Shown in pieces: positions 1 through 64,000 of a stretch of DNA of 64,000 bases. This DNA is from Williamsoniiplasma luminosum. Its GTDB lineage: Bacteria; Bacillota_I; Bacilli_A; Mycoplasmatales; Mycoplasmataceae. The stretch is taken from contig NZ_CP024963.1 of assembly GCF_002803985.1 (NCBI RefSeq), positions 620,001-684,000 on the forward strand, given 5' to 3'. Under the pieces are notes generated by a model. That model was not told where the DNA came from. It did no database searches and saw only the letters and a list, made by a program, of their open reading frames with translations. Each line of letters starts with the position of its first letter. Within the stretch, counting starts at the first letter, position 1. A program made the position numbers and the translations under genes.

Positions 1-75
1 ACGAGCTATCAAATAACCATCATTGGGGGTATAATCAAAAAAAATTGAACAACCTTTTTTTTGACATTTATTCAT
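1..75 (-). CDS. Small cysteine-containing protein, 3' part outside window
   Basis: The frame opens with ATG at 75 and runs off the left edge without a stop (25 codons seen). It begins MNKCQKKGCS, giving a CxxxxC pair like the zinc-knuckle starts of several neighbours. It starts 4 bases after the stop of the preceding gene in the same leftward operon. Function cannot be assigned. Confidence 0.5.
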   Translation of the reverse strand, partial: MNKCQKKGCSIFFDYTPNDGYLIAR

Positions 76-78
76 AAA

Positions 79-297
79 TTATTTAACCTCCACGCAGTCA
101 TCTTCAATAGGATCAATTTTACATTCACATGCTCAAAAGGATTCACTTTCAAATTGATTATTTGGATTATTTAAATTTTTAAACATAAAGCCTGTATTGT
201 TATGACATAAAGGACAATGTAATATTATGACATCTGTATTTCTTTCAAATATATATAAATATTCTTGATATTTTTTTTGGAATTGTTTTACTTTCAT
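79..297 (-). CDS. Small putative zinc-binding protein (72 aa)
   Basis: A 72-residue protein starting MKVKQFQKKYQ. It holds a CPLC pair near residue 29 and a CEC cluster near residue 56, followed by an acidic C-terminus; four cysteines arranged this way suggest one small metal-binding ribbon. TGA is read as Trp once. It sits between the P-loop ATPase gene (303-641) and the gene that leaves the window. No family recognised. Confidence 0.6.
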
Positions 298-302
298 AAT
301 TT

Positions 303-641
303 TTACTCTTTTTCTTGTTTTACTAAATAAATTTTTTCAATCGGTAAATTTAATATTTCATTTTCAAATGAAAGAGTTCTACCAAATGGATGAGTAGGAA
401 TTGTGTCCAGTGAATCTATTATTAAAATAATTGGCTTTGCTGATCTATTTGAATTAACTAACAATGTTAATTCTAAAAAGTCATGTGTTATTGTTGCTGT
501 TTTATTAATGACGTGATATTCATTCTCGGCATCATAAATAATTATTTTGTGTTTAGTTGACACAATATTTTTAAGTTCATTCACCATTCAACTTGTTTTT
601 CCAACTCCTGATCGACCAGTAACATAAATGGTGTCATTCAT
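303..641 (-). CDS. Small P-loop NTPase, HerA/FtsK/Zot-like (112 aa)
   Basis: The start at 641 is upstream of an in-frame TGA (Trp) and brings in the Walker A motif GRSGVGKTS at about residues 9-17. It is followed by IIIYDAENEY, which resembles the D..E segment after strand 2 of HerA/FtsK/VirD4 pumps, and by a hydrophobic Walker B-like strand PIILIIDSLD near residue 85. At 112 residues it is much shorter than cellular FtsK and nearer in size to small virus assembly or packaging ATPases (Zot/pI type). The packaging or DNA-translocation role is inference from fold motifs and from the small-ORF operon around it; an AAA-type chaperone of unknown use cannot be excluded. Confidence 0.6.
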
Positions 642-654
642 TTTGTTTCTTTGT

Positions 655-903
655 TTATAAGTTATAGTTAAATTTTTGTTCATTTTCTAACTCCTTTAAT
701 TTTTTCTTGAGCAATTTTAAATTTTCTTTTTCGTCCAAAATAACTGCTTGCCAGTGTTTAATTTCCATTTCAACAAGAATGGCACCCACTACTTCTCCAT
801 TTCTGTATAAATACTCAGCATGTTCTTCGTCGTGCGCAATTTTTCGCTTAGAACCACATATTTTTTCTTTAATAATTTTCATTTGTTGATGGTTGGTTTC
901 CAT
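655..903 (-). CDS. Small coiled-coil protein (82 aa)
   Basis: An 82-residue charged protein starting METNHQQMKIIK. The C-terminal half (about residues 45-80) is rich in Lys, Glu and Leu with heptad-like spacing, so a coiled coil is likely. The ribosome binding site GGAGAT lies just before the ATG at 903. It is part of the leftward operon; no family recognised. Confidence 0.6.
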   Translation of the reverse strand: METNHQQMKIIKEKICGSKRKIAHDEEHAEYLYRNGEVVGAILVEMEIKHWQAVILDEKENLKLLKKKLKELENEQKFNYNL

Positions 904-920
904 TTACTATCTCCTTTTCT

Positions 921-1268
921 TTATTCATTTACTAGTTCTAGATCGTATCAATACAAGGAATCACCTTGTTTAAAATAATCTTCTAATACAAAGTTGTTCA
1001 CATCGGACAACATTTGTCTTTTTGGATATTCCCAAAAGTCCGATTCATTTCCTTTAGTGCGGAGTAGTTCACTTAAATATTGCCCTATTTCAAATGTATT
1101 CATTTTAGTTTGTTTTAATTTCACAATCAAAGTTTCTTGAGTTTCAATATTTAACAATCTAACTTTAGTTCAATCTTTAAAACCATAATCTTTCTTTCTA
1201 ATTTCAAAGTTTTTGATTCCCTCTTTAACATATTGAAAAAAGTTATCTTGTATTTTTAATTCGTTCAT
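921..1268 (-). CDS. Hypothetical protein (115 aa)
   Basis: Starting at 1268 (MNELKIQDNFFQ) gives a 115-residue protein; two TGA codons are read as Trp, which is why only part of it is open under the standard code. It is mixed alpha/beta in character with no membrane segment and no motif I recognise. GGAAAC-type ribosome binding sequence precedes the ATG. Same operon as its neighbours, 13 bases from the next upstream stop. Confidence 0.6.
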
Positions 1269-1281
1269 AATTTGTTTCCTT

Positions 1282-1773
1282 CTAATTACTTTCTTTATTT
1301 TCGGATGACTCGTTGAGTGTTTTAGTTAAGTCATCAACCTCGTCAATTTCCTTTGGTTTGGCATGTTCTGGGTCCATGCAAGGTTCGTAACCTTCCCAAC
1401 AATTCTCATCGTCACAAATGTCCTCATCGTCATCTTGTCTCATCGGGCAAGGGTCTAAGTCGCAAAAGTCTTCACAAAACTCCTCGTCATGCCCAACGCA
1501 TGCTTCTTCATCTCCGCAATCTCTTCGGCAATAAGTAAATTCCTCATCGTCTTGGTAATTTGCCTCTGCTTCTCGGGTCATTTTATCAATGTTATGAGAC
1601 TTGAGACAGGAGGTTAAGGCATAGTCAATTTTGTTAAAGGCCTTTTTGTAATCGTTAAACTTAAAAAAGTTAAGTCCTGTTAGTAAAAGTTCTTCAACCA
1701 ATTGTTGTTCTAAGAAATCAATTTGGTCTTGGTTCTTAGGTCTTCTTGGTCCTGGTTTGTATTTGTTTTGCAT
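1282..1773 (-). CDS. Acidic cysteine-rich protein (163 aa)
   Basis: The ATG at 1773 is preferred over the GTG at 1779 because the GGAG ribosome binding site is 7 bases before the ATG but only one base before the GTG. Residues 1-75 form an ordinary basic/helical domain; from about residue 80 there are about ten cysteines (CRRDC, CEDFCDLDPC, CDDENC) set in runs of Asp and Glu. This could be a metal-binding or DNA-mimic-like acidic domain; both are guesses. No family recognised. Confidence 0.6.
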   Translation of the reverse strand: MQNKYKPGPRRPKNQDQIDFLEQQLVEELLLTGLNFFKFNDYKKAFNKIDYALTSCLKSHNIDKMTREAEANYQDDEEFTYCRRDCGDEEACVGHDEEFCEDFCDLDPCPMRQDDDEDICDDENCWEGYEPCMDPEHAKPKEIDEVDDLTKTLNESSENKESN

Positions 1774-1836
1774 AGTCACGCTCCTTTTCTCGGTGTTACT
1801 TAATGTTTTTTATTACTTTTTTTCTTTTTGGTTTGT

Positions 1837-1998
1837 TTAATTTTCTAATTCATCTTCTTCTAATTCATCTTCTTCATCATCACAATTGCAGTAGCAACTT
1901 TCGTCTAAAGAAATACCGTAGTCAGGTTCAATAATCAGATTACATTCACCGCAAACGACAAGGTCGATTTCTTCGTATACAATTTTTTCTCTTTCCAT
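1837..1998 (-). CDS. Small acidic zinc-ribbon protein (53 aa)
   Basis: The ATG at 1998 is chosen because an AAAGAGAT ribosome binding site precedes it and because a longer start at 2043 would overlap the upstream gene. The protein has VCGEC and CYCNC cysteine pairs and ends in an acidic repeat (DEEDEL then EEDELEN), encoded by a short tandem DNA repeat at about 1840-1875. Probably one zinc ribbon; partner unknown. Confidence 0.55.
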   Translation of the reverse strand: MEREKIVYEEIDLVVCGECNLIIEPDYGISLDESCYCNCDDEEDELEEDELEN

Positions 1999-2014
1999 AA
2001 TTTTTATCTCTTTT

Positions 2015-2359
2015 CTATTTTTTTTGTTCATTTTTCTCGTCAATTAAAGACAATATATAATCTTTGTTTCATTCAACTTTTTTACCATCAAGGGCTTTAC
2101 CTTTAACGAAAGAATTGGGATCTTTTTTAACAGCTGATTTAACTGCTGAATCATCAGGAAAGGAAAATTTTACCAATTCCAGTGTTATTGATTCGTTATT
2201 GCTTTTGTGTTTTTTTGGTAATTTTTCATTGATTAAAGCTTTTATTGCTTTTGTTGAGCTTGGTTGCTTTGTCATATATATTAATAGCTCTAATTGCTTA
2301 GCAAAATCTTGTTTTTGTTGTGCAATTTCAAACTTAAAAACTAATCGTGTTTTAAACAT
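2015..2359 (-). CDS. Hypothetical basic protein (114 aa)
   Basis: A 114-residue, lysine-rich protein starting MFKTRLVFKFEI; one TGA is read as Trp near the C-terminus. AAGGAAAAAAAT precedes the ATG. It has no cysteine pairs or membrane segments, unlike most of its neighbours. The first 30 residues look like a beta strand followed by an amphipathic helix. No family recognised. Confidence 0.6.
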
Positions 2360-2371
2360 ATTTTTTTCCTT

Positions 2372-2602
2372 CTAATTACTTTCTTTGTTTTCGTCGGTAA
2401 TTTCTTGATTTAATTTTTGTAATTCTTTTCCTTTTTCTTCATATAATTTTTCCATTGCGATTATTTGTGCCCTATGTTCTTTACCCCCACTGTATCAAAG
2501 TGTTGGAGTATCATTTTTTGTTAATCACTTTTTGATTTCTTTTCTTTCAGCTCTTAATTCTTTTGCTAAACCTATATTATTGTTTATTAAACTATTTCAC
2601 AT
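2372..2602 (-). CDS. Small coiled-coil protein (76 aa)
   Basis: A 76-residue protein starting MWNSLINNNIGL. Its second codon is TGA (Trp), so under the standard code it would vanish. Residues 50-76 are charged and helical. Its start overlaps the end of the zinc-knuckle gene 2592-2759 by 11 bases, and its AAAGGAG ribosome binding site lies inside that gene, which indicates translational coupling. Confidence 0.55.
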
Positions 2603-2759
2603 TATTTAACTCCTTTCAAAAATGTTGTTCGCCTTTTTCGTAGCACTCACCACAAATATATTGGGACTTGCTTGAGTAAGCCTTAACAACTATTACTTGT
2701 GCTTTGTTTGTTTTACATACCGCACATTTTTGTTTAGATAGTGTGTAATATTTACTCAT
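2592..2759 (-). CDS. Small zinc-ribbon protein (55 aa)
   Basis: A 55-residue protein starting MSKYYTLSKQK with two CxxC pairs, CAVC near residue 12 and CGEC near residue 36, the classic spacing of a treble-clef or zinc-ribbon module. Its ATG overlaps the previous stop by 8 bases (ATGAGTAA), so it is translationally coupled. Confidence 0.6.
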
Positions 2760-2988
2760 TTTCTTGCTCCTGTACTAAGTTATTAATAATGTGAGACACA
2801 TTATTTCAAACTTCTTTAATAACACTTGGGTCGTGAGAATAACACACAAACTCAATAGTTTGTTTTGGTAGTTCGGTAATAATTAGATCTGCTACAAGTC
2901 CTTGGTTTTCGTCATACACCTTAGATATTTTGTATGTTCCAAAAAAATCTTTTTTTAATCTTGGTTTTTCTGCTTTATATTTGTTCAT
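2752..2988 (-). CDS. Hypothetical protein (78 aa)
   Basis: A 78-residue protein starting MNKYKAEKPRLK, with one TGA (Trp). AGGAGAAACT precedes the ATG at 2988. It looks like a small mixed alpha/beta fold; no family recognised. It overlaps the next gene by 8 bases. Confidence 0.6.
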
Positions 2989-2999
2989 AGTTTCTCCTA

Positions 3000-3479
3000 C
3001 TAATCATTTCCCATACCACTACCATACTGACCATCATTTTCGTCAAAGTCAGCACAATCGTCACAATCACAATTTGGGTTATCTTCTTCGTGAGGTATTT
3101 CGTCCTCATCCTCATCCTCGGCCTCACACCAATGTTTGATATATCTTTTGCCTTCTTCACCTGCAATTTCTAATTTGTTTTCGCACTCGTCACAATCAAA
3201 TAATTCATTTTTGTTGCTCCCAAAGTAATCGTATGCACAATATAAACTACAAAAACCTATTTTTACTTGGTGTTCTGGTTTCTCGCACTCTCAACAAGTG
3301 ATTGTGGTTTCTAATGTTGCACTACCGCCATAGATTGCATCACAATCTGCTTCGCACTCATTTTCAGCATATTTTTCTGTGACGTCAAAATCACAGTCGT
3401 CGATTGGTGTTGTTGTTAATTCACCTTCGATTTCGGTCATTACACCATTTTGTAAGACTTTAATTTCTACTTTTTTCAT
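3000..3479 (-). CDS. Acidic cysteine-rich protein (159 aa)
   Basis: Starts MKKVEIKVLQNG at 3479 behind AGGAGA. It contains about 12 cysteines in pairs (CEADC, CWEC, CDEC, CDCDDC), an aromatic Gly-Phe-Cys segment resembling a treble clef at about residues 85-100, and long Asp/Glu runs toward the C-terminus. The composition matches the protein at 1282-1773, so the two may be distant paralogs. Function unknown; metal binding is likely from the cysteine pattern. Confidence 0.6.
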
Positions 3480-3613
3480 TTTATTTCTCCTAAACATACA
3501 TCGCATAAATGTAGTCATACTTGATTTATAACTTCATTTTTTGAACACCTAACACACATACGTTTTTCTCAAACAAAGTTAGGGTCGTTTCGGTTAATTT
3601 CTCACTGATCCAT
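3467..3613 (-). CDS. Small zinc-ribbon protein (48 aa)
   Basis: A 48-residue protein (three TGA codons read as Trp) starting MDQWEINRND. Two pairs, CVRC and CDVC, spaced about 20 residues apart form a zinc ribbon. It overlaps the start of the next gene by 13 bases and supplies that gene's ribosome binding site. Confidence 0.55.
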
Positions 3614-3627
3614 TTTCCTAATCTCCT

Positions 3628-3801
3628 TTAACTATTGAGTGTTATATATGCTTGGTGATCACAATGTTCATTTTCACATTTATAATTTGAACCTGTTTTA
3701 TATCACAACGGGTGTCTGCCTGTGCTTTTTAATTCCAAACCACAAACTCCACATAATAGTCTATATTCTGGTGGCATATCACCTTTTGGGTATTTTTCCA
3801 T
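3628..3801 (-). CDS. Small zinc-ribbon protein (57 aa)
   Basis: A 57-residue protein starting MEKYPKGDMPPEYR behind GGAGAGAATTAAT. It has CGVC near residue 17 and CENEHC near residue 44, the spacing of a zinc ribbon of the kind found in many phage and mobile-element small proteins. No family recognised. Confidence 0.6.
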
Positions 3802-3802
3802 A

Positions 3803-3946
3803 TTAATTCTCTCCAATCTTATAATTTGTAATTATTAATTCTTTGCCAAGCTTAACAGAACATTTTTTTGTGTTAGAGCTAGTATATTTTCAAGTGGCTT
3901 TATGTTTTAAAATTTTAAATTCATAGAATTTACTATCAAATTTCAT
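3803..3946 (-). CDS. Small protein of duplicated module (47 aa)
   Basis: A 47-residue basic protein starting MKFDSKFYEFKILK. It follows the two-segment membrane protein 3956-4312 by 9 bases. Its first codons lie in a 25-bp stretch that recurs exactly at 4780-4804, where it begins a 15-codon remnant frame after the larger paralogous membrane protein. Confidence 0.5.
3911..3935. repeat. 25-bp direct repeat, copy 1 (copy 2 at 4780-4804)
   Basis: The same 25 bases, starting AATTTTAAATTCATAG, occur at 3911-3935 and at 4780-4804. In both places they encode the start of a small protein (M..xSKFYEFKI) on the minus strand directly after, or inside the end of, a PLPE-type membrane protein gene. This marks duplication of a two-gene module. 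Confidence 0.85.
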
Positions 3947-3955
3947 TGGGATGAA

Positions 3956-4312
3956 TTAATGCCGAGGTGAATATAATTTTCTTGTATCTTGAGTAATATA
4001 GTTAATTTCCTCCCAAAGTTTGTAAGCTCCAATTGCAGTCCCAACACTAACCCCTATAAAAGCTATTAATACAAGCAAAGGCTCAACTATCATTTTTCAA
4101 TCCCCAGATTCGGATTGATTGGATTTCTTTAATGTTACAAAGCAAGAAGTATTTCTAATAAAAACTAGAAAAATAATTAATCCTAAAATTCCAGATATAA
4201 TTGATAAAGCAAGAAGTGCTCCTGATGGTAACAAAGAAGTTGGATCAACTGAAATTCAATTTTCAGGTAATGGGACAACTTGTTCTCCTATGTTTGTTAA
4301 TAAAATATTCAT
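3956..4312 (-). CDS. Two-span membrane protein, paralog of 4740-5294 (118 aa)
   Basis: A 118-residue protein starting MNILLTNIGEQVVPLPE. The N-terminus matches that of the 184-residue protein at 4740-5294 (MNNLLTNIGEHVCPLPE). Hydrophobic stretches at about residues 28-48 and 72-90 predict two membrane spans. There is no signal-peptide cleavage site. The position between tiny genes of a mobile-element-like operon suggests a virion or membrane-assembly role, which is inference. Confidence 0.6.
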
Positions 4313-4704
4313 TATTTTGTTTCCTTTGGTTCTTTTGGTTTTACTTCTCAATTTATTGGATCTAAATAATTCAATTTATAGTAATGAGTTTCACAGTCAT
4401 AATAGAATTTTCAACTACGAATATATTGTTCTTCATCATCCATAAGTCGTTTTAAAATATTTGGATGATAATCTTCAAGAATTATTAAATAATCTTGAAT
4501 GTGTTTTAATAAGTGTTCTTCTCCAGCTGAGTCATTAATTTCCATTTCATGACAAATTCCACAAATTCATTCTGGAATTCCTGTCATTCCAGAACGTGGA
4601 TTTTTCATATATCAAAGTGCTTTTTTGGCATTTCAATAGTTATCAATGCAAAAATGAATTGCAGACATTCCTTTAAGTGTTATTGTGATATTTATATTTG
4701 ACAT
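4312..4704 (-). CDS. Hypothetical protein (130 aa)
   Basis: A 130-residue soluble protein starting MSNINITITLKG, with several TGA-Trp codons and an ICGIC cysteine pair near residue 48. Its stop overlaps the ATG of the next membrane protein by one base (TAATG), so the two are translationally coupled. A GGGGG stretch precedes the start. No family recognised. Confidence 0.6.
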
Positions 4705-4739
4705 GTGTATGCCCCCTTAGTTTTGTAATGTTTATAGTT

Positions 4740-5294
4740 CTATTTGGTGATTAATGAACCAATAGCATTAATACATCCGAATTTTAAATTCATAGAATTT
4801 ACTAGCGAGTCTCATTGTAAATTTGTAATTCCAAGTTGAGTGTAATTTTCTTGTAATCAAGTATTAAAATGAATTTCACCAAACAATGTTTGATTTGTAA
4901 CTAACCATGTGTCAAATTTTGAAGTAAAAATATAACTTAAATTACCTCAGCCAACTCCGATTAAAATTGCTGCAATAATTGACATAATGAATCCAAACAG
5001 CAAAATGAAACAATCTAATGATAAAACAGTCGTTTCTTCAATTTCTTTTGAATATATTTTTTTAAAAGAAACGTCTTTTTGATACATTAATGGATGTGCC
5101 TTTTGATATCGATATTCTAGTCAAGACTCTAGAAGCATGTATAAAAAATATAAAATAACAGCTCCAATTATTAATAAAGCAAATCCCATTAAAATAAAAC
5201 CCGCTAATGTTAATTCACCAAAAGGTCAAGTTTTAATTGAACCTTCCGGTAATGGACAAACGTGTTCTCCAATATTTGTTAATAAATTATTCAT
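4740..5294 (-). CDS. Two-span membrane protein with PLPE N-terminus (184 aa)
   Basis: A 184-residue protein starting MNNLLTNIGEHVCPLPE, with membrane spans at about residues 30-52 and 100-122 and a hydrophilic stretch between them. Six TGA codons are Trp. It is the larger of two paralogs in this operon (the other is 3956-4312). The size, the two spans and the small-ORF context resemble membrane/coat-type proteins of filamentous mollicute viruses, but I cannot prove homology. AGGGGAAATT precedes the ATG. Confidence 0.6.
4768..4815 (-). pseudogene. Remnant of duplicated small gene (15 codons)
   Basis: The frame reads MRLASKFYEFKI then stops at 4768. It matches the first 12 codons of the gene at 3803-3946 and lies out of frame within the 3' end of 4740-5294. 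It looks like the truncated second copy of the small gene after module duplication. Confidence 0.45.
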
Positions 5295-5355
5295 TATTTA
5301 ATTTCCCCTTTATCATTTCGATATATTCAAATTCATGTAGAAAGTGTATTTTTAA

Positions 5356-5481
5356 TTACACTTTTGCATATTTTTCTAAGACCTTTAAAGTTTGTAACAT
5401 TTCCCTTTCAAGTTTTTCAATTTCCTTGTTGGTCTTAACTATTTCAACATTTAAAGCTGTTAGATAATCAATTCTTTTCAT
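5356..5481 (-). CDS. Small coiled-coil protein, first gene of leftward operon (41 aa)
   Basis: A 41-residue protein starting MKRIDYLTALNV, nearly all charged helix with heptad spacing. A strong GAGGAGA ribosome binding site precedes the ATG at 5481. It is the first protein gene after the GC-rich structured region 5518-5938 in the leftward direction, so that region would be its leader or an RNA gene just upstream. Confidence 0.55.
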   Translation of the reverse strand: MKRIDYLTALNVEIVKTNKEIEKLEREMLQTLKVLEKYAKV

Positions 5482-5517
5482 AACATTTCTCCTCATTTAT
5501 TACTTAATACATATCTT

Positions 5518-5938
5518 CAGGTTCACGAGTATTCTGCTTTTTGACGCAGTTTGCACCTTGTTGATGCAAACTGCGTTAGAAATAAATCTTCAGTTTACAC
5601 TGAGTACTGTTCCGTCCGCTATCATCAGTTTTTAAACTCAGACCCCCCTTGTTCCAAGTTAACTAGCTTATGTTAAAATGGAGATTGATGTTGCAAATGG
5701 TCTATCCATAAGTTGATCAAATCAACTTATCTACCTTGTACTTGCTATGTACAACGTGTCTAACTAGCAAAGTTAAACGCCCCTACATTTTGTTTTAATA
5801 ACTAGTTATGTAGACACTAACTGTTCACGGTCACAGTCACCGAAGATTTGTTTCGCCGCTCTCGCATGTCGCATAAGGTATCTTGCCCCGATCTGTACTT
5901 TTGTAAGACCCATTCAGTTAAATATTGTGTTCAACCTG
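5518..5938 (-). ncRNA. Candidate large structured RNA (about 420 nt) at head of mobile-element operon
   Basis: My hand count gives about 39% G+C over 5521-5940, far above the surrounding intergenic DNA, and no frame is open. Complementary segments: 12 bp at 5544-5555/5565-5576; 9 bp at 5708-5716/5722-5730; 6 bp at 5736-5741/5749-5754; a bulged 12-bp helix 5756-5767 with 5802-5808 and 5813-5817; a long-range 8 bp at 5584-5591/5842-5849; and a 6-bp closing pair 5518-5523/5933-5938. Nested local and long-range helices with one closing helix suggest a folded RNA rather than a simple terminator. Minus strand is preferred because the operon downstream runs that way. It does not show the conserved cores of RNase P RNA or tmRNA. 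Alternatives: a hairpin-rich replication or packaging origin, or a member of a known large phage-associated RNA class (GOLLD, ROOL) that I cannot recognise by eye. Confidence 0.45.
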
Positions 5939-5982
5939 TTAATATGTATTTTTCATTACACTTATATGAAGTTATGTTTGTT

Positions 5983-6028
5983 AAAAAAGACTACTCAATA
6001 ATTTAAATATTCATTAAAGTAGTCTTTT
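5983..6028. terminator. Bidirectional terminator-like hairpin
   Basis: An 11-bp stem pairs 5985-5995 with 6018-6028 around a 22-base AT-rich loop. A run of six T follows on the minus strand and four T on the plus strand. It separates the leftward mobile-element block from rpsO. Confidence 0.55.
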
Positions 6029-6094
6029 ATTTCTGACACGTTTTTACAAAGAAAGTGCACAGAAAATTTAAACATAGACATCACTATCACCCAA

Positions 6095-6119
6095 TAAAAA
6101 AAGTAGTTTCACAACTACT
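6095..6119 (-). terminator. Minus-strand terminator-like hairpin
   Basis: A 7-bp stem (6102-6108 with 6113-6119) is followed on the minus strand by seven T. It shares an AGTAGT core with the hairpin at 5983-6028. No minus-strand gene lies immediately to its right, so what it would terminate is unclear. Confidence 0.4.
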
Positions 6120-6188
6120 CTTATAAATTTCATGATTTTCTTAAACTCCCAAAATTTAGAAAAAATAATCAGATTTTTAGGGGAATTA

Positions 6189-6197
6189 TGCTATTAT
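6189..6197 (+). promoter_or_regulatory. Extended -10 promoter for rpsO
   Basis: TGCTATTAT fits an extended -10 (TGnTATAAT). It lies about 87 bases before the rpsO start, leaving a leader in which ribosomal-protein feedback could act. No clear -35 box is seen. Confidence 0.45.
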
Positions 6198-6283
6198 ATA
6201 AAAGATGATTATTTACCTGAGTTTTAATTCTACCCTAGAATATTACTTAGATAAATGTTTTAAATCACAAGAAAAGGGGAAAC

Positions 6284-6550
6284 ATGGTTTCAAAAGAAAG
6301 AAAAGCTGAGTTAATTAAAGAATTTGGTGGAAATGAAAAAAATACTGGTTTAGCAGAAGTGCAAATCGCGATTTTAACAGAAGACATTAAAAACATGACT
6401 CAACATTTACAAGCACATACAAAAGATGTTCCAACTCGTCGAACATTATTAAAAAAAGTTGCTCAACGTCGTCATTTATTAGAATTCTTAACTAAAGAAG
6501 ATGTTAATCGTTATAAAAACGTTATTGAAAAACTAGGAATTAGAAAATAA
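6284..6550 (+). CDS. rpsO: 30S ribosomal protein S15
   Basis: An 88-residue protein, the normal S15 length. It carries the family hallmarks: the Gly-rich FGGNEKNTG region near residues 14-22, the helix with IAILTEDI, the TRRTLLKKVAQRRHLLEFL helix, and a C-terminal YKNVIEKLGIRK. S15 binds 16S rRNA early in small-subunit assembly. AAAGGGGAAAC precedes the ATG at 6284. It stands alone, followed at once by tRNA-Gly. Confidence 0.97.
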   Translation: MVSKERKAELIKEFGGNEKNTGLAEVQIAILTEDIKNMTQHLQAHTKDVPTRRTLLKKVAQRRHLLEFLTKEDVNRYKNVIEKLGIRK

Positions 6551-6554
6551 AAAC

Positions 6555-6583
6555 TTGACACTTTATAAATAATTCTTTATTAT
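6555..6583 (+). promoter_or_regulatory. Promoter of tRNA-Gly
   Basis: TTGACA at 6555-6560 and TATTAT at 6578-6583 are separated by 17 bases, an almost consensus sigma-70-type promoter. Transcription would start about 8 bases before the tRNA. Confidence 0.8.
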
Positions 6584-6598
6584 TTATAAAGTAATCAT

Positions 6599-6672
6599 GC
6601 AGGTGTAGTTTAATGGTAGAACTTCAGCCTTCCAAGCTGACTGTGAGGGTTCGATTCCCTTCACCTGCTCCA
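6599..6672 (+). tRNA. tRNA-Gly (anticodon UCC), CCA encoded
   Basis: The sequence folds as a standard cloverleaf: acceptor GCAGGTG pairs with CACCTGC, the T arm contains GGTTCGATTCC, the anticodon loop CTTCCAA holds TCC, and CCA ends at 6672. In mollicutes a single tRNA-Gly(UCC) can read all four GGN codons. Confidence 0.95.
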
Positions 6673-6686
6673 TTATAAAAAAAGAT

Positions 6687-6710
6687 AAATACCATCAAGG
6701 TATTTTTTTA
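6687..6710 (+). terminator. Terminator after tRNA-Gly
   Basis: Stem AAATACC/GGTATTT (6687-6693 with 6699-6705) with a 5-base loop is followed by a T run. Confidence 0.75.
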
Positions 6711-6750
6711 TTTAAAAAAATAATAAAATTAATCAATAAGAAGAGGTTTT

Positions 6751-7485
6751 ATGGAACAAAAGCAAATTAGATCATTTAATTTATCAAGAACTAATTTTTG
6801 AATCAGTGCACTTTTTCAATTACTTTTTGCGATTGTTCCTTTTCTTTTTATTCTTTTTTTCTTATCACCAGATTTTCAACAATTAGCAATTAATTTATAC
6901 CATCAACTCCCAAATCCTAAAGTCGGATATTTGGTCTTAATTTGTGTTGGTTATGTTTTAGTTGGATTAATTTTGACTTTTATCACCTGAATTTTAAAAT
7001 GGCAAAAAGTGGATGGTTTTACATTTGTTTTAGGTTTAACACTTTTATTAAGTTCTGTAATTGTCAACCAAACATGACTTCAAGCTTGAGATTTTAACAA
7101 TACAATCGTGAAACTATTAATTAGATTTATTATTGCCATCATGTTTGGTTTAATTGGGATTTTTTTAGGTTTATTACTTTCAACACTTGCCAGAAATTTT
7201 GAATATAAACAAGAAGATAAAATTCAAATTATTATTGATGATTATCATGATCAAAAATTGGGTGATAAAAATACTTGAACCAAAACCACTACTAAAATTA
7301 TTCAAAATTATGAAAAAGCCAAAATTGAAGAAAAAATCAACCAAGAGAAAAAAAATATTTTGGAACAAAAATTAGCAACAGCATCTAACACTGATGATTT
7401 AAAAGACCAAATTAAAAAAGAACAGATTAAGCAAAAACTCAATCTTAGAGAAGAAAAACAAAGAACTAAAAAATCTAAAACTTAA
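6751..7485 (+). CDS. Four-span membrane protein with coiled-coil tail (244 aa)
   Basis: Starts MEQKQIRSFNLS at 6751 behind AAGAAGAGG. Hydrophobic segments at about residues 18-45, 65-85, 95-110 and 128-148 predict four membrane spans; several Trp are TGA. Residues 150-244 are strongly charged (Lys, Glu, Gln, Ile) with heptad spacing, a cytoplasmic coiled coil of about 90 residues. No enzyme motif is visible and I do not recognise the family. The arrangement (membrane part followed by coiled coil) is the same as in the transporters further along this window. Confidence 0.7.
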
Positions 7486-7511
7486 TTTTTTAAAAGCAAT
7501 TTGAGAATAAA

Positions 7512-7688
7512 AAAAAGTACCAAGGTACTTTTTCCGATGGTATTTTACAGACGGATCTGTAAAATTTCTTCATTCAATTGAATGCGTGTGACTTCCTCTT
7601 ACGATTGGTTAAATTATAACTCTTAAATTTCACAATTTTCAAATTTTTAAAAAAATAACAATCCAACGATTTAATCGTTGGTTTTTTT
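7512..7688 (+). terminator. Three consecutive hairpins, terminators of 6751-7485
   Basis: Hairpin 1 pairs 7512-7521 with 7524-7533 and ends in T. Hairpin 2 pairs 7542-7551 with 7556-7565. Hairpin 3 pairs 7663-7670 with 7674-7681 and is followed by seven T (7682-7688), the best terminator of the three. The rest of 7486-7910 holds no gene; its right end is the lipoprotein promoter. Confidence 0.65.
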
Positions 7689-7864
7689 AACATTTAAAGA
7701 TAAATTGTTACGTTTTCACATATACTTATAAAATCATTTTTTATTTTGCAAAAATAGAAATTTTTGCAAATTTTAAAATTTTTGTTTTTTCACTTCCCAA
7801 AGAATAAGTTTTCTATATACTTAGACAAGGTTTAATTTCTAATCAAGAAATTAAAGTGAAAATA

Positions 7865-7891
7865 TTTTTTTTTTTTTTTGAAAAATATAAA
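7865..7891 (+). promoter_or_regulatory. Promoter with T15 tract before lipoprotein gene
   Basis: Fifteen T in a row (7865-7879) lie just upstream of a -10-like TATAAA (7886-7891), 20 bases before the ribosome binding site and start of the BMP lipoprotein. A homopolymer in the -35/-10 spacer can change length by slippage, so this promoter may switch on and off. Confidence 0.4.
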
Positions 7892-7910
7892 AAGAGGAAA
7901 TAAAAACAAT

Positions 7911-9599
7911 ATGAAAAAAATAATGGTGCATTTAAGTGCACTTTCAACAATCGGTTTAACAGGTGCAACAGTTGTTGGTTGTCTTCCTGCTAGATTTGCA
8001 GATGGTGTGATTGGACAAAGGATTGTAATTGTCAGTGATGGGGGAAACATTCGCGATCAATCTTTCAACGAAAGTTCTTGAGAAAGTATTATCAATTATG
8101 GGTCACAAATTCATACCAATATTTATACAGATGAGACAAGAACAACCAAAAAAGTTTTTTCAAATACAAAGGAAGACAGAGCAGAAGCTTACCAATTGGA
8201 TTATGCTTCATCATGAGCTGGACGAGACTTTCGTCTTGATAATCCAATGATTGATTTTAAAAATGGTGAATCATTTAAGGATGCTAAAAAAGCCTCAACT
8301 AATTATGTTGAAACTGCAGGTCATGATTCAACCAATTTTTATGCTGCTTATAAAATGGGGTTGTATAAAAAAGCAGATGCGATGTTAGTCGCGGGGTTTT
8401 CGCATTTAGCTTCTGTGCAAAAATTAATTAAATGAATGGCAAAGGATAAAAAGACCCTTGTTTTGTTAGATGCTAAAGTTGATTATCAATACAAACAAGA
8501 TGCGAATGGTAAAGATATCCCAACCCAAAATCAAAATGTGATTTCTGTTCAATATGATTCAGAATTAAGTGGTTTTAACGCTGCATGAGATGCAGCATTA
8601 TGAGCAAACCTGCCCAAAATTGATATGACAACAGGTAAATGGGATCCAAATGGTGGTTTAAATGGAGATGCGTCTGGAGATGGAAGAATCTCAATGGGGA
8701 CATTTGGTGGGCTTTCTTCTAAAACTTCTGTGGATAACTCCATGTGAGGATATTTAGTTGGAATTGAATTGTTTAATCAAATCATTGCTGAAAAAGAATA
8801 TGTTTTAACTGATGTTGATGGGGTTGTTAAAAACTTTAAACCAGAAAAAATTAAATTCGGAAATGTTCATTCTGGACTGATTGATGATGTGAGAGCAGTG
8901 AATAATGCTGATGCCAATTGATTTTCAAATAGTTTTGCATATGGTGATGCAAATCGCAATGGAATTCTACCGCATTTAATCGAAAATGGGACAGATATTA
9001 TTATGGGGGTAGCCGGACCACAAACCAACGATATTGCTTTGCAAATTACTGGGGCAAGGTATAAACCATTTATCGTTGGAATTGATACCGATCAAATTAA
9101 AACTATCGGAAAAGACACCCAAACTGAAGCACGATTTATTACTTCTTCGACCAAAGGTTTAGCCCAAGCAGCACTTGCTGCCTTTAAAAAAAGTCGATCA
9201 TTAAAACATATTTATAAGGATGAATCCAAAAGTGAAATTACACATTTTGTCAATGACCCAGAAATTCAAGATGGTTATTTAGCAAAACAAGAACCAGATT
9301 GAACAATTTCTGCATCTCGTGATGCAGCAGACAGATGAAAAATTGGTAAAAATTTAGCAATTAATGCGATTAAATATGACACCGGTTTTGCCAAAACTTT
9401 ATTCACAGCGATTCCCAAAGTTTATCAAGAAGCAGGTTTTAAACCTGAAAATTATCTCAATGCAAAAACGATTCAATCGGCAGTTAAAACAATTTTGCAA
9501 GCAAGTGAGGGAAAACCATCACTTGCTTGAAAAATTGAAGTTGATGGTGTTGATGGATATGTCAATTATTTGAAAAGGTTATTATCATCTTTTAGTTAA
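7911..9599 (+). CDS. BMP-family substrate-binding lipoprotein 1 (562 aa)
   Basis: Starts MKKIMVHLSALS with a hydrophobic signal and lipobox VVGC, giving lipid-modified Cys24. After it come the BMP-family marks: IVIVSDGGNIRDQSFN (substrate-pocket loop), NYVETAGHD, then AGFSHL, DNSMWGY and GVAGPQTNDIA. It is about 560 residues, longer than the ~350 of BmpA/PnrA, as is common in mollicutes. It should bind nucleosides outside the cell for the ABC importer encoded from 11665. Eight or more TGA-Trp codons lie in it. It is 54-base-range distinct from the operon: 290 bases and its own T-rich promoter separate it from the second copy. Substrate is inferred from the family. Confidence 0.85.
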
Positions 9600-9778
9600 T
9601 CAAATTTAGATCAAAAAAAGTAGCAATTCAAAAACAATCTTGCTTGCAAAACTTTGATGGTTAAAAATTAGTTTTTGAATTATAGCACTCATTTTTGCAC
9701 TTTTTAAAAAATTTCCAATTTTTTTTGCAAATTCTGGAATTTCTTACTTTTTTTGCTTTTAAAAGCTCAACTTTTTTA

Positions 9779-9784
9779 TATAAT
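9779..9784 (+). promoter_or_regulatory. -10 box before second BMP lipoprotein operon
   Basis: TATAAT at 9779-9784 lies about 105 bases before the ATG at 9890. A TTGCTT 20 bases upstream is a weak -35 candidate. The 290-base gap also holds an 11-bp inverted repeat (about 9624-9634 with 9671-9681). Confidence 0.4.
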
Positions 9785-9889
9785 AAATAAGTACTTAATT
9801 TTGATAAAAGAATTAAGAAATAAAAATATTTTATCTACAAGTGGAAAAGTGGAAAAAATTATTAAATATACGGAAGGGAACAAATTAAT

Positions 9890-11662
9890 ATGAAGAAATT
9901 AATAGTTCATTTAAGCGCATTTTCAACAGTGGGTTTAACAGCTGCAACTGTTGTCTCTTGTATTCCTGCTAAATTTGCAGATGGTCCAATTGGACAAAGG
10001 GTTGTGATTGTAACTGATGGAGGAAATATTCGTGATCGTTCTTTCAACGAAAGTTCTTGAGAAAGTGTTATTGATTATGGTGCTCAAATTCATACCAACA
10101 TTTATACTGATGAAACAAGAACACAATTAAAGACATTTACTGATACTCCAGAAGGCAAAGCAGAAGCTTTTAAATTTGATTATGCATCATCTTGAGCAGG
10201 AAGAGAATTTCGTTTAGAAAATCCTCAAATTGATACTATTGGTAAATATGGTAAAGACGGTAAAGTAGAAACTTTTGAGGCTTCTGAAAAAGCATCAAGT
10301 AATTATGTTGAAACTGCTGGACATGATTTAACTAATTTTTATGCAGGTTACAAAATGGGGTTATATAAAAAAGCTGATGCAATTTTGTTAGCTGGTTTTG
10401 GACATTTAGGATCTGTTGGGAAACTGATTAAATGAATGGAAAAAGATGAAAAAACACTTGTGCTTTTAGATGCTCAAGTCGATTATAAATATGAAAAAGA
10501 TGCAGATGGCAACATTAAATTAGGAGCTAATGGTAGACCAATACCAACACAAAATAAAAACGTTATTTCTGTTCAATACGATTCTGAATTAAGTGGATTT
10601 AATGCTGCATGAGATACAGCATTGTGAGCTAACATGCCAGAAATTGATATGACTACAGGAAAATGAACTGAAGGTAATAAATTAAATGGTGATGCCAATG
10701 GAGATGGAGAAATTTCAATGGGAACATTTGGTGGGATTTCTTCTAAATTTTCTGTCGATAACTCAATGTGAGGATATTTACTTGCAATTGAATTATTTAA
10801 TCAAACCATTGCTGGACAAGAATTTGAATTAAAAGATAGTGACGACAAAGTTAAAAACTTCAAACCAAAAAAAATAAAATTCGGAAATGCTGGAAATGCT
10901 AAAGAAGGCGACGCTAGAGAAGGAACTATCGATAAAGTTAAGGCAATTAATAATTCTGATGGAAATTGATTTTCAAATAGTTTTGGATATGGAGATGCTA
11001 ATCGAAATGGAATCATACCTTATTTAACAGGAAATGGTACTGATATTATAATGGGTGTGGCCGGACCACAAACAAATGATATTGCAGAAACTGATGCATC
11101 ATATAAACCATTCATTGTTGGAATTGATACTGATCAAATTAAAAGTGTAGGATCTGATAAAAATGCTCAAGATCGTTTTATAACTTCTTCAACAAAAGGG
11201 TTAGCACAAGCAGCAATTGACTCATTCAAAAAAAGTAAATCTTTAAAGTATATTTATGAAGATGAAACAAAAACTAAAATCTCACACTATGTAAATGGTA
11301 AAGAGACGGATGATGGTTATTTAGCTGTTCAAAAACCAACTTGAACTGTTTCTTCATCAAGAAATCCAAATGTTAAATGAAAAACTGGAGAAAATAAAGC
11401 AATTAATGCTGTTGATTACAATAAAGGTTTTGCCAAAGAATTGTTTACAAAAATTCCTGCATTCTATAAATCATTAGGAGAAAAACCACAATATTATATT
11501 CAAGGCTCAGAACTCAAAAAAGCAGCTGAATTAATTATTCAAACAGCTAAAGGATTAGATCCTAAAGATTGAAAAATTGATGTAAATGGAATTGATGGTT
11601 ACAACAACTACTTAGTGAGATTATTACAATCATTTAAAGAAACAACAAAAGGAGATAAGTAA
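9890..11662 (+). CDS. BMP-family substrate-binding lipoprotein 2 (590 aa)
   Basis: Starts MKKLIVHLSAFS with lipobox VVSC (Cys24). It is a close paralog of 7911-9599 along its whole length, sharing VTDGGNIRDRSFN, NYVETAGHD, DNSMWGY and GVAGPQTNDIA, with small insertions (for example after residue 115 and around residue 205). It is the first gene of a tight operon with the ATPase (2-base gap) and two permeases, so it is the binding protein most directly tied to the importer. The ribosome binding site of the ATPase (AAAGGAG) lies in its last codons. Confidence 0.87.
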
Positions 11663-11664
11663 TT

Positions 11665-13230
11665 ATGAGTGAATACGCAATTGAATTAAATAAAATTACT
11701 AAAACCTTTTTAAACGGGGCAATTATTGCGAATCAAGATGTTGATTTAAAAGTCAAAAAAGGAACAATTCATGCTCTTGTTGGTGAAAATGGAGCAGGAA
11801 AATCAACATTGATGTCAATTCTTTTTGGTTTATATCAACCAACAAGTGGAACAATTAAAGTTAATGGAAAAGAAGTTGTTGTTTCAAACCCAATTAAAGC
11901 TAATAAACTAGGAATTGGAATGGTTCACCAACACTTTAAATTAGTTGATGTATCAACTGTTTGAGAAAATATTGCACTTGGTGTTGAAAGCACAAAATTT
12001 GGCATCCTTTTAGATAAAAACAAGATCAAAGCCAAACTAACTGAAATTATGAATCAATATAATTTACATGTTGATTTGGATGCTAAGATTGAAAATATTT
12101 CGGTTGGAATGCAACAACGTGTAGAAATTTTAAAAATTTTATATCGTGATGCTGAGATTTTAGTTTTTGATGAACCAACAGCAGTTCTAACCCCACAACA
12201 AATTGATGGGTTACTACAAGTTATGTTAAATCTTCAAAAAGCTGGTAAAACAATTATTTTTATTTCTCATAAAATGGAAGAAATCAAAAGAGTTGCCAAC
12301 ACAGCAACAGTCATTCGACGTGGTAAAAAAATTATTGATTTAGATGTTAAAAACATGGAAGTTAGTGATATTGCTGAAGCGATGGTTGGACGTAAATTAG
12401 TTGAGGTTAAAAACCAATACACCCCAGTTTTAAGTCAGGCACCAATTTTAGAAATTCTAAACTTAAGTGTACCTAAAGAAACAAATAATAAAGTTAATGC
12501 TTTAGAAACTTTTAACTTAGTCGTTCGACCTGGAGAAATTGTAGCAATTGCTGGGGTTGAAGGAAATGGTCAAAAGGAATTAGTTGAAGCAATCACTGGA
12601 TTAGTTAAAGCTCATTCGGGAGCGATTCTCTTTAAAGATTTAAACCTTATTAGTGAAAATATTCACAAAAGATATAAATTGGGAATGTCACACATTCCTG
12701 AAGATCGTCACAAATACGGAATGCTTTTAGATTTCTCTGTTCAAGACAATTTAATTTCTCAACAAATTGACAATTATCCTTTCTCTAAAAAAGGAATCAT
12801 TGACAAAAAAGCAATTGCCCGATATTCACAATCAATTATTAAAGATTTTGATGTTAGAGGTTCTAGAAATGGAATCGCAATTGCTCGAGGTTTATCTGGA
12901 GGTAACCAACAAAAAGTTGTTGTTGGTCGTGAATTACGAAAAGAACATGATTTGTTGGTTGTTGTTCAACCAACCAGAGGATTAGATGTTGGGGCGATCG
13001 AATATATTCATCAACAAATTTTAGAAGAAAAAAGTAATGGCAAAGGTGTTTTACTAGTTTCTTATGAATTGAATGAAGTGATGGCATTAGCTGATCGCAT
13101 CGTTGTTATCAACGAAGGAAAAATAATTGGTGAACTACCAGGTCAAGGTGCTAAAAAAGAACAAATTGGAGCATTGATGGCTGGTGGTGACCAAACAAAA
13201 GGAGTAACAAAAAATGAATACATTCAATAA
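11665..13230 (+). CDS. ABC importer ATPase with two nucleotide-binding domains (521 aa), NupO/BmpC-like
   Basis: Two fused ABC domains. Domain 1 has Walker A GENGAGKST near residue 39, signature SVGMQQR near 148 and Walker B LVFDEPTAVL near 168. Domain 2 has a degenerate Walker A (GVEGNGQK), signature LSGGNQQK, and Gln in place of the usual acidic residue in VVQPTRGLDVG, all normal for the sugar/nucleoside (RbsA/NupO) class. It powers nucleoside uptake together with the BMP lipoproteins and the two permeases downstream. It starts 2 bases after the lipoprotein stop and overlaps permease A by 17 bases. Under a standard code it would be interrupted by TGA-Trp codons. Confidence 0.92.
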
Positions 13231-15754
13231 TAAAAAATGATTTGTAACATCAAAATTTAAAGATACTGTTACTTCAAAAGAATTTAAAAGTAAGGGTAAA
13301 TATTTAAAAGGATCAATCTTTGCCATTATTGTTGGATTCATTGTTGCGGGAGTCTTAATTGGGATTTTAAATGTGAATCCCTTTGATTATTTCTTCAAAA
13401 TGTTTCAAGTCGCATTTGATGAGCTATATTTAACACAAACTTTTAACTGAATTGCTGTTTATATCGTTGGTGGTGTGGCAATGGCGATTGGATTTAAATC
13501 GGGAGTGTTTAATATTGGTGCTCCAGGACAAATCCTAACTGCTACAAGCATGTCGACCATTGTTTTATTCAGCATTGTTCCTAAAGGAACAACTGATATT
13601 AATGGTCAAACAATTTTCTTATTGTTCTTGGTTTCAGTATTTTCAGGAGCATTCATGGCGTTTATTGCCGGAATGTTAAAAGCGTTATTTAATATTCACG
13701 AAGTTGTAACAACAATTTTATTAAACTGATTTTCTTGATATTTCTTCAAATGAATTTTTACCAATGGTTTTCCTGATCAATTTGGTTCTAGTTCATTAGC
13801 CGGAGCATCAGAGCACATTCCTGATGGGTTATTATCAATGGGTGGAAATGAAATCATTGCCCCATTATTAATTGCTTTTGGGGTAGTTATTATCGCGGCT
13901 ATCGTACTTGCTAAAACAACTTTTGGTTTTAAATTAAAAGCTGTGGGAAGTGCACCTGAAGCTGCCAAATATTCTGGAATTAATGTTAAACAAAAAATTG
14001 TTTTAGCAATGACAATTTCTGGTGGAATTGCTGGAATTGCTGGTTTCATTTCAATGTGTACATTGAACCCAAATACTTATTTTGGGAATGATAATTTACC
14101 AACCTTAGGATTTGATGTGATTGCGATTTCGTTAGTTGCTTTTAATAACCCTGTTGGATTGATCTTTGTCGGAGCATTATGAGGGGTGATTCAAAATGCG
14201 GGAGCACCAATTTCATCACTTTATGGAATACCTACTCAAATTGCTGGTTTAGTTTCAGGAATCATCATTTATTTAGCAGCCATTAGTGCAGTCTTTATTA
14301 TGTTTAATCCTGTGCAAATCTTTAAAATGTGAATTTTTGTTCTCAAATCTAAAAATGATCGCAAGATGTTACTCATTCTCTATAAAAAGAAATGGGCATT
14401 ATTGTTAAAGAAAATGCTTATCATTTTTAATAAAGATTATCAAAAAGCAGTCAAAGCAGCCGAAACAAAAGCTGATCAAAAAATTGTTAAATTAGATCTT
14501 AAAGCAATAGATTCATTAGCTTTAACACATATCAAAACCTCAATTAAAGAATTGAAAAAATGAATTTGAGAAAAAAATACAATCAAAGGATTAAAAGGTA
14601 TTAAAAGAAGAAATGATGAAGTAATACAAACAATCAATGCTGAAACAATCAATAAAATTGAAGCAGCAAAATTAAAATTTGGTATCTTCAAAGATGAAGT
14701 TAAAACAAGAAAAAATAAACAATTACATTGATTAGAAAATAATATTAAACTTGCTAAACAACATTATAAAAAAGAGATTCAAGCAGCTACAGAATTTGGT
14801 CAAGCCGAAAGAGGACGCTTAGAATTATTATTCGAATATCGTGATGGTAAACTTGCTTTAAATTCTGAATTAGAAAAAAATATTTTAATCCTTCATGAAA
14901 GAAACGTAAGTGCTAAATCAGAGGCTAAATGAAAAATAAGTGTTGTTAAAAACAATCCTGATTTAATTGAAGATGTTAAAGCTAAATCAATTTTAGAAAT
15001 TAAAACTTCATTAAAAGATCAGCTTGAAAAAAACAATAGTCAAATTAAAACTTTAAAATTAGAAACCAAAACTAAATTACAAGAATTAAAAACAAAACGT
15101 ACTAACCAAATTCAATTTGTTAAAAATGACGGAGTTGAATTAGGACAAATTCAACAAAATGTTCAAGAGTGAAAACTAAGAGCCAAAAATGAATTGGATG
15201 CTAAAATTATTAAATTAAAAGCAGAATTTAATCATAAAAAGAGCGAGATTGATTTATTAAAAAGTGATGAAAAAATTCTTGCTGCACAAAAAGTTTTATT
15301 AACTTTAGAAAGTGAATTTGAAAAAACTGAACTAACAGATCTTGAATCACATTTAAATTTATTAGAAAAAATTAAACAAACTTTGAAAAAAATCGATGTT
15401 ATTTTAACACCACAAGTTTTTGAAGCATATGATGCTCAAGAAAAAATTGTTGATCGCATGAGAATCGCATTCAAAATTCGAAAAATTAAATATCAACAAA
15501 CTGTCAATCTTGAAATTTTTAAAGCCAAACAAGCAATTGAGTTGGAAAAACAAAAATCTCAAACACTTGCAGAAAACTTAGAAAATTTAAATCTAGAAAC
15601 TCAAACAAAAATTAAAGATTTAAATAATTTATCAACTCATGGTCTTGATGAATTAGAAAAATTAATTCATCAAGAACACAAGATTTATGCACATTTCGAA
15701 GCGCAGATTCTTAAGTTAGAATCAAAACACAATAATTTAAAGGAGACAAAATAA
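13214..15754 (+). CDS. ABC importer permease A with ~470-residue coiled-coil tail (846 aa), NupP-like
   Basis: The ATG at 13214 (AAAGGAG inside the ATPase gene) gives MNTFNNKKWFV. Residues 35-375 are the permease: about eight to ten membrane spans, with IGFKSGVFNIGAPGQ and FGFKLKAVGSAPEAAKYSG, the latter being the cytoplasmic loop that docks on the ATPase. A normal NupP-type permease would end near residue 375. Here the frame continues for about 470 residues of Lys/Glu/Leu/Ile/Asn-rich helix with heptad spacing and no membrane span. The next gene, permease B, starts 1 base after the stop, so the tail is part of the operon and not an accident of a lost stop. The tail's partner is unknown. Confidence 0.9.
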
Positions 15755-15755
15755 T

Positions 15756-16682
15756 ATGACAAATTTATTTGCAGTAGCTATCGCTTTATTTATTGTTTTA
15801 ACCTTTGCTTCGATTTCAGGATTGATGTCTGAAAAAGCAGGGGTGACTAATATTGCTGTTGAAGGGATGATGATTATCGGGGCATTATTTGTTGCAGTTA
15901 TCGGAACTTTCGTCAACAAAAAAGGTGCTGATAACCTTTCACAATTATGAGTTTTACCACTAGCTGGGTTAGTCACTGGAATCTTTGCAATGCTTCATGC
16001 ATTTCCTTCGGTTTCATTAAAATCCAATCAAATTGTTTCTGGAGTAGCAATTAATATCCTAGCCTTAGGAATTGGTTTATTCTTTGCTTCTTCTGGATAC
16101 TTTGGTGAACAATCAATGGTTATTTCATCAAATTACAAACCAATCAAATTAGATGCAGCTGATGGTGGTATCGTCCCCTTGGCGCTGATCTTAGCTATTG
16201 TTTTAGCAGTTGGAGTCTTCTTATTCTTTAAATTTACAAAACAAGGGATGAGATATGCAATGGTTGGAGAAAATCCAAACGCAATTGATGCAGCTGGAAT
16301 TAGTGTGAAAAAATACCGTTATCTTGCAGTTTTCATTTCTGGAGTGATTGCTGGACTTGGTGGAGGACTATTTGTTCTAACCGCTGCTGGAAATGGTTCA
16401 TTTACAGGAAACATGTTAGGATTTGGATTCTTAGGAATTGCCATTATGATCTTTGGACAATGAAAAATTCACTACATGATGATTGGGGCAGTTGGATTCT
16501 CATTCTTATTTGCACTTGGTCAAAACCTTGGAAATATTACAGATGTAGAATCTATTCAAAAAATTGCACCTTTATTTAAAATTCTACCATTTGTTGGAAC
16601 AATCATTGTGATGGTGATTTTCTCGAAATCTTCCAAAGCGCCAGCCGCTGTTGGGATTCCGTTTAATAAATCCAAAAGATAG
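15756..16682 (+). CDS. ABC importer permease B (308 aa), NupQ-like
   Basis: A 308-residue membrane protein starting MTNLFAVAIAL with about eight spans. Hallmarks are GLMSEKAGVTNIAVEGMMI near the start and the coupling loop FTKQGMRYAMVGENPNAIDAAGIS around residue 170. It pairs with permease A to form the channel of the nucleoside importer. Ordinary length, no tail. AAGGAGAC precedes the ATG. Confidence 0.92.
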
Positions 16683-16719
16683 ATCTAAGAATTCTATTGA
16701 TTTAAAACAAAAGATAGTA

Positions 16720-16746
16720 AAAATCAGCCTAGCTGATTTTTATTTT
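16720..16746 (+). terminator. Terminator of the nucleoside importer operon
   Basis: Stem 16720-16728 with 16732-16740 (AAAATCAGC) and a 3-base loop, followed by TATTTT. Confidence 0.7.
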
Positions 16747-16760
16747 GCTAAAATATAGAT

Positions 16761-17297
16761 ATGAAAATTATCGTCTCTAAGTTTTTTAAGTTTATTTTAC
16801 TTTTAACTTTCTTATTTCCATTTATGTTTGGTGAAAATAAAATCAACTTTAAATCAATCAAATCAACGATTAACTTCGCATGTAAAATTGTGATCCTAAT
16901 TTTGATGAATTACTTATTTGTGTTACTAATACTAAAGGATGGAATCTTTAGTTTGTTGATTTTAGAAACAAGTAAATATTTTCGATGAATTATTTTTACA
17001 TGTTTATTCTTTAGTTCTTTGTTTTTAACTACCTTAATTATTCTTCAAACCTTTTATATTTCTTGATCTGCAAATATCGCCTTATTATTTAGAAAATATA
17101 AATTTAAAATTTTAATTTGAATTCGATACCAACAATTCAAAACATTAGTTCTGAATTGCTTATTATTTTTCATTCTTGAAATTGTCGAATTTTTGCAAAA
17201 ATGTGAAATTAACTATCAAATCATTCGTGCTCATAATTTTAATAATTTCCAAAAACTCAACATTCCCCCACCAACAATTGTTGAGTTATTTTCTTAA
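16761..17297 (+). CDS. Membrane protein of unknown function (178 aa)
   Basis: A 178-residue protein starting MKIIVSKFFKF. Hydrophobic segments near residues 10-25, 40-68, 78-105 and 128-145 suggest four spans. There is no ribosome binding site; TAAAATATAG directly before the ATG reads as a -10 box, so the transcript may be leaderless. It precedes an ABC-2 ATPase gene by 19 bases and may belong to that exporter. No family recognised. Confidence 0.6.
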
Positions 17298-17316
17298 AAA
17301 TAGGAGGTTAATTATT

Positions 17317-18057
17317 ATGAAAGAAAAAATTAAATTAGAAAATTTAACCATGATTTATCCCCGATCTGATAAAGGTGTTTTTGACATTGATATCAAGATT
17401 CAACAAGGACAAATTTTTGGTTTTATGGGTCCATCAGGATCTGGAAAAACAACATTAATTCGCATCATTCTTGGTTTTATCAAACAACAAAAAGGTAATG
17501 TTTGAGTTAATGATTTAGAAGTGTGAAATAACAATGATCAAATCAATCAAACAATTGGTTTTATTTCAGGAGAACCGATTATTCCCAACGAAGGAACAGG
17601 GTTAGATTATTTGTTATTTTATGCAAAATTAAGAGAAATCAAAGACTTGACAAAAATGCATCAATTGATTGAATATTTCGAATTAGATGCGAAAAGTTTG
17701 ATTAAAAAAATGTCCAAAGGAATGAAACAAAAAGTCGCAATCATTGCTTGTTTAATGGCAGATTTTGATCTTTATATTTTAGATGAACCAACAGCTGGTT
17801 TAGATCCGGTCATGCAGGCTAAATTTATTGAAACAATTGTTGAAATGCGCAATCAAGGTAAAACAATTGTTTTATGTTCACATATTATGGATGAAGTTGA
17901 ACAATTATGTGATCAAGTTTTAATTTTAAAACATGGCAGAATTATGTATAACAACACAATGGCAAATATCAAAAAAGAAAATTTAACAATTCAAAAAATC
18001 TTTTGAGATATTTATAATGTAAAGGGGTTCAATGAAACTATCAAAAACCAAAATTAA
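17317..18057 (+). CDS. ABC-2 exporter ATPase (246 aa)
   Basis: Single ABC domain: Walker A GPSGSGKTT near residue 36, signature MSKGMKQK near 130, Walker B LYILDEPTAGLDP near 152, H-loop LCSHIMDE. This composition is that of ATPases working with ABC-2 membrane proteins in drug, lipid or peptide export. TAGGAGG precedes the ATG. The 3' end overlaps the permease gene by 26 bases. The cargo cannot be told from sequence. Confidence 0.9.
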
Positions 18058-18811
18058 TTGAACGATTATTCTTCGTTCAATCAAACAAAATTTAGCATTT
18101 TTAATCACCATTTTCGTTTTTATTGCTGTTTTATTTTTAATGGGCATGATTGCTGAAATCGTTAAACAAAATAAAGCAACTCCTGAAAAACCTTATGGTA
18201 ATACGTTGATGGGGTTTAGTACGACAGTTTATCAACCATTAGCTGTCATTGTTTTTGGGCTATTAGCAATTTTATTTCCAACTAGCTTATTAAACAAAGA
18301 AATTGATAATACTAGTTTGGCCATTCTGCTAGTGTCTAAAAATTCGCGAAATACAATTTTACTAAGCAAATACATCGCAATGTTTTTAACAATTGTTGCA
18401 TTATTTATTTTTCAAATGCTTTTTGGCACAATCCTTTTATCCAAATTTTTTTCTGGATCTGATTATGGTAAATTTATTAATTTAAATTGAACTTATTTTT
18501 TAGGGACATGAACATTAGCATCAATTAGTTTCTTATGTAATGTCATTTTTAATAAGAAAAAACAGATTTTATTAATTACTGGTGGGATTTTGGTTTTTTC
18601 AATCCTTATGAATATGATTTCATTTATATTCCGTGAGTATGAAATATTAAAAGAATTTCATTATATTTCGGTTTTTGGTTTTGCAGATTTAAACACTATC
18701 CTCCAAGGCGATTGAACAATGATTTTTGCCTATTTAGTTGGTATTCCTGCAAATATAGGTTTCTTTATTGGTTCAATAAAAGTGTTCAAAAATAAAGATT
18801 TATTGTTATAA
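18032..18811 (+). CDS. ABC-2 type exporter permease (259 aa)
   Basis: Starts MKLSKTKINWTI behind AAAGGGG, inside the end of the ATPase gene. Six hydrophobic segments (about residues 18-42, 63-85, 108-135, 150-165, 178-200, 230-250) match the ABC-2 layout with a loop EIDNTSLAILLVSKNSR between spans 2 and 3, the usual place of ATPase coupling. It forms the exporter with 17317-18057. Confidence 0.8.
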
Positions 18812-18856
18812 AAACAACTAAGAAAAAATATCCATTATTCTAAAAGACAAAAATTT

Positions 18857-18888
18857 AAAAAACAATCATTGCGAAATGATTGTTTTTT
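18857..18888. terminator. Bidirectional terminator between convergent genes
   Basis: A 14-bp stem (AAAAAACAATCATT, 18857-18870 with 18875-18888) with a 4-base loop and T or A runs on both sides, between the exporter operon and the leftward gene ending at 18945. Confidence 0.75.
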
Positions 18889-18944
18889 AAATTAATTAAA
18901 CTCGAAAGATAGTGCTTATAGAATAAAGTGATCAAAGCAAGATT

Positions 18945-19937
18945 TTATTCTTCGATTATTACAACCTCTTTATCTTCTTGAACTTTTTGAATTTCTTGAA
19001 TTTCTTGAATTTTATTTTTAGGTTTCTTATGCTCTTTTTTTCAAATCACATAGTTATAAAAATTAGAAGCAGAAAAATAAATTGTTAAAATTAATATCAC
19101 TGCAATCACAAATCAAGCTCATCCAGGTAGACCTAAAATATTGTCAGCATGAATATTGAAGAAGAAATAAGGAAATCTTGTTGAACCAACACTTGTATCT
19201 TGATAACGAACTTCACCACGAATTAAAATAAATCCAGTATAAATAATTAGGATTAAAGGACCACCTCAAAGTTTTCTTCTGGCATATTCTTTTGGTGAAT
19301 ATTGCGCTTTCATTGGGTTAATAAAAACTTGATAAGCAATAAATGATCAAGGGAATACGACATGTAATGCAATTCCGAAAAAGACACTCATAACAGTTAA
19401 TTTTTCAACTCGTTGTTTTGGATCCAAGAAATAAGCAGGAGCTAAAATCGAAATATAAACAACTGATGTTAAAGTAATGAAAGTTAGCACAACCAAGCTT
19501 CAATTATAATTTAAAAAGCGATATTCATTTCTTGGGTAGATTTTGCATCAAGCAAGCAACAATAATCAAACTGCTACTAAAATGTTTGAAAGGTGAGTAA
19601 AAAAACTAAATCAGTAAAAAATATATGACCCAATTGCCCCAGATGCCATTGGAACTGGTCCTTTTGAATCATAACCCATTCCCACAGTTACTCAAACAGC
19701 ACTTGAACGTTCAAAGATTGTTTTGTCCTGTAGATGCTCTAAAATTTTTTCTAAACTAGCTTCTGGATGCGCTTCAATTCAACCATTTAATTGAATTTGA
19801 ACTTTTAAAATCCCTCAAATTCCAAATAAAAGTTGCATAATTAAAAATCCAAGAATCATGAAACCAAGAATCGATTCAAATCAAAATTTTCAATCTTTAT
19901 AGAAACTAGGATTAAACTTATTTTTAAAGGAAAACAT
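18945..19937 (-). CDS. Polytopic membrane protein (330 aa)
   Basis: Starts MFSFKNKFNPSFYKD behind GAGGTGAG. About six to seven hydrophobic segments are spread over residues 22-290, with a periplasm-like loop containing HPEASLEKILEHLQD near residue 60-75 and a cytoplasmic acidic tail with an IQE-rich repeat (EIQEIQEIQEVQ). Many Trp, nearly all TGA. It resembles conserved mollicute integral membrane proteins of unknown function; I cannot name the family with confidence. It is transcribed divergently from cdd. Confidence 0.7.
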
Positions 19938-20001
19938 CTCTCACCTCGTTTTACTTGAAACTAAACTTTCTATTTAAGATTAAATTTATTATAATATAAA
20001 T

Positions 20002-20430
20002 ATGAAATTAAAAAGCAACCAACCCTTAAATAAAGACAAAATTTTTAATGATTTAAAAACATTAGCAAACAAATCTTATTCACCTTATTCTCACTTCAAA
20101 GTGAGTTGTATTTTGTACTTGAAAAATGGTCAAGAAATTCATGGTGTGAATGTTGAAAATGCGGCTTATTCACCAAGTATTTGTGCTGAAAGGGTTGCTT
20201 TACCTCAACTTTTTATCAACGATTATACAAAAGATGATGTTGAATTATTTGCCTTGTATACTGATGCTCTGGAATTCGGATCACCATGTGGTGTGTGTCG
20301 TCAAGTAATGATGGAATTATTAAATCCAAACCAAAAAGTTTGGATTTATAGTCAAAAAGGCTATCAAGATGAATTTGAAGTTCAAGATTTTCTTCCTTAT
20401 GCATTTAGTAAAAATGATTTAAAGAAATAA
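20002..20430 (+). CDS. cdd: Cytidine deaminase
   Basis: A 142-residue protein, the usual size of tetrameric cytidine deaminases. The zinc site is complete: ICAERVAL (Cys ligand and catalytic Glu in C-A-E) near residue 56 and PCGVCRQ near residue 91. The substrate-binding YSPYSHFKVSC segment is near residue 27. It deaminates (deoxy)cytidine to (deoxy)uridine in nucleoside salvage, which fits the nucleoside importer upstream and uridine kinase at 62547. A TATAAT-like sequence sits just before the start, so it may be leaderless. Confidence 0.96.
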   Translation: MKLKSNQPLNKDKIFNDLKTLANKSYSPYSHFKVSCILYLKNGQEIHGVNVENAAYSPSICAERVALPQLFINDYTKDDVELFALYTDALEFGSPCGVCRQVMMELLNPNQKVWIYSQKGYQDEFEVQDFLPYAFSKNDLKK

Positions 20431-20462
20431 CCAAAATTAATGATAATTTAAAATTAAAAACT

Positions 20463-20497
20463 AGGAAGCAATTACAAGATAATTGCTTCCTGGTTTT
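20463..20497. terminator. Bidirectional terminator between cdd and 20496-21248
   Basis: A 12-bp stem (AGGAAGCAATTA) pairs 20463-20474 with 20480-20491, flanked by T-rich sequence on the plus side. Confidence 0.75.
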
Positions 20498-21248
20498 ACT
20501 TATCATTGATTTGACGAATTTTTTGTTTCATGATTTCTAAATAAATTGGTCTATGAGTGACTTGGTATAAATATTTAGCTCAATGAGCTCACAGAAAGTT
20601 GTGATATTGAATCAATTGGTTAAGTTTGATTAATTCTTTTGGAGTTAAATTTAACAACGAAATAAATGCTTGATGTTTTGATTTTGGCAACGCTTCACTG
20701 ATGAAACTTGCATAATCAAAGAGATAATGATTTAAACTCACATATTCAAAATCAATTAAAAACATTTTGTGATCCTTAATTAAAAAATTTTCAACAATTA
20801 AATCATTATGACTTAACACCGGTGGTGTTTCGTCATAATAGTTCTCAATAATTAAGTGAATTTCTGTTTTTCAAACTTTTAATTCTTCAATCACTCCAAC
20901 TTTGTTAGTGAATAATTTTAAAAAAGCTTGAGGATTAAACAACTTTAAATCAACTTTTTGTTGTTGTAATTGATGAATTAATTCGATAACTTCTTTCATT
21001 TTTTGAATGTCTAAACTCTTAAGCTTTAAAGTTGTAGCATTTTCATAATAAGGCATTTTAAAAACTCATTTATTTCATTTATGTTTGATTTGATTTGGAA
21101 CAAGAATAAAGTCTAAATTTTGAACTTGTTCATAAAACTTTTTTTCATTTTCGCGATCCATAAAATAATCAATGTTTTTATTCGAAGTTTTAATAAAAAC
21201 ATTGTTTTTTATTTTAATTTTATTTGTTGTATTAAGGATTTTTTTCAT
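20496..21248 (-). CDS. Choline/ethanolamine kinase-like phosphotransferase (250 aa)
   Basis: Starts MKKILNTTNKIK at 21248; TGA-Trp codons lie at the N-terminal/kinase junction. It carries the LicA/choline-kinase catalytic motifs: LSHNDLIVENFLI (Brenner loop, HxDL..N) near residue 150 and FLIDFEYVS (metal-binding DFE) near residue 172. The N-lobe is short and lysine-rich. These enzymes phosphorylate choline or similar amino alcohols from ATP, possibly for lipid head groups, but aminoglycoside- or thiamine-kinase-like use is also possible. A paralog with the same motifs lies at 26881-27634. Confidence 0.75.
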
Positions 21249-21510
21249 ACAATGATTTTACAATATTATGAGTTCATTTGATAGGTTATCAAAAAATGAT
21301 TTTTATCATAAAAAAGTGTTTTAATAAAATTTCTTGTTTAATTAATTAATTGAATAGTATTGTTGCTTAATGATATGTGTTTTAAACGTACACATACAAT
21401 GTTGAAATATTAATGTATAAAAAGATGGGATTGTGAAAATTTTTAATATCAATAGAAAATAAGCATATATAAATATAAATAAAAAATTCTAAATTATAAA
21501 AATTAGAAGC

Positions 21511-21575
21511 AGATTAGAGTATGTTAAAGACGCCAATTCTTTTCCCTGAGTATTGCATTTAACATACTCTAATCT
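21511..21575. repeat. Perfect 18-bp inverted repeat with 29-base loop
   Basis: AGATTAGAGTATGTTAAA at 21511-21528 is exactly complementary to 21558-21575. The loop contains GACGCCAATTCTTTTCC. No T run follows on either strand, so it is not a normal terminator. A degenerate relative of the loop and arm is seen at about 28567-28620. The rest of the gap 21249-21716 is AT-rich and shows nothing else. Confidence 0.8.
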
Positions 21576-21716
21576 CTATAAATTGATATAATAACAAAAG
21601 AATATAGTAAAAAAATAGTTCAAAATGCCAATTTTTGCAAATTGTAGAATTTATTTTTTCCAATTTAATTCTATGTATAAAACATAAATCTATAGCCAGA
21701 TAAGAAGGAGAAAAAT

Positions 21717-22154
21717 ATGTTAAATCTAGAACAGATAAACCCCGATAAACTAATAAAATCATTCCCTACACAATTTTTAGAACACTATAGCTATAATTTT
21801 TGAGCAATTATTTTATTGGTAGTTACAATAATTTTAGCAATAATATTTTTAATTGGTTGTTTTATATTTATTCCAGATCGATTTTCCGAAGAGCCTTTTA
21901 GTGCATGAGCAGGTCTTATCTTTGGATTGGGACTCGTGATTGCAGCAGCAGTGGGCACAGCAATTCTTTGAAACCGTGTAACAGATACAGTAACTTCTGA
22001 ACTTCAAATTTGGATGCTTGAAAATCAAGTTAATTTTGGTGAAAGGATGTTTAATGATTGATTTCTAAAAAATTATGGTAAATTTCAAATTTCTGATTAT
22101 CAATTAGGATTAATGATTAAAGACATGCAAAATATTGGCATTTGAAACATGTAA
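21717..22154 (+). CDS. Two-span membrane protein (145 aa)
   Basis: A 145-residue protein starting MLNLEQINPDKL behind AAGAAGGAG. Two hydrophobic segments at about residues 29-56 and 70-90 are separated by a short acidic loop; the C-terminal 50 residues are soluble. It lies 64 bases before a lipoprotein gene. No family recognised. Confidence 0.65.
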
Positions 22155-22218
22155 CATCATTAATTAATTAGAGATAAAAAACTTAAAGCAAAATAAAACT
22201 AAAAAGGAGGTTTTAGAA

Positions 22219-22941
22219 ATGAAAAAATTATTAACATTACTAGGTGTTTTTGGTGTCATTAGCACTACTATTGGTACTGCGACAATGGTCGTTTCGTGTA
22301 AAACTGAAGACATAACAGATCTTTATAAAATGTCAGATAAACAAACACCCAAATTATTTGGAGGAATGTTTGTTACACAAATCGAAGAAATTATTGAAAA
22401 ATCAATAACTGCGTATAATAAAGCTACAAAAAAAGATATAGATTACAAAATTGATTTATCAACAACTTCTGAAACGGGTTGAATTGACATTTTACCAACA
22501 ACAAATACTAAATTAAAGGTTCATTGAATAAAGAATGGGGGTATATTTGCAGGTGGTGGTAGATATTTGATATGCAGTTTTCCTTTACGAAGAAAAGTTG
22601 ATATTACTCCAAAAGATATTGCATGAGGTGTTCCAGATAATACAATTAAAAGAATACTTACTCCTTCGGAATATATTGATTATTTAAAATCTTTAAAAAC
22701 AATCACCATTGGTCAAACAAAACGATTAGCTAGAATAAAAATTTGGGAAATTATAAAAAAATTACCTAATTTAAATGACATTACTTTAGAAAAAGATTTG
22801 AAAATTATAATCCCTGGTTTAGGTGATGAGGTTGAAGTTGGAAACATAAATGTTATAGCTTCATCTGATTCATCTTACATTCTAGGTTCTTTTACTATTG
22901 GTATAAATCCCCAACCAAATAAACCAGAAATTAACAAATAA
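22219..22941 (+). CDS. Lipoprotein of unknown function (240 aa)
   Basis: Starts MKKLLTLLGVFG behind a strong AAAAGGAGG site. Signal peptide with lipobox VVSC (Cys27), followed by a mature part of about 213 residues with several Trp encoded by TGA. Signal and overall plan resemble the lipoprotein at 60505-61428. Exposed on the cell surface; function unknown. Confidence 0.75.
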
Positions 22942-23046
22942 AAATATTTTAAAATTTCTTATTAAAATTCAAAAAAAGATTAGATATATTAAAACTTAAT
23001 GCTAGTTTTTCGTATCTTTTTTTGTTTTTGTTTTAAAATAAATAGT

Positions 23047-23658
23047 ATGAATAAACCAATAATTTGGATTGCTACATCCAACGAAGATAAAGTTAATGAA
23101 TTTAAAGTTTTTCTTTCAAATTTTGAAATAAAAACTTTAAAAGATTTACCAGACTATGTTGAACCAGACGAAACTGGAACAACTTTTGCTGAAAATGCGG
23201 TCCAAAAAGCCCAAGCATTATCAGAACATATTCAAGGAATGGTTGTGGCTGATGATAGCGGCATTGAAGTTGAAGCATTAGATAATTTTCCCGGAATTTA
23301 TTCACGACGTTGAGCATATCCAATTACTGATTGACCAACAATTAATCAAAAATTAATTGATAAAATTAACGTTGAAACTGATCAAAGTAATTGAAATGCA
23401 CAAATGATTAGTGTGATGGCTCTTGTTGATGTGACTTGTGATAAAGTCGAAACTTTTGAAGGGATTGTTCAAGGTAAAATTAGTCATCAAGTTCAAAATC
23501 ATCACCAAGGCTTTGGTTATGATTTAACTTTTATTCCTGATGGAAGTGAAGTTACTTATTCAGAAATGGGACCAGCCAAGAAGAACGAATATTCATCAAG
23601 ACAAATTGCAAGTCAAAAATTAAAAACATATTTAGGAGGAAGAAATGAGAAAAATTAA
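23047..23658 (+). CDS. Non-canonical purine NTP pyrophosphatase (RdgB/HAM1)
   Basis: The start at 23047 (MNKPIIWIATSN) is chosen over 22999 because it aligns with the family N-terminus and a TAAAATA box directly precedes it, suggesting a leaderless message. Motifs: ATSNEDKVNEF (phosphate-binding), ADDSGIEVEAL near residue 68 and PGIYSRRWA. The C-terminus has GFGYDLTFIP and SSRQIASQK. It hydrolyses ITP, dITP and XTP to monophosphates, cleaning the nucleotide pool. 203 residues, normal length. It overlaps trmL by 14 bases. Confidence 0.93.
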
Positions 23659-24184
23659 CATTGTTTTATATCAACCTGAAATTGCTCAAAATGTGGGGGC
23701 AATTATGCGGACTTGTGTCGCGATTGATGCTCGATTACATTTAATCGAACCATTTGGTTTTATTTATGATGATCGTCATTTAGCCCGACCAAGTGCCAAC
23801 GAACATCAATTTGTGGATGTTGTTCGCTATGATGATTGAAATGATTTTATCAACCAACATCCACAACAACCCTTATTTTGTTTATCAAGATATGGACAAA
23901 AACCAATTAGTGATTTTAACTTCAAAGATCTTAATCAAGAAGTTTATTTAATGTTTGGCAAGGAATCAACCGGGATTCCAAAACAAGTTTTGATTGACAA
24001 TATTGAGACAACGTTCCGCATTCCGATGGTTGAACAAGCCAGAAGCATTAATATTGCCAACACTGTTGGAATTGCTAGTTATGAAGTTTTAAGACAGTGA
24101 GATTATTTAAATTTAAGCAAAGAAGAAACCCAAAAAGGCAGAGACTACTTATTGAGTGGGGCTTGGGTTGGAAAAGAGGAATAA
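23645..24184 (+). CDS. trmL: tRNA (cytidine/uridine-34-2'-O)-methyltransferase TrmL
   Basis: A 179-residue SPOUT methyltransferase. Characteristic segments: VLYQPEIAQNVGAIMRTC at the start, LMFGKESTGIPKQ near residue 107 and IPMVEQARSINIANTVGI, the knot region that binds SAM. It methylates the wobble base of some leucine tRNAs. It overlaps the upstream ITPase gene by 14 bases and shares one base with the next start (TAATG), so all three are in one operon. Confidence 0.93.
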
Positions 24185-25041
24185 TGATTTTTGATACACC
24201 TTATGAATATTGTTTAAGCGATTGTGATGGAACAATTGTGGATAACGGTTTTTACCCATCAGAAGCGACAAAAAAATCCATTCGCAAATACCAAAAAGTA
24301 AGTGGATATCGTTTTGGTTTAATTACTGGAAGATTGGCTATGGCCAATCTTAAATTAGTTGATGATTTAAACGTGCAACTCCCAATTGTTGCTTGTAATG
24401 GGGCGGTCGTGATGGATTTAAAACTCCAAAAAGTTTTATTTGCCCAAACTATTCCTAATGATTTAGTGTTCCAAATTTTTGATGATTGTTTAGCAATTGG
24501 GGTCGAAATTATGCTTTACAGCCCAACCCAAATGCTTGCCAAAATTGGTGCTATGAGAATTGAATATTGAATTCAATACCAAAAATCAATCAAGAAGAAG
24601 CATCGTTGAGAAATTCAACAATTTGAAACTTATGCAGATTTACGTCAAGCTGTTGAGGAACAGAATTCTTCAATTGTTGAATTTATTATTAAAACTAATA
24701 GTGACCAAGAAGAAAAATTATTGCATGAAATTTTTCAAAAATACGCTCATGCAACAACAAGTGTCGAATCGTACCCACAAATGTATAACATTACCGCATT
24801 TGGGGTGGATAAATTCTCTGGTTTGAAAAAATGAGCTGAAATTGTTAATGCTGATTATCAAGAAATTGTGGCTTTTGGGGACAATTATAATGATCTAACC
24901 ATGATCCAAGGTGTAAAAAAAGGTATTTGTGTTGGCAACGGGGTTGATGAATTGAAACAAGTTGCTTGAAAAATTATTGAACCAGTTCATGAAAATGGGG
25001 TTGGGTTAGAGTTAGAACGAATGATTGCTGAAAAAGATTAA
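24184..25041 (+). CDS. HAD-superfamily hydrolase, Cof type (285 aa)
   Basis: Motif I DCDGTIVDNG near residue 13, motif II-like LITGR near residue 44 and motif IV VAFGDNYNDLTMI near residue 240 with Lys in LKKWAE as motif III. A type C2 cap separates them. Such Cof-type enzymes dephosphorylate sugar phosphates, flavin or nucleotide intermediates; the substrate cannot be assigned. Last gene of the ITPase-TrmL operon. Confidence 0.88.
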
Positions 25042-25050
25042 AGTTTTTAG

Positions 25051-25077
25051 TTGCTTTTTGAGCAATTGTGATATAAT
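25051..25077 (+). promoter_or_regulatory. Promoter of the DEAD-box helicase gene
   Basis: TATAAT at 25072-25077 preceded by TTGCTT at 25051-25056 (15-base spacer). The leader to the ATG at 25155 is about 70 bases. Confidence 0.5.
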
Positions 25078-25154
25078 TAGGAAAGTTTATGATTTAAAAG
25101 GGAAAAAATTGTTTTATTTCATGAATAAATGCACAAGATGCAGATGGAGAAACA

Positions 25155-26864
25155 ATGGCTTTTAAAAAATTAGAGTTGAACGATTCAATCTTAAGATCAC
25201 TTGAGAAAAATGGATTTACTAAACCAACAGAAATCCAAGAAAAGGGAATTCCCGTTTTCTTGGAAAACAAAAACTTATTCGGAAAATCAAGCACAGGAAC
25301 TGGAAAAACAGCTTCTTTCGCTTTACCGATTTTACATAAAATAGATGTAACAGATAAAAAAGTACAAGCAGTGGTGATGGCACCAACCAGAGAACTAGCT
25401 TTACAAATTTTGGACCAATTCAAAAAATTTAGTTCAATGATGGCAAATGTGCAAATTGCACCATTAATTGGTGGAGCAAGAATGGGTGACCAAATTGCTA
25501 AATTAAAAAATTGTCAAATCGTGGTCGGAACACCAGGAAGAATTAATGATCACATTAACCGTAAAACATTACGTTTAGATAATGTTAAAATAATTATTCT
25601 TGATGAAGCTGATGAAATGCTAAAATTAGGATTCAAAAATGATATTGACGCTGTTTTCAACGGTGTTGAAAACAAAGTTCAAATTGGATTATATTCAGCA
25701 ACAATTTCACCAAAAGTTTTAGCAATCGCAAATAAATATATGGGTGAATACGAGTTTATCGAAGTTCAAAACCAAATGGATGTAAACAACAACATCAACA
25801 ACACTTATGTAATTACTAAAGGTTACAAAAAAGAAGATGTAATGGTTAAATTAATCGAAAAACACAACATGCAAAGATTTATTATCTTTACCAATACTCG
25901 TGCTAACACAACTAAAATTTCTCGTGTTTTAGACCAAGCTGGAATTAAAAACGAAGTAATTAATGGAGATAAAAAACAATCTCAAAGAACAAGAGTGATG
26001 AGAGATTTTAAAACAAGTCGTTTTAGAGCTTTAATTGCAACTGACGTTGTTGCTCGTGGAATTCACGTTGATGGAATTGATTATGTGATTAACTTTGAAA
26101 TGCCTGTGGATGACGAATATTTTGTTCACCGTATTGGAAGAACTGGAAGAAACAACGAAACTGGATCAACAATTACTTTCATTAATAGTATTAATGCAGT
26201 TAGACATTTAAACCATGTGATTAAAGAATTTAATTTAGAAATTGATGAAGAATTAATTGACGATATTGGTTTGGAAAAATCAAAAGACATGGACCGTCCT
26301 GAAATTCATGACAAATACCGTCCAAGAACTAGTTATGCTGACAGAAGAGATTCTGGTCGCGGAAACAGTCGTGGTGGTTCAAGAAGTGGATCAAGAGATG
26401 GTCAACGATCAGACTCACGTGGTGGATCAAGAAGTGGTTCAAGAGATGGGTCAAGAAACAATTCTTGAGGGGATAAAAAACCAAGTTCAAGAAGCAATTC
26501 ATGATCTGATCGAGGAGCATCAAGAGATGGAGCTCAATCTGAATCAAGAACTAATTCAAGAGATGACTCAAGAAGCAATTCTTGAGGTGATTCAAAACCA
26601 AGTTCAAGAAGTAATTCTTGAGGAGATAAGAAACCAACTTCAAGAGATGGAGCAAGATCTGATTCAAGAAGCAATTCTTGAGGGGACAAAAAACCAAGTT
26701 CAAGAGATGGAGCTAGATCTGATTCAAGAAGTAATTCTTGAGGTGATAAAAAACCAAGCTCAAGAAGTAATTCATGAAGTGATTCAAAACCTAAACGTTC
26801 ATCAAATCGTGATGGATTTGATGGTGGGTCAAAACCTGGAAAAAATTTCAGAAACGATAAATAA
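25155..26864 (+). CDS. DEAD-box RNA helicase with Ser/Arg repeat tail (569 aa)
   Basis: Residues 1-375 form a complete helicase core: Q motif near FTKPTEIQEKGIP, Walker A SSTGTGKTAS near 45, PTRELA, VGTPGRI, DEAD (LDEADEML near 150), SAT (YSATISP), and HRIGRTGR near 330. From about residue 400 to 569 the protein is a low-complexity tail of Ser, Arg, Asp and Gly with repeated units such as SRSNSWGDKKPSSR. The Trp in every repeat is TGA; reading TGA as stop would cut the tail at residue 438. The core unwinds RNA in ribosome assembly or mRNA decay (CshA/DeaD role); the tail probably binds RNA. Confidence 0.93.
26340..26800 (+). repeat. Imperfect tandem repeats encoding the helicase tail
   Basis: Units containing GGTTCAAGAAGTGGATC and, further on, GAAGCAATTCTTGAGG(G/T)GA recur with variation through the 3' third of the helicase gene. 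The repeats keep frame and can expand or contract by recombination. Confidence 0.75.
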
Positions 26865-26906
26865 GCAAAAAATAGAACAACTAACCAAGTTGTTCTATTT
26901 TTTCTT
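26865..26906. terminator. Shared terminator of helicase gene and leftward kinase-like gene
   Basis: A long stem of AAAAAATAGAACAAC with GTTGTTCTATTTTTT surrounds the stop codon of the leftward gene at 26881 and ends in T runs in both directions. Confidence 0.75.
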
Positions 26907-27634
26907 TCATGAGTTTTAAGTATTTTCTTTCTCGACTTGCTTGATACATATATTTTGCTCAATGAGCTCAAAGATAAGTTTGATATTGCATTAATTGATT
27001 GAGTTTGATTAATTCTTGATGGCTTAAATTTAACAATTTAATAAATTCACGTTTTTTGACCATTGGATATAATTCATTGGTAAAACTTGCATAATCATAA
27101 AGATAATGATTATAACTAACATATTCAAAATCAATCAAAAAGATTTGATGTTCTTTAATTAAGAAATTTTCTGGAACTAAATCGTTATGACTTAACACCG
27201 GTGGTGTTCCGTCATAATAGTTTTGCAAAATTAAATCAATTTTGGGAGTTCAATGGTTTAATTCTTCGATTAAACCAACTTTACTAATAAATAAATCCAA
27301 AAACTCACGAGGGTCAAAAACTTTTAAATCGTATTTTTGTTGATGTAACTCATCAATTAAACTAAGAATAATTTTCATCCGATCAAGTTTTAATTTTTTG
27401 ATCGATAATGTTTTACTATTTGGGTAATAACGCATTTTGGAAACTCAACGTTTGCCTTTATGTTCAATCTTATTGGGGGTTAAAGTGAAGGATAAATTTC
27501 CGGGATTGTTGATAAAAATTATTTTCATTTTCACGATCAATAAAATAATCAACTTTTTTACTCGACTTTTTCACAACTTTATTTTTTTTGACTTTAACTT
27601 TGTTCGTTAAACCATGTAATTTAAATTTTTTCAT
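26881..27634 (-). pseudogene. Frameshifted choline-kinase-like gene, paralog of 20496-21248
   Basis: The conceptual product matches 20496-21248 throughout: N-terminus MKKFKLHGLTNKVK with DYFIDRENENNFY, then a frame change near 27500-27515, then NPGNLSFTLTPNKIEHK, catalytic LSHNDLVPENFLI and FLIDFEYVS. The first frame ends at a stop soon after the break. The remaining frame can start on its own at ATG 27528 (MKIIFINNPGN), giving 215 residues with the catalytic motifs intact but missing the first ~45 residues. It may be a true pseudogene, a shortened working kinase, or a sequencing error. Confidence 0.65.
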
Positions 27635-27787
27635 CACAAGCACATCCTTTCACACTCTTATTTTATTCTTGGATTGACCAATATTTATCTTTATCCCTCA
27701 ATTTAAAAAATATATTTTTTGCAGAAATCAACTTTAAATAAAGAAAAAGGTACTAAAATTGGGAATTTTCCTAATAAAAAGCGAATT

Positions 27788-27825
27788 ATTTCATTCTCAA
27801 AAGTAAGTGCTTTTGAGAATGAAAT
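27788..27825. promoter_or_regulatory. Perfect 16-bp inverted repeat before J-protein promoter
   Basis: 27788-27803 (ATTTCATTCTCAAAAG) pairs exactly with 27810-27825 around a 6-base centre. No T run follows on either strand. It ends 9 bases before a TTGAAA box, so it may be an operator. It does not match the CIRCE element of HrcA. Confidence 0.6.
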
Positions 27826-27833
27826 AAAATAAG

Positions 27834-27860
27834 TTGAAATGAATGAAAGCATTATATAAT
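27834..27860 (+). promoter_or_regulatory. Promoter of the membrane J-protein gene
   Basis: TTGAAA at 27834-27839 and TATAAT at 27855-27860, 15-base spacer; ATG follows at 27904 behind AAAAGGATGG. Confidence 0.55.
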
Positions 27861-27903
27861 TACAAAAAAGAAGAGATAAATAATTAAAAAGGATGGATTA
27901 ATT

Positions 27904-28527
27904 ATGAAATGATGAGTAGGGTGATTAACACTTGGAATCGGTTTAATTATCAAGTTTAGTACTGGTCTTGATTGAATGATATGTTTTGTTATTATTACTG
28001 CTTTGGAAGTTGGAATCTTCTTGTTTTCATGGTTAATTAAAAAAGTTGATAAAAATGATGACAATGATCCATTAATTAATTTAAACTTACAATTTGTCTT
28101 AAATGCTGAAGCAGAAAAATTAGCGTTACAAGAAAAAATCACAAAAGAAACTTTTGTGAAAACTTTAAAGAAAATAATGAGAATATCTCGAGGCCAAATC
28201 AAATTATTAGAAGAGATAATAAAATTGTGCAGCACATTAGCAAAACAACAACCGATTCAACAAGCAATTGATGATTTGAAAGAAGAAATTGAAAACCTCA
28301 AACAAGTCATTGATGATCATATGGTTGAACAAGCAAGTTCTCTGAATCAAGCTTATCAAACACTTGGGATTCATGAGGATATTTCTGATCAAGCTTTAAA
28401 AACCAAATATCGAAAACTTGCCTTGAAATATCATCCTGATAGAAACAAAACTGAAGAAGCTAAGGAAATAATGACTAAAATAAATATGGCTTATGATTTG
28501 ATTAAACAAATAAGAAACTTGTCATAA
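27904..28527 (+). CDS. Membrane-anchored J-domain protein (207 aa)
   Basis: Starts MKWWVGWLTLGI; TGA-Trp codons occur at codons 3 to 7. Two hydrophobic stretches (about residues 4-20 and 24-44) form a membrane hairpin. Residues 60-145 are helical/coiled. The C-terminal 65 residues are a J domain with the YHPDRN (HPD) motif near residue 177, which stimulates DnaK ATPase. Lacking the G/F and zinc regions, it is a specialised co-chaperone (type III) that would place DnaK at the membrane. Client unknown. Confidence 0.82.
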
Positions 28528-28781
28528 TATATATCTTTAATTAAGGGTAATTAATTATAAAACATTAAACATACTCAAACGAATTTTGAATTCGACATGT
28601 TAAAAGCACCATCTTGATAAAAAAAATGTGTTGTTTTTAACATTTTGTAATCTATGAAAAACATTTAAATTATTAAAATTATATTTTGTTCAAGTAGAAA
28701 ATTACAATTGGCAATAAATAGATACTAATTTATTGCCAATTCTAAAATTTAATATTGCTATAATAATCATAGGAGATAATA

Positions 28782-30848
28782 ATGAGTAAAGATTTTTTAA
28801 AAGCATCTATAAATTACATAAAAAACCAGAGAGATCAATTTTTTATTACTGATGAACAAGCCTTAATGGAATTAATAAAAAATGCATATGATGCAGATGC
28901 TACAAATGTTGAAATTTTATTTAATGCAAAATTAAATCAAATAATTGTTTCTGATAATGGTAATGGGTTTTCTCAAGAAGATTTTCAAAATTTAAAAATT
29001 GTTGATGTTAGTAATAAAAAAACAAACGAACCAAGAATTATAAATAAAGATGGAATTTTAGAAGAAAGAATTTTTACGGGTTCAAAAGGAAATGGTTTTT
29101 TCTCATGTTTAAGATTTTGTAATCAAACAGAAATACACTCTATAAATAATTTGCATAAAAAAATAGAGTGGTGAAAATATTTAAATGATTCAAATAATGA
29201 AATAGAAGAGATAGAAATTATTGATGCTAACCCAATTGATTTTAAAAATTTTAAAACAATAATAATATTGGAAAATAAATTAAATGAGTGTTTTTCTCCT
29301 AACTTAATATATAAAGAACTTTTTGAAAATATCCAACAACAATTAGCCTATTTAACATTATCTAAAAACTTCAAAGTTAATTTTATTTTTATTCCAAGTT
29401 ATATCCAAGAACAATTAACTATTTCGGATGAAGAAAATAAAAAAATAGTAGACAAGAAAGATGTTTTTACACCATCCGATATAAAATCGGATTTTAAATT
29501 TATAGATGATAATAATTATTTTATATGAAAAATAAATGCAGAATATTTACATAAAGATAATAAAGTTTGTATTGACATTGAATACACTAAACCAATTAAT
29601 GATGAAATATACGAACCAAATAAAGTTTTTGAACAAATAAAATATCCTTTAGAAAAACAATATTATATAAACACAAATATAAATTTTGGATTAAGAAGTC
29701 TTAAACCAGAAACAGAAGATAATGATTCTATAGATGAAACTCATTTAGATAGAATTAATAATATGTTTTTAGAAAAATCAAATGAAGATAAAAATTCTAA
29801 GCCTCATAGAATCCTTTTCATAAATGGTGTAAAAAATTTTATAAATACAAAAGATTTCATTAAAGAAAAAGATGATTTTGATTTAAACACAAAAAAATCT
29901 TTAATTTATATAAGTTTTAATTTAACTAATGAAATGGGTTTAGATACAAATATGGTGAGAACCCATTTAATAGATAAAAATAAAAATAAAATAGACCAAG
30001 AATTAATTGAAATTTTTTCTAAAATAAATAACAAAATTCATGATTGTGTGAAAAAATTTTATAAAGAAAATTTAACTAATGAAGAGAAAAAAATAATTAG
30101 AATTAACAAAGAGATTGATAGAAAGCCGCTAAAAATTAAGGCTGAAATAGCAAAAAACATTAGATCATCAACATTGGACATGTGAAATAATTTGGGCGAT
30201 AGACATATAATAGATCATAGAGTTGATTACATTCGTAAGATATTATCGGAAATTTATAAAATAACTACCAACAAAGAAGTTGATAAAAAAATACTAATAA
30301 AATACGAATATACATTTTATGCATTAATAAGAATGTTTAGCGAAATCTTTCTTGTGTATTATATTATTTGAAACTTTGAGGTTGTTTATAAGAATAATGA
30401 AATAAAATATTTTTTTAGTATATTTAATAAAACAAATAATTCAGATGATCTAGAATTAGATGATAAAAAATTCGAATCGATAATTTCAATTTTAAAAACT
30501 ATAGCAGAAATCGAAAACAATATAAAAACTAAAGAAAATAAGAGTTTTGCCGATTACTTAAAAAAATATAAAGATGGGTCAAAAATTAAACGTCGTTTTA
30601 AAGCAATTGAAATAAAGACAAAATATAAGGATTTTCCGAATGAATTGATTGATTTTGCGGATGAAATAATTCAAGATTTTAATATTGAGAAATATGATTT
30701 TAAAATAATGCAAAAGAACATTTCCTATATAAATGACATTATTCATGGTAATGACTTTGATTCTAATAAGAAAGATGATCTTCATGATGGTATATCTAAA
30801 ATGTTTAATGTATTTTCTAAAATGATAAATAAAATGAATAATAGCTAA
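28782..30848 (+). CDS. GHKL ATPase of MORC/Hsp90-like type (688 aa), putative defence protein
   Basis: The N-terminal domain has the Bergerat ATP-binding motifs: ELIKNAYDADAT (N box) near residue 29, VSDNGNGFS (DxGxG) near residue 56 and GSKGNGFFS (GxxGxG) near residue 104. The rest, about 550 residues, shows no histidine-kinase, MutL or topoisomerase hallmark; it is helical and Lys/Asn-rich. Stand-alone ATPases of this build are found beside restriction systems as MORC-like proteins. The PLD-helicase, methyltransferase and DUF262 nuclease 5 kb away support a defence role, which remains inference. Its codons are even more A/T-biased than neighbouring household genes, hinting at transfer. Confidence 0.75.
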
Positions 30849-30946
30849 AATAACTTAATGTAATTTTTTAAGTTACAGTTAATTCTTTTTCAGAACACAT
30901 AATCAAAATCACAATAAAACGGTTTTTAAGATTATGTGTAAAGAAA

Positions 30947-31176
30947 ATGGATTTTATTATGGCTAGAAAATATAATCATAGAGAAAAAAAATTTAGAATT
31001 CAAAAATGTAAAATTTTGTAGTTTTATACGATATTTCATACCCATCATTTGCAAAATTAGTTAAACAACATAATTCTTTTGATTATGTTGTAATTTCTTA
31101 AGAAGAAACAACAAACCTCGATTTAGATAATAATTTAATAGGCTGTAAATTGGCAAAAATAAATGGGAGTTTATAA
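30947..31176 (+). pseudogene. Possible decayed gene remnant
   Basis: A start at 30947/30959 gives MARKYNHREKKFRIQKC, then a stop; a shifted frame continues as VLYDISYPSFAKLVKQHN, a stop at about 31100, and then EETTNLDLDNNLIGCKLA to 31176. Protein-like runs in broken frames suggest a degraded gene. Two 10-bp inverted repeats (near 30895-30940 and 31065-31090) lie in the same stretch. Nothing else is seen in 30849-31195. Confidence 0.3.
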
Positions 31177-31195
31177 ATTTTGTGTAAATTCATTT

Positions 31196-31957
31196 TTAAA
31201 GTTTTATTCAATTTTTATGTCATAGATCTTCGATATTATATTTTGAAAAAATATTTGAGTAAAAAATAAAATCAAAACATTTTTCCATAATTTCTCTTTG
31301 ATCTTCTTTATTTTTAGTAAAATAATTTAAATTTAGTTCATGCCTACCTTCTCTAGTTTTTCTTAATTTCATATATTTAGGAGTATCTTTTGCAGAAGTG
31401 CTAAAACCACCAATACTAGTAATTGCTATAAATCATTCTGGGCTTGTATAATTTACGGTCAATGTCGAAAAATGCAATTTAAATACAATCATAAATAATT
31501 GTGCCATCATTGCATCAGGTTGTTGGATATCGTATCCAAATCTTTCACCACGAACTAAATTTTTAAATAACATTATTTGATTATCTTTAAAAAAATCATT
31601 TATCATTTCTCCTATTCAAAATCCTTTGTGATTTCATTTAATACCTTCTTTGTGTATTTTTGATCATTTATTATCAGAATAATATTTTCAATTAATAATA
31701 ATTTCCTTTTTACCATTTCTATCAATTGTAATTCTTTTCTCTACTTCTAAATCAAATGTTCTAAATCCGGAATTTTGAGTTGTTGTCATTATCGAAAAAT
31801 CAATAACAATATACTTTTCATTTCAATCGTCTACATTGCATTCATCAACACTTATTTGAAACTTATCGTCGTTAATAGCTATCATATCAATTGCATTCTT
31901 TGAAAAAGGCATTAAAGTAGGCGACACACCCAACAATAAATAATAAATTTTTTTCAT
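31196..31957 (-). CDS. Hypothetical protein in defence island (253 aa)
   Basis: A 253-residue protein starting MKKIYYLLLGVSPTL behind GAGGTGA, with eight TGA-Trp codons. The first 20 residues are mildly hydrophobic but lack a lipobox or clear cleavage site. The body is mixed alpha/beta with segments such as GIKWNHKGFWIGEMIND. It lies convergent to the MORC-like ATPase gene. No family recognised. Confidence 0.6.
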
Positions 31958-32061
31958 TTTTTCACCTCATCATTATTATAAAATGCTTTTTTCCTGTGAT
32001 TTATAATTTTTTTGAATGTGTTCATTGGTTTATAATATTGATAACGAAAATAACATTTAAG

Positions 32062-32108
32062 TTTTAAACTATTTTAAATATTTTTAATAAATTTTAAACT
32101 ATTTTAAA
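32062..32108 (+). promoter_or_regulatory. Direct-repeat operator before DeoR-type regulator
   Basis: TTTTAAACTATTTTAAA occurs at 32062-32078 and again at 32092-32108, 30 bases apart (about three helical turns). The second copy covers the -35 position for the extended -10 TGTTATATT (TATATT at 32117-32122). This fits a regulator binding site and autoregulation of the operon. Confidence 0.5.
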
Positions 32109-32142
32109 ACTCGTGTTATATTATGGATAGGAGGGTTTTATT

Positions 32143-32877
32143 TTGTTAAAAGATGAAAGAAGAGAAAAAATCATTAAAATCATTAAGGAAAAAGACTTTG
32201 TTCAAAACAAAGTGTTAGCCGAATTAACTAATTCAACTATTCAAACGATTATATCTGATGTTAATGAATTGCATAACGAAGGACAAATTATTAAAGTTTA
32301 TGGCGGAGCTAAATCTTTAAATTCGAATTCTAAAAAAATGCAAGAACATTTTGATGAAGAAAAAAGCAGAATCAATCTTGGTGCAAAAGATCTAATTGCT
32401 AAAAAAGCTGTTGAATTAATCGAAGATGGAGATTTAATCTTTATTGATACAGGTACTTCTACTAAACAAATGATTAAATATTTAATCAATAAAAATATCA
32501 CCATTGTCACTAATGGATATTCTATTGCGCTTGAGTTGATAGAATTAGATTTTGAAGTTTGTTTAGTTGGTGGGGTGATCATTCCATCAACCCATGCAAC
32601 TGCTGGAGAATTATCATTAAAATTTATCGATAATTTTTATTTTAATAAATCTTTTATCGGAATGAACAGTCTTGATGAAAATAATTTCTATACCACTAAC
32701 ATTAAAGAAGCTATGGTTAAAGAACGAGTGATAAAAAATTCTGAAAAATCTTTTATTCTAATGGACTCAAGTAAATTTAATTCTAAAAATAAAATTAAAG
32801 TCGAAACCAAAAATGCTACAACATTAATAAGTGAAAATACACCCTCTGAATACAAAGGAAATTTTATTCCTGCTTAA
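32143..32877 (+). CDS. DeoR-family sugar operon repressor (244 aa)
   Basis: The start is TTG at 32143, seven bases after AGGAGGG; no in-frame ATG fits. Residues 1-55 are the winged helix (MLKDERREKIIKIIKE, recognition helix around TIQTIISDVNELHNEG, then IIKVYGGAK). Residues 75-230 are the DeoR sugar-phosphate sensor fold with IDTGTSTKQMIKYL, IVTNGYSIALEL and LVGGVIIPSTHATAG. It should repress the following PTS-kinase operon until a phosphorylated sugar binds. Confidence 0.88.
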   Translation: MLKDERREKIIKIIKEKDFVQNKVLAELTNSTIQTIISDVNELHNEGQIIKVYGGAKSLNSNSKKMQEHFDEEKSRINLGAKDLIAKKAVELIEDGDLIFIDTGTSTKQMIKYLINKNITIVTNGYSIALELIELDFEVCLVGGVIIPSTHATAGELSLKFIDNFYFNKSFIGMNSLDENNFYTTNIKEAMVKERVIKNSEKSFILMDSSKFNSKNKIKVETKNATTLISENTPSEYKGNFIPA

Positions 32878-32905
32878 AATTTATAAGCAAAAAAGGAGAA
32901 ATTCT

Positions 32906-35113
32906 ATGAATAAACATAATAAGCATGAATTGCTTGTTCATAATATCTTAGAAAAAATTGGTGGATTTAATAATGTTAAAGATGTTTATCATTGTGCGAC
33001 TAGAATGCGTTTGGCATTACACGATCCTAACATTCCAGTCGTCGAAGAATTAAAAACAATCACTAATTTAAAAGGTGCATTATGGTCTAATGGTGAGTTA
33101 CAACTCATAATTGGACCAGATGTATCAATAGTTACGGAAATATTTAAAAAAGAAATTGCAAAAACCCCAAAGAAGAATTTGAACGAATTTGAAATTCATT
33201 ATGAGAACAAAAACATAAAACAAAATGTAGCATGATACAAAAGATTTATTAAATCTATATCAGCGATTTTTGGACCCTTAATCCCATTTTTAATTGGGGT
33301 TGGTCTATTAATGGCCTTTCAACAATTATTAATTAGATCCGGATTAGGATCTGATTCAACAATTAAAGATGCCGTTCTAGGTAAAGATTATAATGTTTTT
33401 GATTTAGTTCTTAACATAATAGCGAGTACAGGCTTTAAAATGATGGGTGTAATCGCTTTGTGATCAACAGTTAGATATTTAGGTGGAAAAACACCAATCG
33501 CCATCGCTTTGGGGCTAATAATGGTCTCTCCAATTATTCCAATTGATGGAATTAAATTATTTGAACTAGGTAATTGAGAAATTATTTTAAAACCGTTCCA
33601 TTCAACAATTTTAGCCTTCATTTTAATTGGGGTTGTTATTGCTTATTTTCAAAAAATAATGGAAAAATATCTTAATTCAACAGTTAATTTTTTATTAAAT
33701 CCATTTCTATCATTATTCATAGGAGGGTTGTTAGCATTCTTTGTATTCGGACCTGTGATGGGAGTTGTTGAATCATCCCTATTAACTGCATTTAATTGAT
33801 TTATGGGCTTGCCATTCGGAATTGGAGCTTTAATTGTTGGTTTAACTTGACAACCATTGGTTGTGTTGGGTGTACATAATATTTTATTCTTTGCCGCCGT
33901 AACTGCTTTAGGTCAACCTGGTGCTAACCCATCAATATTTTTAGCAGCAGCTTTTGCTGCAGCTTGAGCACAAATGGGGGCAACCATTGGAGTTGCATTA
34001 CGAAGCCGTAAAGCAACTGATAAGTCTGCTGCAGTTGCAGCTGCTGTTCCTGGAATTATTTCGGGTCCAACTGAATCATGTATTTATGCTGTTAATTTAC
34101 CAAGATTAATTCCATTTATAACTGGAGTATTAGCTGGGGGAATCGGTGCTTGAGCGATTGGAATTTTTGGTGTTGGTTTAAATAATCTAGCCGGACTAGG
34201 AGGAATCGTTGGTTTCCTAGCATATACTGATAAACTAGTTTATGCTATTATCATTGATTTATCAGCATTTGCTTTGGGAATAATTTTAACAGTCCTTTTG
34301 TGAAAAGAAGAAAAAAATGAAAAAACCTTAGCAACAATTACTACTAGATCATTTGCTAAAGAAGAATTCTTAAAAAGCAAAATTGACTTTAATGCGAATG
34401 AATTGATTCATTTACTTAAACATCTAAAAAACAACAAAAATTATGAAGAAGCAATTAAAAGATTAGAATTTTTAAAAATTATCTTAGAAAAATATGACCA
34501 AGAATTAACAAATAAAATAAATCAATTCATTGACAATCTTCAGAATAAAAATTTGGATAAAAAGTTAATTAATGAAATTATTCAAAAAGCGAAATTGATT
34601 CAATCAGAAGATCAATCGAATTTAAATCAAATATATTTAGACATTCAAGCTGAATTGAAAAACCTAAAAATTCTAAAAACAGAATTAAAAAAATATGGAA
34701 AATCTAAACTGGTTGTCAAAAATAATTTAGAATTCAAATTAAAAAAACTTTTAGAAAAACAAGAAGATCATGATGCAAAATCATTTAACAAAAACCAAAA
34801 GTTGATAAATTCTAATGAAGCAAATAAATCAATAGTAGTTAATTCCTTTAAAAATAAAGACTCTCAATTAGATAAAATTCAAAACTTAGAAACAAAAATT
34901 AAAACAATAACAACAGATATTGAAAATAGTCGTTTATATCTAAGCGAAATCACTGAAAAGTATTATCAAAATTTTGAAAAACAAGTTGAAAAAGTTGAAT
35001 TAATTAAAAATAAAGATCTTTCAAAATTTAAAGCATTATATTTTAATGATATTCACAAGTTAGAAATTTCCGAAAAATTAATTAATCCAAAAGTTGCATT
35101 AAATCAAAAGTAA
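32906..35113 (+). CDS. PTS EIIBC, glucose superfamily, with ~260-residue coiled-coil tail (735 aa)
   Basis: EIIB at residues 1-90 with the phosphorylated Cys30 in YHCATRMRL. EIIC at about 110-475 with ten or so hydrophobic segments and the family segment GPTESCIYAVNLPR near residue 391. From about residue 476 to 735 the protein is charged coiled coil. AAAGGAG precedes the ATG at 32906. It imports and phosphorylates a sugar using HPr and a separate EIIA. The downstream PfkB-type kinase suggests the product is phosphorylated again; the sugar is not certain because EIIB belongs to the glucose and not the fructose family. Confidence 0.88.
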
Positions 35114-35143
35114 AATATAAACATAGAAAGAAAAAATTCAAAT

Positions 35144-36079
35144 ATGGCAAATAATATATACGTAATTTCGTTAAGTCCTGCAATTGATTACATTTTAAAA
35201 TTTGATGAACTAATTAAAGATAAAACAAATAGACCTTATTTTACAGAAATGTACCCAGCTGGTAAAGGAATTCATGTTTCGATGATTTTAAATAATTTAA
35301 ATGTAAAAAATGAATCAATCATTTTTTCTAATGGTGATTTTGAAAATTATTTTTATACTAATTTAGACAAAATCAACATTAAATATAAAAAATTTAAATC
35401 AGAAGGAGATATTAGAATTAATTTAAAACTAATTGATGCTCAACAAACCGAATGTAGTGTTCAGGCTCCAAGTATTAATCAAATCGAAATTAATAAAATG
35501 AAAGAATATTTGAAAAATAATCTTCAAGAAGGTGATTATGTAATTGCTACTGGTAGTGTTCCATCAAATATGTCTAATATTTATTCAGAGATTGTCGAAC
35601 TTACTAATTCCTTAAAAGGACATTGTGTTATTGATGCTTTTGGCGAATCGTTAAATTTGTGCATAGATAAAAAACCTTTTTTAATAAAACCCAATCTTGA
35701 AGAATTGGCTTTTACAACGAAAATGCAAATATCAAATGAAAAAGAAATAATTCAAGCAGCACAATCATTATTAAAAAAAGGCGCTCAAAATATTTTAATT
35801 TCAATGGGCAGTGATGGAGGGATTTTTATAAATAAAAATCAAATTTTAAAATGTCCAATTGGTAATTGAAATAAACAAACCGTTAATGTTGCTGGAGCCG
35901 GGGATAGCATGTTGGGTGGTTTTATCAGTGAATTTATAAAAACGAATGACTACACCCAAGCTTTAAAGAAATCGATTATTTGCGGAAGTGCAACAGCTTA
36001 TTCGAATAAAATTGCATCAATAGAATTAATTAATGAACTTACTGTACCCATCGAAGATATTAAAGTTACAAATTTATAG
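35144..36079 (+). CDS. PfkB-family sugar-phosphate kinase (1-phosphofructokinase/tagatose-6-P kinase type, 311 aa)
   Basis: N-terminus YVISLSPAIDYILKFD and YPAGKGIHVSMILNNL fit the FruK/LacC branch; VIATGSVPSNMS is near residue 136, NLEELAF near 187, and the catalytic VAGAGDSMLGGF near residue 247. It phosphorylates a hexose phosphate to a bisphosphate, feeding aldolase. It is 30 bases after the PTS gene in the DeoR-regulated operon. Whether the substrate is fructose-1-P or tagatose-6-P cannot be decided here. Confidence 0.85.
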
Positions 36080-36081
36080 CA

Positions 36082-36138
36082 AAAAATGAAAGCATGACTT
36101 ACGAGGCGACCAACCTACAAAAGTAATGCTTTCATTTT
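36082..36138 (+). terminator. Operon terminator with large loop
   Basis: A 14-bp stem (AAAAATGAAAGCAT) pairs 36082-36095 with 36125-36138 around a 29-base loop of higher G+C than its surroundings. Confidence 0.65.
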
Positions 36139-36235
36139 TAACTTTTAATAAAATAGAGATTTTGTTTTATTTTTTGTAGTAAAAATCGAGTTTTTTAACA
36201 ATTATTTTTTCGTTTTTATCTGTTAAACTGTTTAT

Positions 36236-39031
36236 ATGAATACTGTTAAACAAAATGAATTTATTTTTAAAAAATTAGAAGCATATATTAAAAAAGAAAA
36301 TAATAATGTCGAAGAAATTAAGATTATCTCACCATTTATTTCTAAAAAAGGAATTAAATTTATGCAGGAAATAATCGATGAAGCCAAAGCTTTAAAAACT
36401 TTTAAAATTATTACTACAACATTTGATGGAACATCTAAATTTTTGGACTTACATGCGCTTAAAACTTTTAAAAAACAAAATAAAAAAGTTGAAATTATAA
36501 TTGAAAACTCTTATTTGTTAAATATGGAAAGATTACATTCTAAAAATATTATTTTTGTAAAAAGTGAAAATAATAATTCTTCTGCTTTTGTCGGATCATC
36601 AAATATGACAGATAAAGGATTAAAAACCGGGAAAGAGTCTAGTGTTAGAGTTGATTCAAATTTTAATCCTAGATTATTTGAAAAAATTAATAATTATTTT
36701 GACATGCTTTGAGAAGATGATCTTCATTTTTTTAATATTACAAATCAAGATATGCTAAATATTGTTGAAAGTAAAATGGAAAGATTTAAAAACCAATTTA
36801 TTAAACCTGATTTGAAAGATACAGATTTTCATTCCATTGTTACCAAAAATGAACCTATGCAACTTTTTGAATACCAAAAAGTTGCAATTAATAAAATTTT
36901 TGAAAATATAAATAATGGAAATAAAAAACATCTGTTGGTAATGGCAACGGGAACTGGCAAAACGTTTACAATTATGTCTTTTGTTAAACAATATTATGAG
37001 AATCCTGATGTTCATAAAAATCACGATTTACCTAAAGTTTTATATTTAGCACCAAAAAATGAAATTTTGGAACAAGCAATAATAAGTTTAAAAAATACAT
37101 TTAGCGAAATTCAAAACGATGATATATTTAAATTTTTCAATAGTTTAAATCAAAGTAATAATTATAAAAATGAAGCTTTCATCTTTTCATCATACCAATC
37201 AGCTCTTTTTAATCAAGAATGACTAGTTAATCAGCATTTTGATTTAGTTATTATTGATGAAGTTCACCATTCAGAAGCTTCTGGATTAAAAGATGTTATT
37301 TCTAAAATAGATAAAAACACAAAACATATAATTGGTTTGACTGCTACTCCAGAAAGAACCGATGGCGTTAATATAGCTTCATACTTTGATAATCAAATTC
37401 TTTTTAATATGTCTTTGCACGAAGCTATAGATTCGGGCCATTTATCAGATTTTGATTATTTCTTTGTTGATGATACTTCTACTGTTTTAACTGGTTTAGA
37501 TATTAATAAAGATTTAACTAAATTAGCAAAACAATTAAACACCAAAAACAGACATGAATTAATTTTAAAAACTATTAATGAAAAAATTATCCCATATGAA
37601 GATGATGATGTTAAGGCTATATTATTTTGTGTAAATATTGAGCATGCCCAAAACACATCAGATTTTTTAGAGACACAAAATCTTAAATCAAAAGCGCTAA
37701 CTTCTAATAGTAATGATAAAGAAAGAAAAGAAATTTTAGAAAATTTTAAAAAAGGAAACATAAATTTTCTTTGCGTTGTTGACATTTTTAATGAAGGAAT
37801 TGATATTCCTGAAATTAACAATATTTTATTCTTAAGACCAACTTCGTCTTTTTTGATTTATATTCAACAATTTGGTCGTGGTCTTAGAAAACAAGAAAAT
37901 AAGGTTTTATCAGTTTATGATTTTGTAAATAATGTAGATCTAAAAGTTAATAAAAAATATCATCCATTTTGATTAACTAAACTATTAATGGGTGATAACA
38001 TTAAAAACACAACTCAAATTATTTCTAGCATTAAAGATAATGAATTTAATACAAGGGAAAAATGAATGCCAGGAAATTCAATTGTTCATTTTAATCCAAT
38101 GAATAAAAAAATAATAATTGATAAATTAAAAGAATATGCCAAATTTAATGCATTTGATTCATTATTTGATAGTTATTTTGAAAAAATTAATACGTATGAT
38201 GAGTATGAAGAATTCTTCTTTAATAGTCAGCTAGAAACATACGAATTTTACCAAAAATTAAATCAAGAAAATTTAATTAGCAATCAAGAAAATTTGGAAA
38301 TAGGTTCGAAAGACAAAGACATATTAATGAATTTTTCGACTTTAAATCATCAGAAAATAATTGAAGAATTTTTAAAAATTATAAAAACAGAAAATAAAGT
38401 TGATCCTTTTTTAGAAGAATTATTTATATCTTATTTTTATACTAACAGAACCACAGTTAATAAATATAAACCAAATTTAACTCGAGCACTGGAAACAATT
38501 TTTTCTAAAACAGAATTGTTAAGAGAACTTGAATATCTTTTAACATTTAAGTTAAATAATGAAGTTTTGATTCCTAATGAACTTAATGACTTTAATAAAA
38601 TGATTTTATCTCAATTTCAAATGCAAGTTATCATGAATGATTATTCTAAAAATGGAACGATTGAGGCTAAAACAATTATGAAAGGTGTTCAAGAAATATC
38701 TAATAAAATATTTATTAATGCAGGAGAAAATACACAAAATTCTAAATTTGGTCATAAAAATTATTTTGATGAAAATGAAAATATTCTTCATTGGGATTCT
38801 CCTGATGGGTGATCCTTAGATAATCAAAAATCTAAAGATTTACTGGCAATATTAAACAATAATCTCCCAGTATATATTATTTACAAAAGCAATAAAATAA
38901 TAGAAAAATTTAACACTAAAAAGTACGGAACTTTTATCGGACTCGTAGATCACATTTTGCAAAAAAATGAGATAAAAACTGAAAATGGAATCAAAAAAAT
39001 CCAATTTCAATTCAAAATCAAGCCTTTATAG
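36236..39031 (+). CDS. PLD-nuclease/SF2 helicase fusion (931 aa), restriction or defence enzyme
   Basis: Residues 1-155 are a phospholipase-D-type nuclease domain with HSK at 101-103 and GSSNMTDKG at about 120-128 (HxK...GSxN). Helicase follows: Walker A MATGTGKTFT near 237, IIDEVHHSEA near 340, LTATPERTDG near 367, and QQFGRGLRKQ near 545. The last ~320 residues resemble the C-terminal module of PLD-helicase proteins annotated with DUF3427. This architecture is typical of ATP-dependent DNA-cutting defence enzymes. A methyltransferase gene follows 75 bases later, suggesting restriction-modification. Target sequence unknown; four TGA-Trp codons. Confidence 0.82.
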
Positions 39032-39040
39032 GCTTTTTTA
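39020..39040 (+). terminator. Hairpin overlapping stop codon of PLD-helicase gene
   Basis: AAGCC/GGCTT stem with short loop, followed by TTTTTA; it separates the helicase transcript from the methyltransferase pair. Confidence 0.5.
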
Positions 39041-39054
39041 TTTTTTGGCTCTTG

Positions 39055-39071
39055 AAAAAAAAAAAAAAAAA
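39055..39071 (+). repeat. A17 homopolymer before methyltransferase gene
   Basis: Seventeen A in a row at 39055-39071, ending 35 bases before the methyltransferase ATG, where a promoter is expected (TAAAAT at 39101-39106 abuts the start). Slippage here could change promoter spacing. Confidence 0.85.
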
Positions 39072-39106
39072 GATAACCTTTTTATATGCGAAGGGTTAGA
39101 TAAAAT

Positions 39107-40411
39107 ATGGAAAAAATTAGAGTTTTTGAAACATTTGCAGGTATTGGAGCACAACATAAAGCATTAGAAATTTTAAAACAAAAAAAGATAATGGATTATG
39201 AAATTGTTGCTACTAGTGAATGGGATGTTTGAGCCAATATTTCTTATCATGCAATTCATAATCATAATCAAAACATTGCAAAAAATTTATCTGATCAAGA
39301 AATTCATAATTTTTTAAAAACCTTCACTCTCTCTTTAGATTCAAAAACACCAGCCAAATTTGAATCAATTAAAAAATTAAGTCGAGAGAATAAAGAAGTG
39401 TTATATTCATCATTAAAATTAAATAACAACTTATCTGATATTACAAAAATTAATGGTCAGGAACTGTATCAAAAAACTAAAGGTTTTGATTTGTTAACAT
39501 ATTCATTTCCTTGCCAAGATTTATCAACAGCTGGAAGTTTTCATGGTGGAAATAGAGGTATGAGTAAAGATTCAGGCACTAGGTCTGGTCTACTTTGAGA
39601 AATTGAAAGAATTTTAAAAGAACTTAAAACAAATGGTGAATTACCTAAATTTTTATTGTTAGAAAATGTTAGGAATATGCTTTCTTCTAAACATATTGAA
39701 GATTATAAAGTTTGACTTAAATTTTTAAAAAAACTAGGTTACAACACTCAAACATATTTATTGAACGCTGAAGATTTCGGCACGCCACAAAAAAGAACAA
39801 GAGTTTTTGCTTTAAGTGTTTTAAAAGCTGGAGATAATTTCAAAGATACACTTTCTACAATAAAAGAAGTTGTAGAAAGTGAAAATGTGCCAAATTCTGT
39901 TTCTGATCTTTTTGAGATAACTAAAAAAATAAATGAAATTATAAAAGTTGATTATAAAGAATTGAATCAAGAACAAATTAAGGAATTTATGTCATCAGTT
40001 CCCAATGACACTCCATCTAGAAGAAGGATGTATGAAGAAAACCCAAAATTATTTTGTTCTAATCAAGAAAAAAAGATTAAAACAAAAGTTAGAAGAGATG
40101 AAGCGGGTTTTTTACCCAATTGTAGAACCATTACAACAAAACAAGACAGAAATCCAAATGCTGGAGTTATTGATATAAAAGGTTCTGATTTAGAAAAACA
40201 AATAAATCAAATTGGTTTAATCAATAAATCGAAATATCGATTTTTAACACCAAGAGAATGTTATATGTTCATGGGTTTTGAAGAAAAAGACTTTGAAAAT
40301 GTTTTGAAAAATTTTAACAAAAAAGATATTTTGTTAAGACAAGCAGGTAATTCTATTGCTGTAAATGTATTGGTGGGAATTTTTAACCACATGAATGAAT
40401 TAGGAGAATAA
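39107..40411 (+). CDS. DNA (cytosine-5) methyltransferase (434 aa)
   Basis: The motif order is complete: I FETFAGIGAQHKALE near residue 7, II around TSEWD, IV SFPCQDLS near 135 with the catalytic Cys, VI LLENVRNM near 184, VIII GTPQKRTRVFA near 222, and IX-X RECYMFMGF and RQAGNSIAVNVL near 416. A target-recognition region of about 150 residues lies between VIII and IX. It methylates C5 of cytosine in a sequence that cannot be read from the protein. TAAAATATGG suggests a leaderless start. The next gene starts 2 bases after its stop. Confidence 0.95.
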
Positions 40412-40413
40412 TT

Positions 40414-43152
40414 ATGAATTTAGAAATTTGAAAAATAGGTACAAATGTAGCATCTATAATTAATGAGTGACAAGAGGAAGTATTTCCCTTTTTGAAAAAT
40501 TTTTCTTTTGTGATCATAAATGATAGTAAAGATAAATATCTTTTTAAATACAATGACCCAAATGCTGGAGCAAAACAATATATTGCAACTTGGTCTTGAT
40601 CAAAACTTCGTCAAAATATAATTTCTTTAATTGCTTTGGGAGTTTTAGAAGTTGTTGATTTTAATAAAAATAATTATATTTCTGATTATCGAATGATTTT
40701 AGATGGGAATGTTGAATTTAGAACAAATTTATATTTTGCTGAAATCCCAAATGATGAATTAGTGAAAAACTATTTATTAAGCAAAGAGATGACAGACCAA
40801 TTTGATGATTATTTAGAATCTGCTAAAAATAGTGAATTAAACACTAATACTGATTATGATTCAAATGAAGAAGAAGCAAAAATTAGTTTTTTTAAAAGTT
40901 TTAGAGATATTGTTTTTTATAATTCATTTTTTATATGTTTGTTAAAAGAAATACATAACCTATCGATGAAAAAATTTGCCAAATTAATAGACATTGAAAA
41001 AGAAACGGATGCAAACAAGTTCTATAAATATTTTAATAATATAATTAATTATAATAATTTGTCTATCGAAGAAAAAGAAAAGATTGAAGAATTGGCTATT
41101 AAATTTTCATTTGGTTCAAGAGAAAAATTTAATAGATTAACTAATTCAAGTACAAAAATGAATAGAAAAACTAAAAGTGATGATGATGAGCATAAATACC
41201 AAAGTGTTTTAGAATTAGAAGATAAAATAGTAAATGAATCAAAGCAAAAAAATAAACCAATGAAATCTGAAATAAAAACATTTGGTGAACTTATGCATAA
41301 TATAAAAAACAACGGACTCACATTTAAAATACCCATTTATCAAAGGGATTATAAATGGAATAAAAAAATGATTGAAAAACTTTTTGATGATATCTTAAAG
41401 GCTACAAATTGTGAAAAAGGTAATGAAATTCATTACATGGGTACTCTCTTGGTTAATAGACCTAATAAACAAGAAATTGATCATAATATTTTAAAAATTG
41501 TTGATGGACAACAAAGACTTACTTCATTAATAATAATTTTGAAATCTCTTTATGATGAAGCTTTAGATAGGGACATTGTACCAGATCCTTTTTTAAAAGA
41601 TTTATTATCTAATAAAAATCACGAAAATCTTATTGAAAAGAGGTTTTTAAGGGTTACGAATAATCCAGATGAAGAGGCATTCAAAGAACTTTTAGCAGGA
41701 AAAGATGTAAAAAACCCTCACTCTCTAATTTGGGAAAATTTTTGGTATATAAAAGACAAAAAAATTAATTCAGAAATTTTATCTGATCAAGAATTATTTG
41801 ATTTAACCGAATTTCTTTTAACAAAAGTAATTTTCACAATAACTGTCGATAGCTCAAACAATGAATTTGAAATTTTTGAAAATATGAATACTAAAAAAGT
41901 TGAATTAGAAACAATTGAATTAATTAAAAACATCATTATGATGAACATTGAAGATGAAATATTAGAAGCTGGACATGAAGCAAATATTAATTCAATATTT
42001 AATTCCAAGATTTTAGAAAATTTTAAAAACAACAAAAAATTAGATTCTGCTCAAATTAATAATTTTATAGCTGCATTTGTAAATTATTATCAATACTATT
42101 TAGAAGAAAACGATGAAATATATAAAAATATTCAAAATGTTTCAAATAACAAAGATGAACTATACACAGTCTTTAAAGAGATTATTTTAAAAGAAATTGG
42201 CAAATTCAAAAATAAAAAAAATGAGAAAATGACAAATGAACAATATATTGAATTAATAAATTTTTTAAATAAGCATATTATTCTTTTCAGAAGTGTTACT
42301 GATAAAAAAATTTATCAAAACCAAGATAATTCAACATATGTTTTAAGTGATATTCTTATAAATTTAGAAAAAAGAAGTATCTATACACCTTTGCTTATGT
42401 TTTTGGTACAAAAACATATAAATAATGATGGAGAACTTATAAATCATAATGAATTAAGAAAAAAAATATTCGTTATTGAAAATTATGAAAATAGATTTCA
42501 AGTAATTTTATATCGAGGGCAATCTTTAACACAAACAATGAAAAAAATATTTGAAAAACTAATTGGAAACTCTAATGTCACTGCTGAATTTTTAAAAAAA
42601 CAATTTAATTCTAGTGAAATTATGGGAAAACTTACAACTCCTTCAAATGAAGAATTCATTACCAACTTAAAATTAAAAATCTATGATAAAACCTTTAAAA
42701 ACTTATTAAGAAGAATTAATTTTTGAATATCTAATGATTTCTCACTAGATATCGATTCAAATTACGAATGGTTTAAAATTTCTGAAGGAACTAGAGAACA
42801 TATTGTACCTCAAACTTTAACTGAAGAATGAAAAAAAATGTTAATGAAAGGTTTGAACACAAATGATGAATCAGTTGTTATTCAAAAGCACAACGAACTT
42901 TTAGAAACCATTGGTAATGAATTGTTAATTAACGGAAGTCCAAATAGTAAAGCCCAAAACAAAATTTTTCAAGAAAAAAATAAAAGTTACAAAACAGATC
43001 CGAACATTAAAGATTATTATCAATATAAAGGTTTCAAAAACAATAATTTAGAATTAATGGATCTTTCTAAAAAGGATGAATTCAACTTTAAAGATATAAA
43101 AGAAAGAACAGAACAAATAGTTAAAATATTGTTAGAAATTTATAGTATTTAA
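40414..43152 (+). CDS. DUF262/DUF1524 GmrSD- or SspE-like nuclease (912 aa)
   Basis: Residues 1-290 are an N-terminal extension without recognised motifs. The DUF262 NTPase domain follows, with IPIYQRDYKWN near 305 and KIVDGQQRLTSL near 360. The C-terminal DUF1524 nuclease has REHIVPQTLTEEW near 793 (catalytic His) and the typical closing block with GNELLINGSPNSKAQNK. These two domains together define GmrSD and SspE type nucleases that act on, or are gated by, DNA modification. AGGAGAATAATT gives a 2-base gap to the methyltransferase stop, so the two are co-translated. Confidence 0.85.
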
Positions 43153-43238
43153 ATTTATAAATTAAGGAATTGTTAATCATCATAGATTAATATTTTATTA
43201 TGTTGAGGTTATTATTTAATATAATGTAAAATAATTAC

Positions 43239-44351
43239 ATGAATAAAAAGAAAATCGCCCTATTTGGCGGCAGTTTTGACCCAATCCACACCGATCATGT
43301 CAATATTGCTAAAACATGTTATGAAAAATTAGGTTTTGAAGAAGTTTGGTTTATTCCAGCTTATTTAAATCCGTTTAAAAAAGCCCAATTATCATCCATT
43401 AAAGACCGTTTAGCAATGTTGCGAATTGTTGAAGAAAAATATGATTTTATTCGAATTAATCAATATGAAATTTCGAATAATCGTCCAACTAGTACTTTTG
43501 AAACTTTAAGTTATATTATTAAGCATTATCCTGATAATGATTTTGCTTTTATTATGGGTAGTGATCAATTAGATACTTTTGAACAATGAAGTAACTTCAA
43601 TCAATTAATTAAAATCATGCCGTTTAAAGTTTTTTTACGCGATGAAAAAAACTTTAACCAAGAAATAGTAAAAAAATATGCTTTAGAAACTTTTACATTT
43701 AATAATAACTTTTTAAGTTCAACTGATATTCGTCAGTTGAAAAACTTAAATAAGCAAATTCCAAAAATTAACGAATATATTAATTTCCATCTTTTATATT
43801 TACCAGAACGCATGGGTGGTCAAATGGATGAAGCACGTTACCAACATTCAATTAATGTTGGTAAAATGGCGCAAAAACTTGCTGTTAAATGAGGAGCTGA
43901 TGAAAATAAAGCGTTGGTTGCTGGAACATTGCATGATATTGCAAAATGTTGAACAAGAGAAAAGAACTTATGATATTTAGAACATTATCTACCATTTTTA
44001 ATTGAAGAACCATTTCCGATTTGGCATTCTTTTACTGGGATGTTGCATTTAGAAAAAGATTGATTAATTAAAGATCAAGAAATTCTTCAAGCTGTTTTTA
44101 ATCATACAGTTGGTTCAATTGATATGAGTTTATTAGATAAAATTGTTTTTTGTGCTGATAAAATTAGTCTGGAACGCGACTATGATGAAGTTGAAACAAT
44201 GCGTAAACTATGTTTTGAAGATATTGAACAAGGATTTATCGCACTAGTTAAAATGCAATATGAACAAGCAATTAAAAAACATGGACCAAATAGTATTGGT
44301 TTATTATTAACCAATACTTATAATTATTTTGTTAAAGGAGAGAAGGATTAA
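43239..44351 (+). CDS. nadD: NadD-YqeK fusion: nicotinate-nucleotide adenylyltransferase with HD phosphohydrolase (370 aa)
   Basis: Residues 1-185 are NadD: GGSFDPIHTDHVNIA near residue 9 (nucleotide-binding HxxH) and FLSSTDIRQL near 165. Residues 190-370 are an HD-domain hydrolase of YqeK type with YQHSINVGKMA near 207, GTLHDIAKC near 230 and FCADKISLERDYDE near 308. NadD makes NaAD from NaMN and ATP; YqeK homologs hydrolyse Ap4A-type dinucleotides. In many Firmicutes the two are adjacent genes; the fused form is seen in mollicutes. TGA-Trp codons fall in both halves, so the fusion is not an artefact of a missed stop. Confidence 0.93.
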
Positions 44352-45166
44352 TGTCATTTACAGTTTTAGAACTAATAGGAATAGAAGCGGCGGTATTTTT
44401 AGGGCCTGTTATTCTTTATATAATATATTTTCTTCTAAAACTCGGATACACAAATTGATATTGACTCGATGATAAAACCAGAGAGGAATTTACAAAAAAA
44501 ATTAACATGGATTTTTTTTGTAAAAAAAAGGCCGATTATTCATTTGAAATAAAATCAATTTGAAAAAAACAAGCCAAGAAATTAATTAAAAATAAAACTC
44601 AAAAATTCAAAAAAATTAACATCAAAGAACTTGAAGACAAAATTAATGAATTTAATTTATTTCAATCGTTTGTAGAAATATTTAGTTGAACAATTTTTGA
44701 AAAGTGAGTTAGAGAACATCAAGTTTGATTTTCTTTTAGAAAATGAATATCACCATATTATAGGGTGTGTTCTATATTGGTTATTTCGGGTTTTGTAGGT
44801 TTTATTTTTATTTTTCTTCGAAGTAAAATTGAATTTAAAACAAGTTTGGAAATTGAAATGACTTTCTGATCTTTTAATTTTTTATTCTATTTAATTTCAG
44901 AAATAGTTGCAATTATTATTAATAATAAAGCTGCCAAATGAGAGAGTGGTGTTGTTAAAATACCAAATAAAAATAAGTTTATAAATAAAAAAAATGAAGT
45001 AGATTTTTTCAAAGAATTTGATAAAAAAAATGATTTATTTCATATTAATCCATCTTTTCAAAAAGATGTTTCAGAAATGGAATCATGAATAGAATTGTAT
45101 ATAGGATTTACAAACTTTATCTTAGAACAAACAAGAAAACAAGGAAAAAATAAATGAAAATTATAA
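44351..45166 (+). CDS. Membrane protein of unknown function (271 aa)
   Basis: Starts MSFTVLELIGIE, sharing one base with the nadD stop (TAATG), and overlaps mtnN by 13 bases, so it is translationally coupled on both sides. Spans at about residues 14-34, 140-160 and 175-200; between the first two lies a ~100-residue basic, aromatic-rich soluble segment with many Trp encoded by TGA. No family recognised. Confidence 0.7.
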
Positions 45167-45822
45167 TTGGAGCAATGTTTGAAGAATTAGAGGTTATTAT
45201 TAATTCACGCAAACTTATTCCGGTTTTAAATTCCGTTTTTCAAGAATTTAAAACCGAAGATAACAAACTTGTTGTTTGTGTGTCTGGAATTGGAACCGTC
45301 AATGCTAGTGCTTGTTTAAGTTATTTATTAACTAAATATAATCATGTTGAACAAATCATTAATATCGGGACATCTGGTGCCATCTGCACTAGTTTAAAAC
45401 AAGGTGATGTTGTCATTGTTGACAAGGCCAGTTATCCAACAACAAACGTGACAAGTTTTGGTTATCAACATGGACAAGTTCCAAAAATGCCAGTCTATTT
45501 TGAAAGTGATAAAAATTTAATTGATCAAAGAATTAATAAATTTAAGCAAATGAATCAAGAGTTTAAAATTGTTAATGCAGCGACAATGGATGTTTTTGTT
45601 GATAATAAAAGCATTGTTGATAATGTAATTGGTCGATTACCATTTAATGCTCAAATTGTTGAAATGGAAATAGCCGCTTACATGCAAGTTGCGCATTTAT
45701 TTAACATTCCTTTTGTTGGTGTGAAGATCATTAGCGATCTAGTGGCAAGTGATCATAAATCAACTTTAGAATTTGATGACTTTTTACCTCAAGCTGCTAA
45801 AAAGATTAATGATTTAGTTTAA
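45154..45822 (+). CDS. mtnN: 5'-methylthioadenosine/S-adenosylhomocysteine nucleosidase
   Basis: A 222-residue PNP-fold protein. IIGAMFEELEVII at the start, SGIGTVNASACLSYLL near residue 44, INIGTSGAIC near 70, VEMEIAAYMQVAH near 168 (substrate-binding Met-Glu) and ISDLVASDH near 190 with the catalytic Asp. It cleaves adenine from MTA and SAH, recycling SAM by-products; the DNA methyltransferase nearby is one SAH source. Start at 45154 fits the family N-terminus. Confidence 0.95.
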   Translation: MKIIIGAMFEELEVIINSRKLIPVLNSVFQEFKTEDNKLVVCVSGIGTVNASACLSYLLTKYNHVEQIINIGTSGAICTSLKQGDVVIVDKASYPTTNVTSFGYQHGQVPKMPVYFESDKNLIDQRINKFKQMNQEFKIVNAATMDVFVDNKSIVDNVIGRLPFNAQIVEMEIAAYMQVAHLFNIPFVGVKIISDLVASDHKSTLEFDDFLPQAAKKINDLV

Positions 45823-45839
45823 TTTATTATATTTATTTC

Positions 45840-45875
45840 AAAACAAAAGAGTCTTCACGAGACTCTTTTGTTTTA
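45840..45875 (+). terminator. Terminator of the nadD-mtnN operon
   Basis: A 14-bp stem (AAACAAAAGAGTCT with its complement) and 5-base loop at 45841-45874, T-rich on both sides; also serves the leftward PTS gene ending at 45897. Confidence 0.8.
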
Positions 45876-45896
45876 GTTAATTATTTTTTTGAAATT

Positions 45897-47477
45897 CTAA
45901 GTATGAACTTGAACTTTTTTAGTTTTTAATTCTAACTTATTGGCTTTTTTCATTTTCCCAATTTCTTTAGCAAAATTAATTTCAGCATCATCAAATTCAT
46001 CTAAACGATAAGTGATTCTTAATGAATTTAAAATACTTTGATATCTTCTAGTAATTTTATCTTTTTCAACTTCATTAAGTTCTGGCATTTCATTAACAAT
46101 TTTTAAATATTTATCTTTTAAATGATTTTGGAAATCATAAATGAATTGATCATCAATTTCACCTTTTAATTTTTCTAGTTCGATTTTAAATTTAGCAATT
46201 TTATCTTCGAATGCTTTTGTATCATATTTTTCATATAATAATTCTGCTTGAGGTTTTTTACCTCTTTTTAATAATTTTTTACCTTTTAAAATAAATTTAT
46301 CTTTGTATAAAATTAATTGCGTTTCAGTGTGAGAAATTTTATCTTGAACTTTAGCAATTCTTTGATATTGTTTTTCAATGTCTTTAATTTTTTTGCCATC
46401 TTCTTTTGAAATTAAAGTCGAAATTGAAATTAAATTGTTTAATAAGTCTTGTGCTTGTTGTTCATTAATGTATTTTTTAGTTAATAAATATTTAACAAAT
46501 AATTTATCATTTTTAATTAATTGTCTTTTTTCTGAAACTCTTTCTTTATAAAGGAACATTGTGAACAGAATTCCTAAACCAATAGAAACCCCAACACATA
46601 ACAACATATATAATCCATTTTGTCATCCAGGTAAATATCCAAGTGTTACAGCATCAAAACCATTTCCAGAAGAATTAGAAAAGAATCCGATCAATAAGAA
46701 AATTCCGACCCCAGAATTAATTCTTCCAGTCACTCCAAGTAGTCCAGCTAAAACACCAGCAAAAAACGCAGCAGTGGCTCCAGCAAGCAACGGTCATCTT
46801 TTTGGTAAGTTAACCCCGAACAACATCGGTTCACTAATTCCAAAAATTGCAGCAATGGAATAGTTAGCCGCATCACGTTTTGTTGTCGCGTTTTTAGTAA
46901 TTAATCAAACTCCAATTAAGGCTCCAAATTGCCCTCAAGCTCCGACATCAGTGACAAATGTAAAACTTCCAAATCCTTGGTGTACCATTGCGTCAATTCC
47001 AAAAATGAAACCAAGCGGCACATGAGCCCCGAATAATACAGCAATTTGGATAATTGCTCCACTAATTCCAACTCCAATCCCTCCAGGGATTTTAGTTAAG
47101 AAGTGAACTCCGATTCCGATAATTTTTTCAAGATAAAATCAGATTGGCCCAAAAACAAAGAAAGCAGGTAATGTTGTTAAACCAATCACAAGAAATCATC
47201 TGAATGTTAATTCTATTTGTGCAGGGATTCAAGTGATAATTCAATTATCAATTTTTTTAGCTAAAAAAATTGAAGCAATAATGACAAATATTTTAGTATT
47301 TTGAGGAGTAATAATATATGCATTTAATGGTGGAATACCAACCATCGAACTACCATCAATCACGATAATTCCAGTGTTTAATTGTTCTCCTTGGGCTAAT
47401 ATTCATTGTTGTCCTTGCATACCAGCTCCCCCATTTCCAAACATGAATGGTGCACACAAAATAACACCAATAGCCAC
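45897..47477 (-). pseudogene. 3' part of PTS EIIABC gene split by an IS element
   Basis: This part encodes most of EIIC and a C-terminal coiled coil of about 220 residues. It is continuous in frame from the insertion site to TAG at 45897 and aligns with the intact neighbour 49937-52606 all along. Together with 48703-49785 it would give 887 codons. Only the insertion breaks it; no frameshift or internal stop is seen, so the event looks recent. Without its own start it is probably not translated as a transporter. Confidence 0.88.
47475..47477. other. Target-site duplication of the IS element (left), CAC
   Basis: CAC at 47475-47477 repeats at 48703-48705. Removing the IS and one CAC restores AATAGCCACCGACATCGG, which matches AATAGCAATAGACATCGG in the intact paralog. 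Confidence 0.8.
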
Positions 47478-47504
47478 TAAACACGGAAAAATAAATTCTA
47501 CAAT

Positions 47505-48044
47505 TTAAGAATTAATAGCGCTAGCGGAAGCTGGCGTTTTTCAATTCAATACTTTTTGTTTTCTTTTAAAATTATATCACTCTATATATTCTGATATACA
47601 CTTATAAATTTCATCAAATTTCATTTTTGTAGTAGCTAGCTGATTTAAATATTCTCCTTTTAAACAACCAAAGAAATATTCAGCTTCTCGGTTATCTAAT
47701 GAATTCCCAACCCTTCCCATCGAGGTTTTGGCATTAATAGTTTTTAATCTATCAAGAACTTTATAACTAGAATATTGAAAACCATGATCAGAATGAAAGA
47801 TAAAGTTTTTTCTTTTTAAACCATCAATTGTATCTAAAACGAGTTGGACGTTATTTGATTGAGATAATTTTCATGATTCAATCATTTTAGTTTTATGACT
47901 AATAGCAATCGATAAATAAGCAAAATTTTCAGCTGCATCAGCAGGAATATAGCTAACATCAGTTGCTATTATGTTGTCTTCTTCAGGATTAAAGTTTCTT
48001 CTTACAAGATCCTCAAATTTAACATCAGTATTTTTATTTTCCAT
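47505..48044 (-). CDS. IS3-family transposase orfB, DDE integrase (179 aa)
   Basis: The rve integrase core with all three acidic residues: IIATDVSYIPAD near residue 24, FHSDHGFQYSS near residue 82, and SLDNREAEYFFG near residue 115 (D, D and E). ATG at 48044 overlaps the end of orfA by 11 bases in a different frame. The frame is open a little upstream of the ATG through an A-rich stretch, so it could also be reached by ribosomal frameshifting. TGA-Trp codons show it is adapted to this genetic code. Confidence 0.9.
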
Positions 48045-48648
48045 TTTTTTTCTTTTTTTGCCTTGTTAAGCAAACTAAATTTCATCTAACCATGTAGTTT
48101 CTAAGGGTTCTTTCGTCAATAATGATACCTTCTTCCGCTAATTCGACTGTTATTCTTTTGCTGCCTAAAATTTTATTGTTCTTCTTGAAAATGTCCGTAA
48201 CTTTCTTTCTTAAATAGTCAAACTTATATTTTCTAACAACTGCTTTTTTGTACATTGTTGTTCTATGCATGCCTAAAATTTTGGCTTTTAGTGGTTTAGA
48301 TAGCGTGTCAAATGTGTTTAAATTTTCCTTTTCTTTTTTGTTTCGTTGTTCTTTGATTCAATGTTCAAGAATTTCATTTTTTTGTTCTTCTGTTAAATCA
48401 TTAATAATTTGGGGAATATCAGAGTCGTCTCTTTTGTTTGGTCTTCCTGAACCTTTTTTGCTTTTAAATGTTTCCATACCTAAATTATCTAATAATTTTG
48501 CTTTTTTTCTAATTCAACGTCTAAGTTCTCTTAAAGTTGGGTTGTGTTTCCTTATCTTTAAGTATCACTTTACAGCATCGTTCATCCCTTGTTCTTTATA
48601 GATTTCTATAACATTAATTCATTGTTCTTTAGTTAGTTGTTTTGGCAT
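48034..48648 (-). CDS. IS3-family transposase orfA, helix-turn-helix part (204 aa)
   Basis: Starts MPKQLTKEQWINVIE at 48648. Residues 1-60 form a helix-turn-helix with KWYLKIRKHNPTLRELRRW, followed by a basic linker GSGRPNKR. Residues 130-195 correspond to the HTH_21 segment (YLRKKVTDIF...KRITVELAEEG) that usually precedes the integrase core in IS3 orfB, so the split between A and B lies later than normal. Ends at TAA 48034 just after an A7-G-A8 run. Confidence 0.85.
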
Positions 48649-48702
48649 AAAAAATTCCACACTTTCTTTTTTGAATGTGTAGAATTATTTTTTCCGTGTT
48701 TA

Positions 48703-49785
48703 CACCGACATCGGTCTATTAAAATCGAAATATTTACCAGCAGAATATGCAATAAAAATTCCAAAAAACATGAATGCTGATTTACCCATCACTCATAAAA
48801 TAACCCAAAGGATTGGAGAGTCAGGGGTTATGATATTATTTAAAATATCTTTTGGAACTAAACCAATCCCGTCATAACTCAAGATTCCTAAAATTGCTTG
48901 AAACAATCCCATTCCAATTAAAACAGGAATTAAAGGAACCATAATATTTCCAAACATTCCTAAAAATCGGTAAAAAATTGGGACTTTAACATTATGTTTG
49001 GTAGTGAAATCCCCTTCTTTTTCCTGGTTTAAAATCACGATTTGATCTTTAACCTTATAAACATCTTGACCGATGATAATTTGAATTTGTTTACCATTTC
49101 AAACTATCCCTTTTACTAGTTCAACTTTTCTGATTGCATCAACATCAACTTTATCAACATCAATGATTCTAAAACGCAATCTTGTTATACAGTTGAAAAC
49201 TTCTTCATAATTAGCAGGTCCGCCAACTAGTTTGTTAAGTTTCTTACCGATTCGGCGATAAGTATTATCGCCTTCAAAAAATTCCAAAAAGTTTGGTTTT
49301 ATTTTTTGTTTTGCTGCGTTTTTAATTAACGAAAACTCACCAATCAAATCCCCTTGCTTAACAGTTTTATTTTGATTTAATAATTTAAATTCAAAATCTT
49401 TACCAATTCCATCAATCGTAATTGGACAAACTGTGCTTAATCCTGATTTTTCGATCATATCTAAATCAGCATTAACAATTTTGGTTTTTAAAGAAATGTC
49501 TTGATTAATTTTTGTCTTTACATCAAAAGGTTTACCGCCAAGTCCAACAGTGTCTAAACCAATATGCATTAAAATATTTACACCTTCAACTTCAAAAAAG
49601 AAAGCATGTTTTGTGTCTGCAATTAGAGCTATTGTACCTTGATCAATTGGTGAATAAAATTCATTATTTTTTGGTTTAATAAAAAAACCATCACCCAACA
49701 TTTTTTCACTAAAAATGCCATCATGAAGGTTTTCGATTAAATCAATTTCTCCATCAACTGGAGCATAAATTTTAATTTTTTTCAT
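48703..49785 (-). pseudogene. 5' part of PTS EIIABC gene split by an IS element
   Basis: Starts MKKIKIYAPVDGEID at 49785 behind AAAGGA. It encodes EIIA (residues 1-150, with MHIGLDTVGL carrying the phosphorylated His), EIIB (residues ~175-260, Cys in NCITRLRF) and the first EIIC spans, then meets the IS at 48703. EIIA and EIIB could still be made as a truncated product. The full gene would be a close paralog of 49937-52606. Confidence 0.88.
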
Positions 49786-49856
49786 TTTATTTTTTTCCTT
49801 TCCTCTCAATCTTAAAACAGAGATATTTAAATTCCAAAACAAACCAAAAAATTAAA

Positions 49857-49884
49857 TACCACTTTCATTTTATGAAAGTGGTAA
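49857..49884 (-). terminator. Terminator of the intact PTS EIIABC gene
   Basis: Stem TACCACTTTCAT with ATGAAAGTGGTA around a short loop at about 49857-49884; on the minus strand it is followed by TTTAATTTTTT. Confidence 0.65.
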
Positions 49885-49936
49885 TTTTAATTTATCTCTT
49901 TAAAGATTATTTTTTGTTTATTTTTTTTATTAAAAC

Positions 49937-52606
49937 TTATGTACGAACTTGAATTTTTTGATTCTTTAATTCTAACTTATTTGCTTTTTCCATTTCACTA
50001 ATTTCTTTGGCAAAATTTATTTCAGCTTCATCAAATTCATCTAAGCGATAAGCAATTCTTAATGAATTTAAAATACTATTATATTTTCTACTGATTTTAT
50101 CTTTTTCCATCTCATTAAGTTTTTTCATTCCATTTACTATTTTTAAATATTTATCTTTTAAGTTATTTTGAAAGTCATAAACAAAACGATCATCAACTTC
50201 GCTACTTATTTTTTTAAGTTCGATTTTCAATTTTGCTATTTTTTCTTCAAAAGGTTTCACATCGTATTTTCCATATAATAGTTCTGCTTGTTTATCTTTA
50301 CCCTTTTGCATTAATTTTTTGCCTTTTAAAATAAATTTGTCTTTATATAAAATCAATTGTGTTTCAACATGTGCGAGATTATCTTGTACTTTAGCAATTT
50401 TTTGATATTGTTTTTCAATACTTTTTATTTTGCTTGCATCTTCTTTTGAAATTAAAGCAGAAATTGAAACTAAATTTTTTAATAAATCTTGTGCTTGTTG
50501 TTCATTAATGTATTTTTTAGTTAATAAATATTTAACAAATAATTTATCGTTTTTGATTAATTGTTTTTTTTCTGAAGTTCTTTCTCTGTACATTAACATG
50601 GTTAATCCCATTGCTAAACCAGCAGCAGCTATTCAACAAAGTAACATATATAATCCATTTAATCAACCTGGTAAATATCCAAGCGTTACACCATCGAATC
50701 CAAATCCGGATGAATTAGAAAAGTAACCAACAATTCCTAATATTCCGATTCCGGTAGTAACCCTTGCTGTAACACCTAACAGACTAGCCATAATACCAAC
50801 TACAAAAGAAGCTAATGCCCCGGCATATAATGGTCGTCTTTTTGGTAAATTCACCGCAAACAATAGTGGTTCGGCAACACCAAATATTGCCGGGATCGCG
50901 GTACTTATCGCATCGCGTCGGGTCGCCGCATTTCGAGTTACAATTGCCACACCAAGAGTTGCTCCTCATTGTGCTCAAACTGATAGATTACCAACTTCTT
51001 GGAATGTTGAAAATCCTTGATGTGTCATTGTATCTATTGAATAAATTGTCATCAGAACAACATGTGCCCCAAATAAAACAAAGAACATTTGAATCCCAAA
51101 AAGGAAACCAACCCCAAGACCTATTGGTGCTTTAGAAATATAATGAATTCCAATTCCTAAAACTTTTTCAATATAAAATCATATTGGTCCAAAAACAAAG
51201 AATGTTGGAATTGTTACTAAACCTACGACAAATACTCATCTAAATGTCAATTCGATATATGAAGGAATTCATTTAACAACTCAACTATCTACTTGTTTAG
51301 CTAATCAAATAGCTGCTATAATTACGAAAATTTTAGTATTTTGTGGAGCAATAACATAGGCATTTATTGGCGCCATACCCATATGCTCCATATTTCCATC
51401 AATAACCAGAATACCTGTATTTAAAGGATCTCCTTGTGCCAATATTCATTGTTGCCCTTGCATGGTTGGACCCCCATTTCCAAACATAAATGGGGCACAT
51501 AAAATAAGTCCAATAGCAATAGACATCGGTCTATTGAATTCGAAGAATTTACCAGCACTATAGGCTATTAAAATTCCAATAAATAATGTCGCAGCTCTAC
51601 CCATGACCCATAAAACAACTCAATATATTGGAGAATCGGGACTAATTTTATTATTTAAAATATCCTTTGGAACTAGATTTAGTCCATCATAACTCAATAT
51701 TCCAAGAACAGCTTGAAACATCCCTAAACCAATAAAGACCGGAATTAGCGGCATCATAATGTTTCCAAACATCGACAAAAATCTAAAAAAAACAGGTCCT
51801 TTTGATTGAGGTTTCTTTGTAAGGAACTCATCACTTCCATTCTGATTTAAAAGAATTATTGCATCTTTAAGTCTGAATACATCTTGTCCAATAATAATTT
51901 GTAATTGATTACCATTTCAAATAATTCCTTTTACGAGTGGAATTTTTTTAATTGCATCAACATCCACTTTGTTGGTGTCAATAGTTCGAAAACGTAATCT
52001 AGTCATACAGTTGAATACTTCTGTATAGTTTTCAGGACCACCAACTGCTTTATTGATTTGTTTTCCAACTTTCCGATATGTATTATCTCCTTGGAAAAAT
52101 TCTCTGAAACTCATTTGAATTTCATGAATGTTTTCTTGGTTTTCAACTAATAAAAACTCACCAATTAAATCACCTTGTTTAACAGCTTTATTTTGATTTA
52201 ATAATTTAAATTCAAAAGTCTTGTCAATACCATCAATTGTAATTGGGCAAACTGAACTTAATCCTGATTTTTCAATCATATCTAAATCAACGTCAACAAT
52301 TTTAGTTTTCAAATCAACATCTTGATTTAATTTTGTTTTTAGATCAAATGGTTTACCATCAAGTCCGACAGTGTCCAAACCAATATGCATTAAAACATTA
52401 ACACCTTCAATTTCAAAAAAGAAAGCATGTTTTGTATCTGCAATTAAAGCTATTTTTCCATGATCAATCGGTGAATAAAATGCACTCTTTTTTGGTTTAA
52501 TGAAAAAACCGTCACCCAACATTTTTTCACTAAAAATGCCATCATTAAGGTTTTCGATTAAATCAATTTCCCCATCAACTGGAGAATAAATTTGTATTTT
52601 TTTCAT
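49937..52606 (-). CDS. PTS EIIABC, glucose superfamily, with coiled-coil tail (889 aa)
   Basis: One frame from 52606 to 49937 with TGA as Trp. EIIA at residues 1-150 (His74 in VLMHIGLDTVGL), EIIB about 175-265 (Cys200 in NCMTRLRF), EIIC about 285-660 with ten or so hydrophobic segments and FGVAEPLLFAVNLPK near 560, then about 220 residues of charged coiled coil starting MYRERTSEKKQLIKND. It takes phosphate from HPr directly, since it carries its own EIIA, and imports an unidentified sugar. The A-B-C order differs from the B-C-A order of bgl-type permeases. A second copy just downstream is broken by an IS. Confidence 0.92.
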
Positions 52607-52782
52607 TTAATTTTCTTTTTCCTTTCCCGTTTATTTTATGATTAATAAAAATAAAAATTTGTCTTCAAATAAATTAAAAAACAGTTTCTAAATCAGATAG
52701 TGTTTTCATTTAAAATGCCTTTTCCTGGCTTTTCTTGTCTAAAAAACAAATAAGTTATGAATTAGTGACTTTTGAATAGGTG

Positions 52783-52788
52783 TATAAT
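52783..52788 (+). promoter_or_regulatory. -10 box of the SDR gene
   Basis: TGTATAAT at 52781-52788 lies 25 bases before the ATG at 52813; no convincing -35. Confidence 0.5.
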
Positions 52789-52812
52789 TTGAATAGAAAA
52801 ACGGAGTGTTAT

Positions 52813-53541
52813 ATGAAACCAACAAAACCACTAGTCGCCATTACAGGAGCATCATCTGGAATCGGTAAAGCAACAGCGAAATTATTTGCAGAAAAAGGAT
52901 ATCCAGTTTTATTGATGGCTCGACGTGTTCAGTTATTAGATGAAATGGACATTGGACATAAAATTACTGCCAAAGTCGATGTCACTGACATCGAACAAAT
53001 TCGTCAAGCAATAAAAAAAGCAGAAGCGGTTTATGGACCAGTTGATTTATTAATTAATAATGCTGGAATTATGCCAATGGATAAATATGTGGACCAGTCG
53101 CTTAAAGACAAATATGACACATTAGATGTAAATATTAAAGGGGTTGTGAACGGGATGGATTGTGTTTTAAAAGATATGAATGCTCGTCAACATGGAACAA
53201 TTATTAATTTATCATCCGTGGCTGGACGTTGAACTTCAATTGATCATGCTTTATACAACGGAGCTAAATTTGCAGTTAATGCAATCACTGAACAAGCCAG
53301 ACGAGAAAATGCTGAAAATAATGTGCGTTTTACTTTAATTGAACCTGGAATGGTTGATACTAATTTATTGGATACAACAACCAATCAAGAAGTCTTAGAT
53401 GCTTATTTGATTAATAAGAATCGTTTAAAAGGTGGTTTGATTGCTAAAGATATCGCTGATGCAATCTTATATACTTATGAACTACCGCAACACATCAGTA
53501 TTAAAGAACTGCTGATCACACATACTCAACAAAAAATTTAA
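52813..53541 (+). CDS. Short-chain dehydrogenase/reductase (242 aa)
   Basis: The start at 52813 follows GGAG and gives MKPTKPLVAITG. Classical SDR motifs: GASSGIGKATA near residue 12 (NAD(P) binding), NNAGIMPMD near 83, NLSSVAGRW near 134 with the catalytic Ser, and YNGAK near 149. Arg in LLMARRV after strand 2 favours NADPH. These enzymes of the YdfG type reduce small hydroxy or oxo acids and sugars; substrate unknown. Confidence 0.92.
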
Positions 53542-53547
53542 AATTCA

Positions 53548-53585
53548 AAAAATGCTTTCTTTTTATAAAAGCATTTTTTGTTTTT
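53548..53585 (+). terminator. Terminator of the SDR gene
   Basis: AAAAAATGCTT and AAGCATTTTTT stem around an AT-rich loop, T-rich tail. Confidence 0.7.
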
Positions 53586-53730
53586 GCTTTAAATTAAGAT
53601 TTTAAATTGATTAATTTTTAAAATACTTAAGAAGGTCAAAATCGGGTTTAAAAATTGTTTAGATAAATTCATCAAATTTTAAAAACAAATTAAATATTTT
53701 GCACCTTTTAACATGTTAAAGGAGAAAAAT

Positions 53731-54828
53731 ATGCAAAAGAAAAAAGTTGGGATAACTATTTATCCAGAACAAGCGCCATTAAATGAAACTTTAGATTATT
53801 TGGAGCGTGCTAAAAAATTAGGCTATGAACTAGTGTTTGTAAGTTTTGTACATTTAAAAAAAGAACAACAAAAAGAACTGGAAATGACAATCCAAGCTAC
53901 AAAATATGCAAGCAAGTTAGGATATTATGTCATTGCTGATGTTGCTCCTTCAAGTTTTGAACTGTTAAATGTTCCAAAAAATAATTATGAAAAAATTAAA
54001 GCAATGGGAATTTCATGCCTTCGTTTTGATCTACCACTAACAGCGATGGAATTAGCTTTTATATCACACAACGAGTATGGAGTTGATATTCAAATTAATA
54101 TGAGTAGTAACGACCATTTGATTGATACTATTTTAGATTATCAACCTGCAAGAACAAGAATTAGTGGGTGCCACAATTTCTATCCTCAAAAAAATACTGC
54201 TTTACCTTTAGCTTTTTTTCATGATTGCAACCAAAAATTTGTCAAACATAACATCGAAACTGCAGCATTTATTGGTTCTCATTTTGGAAATCAAGGAGTT
54301 GCTAGTGTGAATAAGGAATTACCAACCCTAGAAGCGACTAGAAATTTACCATGCTCAACTCAAGCAAAATTATTGTTTTATTCAAATGAAATAAATAATG
54401 TGATGTTCGGAAACGCATTTGCTAGTCAAGAAGAATTAGAAGAGGTTGTTGAAATCAATCGTGATACGATCGCTTTAAAAGTAATTTTAGAAAATGATAT
54501 TACTCAAGAAGAAAAAACAATTTTAAATTTTCCCCAACATTTTAGTCGTGGAGATATTGCAGAATTTTTTATTCGTTCTGTTTATTCAAGAATTGTTTTT
54601 AAAGATTTTAAAGTAACACCAAAAAATAAACAATCAATTTTTAATCGTGGGGATGTTGTGATTATGAATGAAAATGGTAATAGCTACAAAGGCGAAGCAC
54701 ACATTATTTTAAAAGACAATTTTGAAATAGAAAATAATCAATATAATTTGGTTGGGAAAATTGATCCCAACGAAATAATTTTACTAGATTATGTTAAACC
54801 TTGAGCAGTTTTTAAATTTGAATTTTAA
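53731..54828 (+). CDS. MupG-like 6-phospho-N-acetylmuramidase family protein (DUF871, 365 aa)
   Basis: The start at 53731 (MQKKKVGITIYPEQ) follows AAAGGAG. Residues 1-245 form a TIM-barrel-like domain with SFVHLKKEQ, YVIADVAPSSF, SCLRFDL and SGCHNFYPQKNTALP; the C-terminal ~120 residues form the second (cyclophilin-like) domain with RGDIAEFFIRS. Characterised homologs (MupG of Staphylococcus aureus) split MurNAc-6-P-GlcNAc. The bacterium has no wall, so the substrate may come from other bacteria or be a different phospho-disaccharide. It sits between PTS and phospho-glucosidase genes, which supports sugar-phosphate cleavage. Confidence 0.82.
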
Positions 54829-54858
54829 AACTTTAAACGCAATAATTATTAAAAATTT

Positions 54859-54905
54859 AAACATTCCAAACAAAAATTTTCACTCTTTGTTTGAAATGTT
54901 TTTCA
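54859..54905 (+). terminator. Terminator of the mupG-like gene
   Basis: AAACATTCCAAACAAA pairs, with one mismatch, with TTTGTTTGAAATGTTT, followed by T. The gap 54829-55048 holds otherwise only AT-rich promoter-like DNA. Confidence 0.65.
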
Positions 54906-55048
54906 TCTAATTTTTTAAGAATTAAAAATAAGTTTCTTTATTGAAAAGTACTATTTTGTTCTAGTGGTTATCTATTGTTTATTTCAAATTAATAGAAAAT
55001 ATTATTGTGTTGAAACTTTAGGTATTCAATCAATATAGGAGTGAAAAT

Positions 55049-56500
55049 ATGGAAAATAGAAAAAAAGATTTTTTATGAGGAGGTGCAACCTCTGCAAGTC
55101 AGGCTGAAGGAAATTTCGAAAATAACGGTCATTCTTTAAGCGTTTGACAAATGATTCCTTATATAAAATTACAAGATCGAGCATCTATTCCTTTGAATTT
55201 TGAATCATTTACAAAAGCATGAGTTGAAGAAGTGTTTGAAAATAAACAAGGTTTACACTATCCAAAACGTTTTGGATCAGATTATTACAACCGATGAAAA
55301 GAAGATATTGATTTATTAGCAGAAGCTAAACTTGATATTTATCGTATGTCAATTTCTTGATCAAGAATTTATCCAAATGGTGATGAACTAGAACCAAATC
55401 AAAAAGGGTTAGAATTTTACGGAAAAGTTTTAAAATATTGCAAAGAAAAAGGGATAAAAGTAATGGCAACTTTGTCTCATTTTGAAACACCATATCCAAT
55501 TGGGAAAAAATATGGTGGTTGAATGAACAAACAAGTAATTGATATGTTTGTGAAATTTGCTAAAACTTGTTTTACTGAATTTGGAGACTTAGTTGACTTT
55601 TGAGTTCCAATTAATGAAATTAACATGACTGCAATTGTCCCAATGATGGGTGGTGCGTCTTTCCTTGAAGATTTTCCAGGAACTAGTTATGATCAATTAA
55701 GATTTCAAACATTACATAATCAATTTGTTGGTCAAGCAAAAGTTGTCCAACTAGGGCATGAAATGCTGGGCAAAAAAAATATCGGATGTATGATTGCAAA
55801 CATGACAGCTTATCCAATTGATTGCAATCCAGTTAACATTCTTGAATGACAAAAACATCAACAAACTCAACGTTATTTCTACTTTGATATGGTTGCTAAA
55901 GGTGAATATCCAACTTACATGTTGAAATTATTTGAAAAATTAAAAGTCAAAATTGATACTAATCCAGAAGAAATGGCAATTTTAAAAAATAATACAGTTG
56001 ACTTTTTATCATTTAGTTATTATATGTCAGGAACTGTTGGGACAACTGATGTTCAATACACTAGTGGTAATTTAACAGGAACAGGGAAAAACCCATTCTT
56101 AAAAGCAACAGAATGAGGATGACAAATTGACCCTCAAGGTTTGAAATACACATTAAATGATTTATGAGATCGTTATCACTTACCTTTATTTATTTCTGAA
56201 AATGGAATGGGTTATGATGACAAATTAAACGACAAAAAAACAGTTGATGATGATTATCGAATTGACTATTTAAAACAACACTTCAAAGCAATTATGGATG
56301 CGATTGATGATGGAGCTGATGTATTTGGGTACACCATGTGAGGTGTGATCGATTTAGTTTCAGGAGGAACTAATGAAATGTCAAAAAGATACGGTTTAGT
56401 TTATGTTGATTATGATGATTTACATAACGGAACTGGTGATCGTTTTAAGAAAAAATCATTCTATTGATTTAAAAAATTTCAAGAAACTGGCGAATTATAA
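55049..56500 (+). CDS. 6-phospho-beta-glucosidase 1, GH1 (483 aa)
   Basis: Starts MENRKKDFLWGGATSASQAEG, the usual GH1 N-terminus. Acid/base Glu in VPINEINM near residue 190 and nucleophile Glu in LFISENGMGYDD near residue 385. GYTMWGVIDLVSGGTNEMSKRYG carries the Ser/Lys/Tyr cluster that binds the 6-phosphate, marking it as a phospho-glucosidase and not a plain glucosidase. It hydrolyses cellobiose-P or aryl-glucoside-P delivered by the PTS. About ten TGA-Trp codons. AGGAGTGAAAAT precedes the ATG. Confidence 0.93.
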
Positions 56501-56596
56501 TTTCATAAAAAATGATAATAAATATCAAAATATTGGCGTGATAGAGAATTTTGTTTAAATGTTTTTTTATTCATTATTTAATTATAATACGCATTC

Positions 56597-56671
56597 AAAT
56601 TTTAGATAAAAATGAACTAATGTTGATCTTGGTTTCGAGATTGCATTGTTCATTTTTTTAATCTAAAATTT
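56597..56671. repeat. 75-base near-perfect hairpin between the two GH1 genes
   Basis: 21 bases at 56597-56617 pair with 56648-56657 and 56661-56671 (3-base bulge); inside, AATG/CATT and ATCT/AGAT extend the stem. A run of seven T lies within the descending arm. It could act as terminator of the first GH1 gene. The gap 56501-56799 holds nothing else certain. Confidence 0.7.
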
Positions 56672-56799
56672 CAAAAATTAAAAATAATTTTCTTTATTTA
56701 AAAGCACTTTTTTATTTAAGTGTTTTTCTTTATTTTTATTGTTCATTACCACAAAATAAAAGAGTGTTGGAATCTTCGGGTTTCAATAGGAGTAAAATT

Positions 56800-58248
56800 A
56801 TGAAATTTATAAAAAAAGATTTTCTTTGAGGAGGAGCGACAGCTGCTTATCAATTCGAAGGTGAATTTGACAAAGATGGTAAATCTATGAATATGGGGGA
56901 AATGATCCCCTATATCAAATTAGAAGACCGTGCTTCCCCTGGTTCAAAACGCAAAGGTTTTGCAAGAGCATTTGTTGAACCAGCAATCGAAAACAAAGAA
57001 GGTTTACATTATCCAAAACGTTTTGGATCAAATCATTACAATCGATATAAAGAAGATATTGATTTATTAGCAGAAGCTAAACTTGACATTTATCGTATGT
57101 CAATTTCCTGAGGAAGAATTTATCCCAATGGAGATGAATCAACCCCAAATCCCAAAGGATTAGAATTTTATCGTAATTTGTTAACTTATTGTAAACAAAA
57201 GGGACTAAAGATTATGGTAACGATGCATCATTTTGATACACCATATCCAATTGGGGTAAAATATGGTGGTTGAATGAACAAGCAAGTAATCGAGATGTTT
57301 ATTAAATATGCTAAAACTTTAATGACTGAATTTGGAGACTTGGTCGATTATTGACTACCTTTTAATGAAATTAATATTAGTGCACTTGTCCCAATGATGG
57401 GTGGGGTTGCTTTTCTTGAAGACCATCCTGGGATGAGTTATGATCAATTAAGATTTCAAACATTGCACAACCAGATGGTAGCACAAGCTAAAGTTGTGCA
57501 ACTGGGACATGAAATGTTGAACAAAAAGATTTTTGGATCAATGATTGCCAACATGACAGCCTATCCAATTGATTGTAATCCAATCAATATAATTGAATGA
57601 CAAAAACACCAAGAACTTAATCGTTATTTCTACTATGATATGGCAGCCATTGGTGAATATCCAACTTATATGTTGAAATTATTTGAAAAATTGAATGTCA
57701 AAATTGATACTAATCCCGAAGAAATGAATATTTTAAAAAACAATACAGTTGATTTCTTATCATTTAGTTATTACATGTCAGGAACTGTTGGAAAAACAGT
57801 TGAAAATACAAGTGGTAATTTATCAGCCACAGGAAAAAACCCATTTTTAAAAGCAACTGAGTGAGGATGACAAATTGATCCTCAAGGTTTGAGATACACA
57901 TTAAATGATTTATGAGATCGTTACCATTTACCTTTATTTATTTCTGAAAATGGCATGGGTTATGATGACAAATTAAATGATCAAAAAACAGTTGAAGATG
58001 ATTATAGAATTGACTATTTAAAACAACACTTTTTGGCAATTAAGGAAGCAATTGAAGATGGTGTGAATATTTTTGGTTACACCATGTGAGGTGTGATTGA
58101 TTTAGTTTCAGGAGGAACTAATGAAATGTCAAAAAGATATGGTTTAGTTTATGTTGATTATGATGATTTTCACAATGGAACTGGAAATCGTTTCAAGAAA
58201 AAATCATTTGATTGATTTAAACATTTTATGGAAAGTGGTGAATTATAA
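56800..58248 (+). CDS. 6-phospho-beta-glucosidase 2, GH1 (482 aa)
   Basis: A close paralog of 55049-56500, nearly identical over long C-terminal stretches. Starts MKFIKKDFLWGGATAAYQFEG behind AGGAGT. Acid/base Glu in LPFNEINIS near residue 192, nucleophile Glu in LFISENGMG near 384, and the phosphate-binding SGGTNEMSKRYG near the end. The EIIBC gene begins 2 bases after its stop, so the two form an operon for uptake and cleavage of a beta-glucoside. Confidence 0.93.
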
Positions 58249-58250
58249 TT

Positions 58251-60365
58251 ATGGCAAAAACGAAAAATAAATATGATGAGTTTTTAAAAACCACATATGA
58301 AGCAGTTGGCGGGAAGGAAAATTTTGGTGAAATTTATCATTGTGTTACAAGGTTAAGATTTAAAATTTTAGATAAAACCAAAGTTAATGAAGCTAAAATT
58401 CTGGAGCAAAAAAAACAAGGACTGGTCAAAGGAATTAATTGATTGGGTAACGAATTACAAGTTATTATTGGGATGGAAGTTTCTAAAGTTTTTGATGCTT
58501 TTAACAATTATCTTGAAACGCTTCAAACCAAACCCACAACAAGTGGTGAAATCGGTGAATTTAAAGTTGAAAAAGTTCAAGGACAAGAACATTTAAGCGT
58601 GACAAATAAATTACTCAATATGATTAAAGGATTTGTAATGCCGATGATTCCGGCAGTTATTGGTTTGGGAATCATTGTTTCGATCCAAGCGATTTTGGCA
58701 TTAGCAAAAGTAATCCCTTCAATCCAACAAATGGCAATTATGGATATTCAAGGTCAAGTAATTGTTGCAAATAGCTTTTTACAACAAAAAGCTGAATGAA
58801 TTGCTCAAGGCGGTCATAATATAACATTTATTATCGGAATTCTATTTTATATTGGTGGAACTGGAGCCATGTCATTTTTAGGTATTTTAATCCTTTTCAA
58901 TGGTTTTAAATATTTAAAATTAAACCCAACATTTGGTGCGGTTTTAGGCTTTATGCTTTGTGCACCATCATTAATCTTACAAGGTTGAAACATTCAACTA
59001 GTTAATGTTTTGGATGGTTGATTCAAAATTAAAATGGGACCAGTGATGGGAAGTATTTTTGTTTTAATTCCCGCAGCCTTTTTATTCAAATACATAAAAA
59101 TTGGAGTTGATAAGGTTGTTCCAAACCTTTTAAATAATTTATTTGCTGGAGCAATCGCCTTGTTTATTACAACAGTTGTTGTTTTTATTGGTCTTGCACC
59201 AGTAATTGGAATTTTTGAAAATATTTTAGGACGAGCTGTGAATTTATTATCAGAAATTCCATATGGACTTGGGGTGATGTTTTATTCATTATCATGACAA
59301 TTCTTAGTTATCACCGGAGCTCACATGACTTTGGTGATGCTAGTCATGGGCCCATGACTGGCTGATTCAACAGCTGGTATGACTATTGCAATTCCAATGT
59401 TGATGGGTGCTCAAATTGCAGCCTTTGGACAAATGGGGGCTGGTCTTGGAATTGCTGTTAGAACTAAAGATCGTATGTTGAAAAAACAATCAATTGAGGC
59501 AGCTATTCCATGTGCTTTCGGAGTCACAGAACCGATGATGTTTGGGGTTACACTAATTAGATTTAAAACTCTAATCTTTGGATGTATTGGTGCTGGAATT
59601 GGAGGATTATTCTTTGGAATAATGAAAATTCCTTACTTTTCACAAGGTGGACTTGGAATTTTAGCTGTGATGAATACCATCACAGGAACTCTAGCTGGTG
59701 ATGCTAATGGAGGAGTTGCTGATATTTTATGAACATTAGTAACTTTTGCCATGGCTGCTGGATCAGCATGTTTAATCACTGCTTTCCTATTTGGTCAAGA
59801 TGGAAAAGTTCAAGCTAAACAAAAAATCAAAAAATTAACAAATTTAGCAGCAAAATATATTGCTTTAAATAACAATCAAGATCTTAATGTTGAAAGTTTC
59901 AAAGCTGAATTAGCAGAAATTGAAAAAATTCAAAACGATAAAGAACATATTAAGTTACAACAAATTTATCTAAAAAATGATATTAAATATAATAATTTTG
60001 TTGCTAAATTAGACAAAAGCGAAATTAAATTAGATAAATTAAAAGAAGTTAACAAAAGCCAAAAAGCAATTACAACTTTAGAAAATAAAATTCAAATTTT
60101 AAAAACTAAAATTGCTGAATGTGAAAAACAAGCTAAATTACAATATGAAAATATTGTAAAAATTAATGAGCAAACAATTAATTTAATTAACAAAACTTTT
60201 GAAAATCAAAATTATGATGAAACCTTAAAAGCTTTAAAAAATAATTACACAAATATTATTAATGAAGTTTATAAAGGTGAATATCAACAACCAATTCTTG
60301 AAGAAGTCTCATTAATACCAATTCTTAAAGAAGGAAAGGCTAAATTAAAAATTAAAACAGCATAA
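58251..60365 (+). CDS. PTS EIIBC for beta-glucosides with ~200-residue coiled-coil tail (704 aa)
   Basis: EIIB at residues 1-90 with Cys31 in YHCVTRLRF. EIIC at about 115-505 with ten or so hydrophobic segments, the sugar-site loop ITGAHMTLVMLVMGPW near 350 and AFGVTEPMMFGVTL near 424, all typical of bgl/scr-type EIIC. From residue ~508 to 704 the protein is charged coiled coil (AKQKIKKLTNLAAKYI onward). No EIIA domain, so it needs one in trans. Operon with GH1 copy 2 indicates a beta-glucoside substrate. Confidence 0.92.
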
Positions 60366-60393
60366 TTTTAAATTTCAAAACTATACTATAACT

Positions 60394-60431
60394 AAAGCAT
60401 CTTTAAATCACCATTTAAAGATGCTTTTTTC
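60394..60431 (+). terminator. Terminator of the beta-glucoside operon
   Basis: A 15-bp stem (AAAGCATCTTTAAAT, 60394-60408 with 60413-60427) and 4-base loop followed by T. Confidence 0.8.
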
Positions 60432-60465
60432 TATTAAAAAATAACCCTTTTGTGCAAAAAAAGAA

Positions 60466-60477
60466 GGGGGGGAGGGG
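60466..60477. repeat. G7-A-G4 tract
   Basis: GGGGGGGAGGGG at 60466-60477 is exceptional in such an AT-rich sequence. It lies between two convergent genes, 28 bases past the lipoprotein stop. Confidence 0.85.
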
Positions 60478-60504
60478 ATATTTATAGATGGTTAAATTAT
60501 TCGT

Positions 60505-61428
60505 CTATGCTTTGAAAACAATGAACTCAAAACCGCCTTTAACTTTCATTGAATTTGGATGTGTTTGAACCGCTACACTTCCAGACATCATAACACCATT
60601 TTGGTTGCTGTTATTAAAAATGATTCAATAATCCTCATTGAGTTTAGCTTTGGGTGATAGTTTCTTGATTTCGTTTTGAATTCTACTTTCAACACTTTCA
60701 ACTTTTTCACCAACTTTTGCTGATATTTTATAAGCTAAATTATTAATCGGTTTTCTGGTATCTTCTTTCATCTGAAAAATAAAACTTCCATAAATTTTGT
60801 CAGAACCTTTTTGAGCTTTAATGTCTTTCACGGCTTCAATTTTTATTTCAGCACCAACACTCATAATTGAATCAGGTCATTTAATTTTATAGTCGATATT
60901 TTCTTTTATTGAAGCTCCAGAGACATCGGATAATACACGTTCAATTTCATTTTTAATTACTTGTTCGGTTTGACCAACATATGCATTTACATTAATGCTT
61001 TTAATGTCTAATTTTTCAATATCAACAACAAAAGATGGTCCAAATAAAACTGGATATCGGGCTGGATTGTATCGGTTAACCCCTTTAAATTTAACGTATG
61101 TTCTTCCTTCAGACTTGCCTGCCGAAGCCACGAACATCATTTCATTACTAGATTCATCAAACTTATTGTTCAAATAAACTCGAGTTAACATATTAGATCC
61201 TGTATTTATTGCTTCTCACCCATTTTCATCAACTTCCACAACATCAACTTTGTCATAATCTTTAATTAAGGATTTATCAAACATAAAGTAAGTATTTCCT
61301 GTTGGTGCAATTGTTTTTTGCTTAGTATATTTAATTGAAGTTTCAACTTGTGGATTGCAAGCAACAACAGAGGTTGCTGTTGTTGCGAGCATTCCGAAAC
61401 TCCCTAATAAGATTAATAATTTTTTCAT
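60505..61428 (-). CDS. Lipoprotein of unknown function (307 aa)
   Basis: Starts MKKLLILLGSFGML with lipobox VVAC (Cys24) and TGA-Trp codons in the mature part. The mature protein contains two related halves, each with a pattern like KNEI.RVLSDVSGASIKE...DYKI and QNEIKKLSPKAKLNEDY, suggesting an internal duplication of a small domain typical of mollicute surface lipoproteins. Signal peptide similar to 22219-22941. GGGAGTTT precedes the ATG, and TATAAT-like sequence lies about 35 bases further up. Function unknown. Confidence 0.78.
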
Positions 61429-61696
61429 TTTTAAACTCCCTTCACAGTTTTTATCTTAAATATTATTATATATTTTAAACACATCATTTGTTCCCAATTT
61501 AAATGCAAGTTTTTAATAATTGATTAAAATATTGTCAAAAAAGTTAGAATAATTCATTATTAAGGCTTAATTCTTACTAAAAATCTGCTTTATAAGTTTT
61601 TTGTAAGATAAAAGTATCAACCTTTTAAAATGTTTTATTTTTTGAATTTATTTGGATTAAGATAATTAATAGAGGCAAAAAACCTCTTATCTTATT

Positions 61697-62404
61697 ATGT
61701 AAAAACTCAATTCATTAATTTTAAATAAGAAGCATAAAATAATTGAACAAAACTCAATTCAAACTGATTATGTGATTAAAGAATTATATAAAGCTTATAA
61801 AAAAATGAACAAAGATTTGTTTAACAACGAGTTAAAAGAAGATGCGATTATTTCTATTGCATCTAACCATAGACAAAGAAGTTTTATTCGAGGGAACTTT
61901 ACCCCGAGGAAACTATGAACTTATCATGAACATGAATATCACGAAATTATTATTTGGGGACTTGCTTTTAATGAAGATTATAAGTAAACTTTAGCAACTT
62001 TATTACACGAAATGGTGCATCAATATTGTCATCAAATCGAAGTCCGAGATACTTCATCGAATGGAAGACATAATCGAAAATTTAAATATTATGCAGAACA
62101 AGTGCATTTAAAAGTGCATAGCCCAATAATCAAACATATCGGTTATACAACCGATGTGTCTGAATATTTGAATAAATATTTTGAAGACCTTGATATTGAT
62201 CATACAAAAATAAATGCTTTTAAAAATGTCAATTGACTTAATAATCATGCAGATTTACAAGCTGAAATTGAAAAAATGCTTGCTGAAAAACCAAAGAGAT
62301 ATAAATATGAATGTGGTTTGTGTTTTTATGATTTTAGTTCCAAGCATGATATGGAATTAAAATGTCTGAAATGTGAAAATCCACTTGTTAAAAAATCTCT
62401 TTAA
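61697..62404 (+). pseudogene. SprT-like zinc metalloprotease gene with two in-frame TAA codons
   Basis: Read through, the frame gives a coherent SprT-like protein: YVIKELYKAYKKMNKD, then SIASNHRQRSFIRGNF, YHEIIIWGLAFNEDYK, the zinc motif LLHEMVHQYCHQ, HNRKFKYYAEQ, and a C-terminal zinc ribbon with CGLC and CLKC. TAA interrupts it at codon 2 (61700) and at 61985, ten codons before HEMVH. No frameshift is seen. A start at 62012 leaves only 130 residues. Either a young pseudogene or two separately translated pieces (61853-61987 and 62012-62404). Confidence 0.65.
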
Positions 62405-62406
62405 TT

Positions 62407-62448
62407 GAAAAAAACTTCCATTTCTTGTTAAAAAGGAAGTTTTTTTCC
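62407..62448 (+). terminator. Terminator after the SprT-like gene
   Basis: AAAAAAACTTCC and GGAAGTTTTTTT stem around a 13-base loop. Confidence 0.7.
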
Positions 62449-62520
62449 AGAGAATAATTTTGATCTCGATAAAACATAAATAAATGTCAAAGAAATTTTA
62501 GATTTTTTAGGTTTTTGTTT

Positions 62521-62526
62521 TATAAT
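62521..62526 (+). promoter_or_regulatory. -10 box of udk
   Basis: TATAAT at 62521-62526, 20 bases before the udk start; GGAG at 62534-62537 is the ribosome binding site. Confidence 0.5.
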
Positions 62527-62546
62527 GCTATATGGAGTAAAAAACA

Positions 62547-63176
62547 ATGAACCATAAACCTGTATTTTTAATTATTATTGCTGGAGGAACTGCTTCTGGT
62601 AAAACAAGTGTTGCTACTAAAATTGCAAATCAAATTTTGAAAGATAAATCAGTGAGTTATTTATCAATGGATAACTATTATAAGGATTTTTCAAATTTAA
62701 CTTTGCAAGAAAAACAAAACTTAAACTTTGATCACCCAAATAGTTTTGATGTTGACCTTTTGTGTAAAGATTTAATCAAACTAAAAAATCGCCAAGCAAT
62801 TAAACTGCCACAATATAATTTTGTCACTCATTCTCGTGAAAAAGAATGAACAGAATTTGCTCCAGCTGATGTCATAATTTTAGATGGAATTTTAGCTTTA
62901 CAAATTCAAGAAATTATGAAATTAGGAGATTTAAAAATTTTCATCAAAACAAGTGATGATATTCGTTTAATCAGAAGATTAGAGCGTGATATCAAAGAAC
63001 GTGGTCGTACTTTTGACAATGTGATTGAACAATATTTAACCACAGTTAAACCGATGCATGATGTTTTTGTTGAACCAAGTATTAATCAAGCAGATATAAT
63101 CATTCCTTTTCATGACGGAAATGAGATTGCCATTGATCTTGTTGCAACAAAAGTGCGAGAAATCTTAGCAAAATAA
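62547..63176 (+). CDS. udk: Uridine kinase
   Basis: A 209-residue P-loop kinase, normal length. Walker A AGGTASGKTSVA near residue 11, SMDNYYKDF near residue 43, FDHPNSFD near residue 67, VIILDGILAL near residue 110 and IRRLERDIKERGR near residue 145. It phosphorylates uridine and cytidine with ATP or GTP, completing the salvage path served by the BMP importer and Cdd. Confidence 0.95.
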
Positions 63177-63220
63177 AAACTTCAAAAAATGAATTAATTC
63201 ATCAATAAAACCATAATTTA

Positions 63221-63273
63221 ACAATAAAATAGTGCATTTTTTACAAAAAAAATGCAATTTCTATTTTATTGTT
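63221..63273 (+). terminator. Terminator of udk
   Basis: Nested stems: outer CAATAAAATAG with CTATTTTATTG, inner TGCATTTTTT with AAAAAATGCA, followed by TTTTTG. Confidence 0.7.
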
Positions 63274-63331
63274 TTTGTGCTTTGATAAAATTAATATGAC
63301 TTAATAAAAAGTCTAGAAGAAGGTCATATTT

Positions 63332-63925
63332 ATGAAGCGTTCTTTAAAATTTTCAAATAATCTTTTTCATTTATTCTCTTGTTTTTCGTTTTTAATTGTC
63401 TTTGCTTTTCTCATCGTTTTAGTGATTCATGGTTTTACAAACCTAAATTTCTTAACAGATAATGGCAATGTTTGAGCAAGCTGATGAAATTGAATGGATT
63501 ATAATTTAGTGAATACTCAAAGTTGATTACATGTTGTGCTTTGATTGAGTATGATTTTTATGATTTTTAATATTCTGATCACATTATCTGTTTTAGTCTA
63601 TCGTCAATTAAATGTTAAAAATGGTGTTAGTCAAAAACACCAAAATCTTTTGGCTGTTTTTGGTTTAATCTTTTCGGTTGCTTTGCTAATTATGTTTGCA
63701 GTTATTTATAGCAGAATTGATAAAGCAGCCAACGATACAAATTCGCTTTTGAAAATGTTGGATTTTATTAAAACCCCACCAGACGGTGATAAAACCCTCG
63801 GTCCTAACTCTCCAATTACAATTGTTTTAGTTTCTGGAATCGTCATTTCTGGGGTTGCAGCAGTCATGACTGCAAGTGTTTTTTTCCAATTTAAAAAAAC
63901 CAAAAAAGTTGTTGAAAAAACATAA
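63332..63925 (+). CDS. Membrane protein of unknown function (197 aa)
   Basis: Starts MKRSLKFSNNLFHLF behind AGAAGG. Four hydrophobic segments (about residues 13-35, 63-85, 103-122 and 162-185) and several TGA-Trp. Short loops, with a PPDGDKTLGPNSP stretch before the last span. No family recognised. Confidence 0.65.
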
Positions 63926-63941
63926 AATTTTAAAACGATCA

Positions 63942-63982
63942 ACCAAGGAAAAATCATAAAAATGATTTTTCCTTTTTTACTT
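63942..63982 (+). terminator. Terminator of 63332-63925
   Basis: AAGGAAAAATCAT and ATGATTTTTCCTT stem with a short A-rich loop and T tail. Confidence 0.75.
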
Positions 63983-64000
63983 GGGAAATATTCTCTATAA

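Follow-up and report, generated by a model that had tools for sequence, protein, structure and literature searches.

A structured non-coding RNA outside Rfam, carried by conjugative and prophage-like elements of mollicutes

On the minus strand, the right end of an integrative conjugative element (ICE) of mollicutes holds a stretch of about 445 nt that almost certainly represents a real and new family of structured RNAs of mobile elements, with relatives found in five other species (genomes G193, G154, G184, G196, and G162). The DNA analyzed here (64,000 nucleotides, hereafter the window) corresponds to bases 620001-684000 of a genome of 1.03 Mb assembled as one contig, and its source is a mollicute, as genes in the ORF list are open only when TGA is read as tryptophan. 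An earlier note, made from the letters alone, had pointed to a large, G+C-rich, multi-helix RNA at the head of a mobile-element operon, and the composition, the fold, and the homologs described below together confirm this observation. The explanation that we consider probable is that of a structured non-coding RNA outside Rfam, encoded on the minus strand, carried by an ICE and by prophage-like elements, and acting in trans, possibly within a ribonucleoprotein.

Composition, fold, and parts of the RNA

The G+C content of positions 5518-5938 is 39.4%, compared to 28.2% for the window, in agreement with the approximately 39% highlighted earlier for an AT-rich genome. When positions 5480-5960 are folded, a z-score of -5.5 against dinucleotide shuffles is obtained on either strand, and the full RNA on the minus strand reaches -7.1, the best of 20 other minus-strand windows of 420 nt scoring -4.9. 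The extent originally assigned, 5518-5938, proved slightly too narrow, the RNA running from about 5506 to 5950 on the minus strand. Its parts, from the 5' to the 3' end, are as follows.

5506-5950, minus strand: whole structured RNA, from closing strand to closing strand
5933-5950, minus strand: 5' strand of the closing helix, AAUACAUAUUAACAGGUU, forming a duplex with 5506-5523
5890-5910, minus strand: 5' hairpin P1, a prediction for the window; its position is occupied by strong hairpins in G196 and G162 and by weak ones in the other homologs
5856-5877, minus strand: CUUAUG box and GNRA-tetraloop hairpin AUGC-GAGA-GCGG; GNRA present in 6/6 members, 3 or 4 nt after CUYAUG
5839-5845, minus strand: 5' side of the stem closing the five-hairpin junction, pairing with GG-AG at 5702-5707 (RNAalifold on alignment A3)
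5819-5838, minus strand: core hairpin H1, loop with conserved CGUGA; 3/5 pairs changed on both sides (n = 6)
5783-5813, minus strand: core hairpin H2; 2/4 counted pairs changed on both sides
5758-5778, minus strand: core hairpin H3, loop with invariant UUGC; 7/8 pairs changed on both sides, 100% paired
5736-5754, minus strand: core hairpin H4, then a conserved GGUAGA linker; 5/6 pairs changed on both sides
5708-5730, minus strand: core hairpin H5, then a conserved UGG; 4/5 counted pairs changed on both sides, 100% paired
5544-5576, minus strand: terminal hairpin HL, with a 5-nt loop; 3/11 pairs changed on both sides
5506-5523, minus strand: 3' strand of the closing helix, AACCUGAAGAUAUGUAUU (duplex test and sequence)

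The conserved core consists of the junction of five hairpins, along with the GNRA hairpin and the terminal hairpin, and the covariance-model match in the window covers positions 5700-5889 (112.7 bits). The short stem that closes the junction is kept in nearly all six members, yet it is almost invariant. Hairpin HL, which lies outside the covariance model, is the sole support for the 3' half of the RNA, and its loop is exactly 5 nt long in the window, G193, G154, G184, and G162. The helix proposed to join the two ends holds up in the window, where its duplex is matched by 0.4% of shuffles (p 0.004), and it also exceeds chance in G162 (p 0.018) and G196 (p 0.048), while the same shuffle test finds it no better than chance in G193, G154, and G184. 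Another pairing pointed out earlier, of 8 bp over some 260 bases, is present in the window (5842-5849 with 5584-5591), but it does not appear to be conserved, as inspection finds no equivalent partner for its 5' strand in the homologs. It is conceivable that the UUGC loop of H3 contacts a conserved GCAA further 3', neither of which varies.

Homologs, covariation, and the folded strand

A first blastn search of 320 genomes of the order returned two weak matches, both to the same 47 bases, whose flanks held the same string of hairpins in different sequences, and a second search, with one of these matches as the query, returned two more relatives. A covariance model of the five sequences (R1), for which hairpin loops were trimmed by hand for alignment, found a sixth member, G162, that was absent from the model (67.2 bits, E 1.9e-17). 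A model of all six sequences (R2) found no further members in the 320 genomes of the order, and no convincing further members in 395 genomes of the class, so the distribution is narrow: 6 of the 60 examined genomes of one family, with the members in G193, G154, and G184 being nearly alike. Weak model matches in G245, G015, G165, G168, G170, and G176 were rejected as chance ones, to glycyl-tRNA-synthetase-like coding sequence, the start of a 16S rRNA, and other coding sequences. The matches of 18-20 bits in G622, G627, and G354 were also rejected, since in them the pairs are broken or the model is only partly covered. Outside of cellular genomes of the class, blastn with the window RNA produced a single chance match of 30 nt, to enterobacterial phages, among phages, and none among plasmids, and a prophage copy of the RNA also had no match among plasmids. 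Exact RNA patterns had no match in the viral_contigs set and one in genome_contigs, in Aquimarina, which was judged to be due to chance.

Across the 28 pairs of the five hairpins in the six homologs, 98.2% of the cells are paired, versus 73.3% in shuffles, these counts being flattered by the fitting of the alignment (A3) to the covariance model, although G162 was not in the set from which R1 was built. When partners are slid by 1-3 columns, paired cells drop to 33-49%. Both sides have changed in 21 of the 28 pairs, versus 7.8 in shuffles, and the covariation score is 0.826 versus 0.267. Between the window and G193, both partners differ in 14 pairs and a single partner in one, and none are broken; between G162 and G193, both partners differ in 17 pairs and a single partner in three, and two are broken, 26/28 being kept in G162. 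Identity is 30-48% at paired positions and 71-73% at unpaired ones (48% versus 73% for the window and G193). The compensatory changes among the homologs therefore exceed those in the controls, as expected of a structured RNA. Together with the relatives themselves, this covariation bears out the large multi-helix RNA of the earlier note.

The same changes speak to the possibility of a short protein-coding gene or its remnant, with codons being the cause of conservation. From the ATG of the conserved box, a frame of 44 codons is open in G193 and G184, and the first 22 codons in the window are similar (MRHARAAKQIFGDCDREQLVST). However, the frame meets a stop after these 22 codons in the window and at codon 3 in G162, G154 has a frameshift, the frame of G196 is unrelated, and the sequence changes track base pairs. 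With no reading frame surviving in all six, the overlapping frame was rejected as coding, and this explanation, against which both the interrupted frames and the changes in pairs already speak, retains a negligible probability. The absence of a gene in this stretch had been noted before and is upheld, the longest overlapping reading frames being of 41-52 codons, and the one that resembles a homolog frame being broken in most homologs.

As to which strand folds, the paired cells include 9 G-U and 0 C-A combinations. G-U pairs would show as C-A if the opposite strand were the folded one; it is thus the minus-sense strand that folds, and a double-stranded cruciform is excluded. The RNA is also always co-directional with the next downstream gene. 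The tetraloops of the six members (GAGA, GAAA, GAAA, GGAA, GUGA, and GAAA) all conform to GNRA, on stems that differ. A loop that changes its letters while staying GNRA is a trait of RNA, and this favors an RNA over a DNA hairpin origin, the two having been left side by side in the earlier note. A DNA-level element, such as a hairpin-rich single-strand origin, a primosome site, or a transfer/packaging site, with the minus-sense strand single, would fit the position at the end of the ICE and the RuvC-like, SSB-like, and DnaC-like genes found among the prophage neighbors, and single-stranded DNA of one sense would likewise yield a strand bias. We nevertheless regard it as improbable, given that GNRA loops maintained through four sequences and G-U pairs are RNA traits, and that the relaxase gene lies about 9 kb away from the RNA locus.

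Mobile-element settings and the cysteine-rich gene

The RNA of the window belongs to an element of about 40 kb (approximately G000:C1:585000-626000) that includes the minus-strand genes to the left of window position 5500. The mobile element of the earlier note is an ICE of the mollicute type, as it encodes a VirB4 belonging to Mbov_0397, a mollicute ICE family (NCBIfam NF045975, E 1.5e-251 in a profile search), a VirD4 (NCBIfam NF045973, E 2.5e-76, likewise), and a relaxase that is MobP2/P3-like (MobP2 E 9e-13, below the cut-off of that model), and as a second ICE, that of G162, has homologs of its VirD4, its VirB4, and one of its large membrane proteins. The VirB4, VirD4, and relaxase are also what it shares with the described mollicute ICEs (MICE; ICEA/ICEB type, PMC7466169). 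On the right, the element is flanked by rpsO and a tRNA-Gly gene, on the chromosomal side, and homology to sister species begins only at about window position 6183-6187; therefore the end of the element falls between the RNA and this point, and the RNA locus is the first feature on its leftward strand. The features around the RNA are listed below, together with a cysteine-rich gene of the same element.

5983-6027, no strand assigned: probable bidirectional terminator hairpin between the rpsO side and the element, with a T run on the minus and plus strands (from sequence)
5961-5966, minus strand: TATAAG, a possible -10 element that precedes the 5' closing strand of the RNA by about 11 nt
5356-5496, minus strand: first downstream ORF, 46 aa, coiled-coil-like (ORF list, sequence)
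1-75, minus strand: part in the window of a small cysteine-rich (putative zinc-ribbon) gene; whole gene, G000:C1:619818-620075

The terminator scan made no call at the hairpin in 5983-6027, and a generic consensus promoter scan reported no minus-strand promoter, TATAAG included. Judging from the arrangement of these motifs, the RNA would be the first product of a leftward operon at the right end of the ICE, presumably transcribed from a promoter just upstream. A sequence resembling a ribosome-binding site, GAGGAG at 5489-5494, stands ahead of the ATG (5481) of the 46-aa ORF, and the 3' end of the RNA is approximately 11 nt ahead of this site, with no terminator in between.

Some other features of the ICE were observed along the way. 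One is a gene at window 921-1268 with a DUF3850/ASCH-like domain (Pfam PF12961, E 3e-8). Another is a pair of tandem, identical 155-aa proteins (G000:C1:588018-588485 and 589571-590038), each followed by a different continuation of one and the same next gene. A third is the palindrome AAGTGTATTTTTAATTACACTTTTGC at window 5341-5368, with eight further copies in G000:C1:587000-617500, a reused hairpin that is perhaps a terminator.

The other settings are mostly prophage-like. In G193, G154, G184, and G196, the RNA is found in prophage-like clusters and is preceded by a small RuvC-like gene, encoding a protein of about 154-173 aa with a weak match to PHROG 159 (E 0.037). In G193 the downstream genes include the cysteine-rich one along with those for a DnaC-like helicase loader (PHROG 50, E 3e-21) and for a terminase (PHROG 2, E 5e-7), a content that marks this locus as a prophage. 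The RNA of G162 sits amid phage-like and IS genes, and in G196 fragments of ICE genes are located a few kb from the RNA, so that element types are not cleanly separable there. The gene that comes next downstream is cysteine-rich in G193, G154, and G196, and it otherwise encodes a 130-aa protein (G184), the 46-aa coiled coil (window), or a 72-aa protein (G162).

These neighborhoods bear on whether the RNA could be a cis-acting leader, i.e., a 5' untranslated region controlling transcription or translation of its operon in the manner of an attenuator or a riboswitch. Its place in the window, between the probable terminator and the first gene and just ahead of the ribosome-binding site, would suit such a role, as would its place between co-directional genes in the four prophages, but the downstream gene is not the same across homologs, being common to 3/6, and no terminator or anti-ribosome-binding-site hairpin is seen at the 3' end of the RNA, which makes a leader unlikely, if less so than the DNA-level element considered above. 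An RNA acting in trans is favored instead, as the downstream gene is not fixed, the loops and linkers (CGUGA, UUGC, GGUAGA, GNRA) are kept, and a protein gene travels along with the RNA.

This protein gene is the cysteine-rich one. In the ICE of the window, about 5.4 kb separate it from the RNA, which lies upstream; in the prophages it comes directly after the RNA, or one gene further. It is the only gene of this ICE with relatives in the prophage loci of G193 and G154. Within the 60 genomes of the family, it is present in 5/6 of those that possess the RNA (G162 is without it) and in 0/54 of the others. The chance that 5/5 carriers would also have the RNA is 6/C(60,5), or approximately 1e-6, were the genomes independent, which four of them are not; an independent point in favor of a partnership is that two kinds of elements have both the RNA and the cysteine-rich gene. 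The N-terminal half of the protein contains C4, C9, C32, and C35, with many Lys and Arg residues, and a putative zinc ribbon is suggested by these cysteines. The structure model is confident only in the C-terminal helix, the N-terminal half having a pLDDT of about 40. Family searches with this protein gave no convincing match, and neither it nor the RuvC-like protein was found in viral_contigs or among phages.

The cysteine-rich gene is decaying in several of the prophages, with a stop in G193 and G196 and cysteines lost in G184 and G154. More broadly, at loci L059, L061, and L062 the prophage genes are decaying (a terminase in two frames, the stops or lost cysteines of the cysteine-rich gene) and the RNA pairs are kept, for which reason the RNA may be maintained after the death of the phage. 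In the G193 prophage, a second G+C-rich, strongly folded non-coding stretch is present between the terminase and the next gene (L059:17161-17380). A run of 13 nt in it (GAGCGGGCTCTGG) also occurs at the 3' end of the G154 and G196 RNAs, and the stretch has neither a match in Rfam nor a homolog among the loci compared.

Relation to known RNAs and possible function

Among the RNAs described so far, ROOL (RF03087) and GOLLD come closest in kind. Both are RNAs of phages and prophages without known function that form RNA-only cages, ROOL being large, multi-helix, and devoid of an ORF, as is the RNA described here, and GOLLD being giant and ornate (PMC12286853). The earlier note had mentioned both families as possible relatives, and membership in either is not supported by covariance-model searches. 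All 4227 models of Rfam 15 at E up to 10, GOLLD included, gave no credible match to the window RNA or to loci L010 and L011, and the whole window at gathering scores gave tRNA only. The ROOL model was silent at E up to 10 in the six genomes, as it was in control genomes, and ROOL was also not matched at loci L061, L062, and L089, where a scan of Rfam at E up to 0.5 returned one unrelated near-threshold match only. GOLLD is, besides, longer than the RNA described here, and ROOL has 574 model positions versus about 445 nt. Proximity to tRNA islands is described as frequent for ROOL; here, the single tRNA gene of the window is on the chromosomal side. A very divergent ROOL, GOLLD, or other known large phage RNA is thus a distant prospect in spite of its belonging to the same kind, i.e., large, ornate, protein-less, and found in prophages or mobile elements (PMC12286853), there being no credible Rfam match and a length unlike that of ROOL. 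The surmise that the RNA could be a new one has been borne out so far as Rfam is concerned, with no family matching the window RNA or its homologs. A literature search found no paper describing such an RNA in mollicutes, and a term search for non-coding or structured RNA gave no match in PMC7466169, which reviews the ICEs and prophages of mycoplasmas.

Other known systems resemble the RNA less. DUF3800-I RNA (RF02969) is also a structured RNA of mobile elements, but it is about 115 nt long and tied to a DUF3800 gene, and it differs in both sequence and place. The near-threshold match mentioned above is to this very RNA, in the G184 prophage region (L061:7793-7893, 42.4 bits with a cut-off of 44.2), and the adjoining gene encodes a DUF3800-like protein (L061:6939-7778). 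For guide RNAs of the TnpB/IscB type, an adjacent nuclease would be expected, and no such ORF is present near the RNA in the window or in G162; next to the four prophage copies, the RuvC-like protein has a size of only about 154-173 aa.

The RNA described here folds as a multi-helix junction, in which the five hairpins are accompanied by the GNRA hairpin, the terminal hairpin, and, in some members, a helix joining the ends. As a stable, folded RNA belonging to a mobile element, it would most probably act in trans. Its conserved loops and linkers look like sites of contact. The small, cysteine-rich, basic protein whose gene travels along is a candidate partner, the two possibly forming a ribonucleoprotein. 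A more tentative proposal is that of a portable machine composed of the RNA and this protein, moved between conjugative elements and phages and serving their entry or replication, with jobs such as countering host defense or handling single-stranded DNA.

In conclusion, the structures of ROOL and GOLLD are known and their functions are not, and it is against this background that the value of the new RNA is to be seen. Compared to these, it is smaller, shows clear covariation, occurs in two kinds of elements, has a candidate protein partner, and belongs to bacteria with small genomes. These features make its function open to direct testing. The RNA can also serve as an anchor in the search for mobile elements of mollicutes and in their annotation, their detection being hard in these bacteria.
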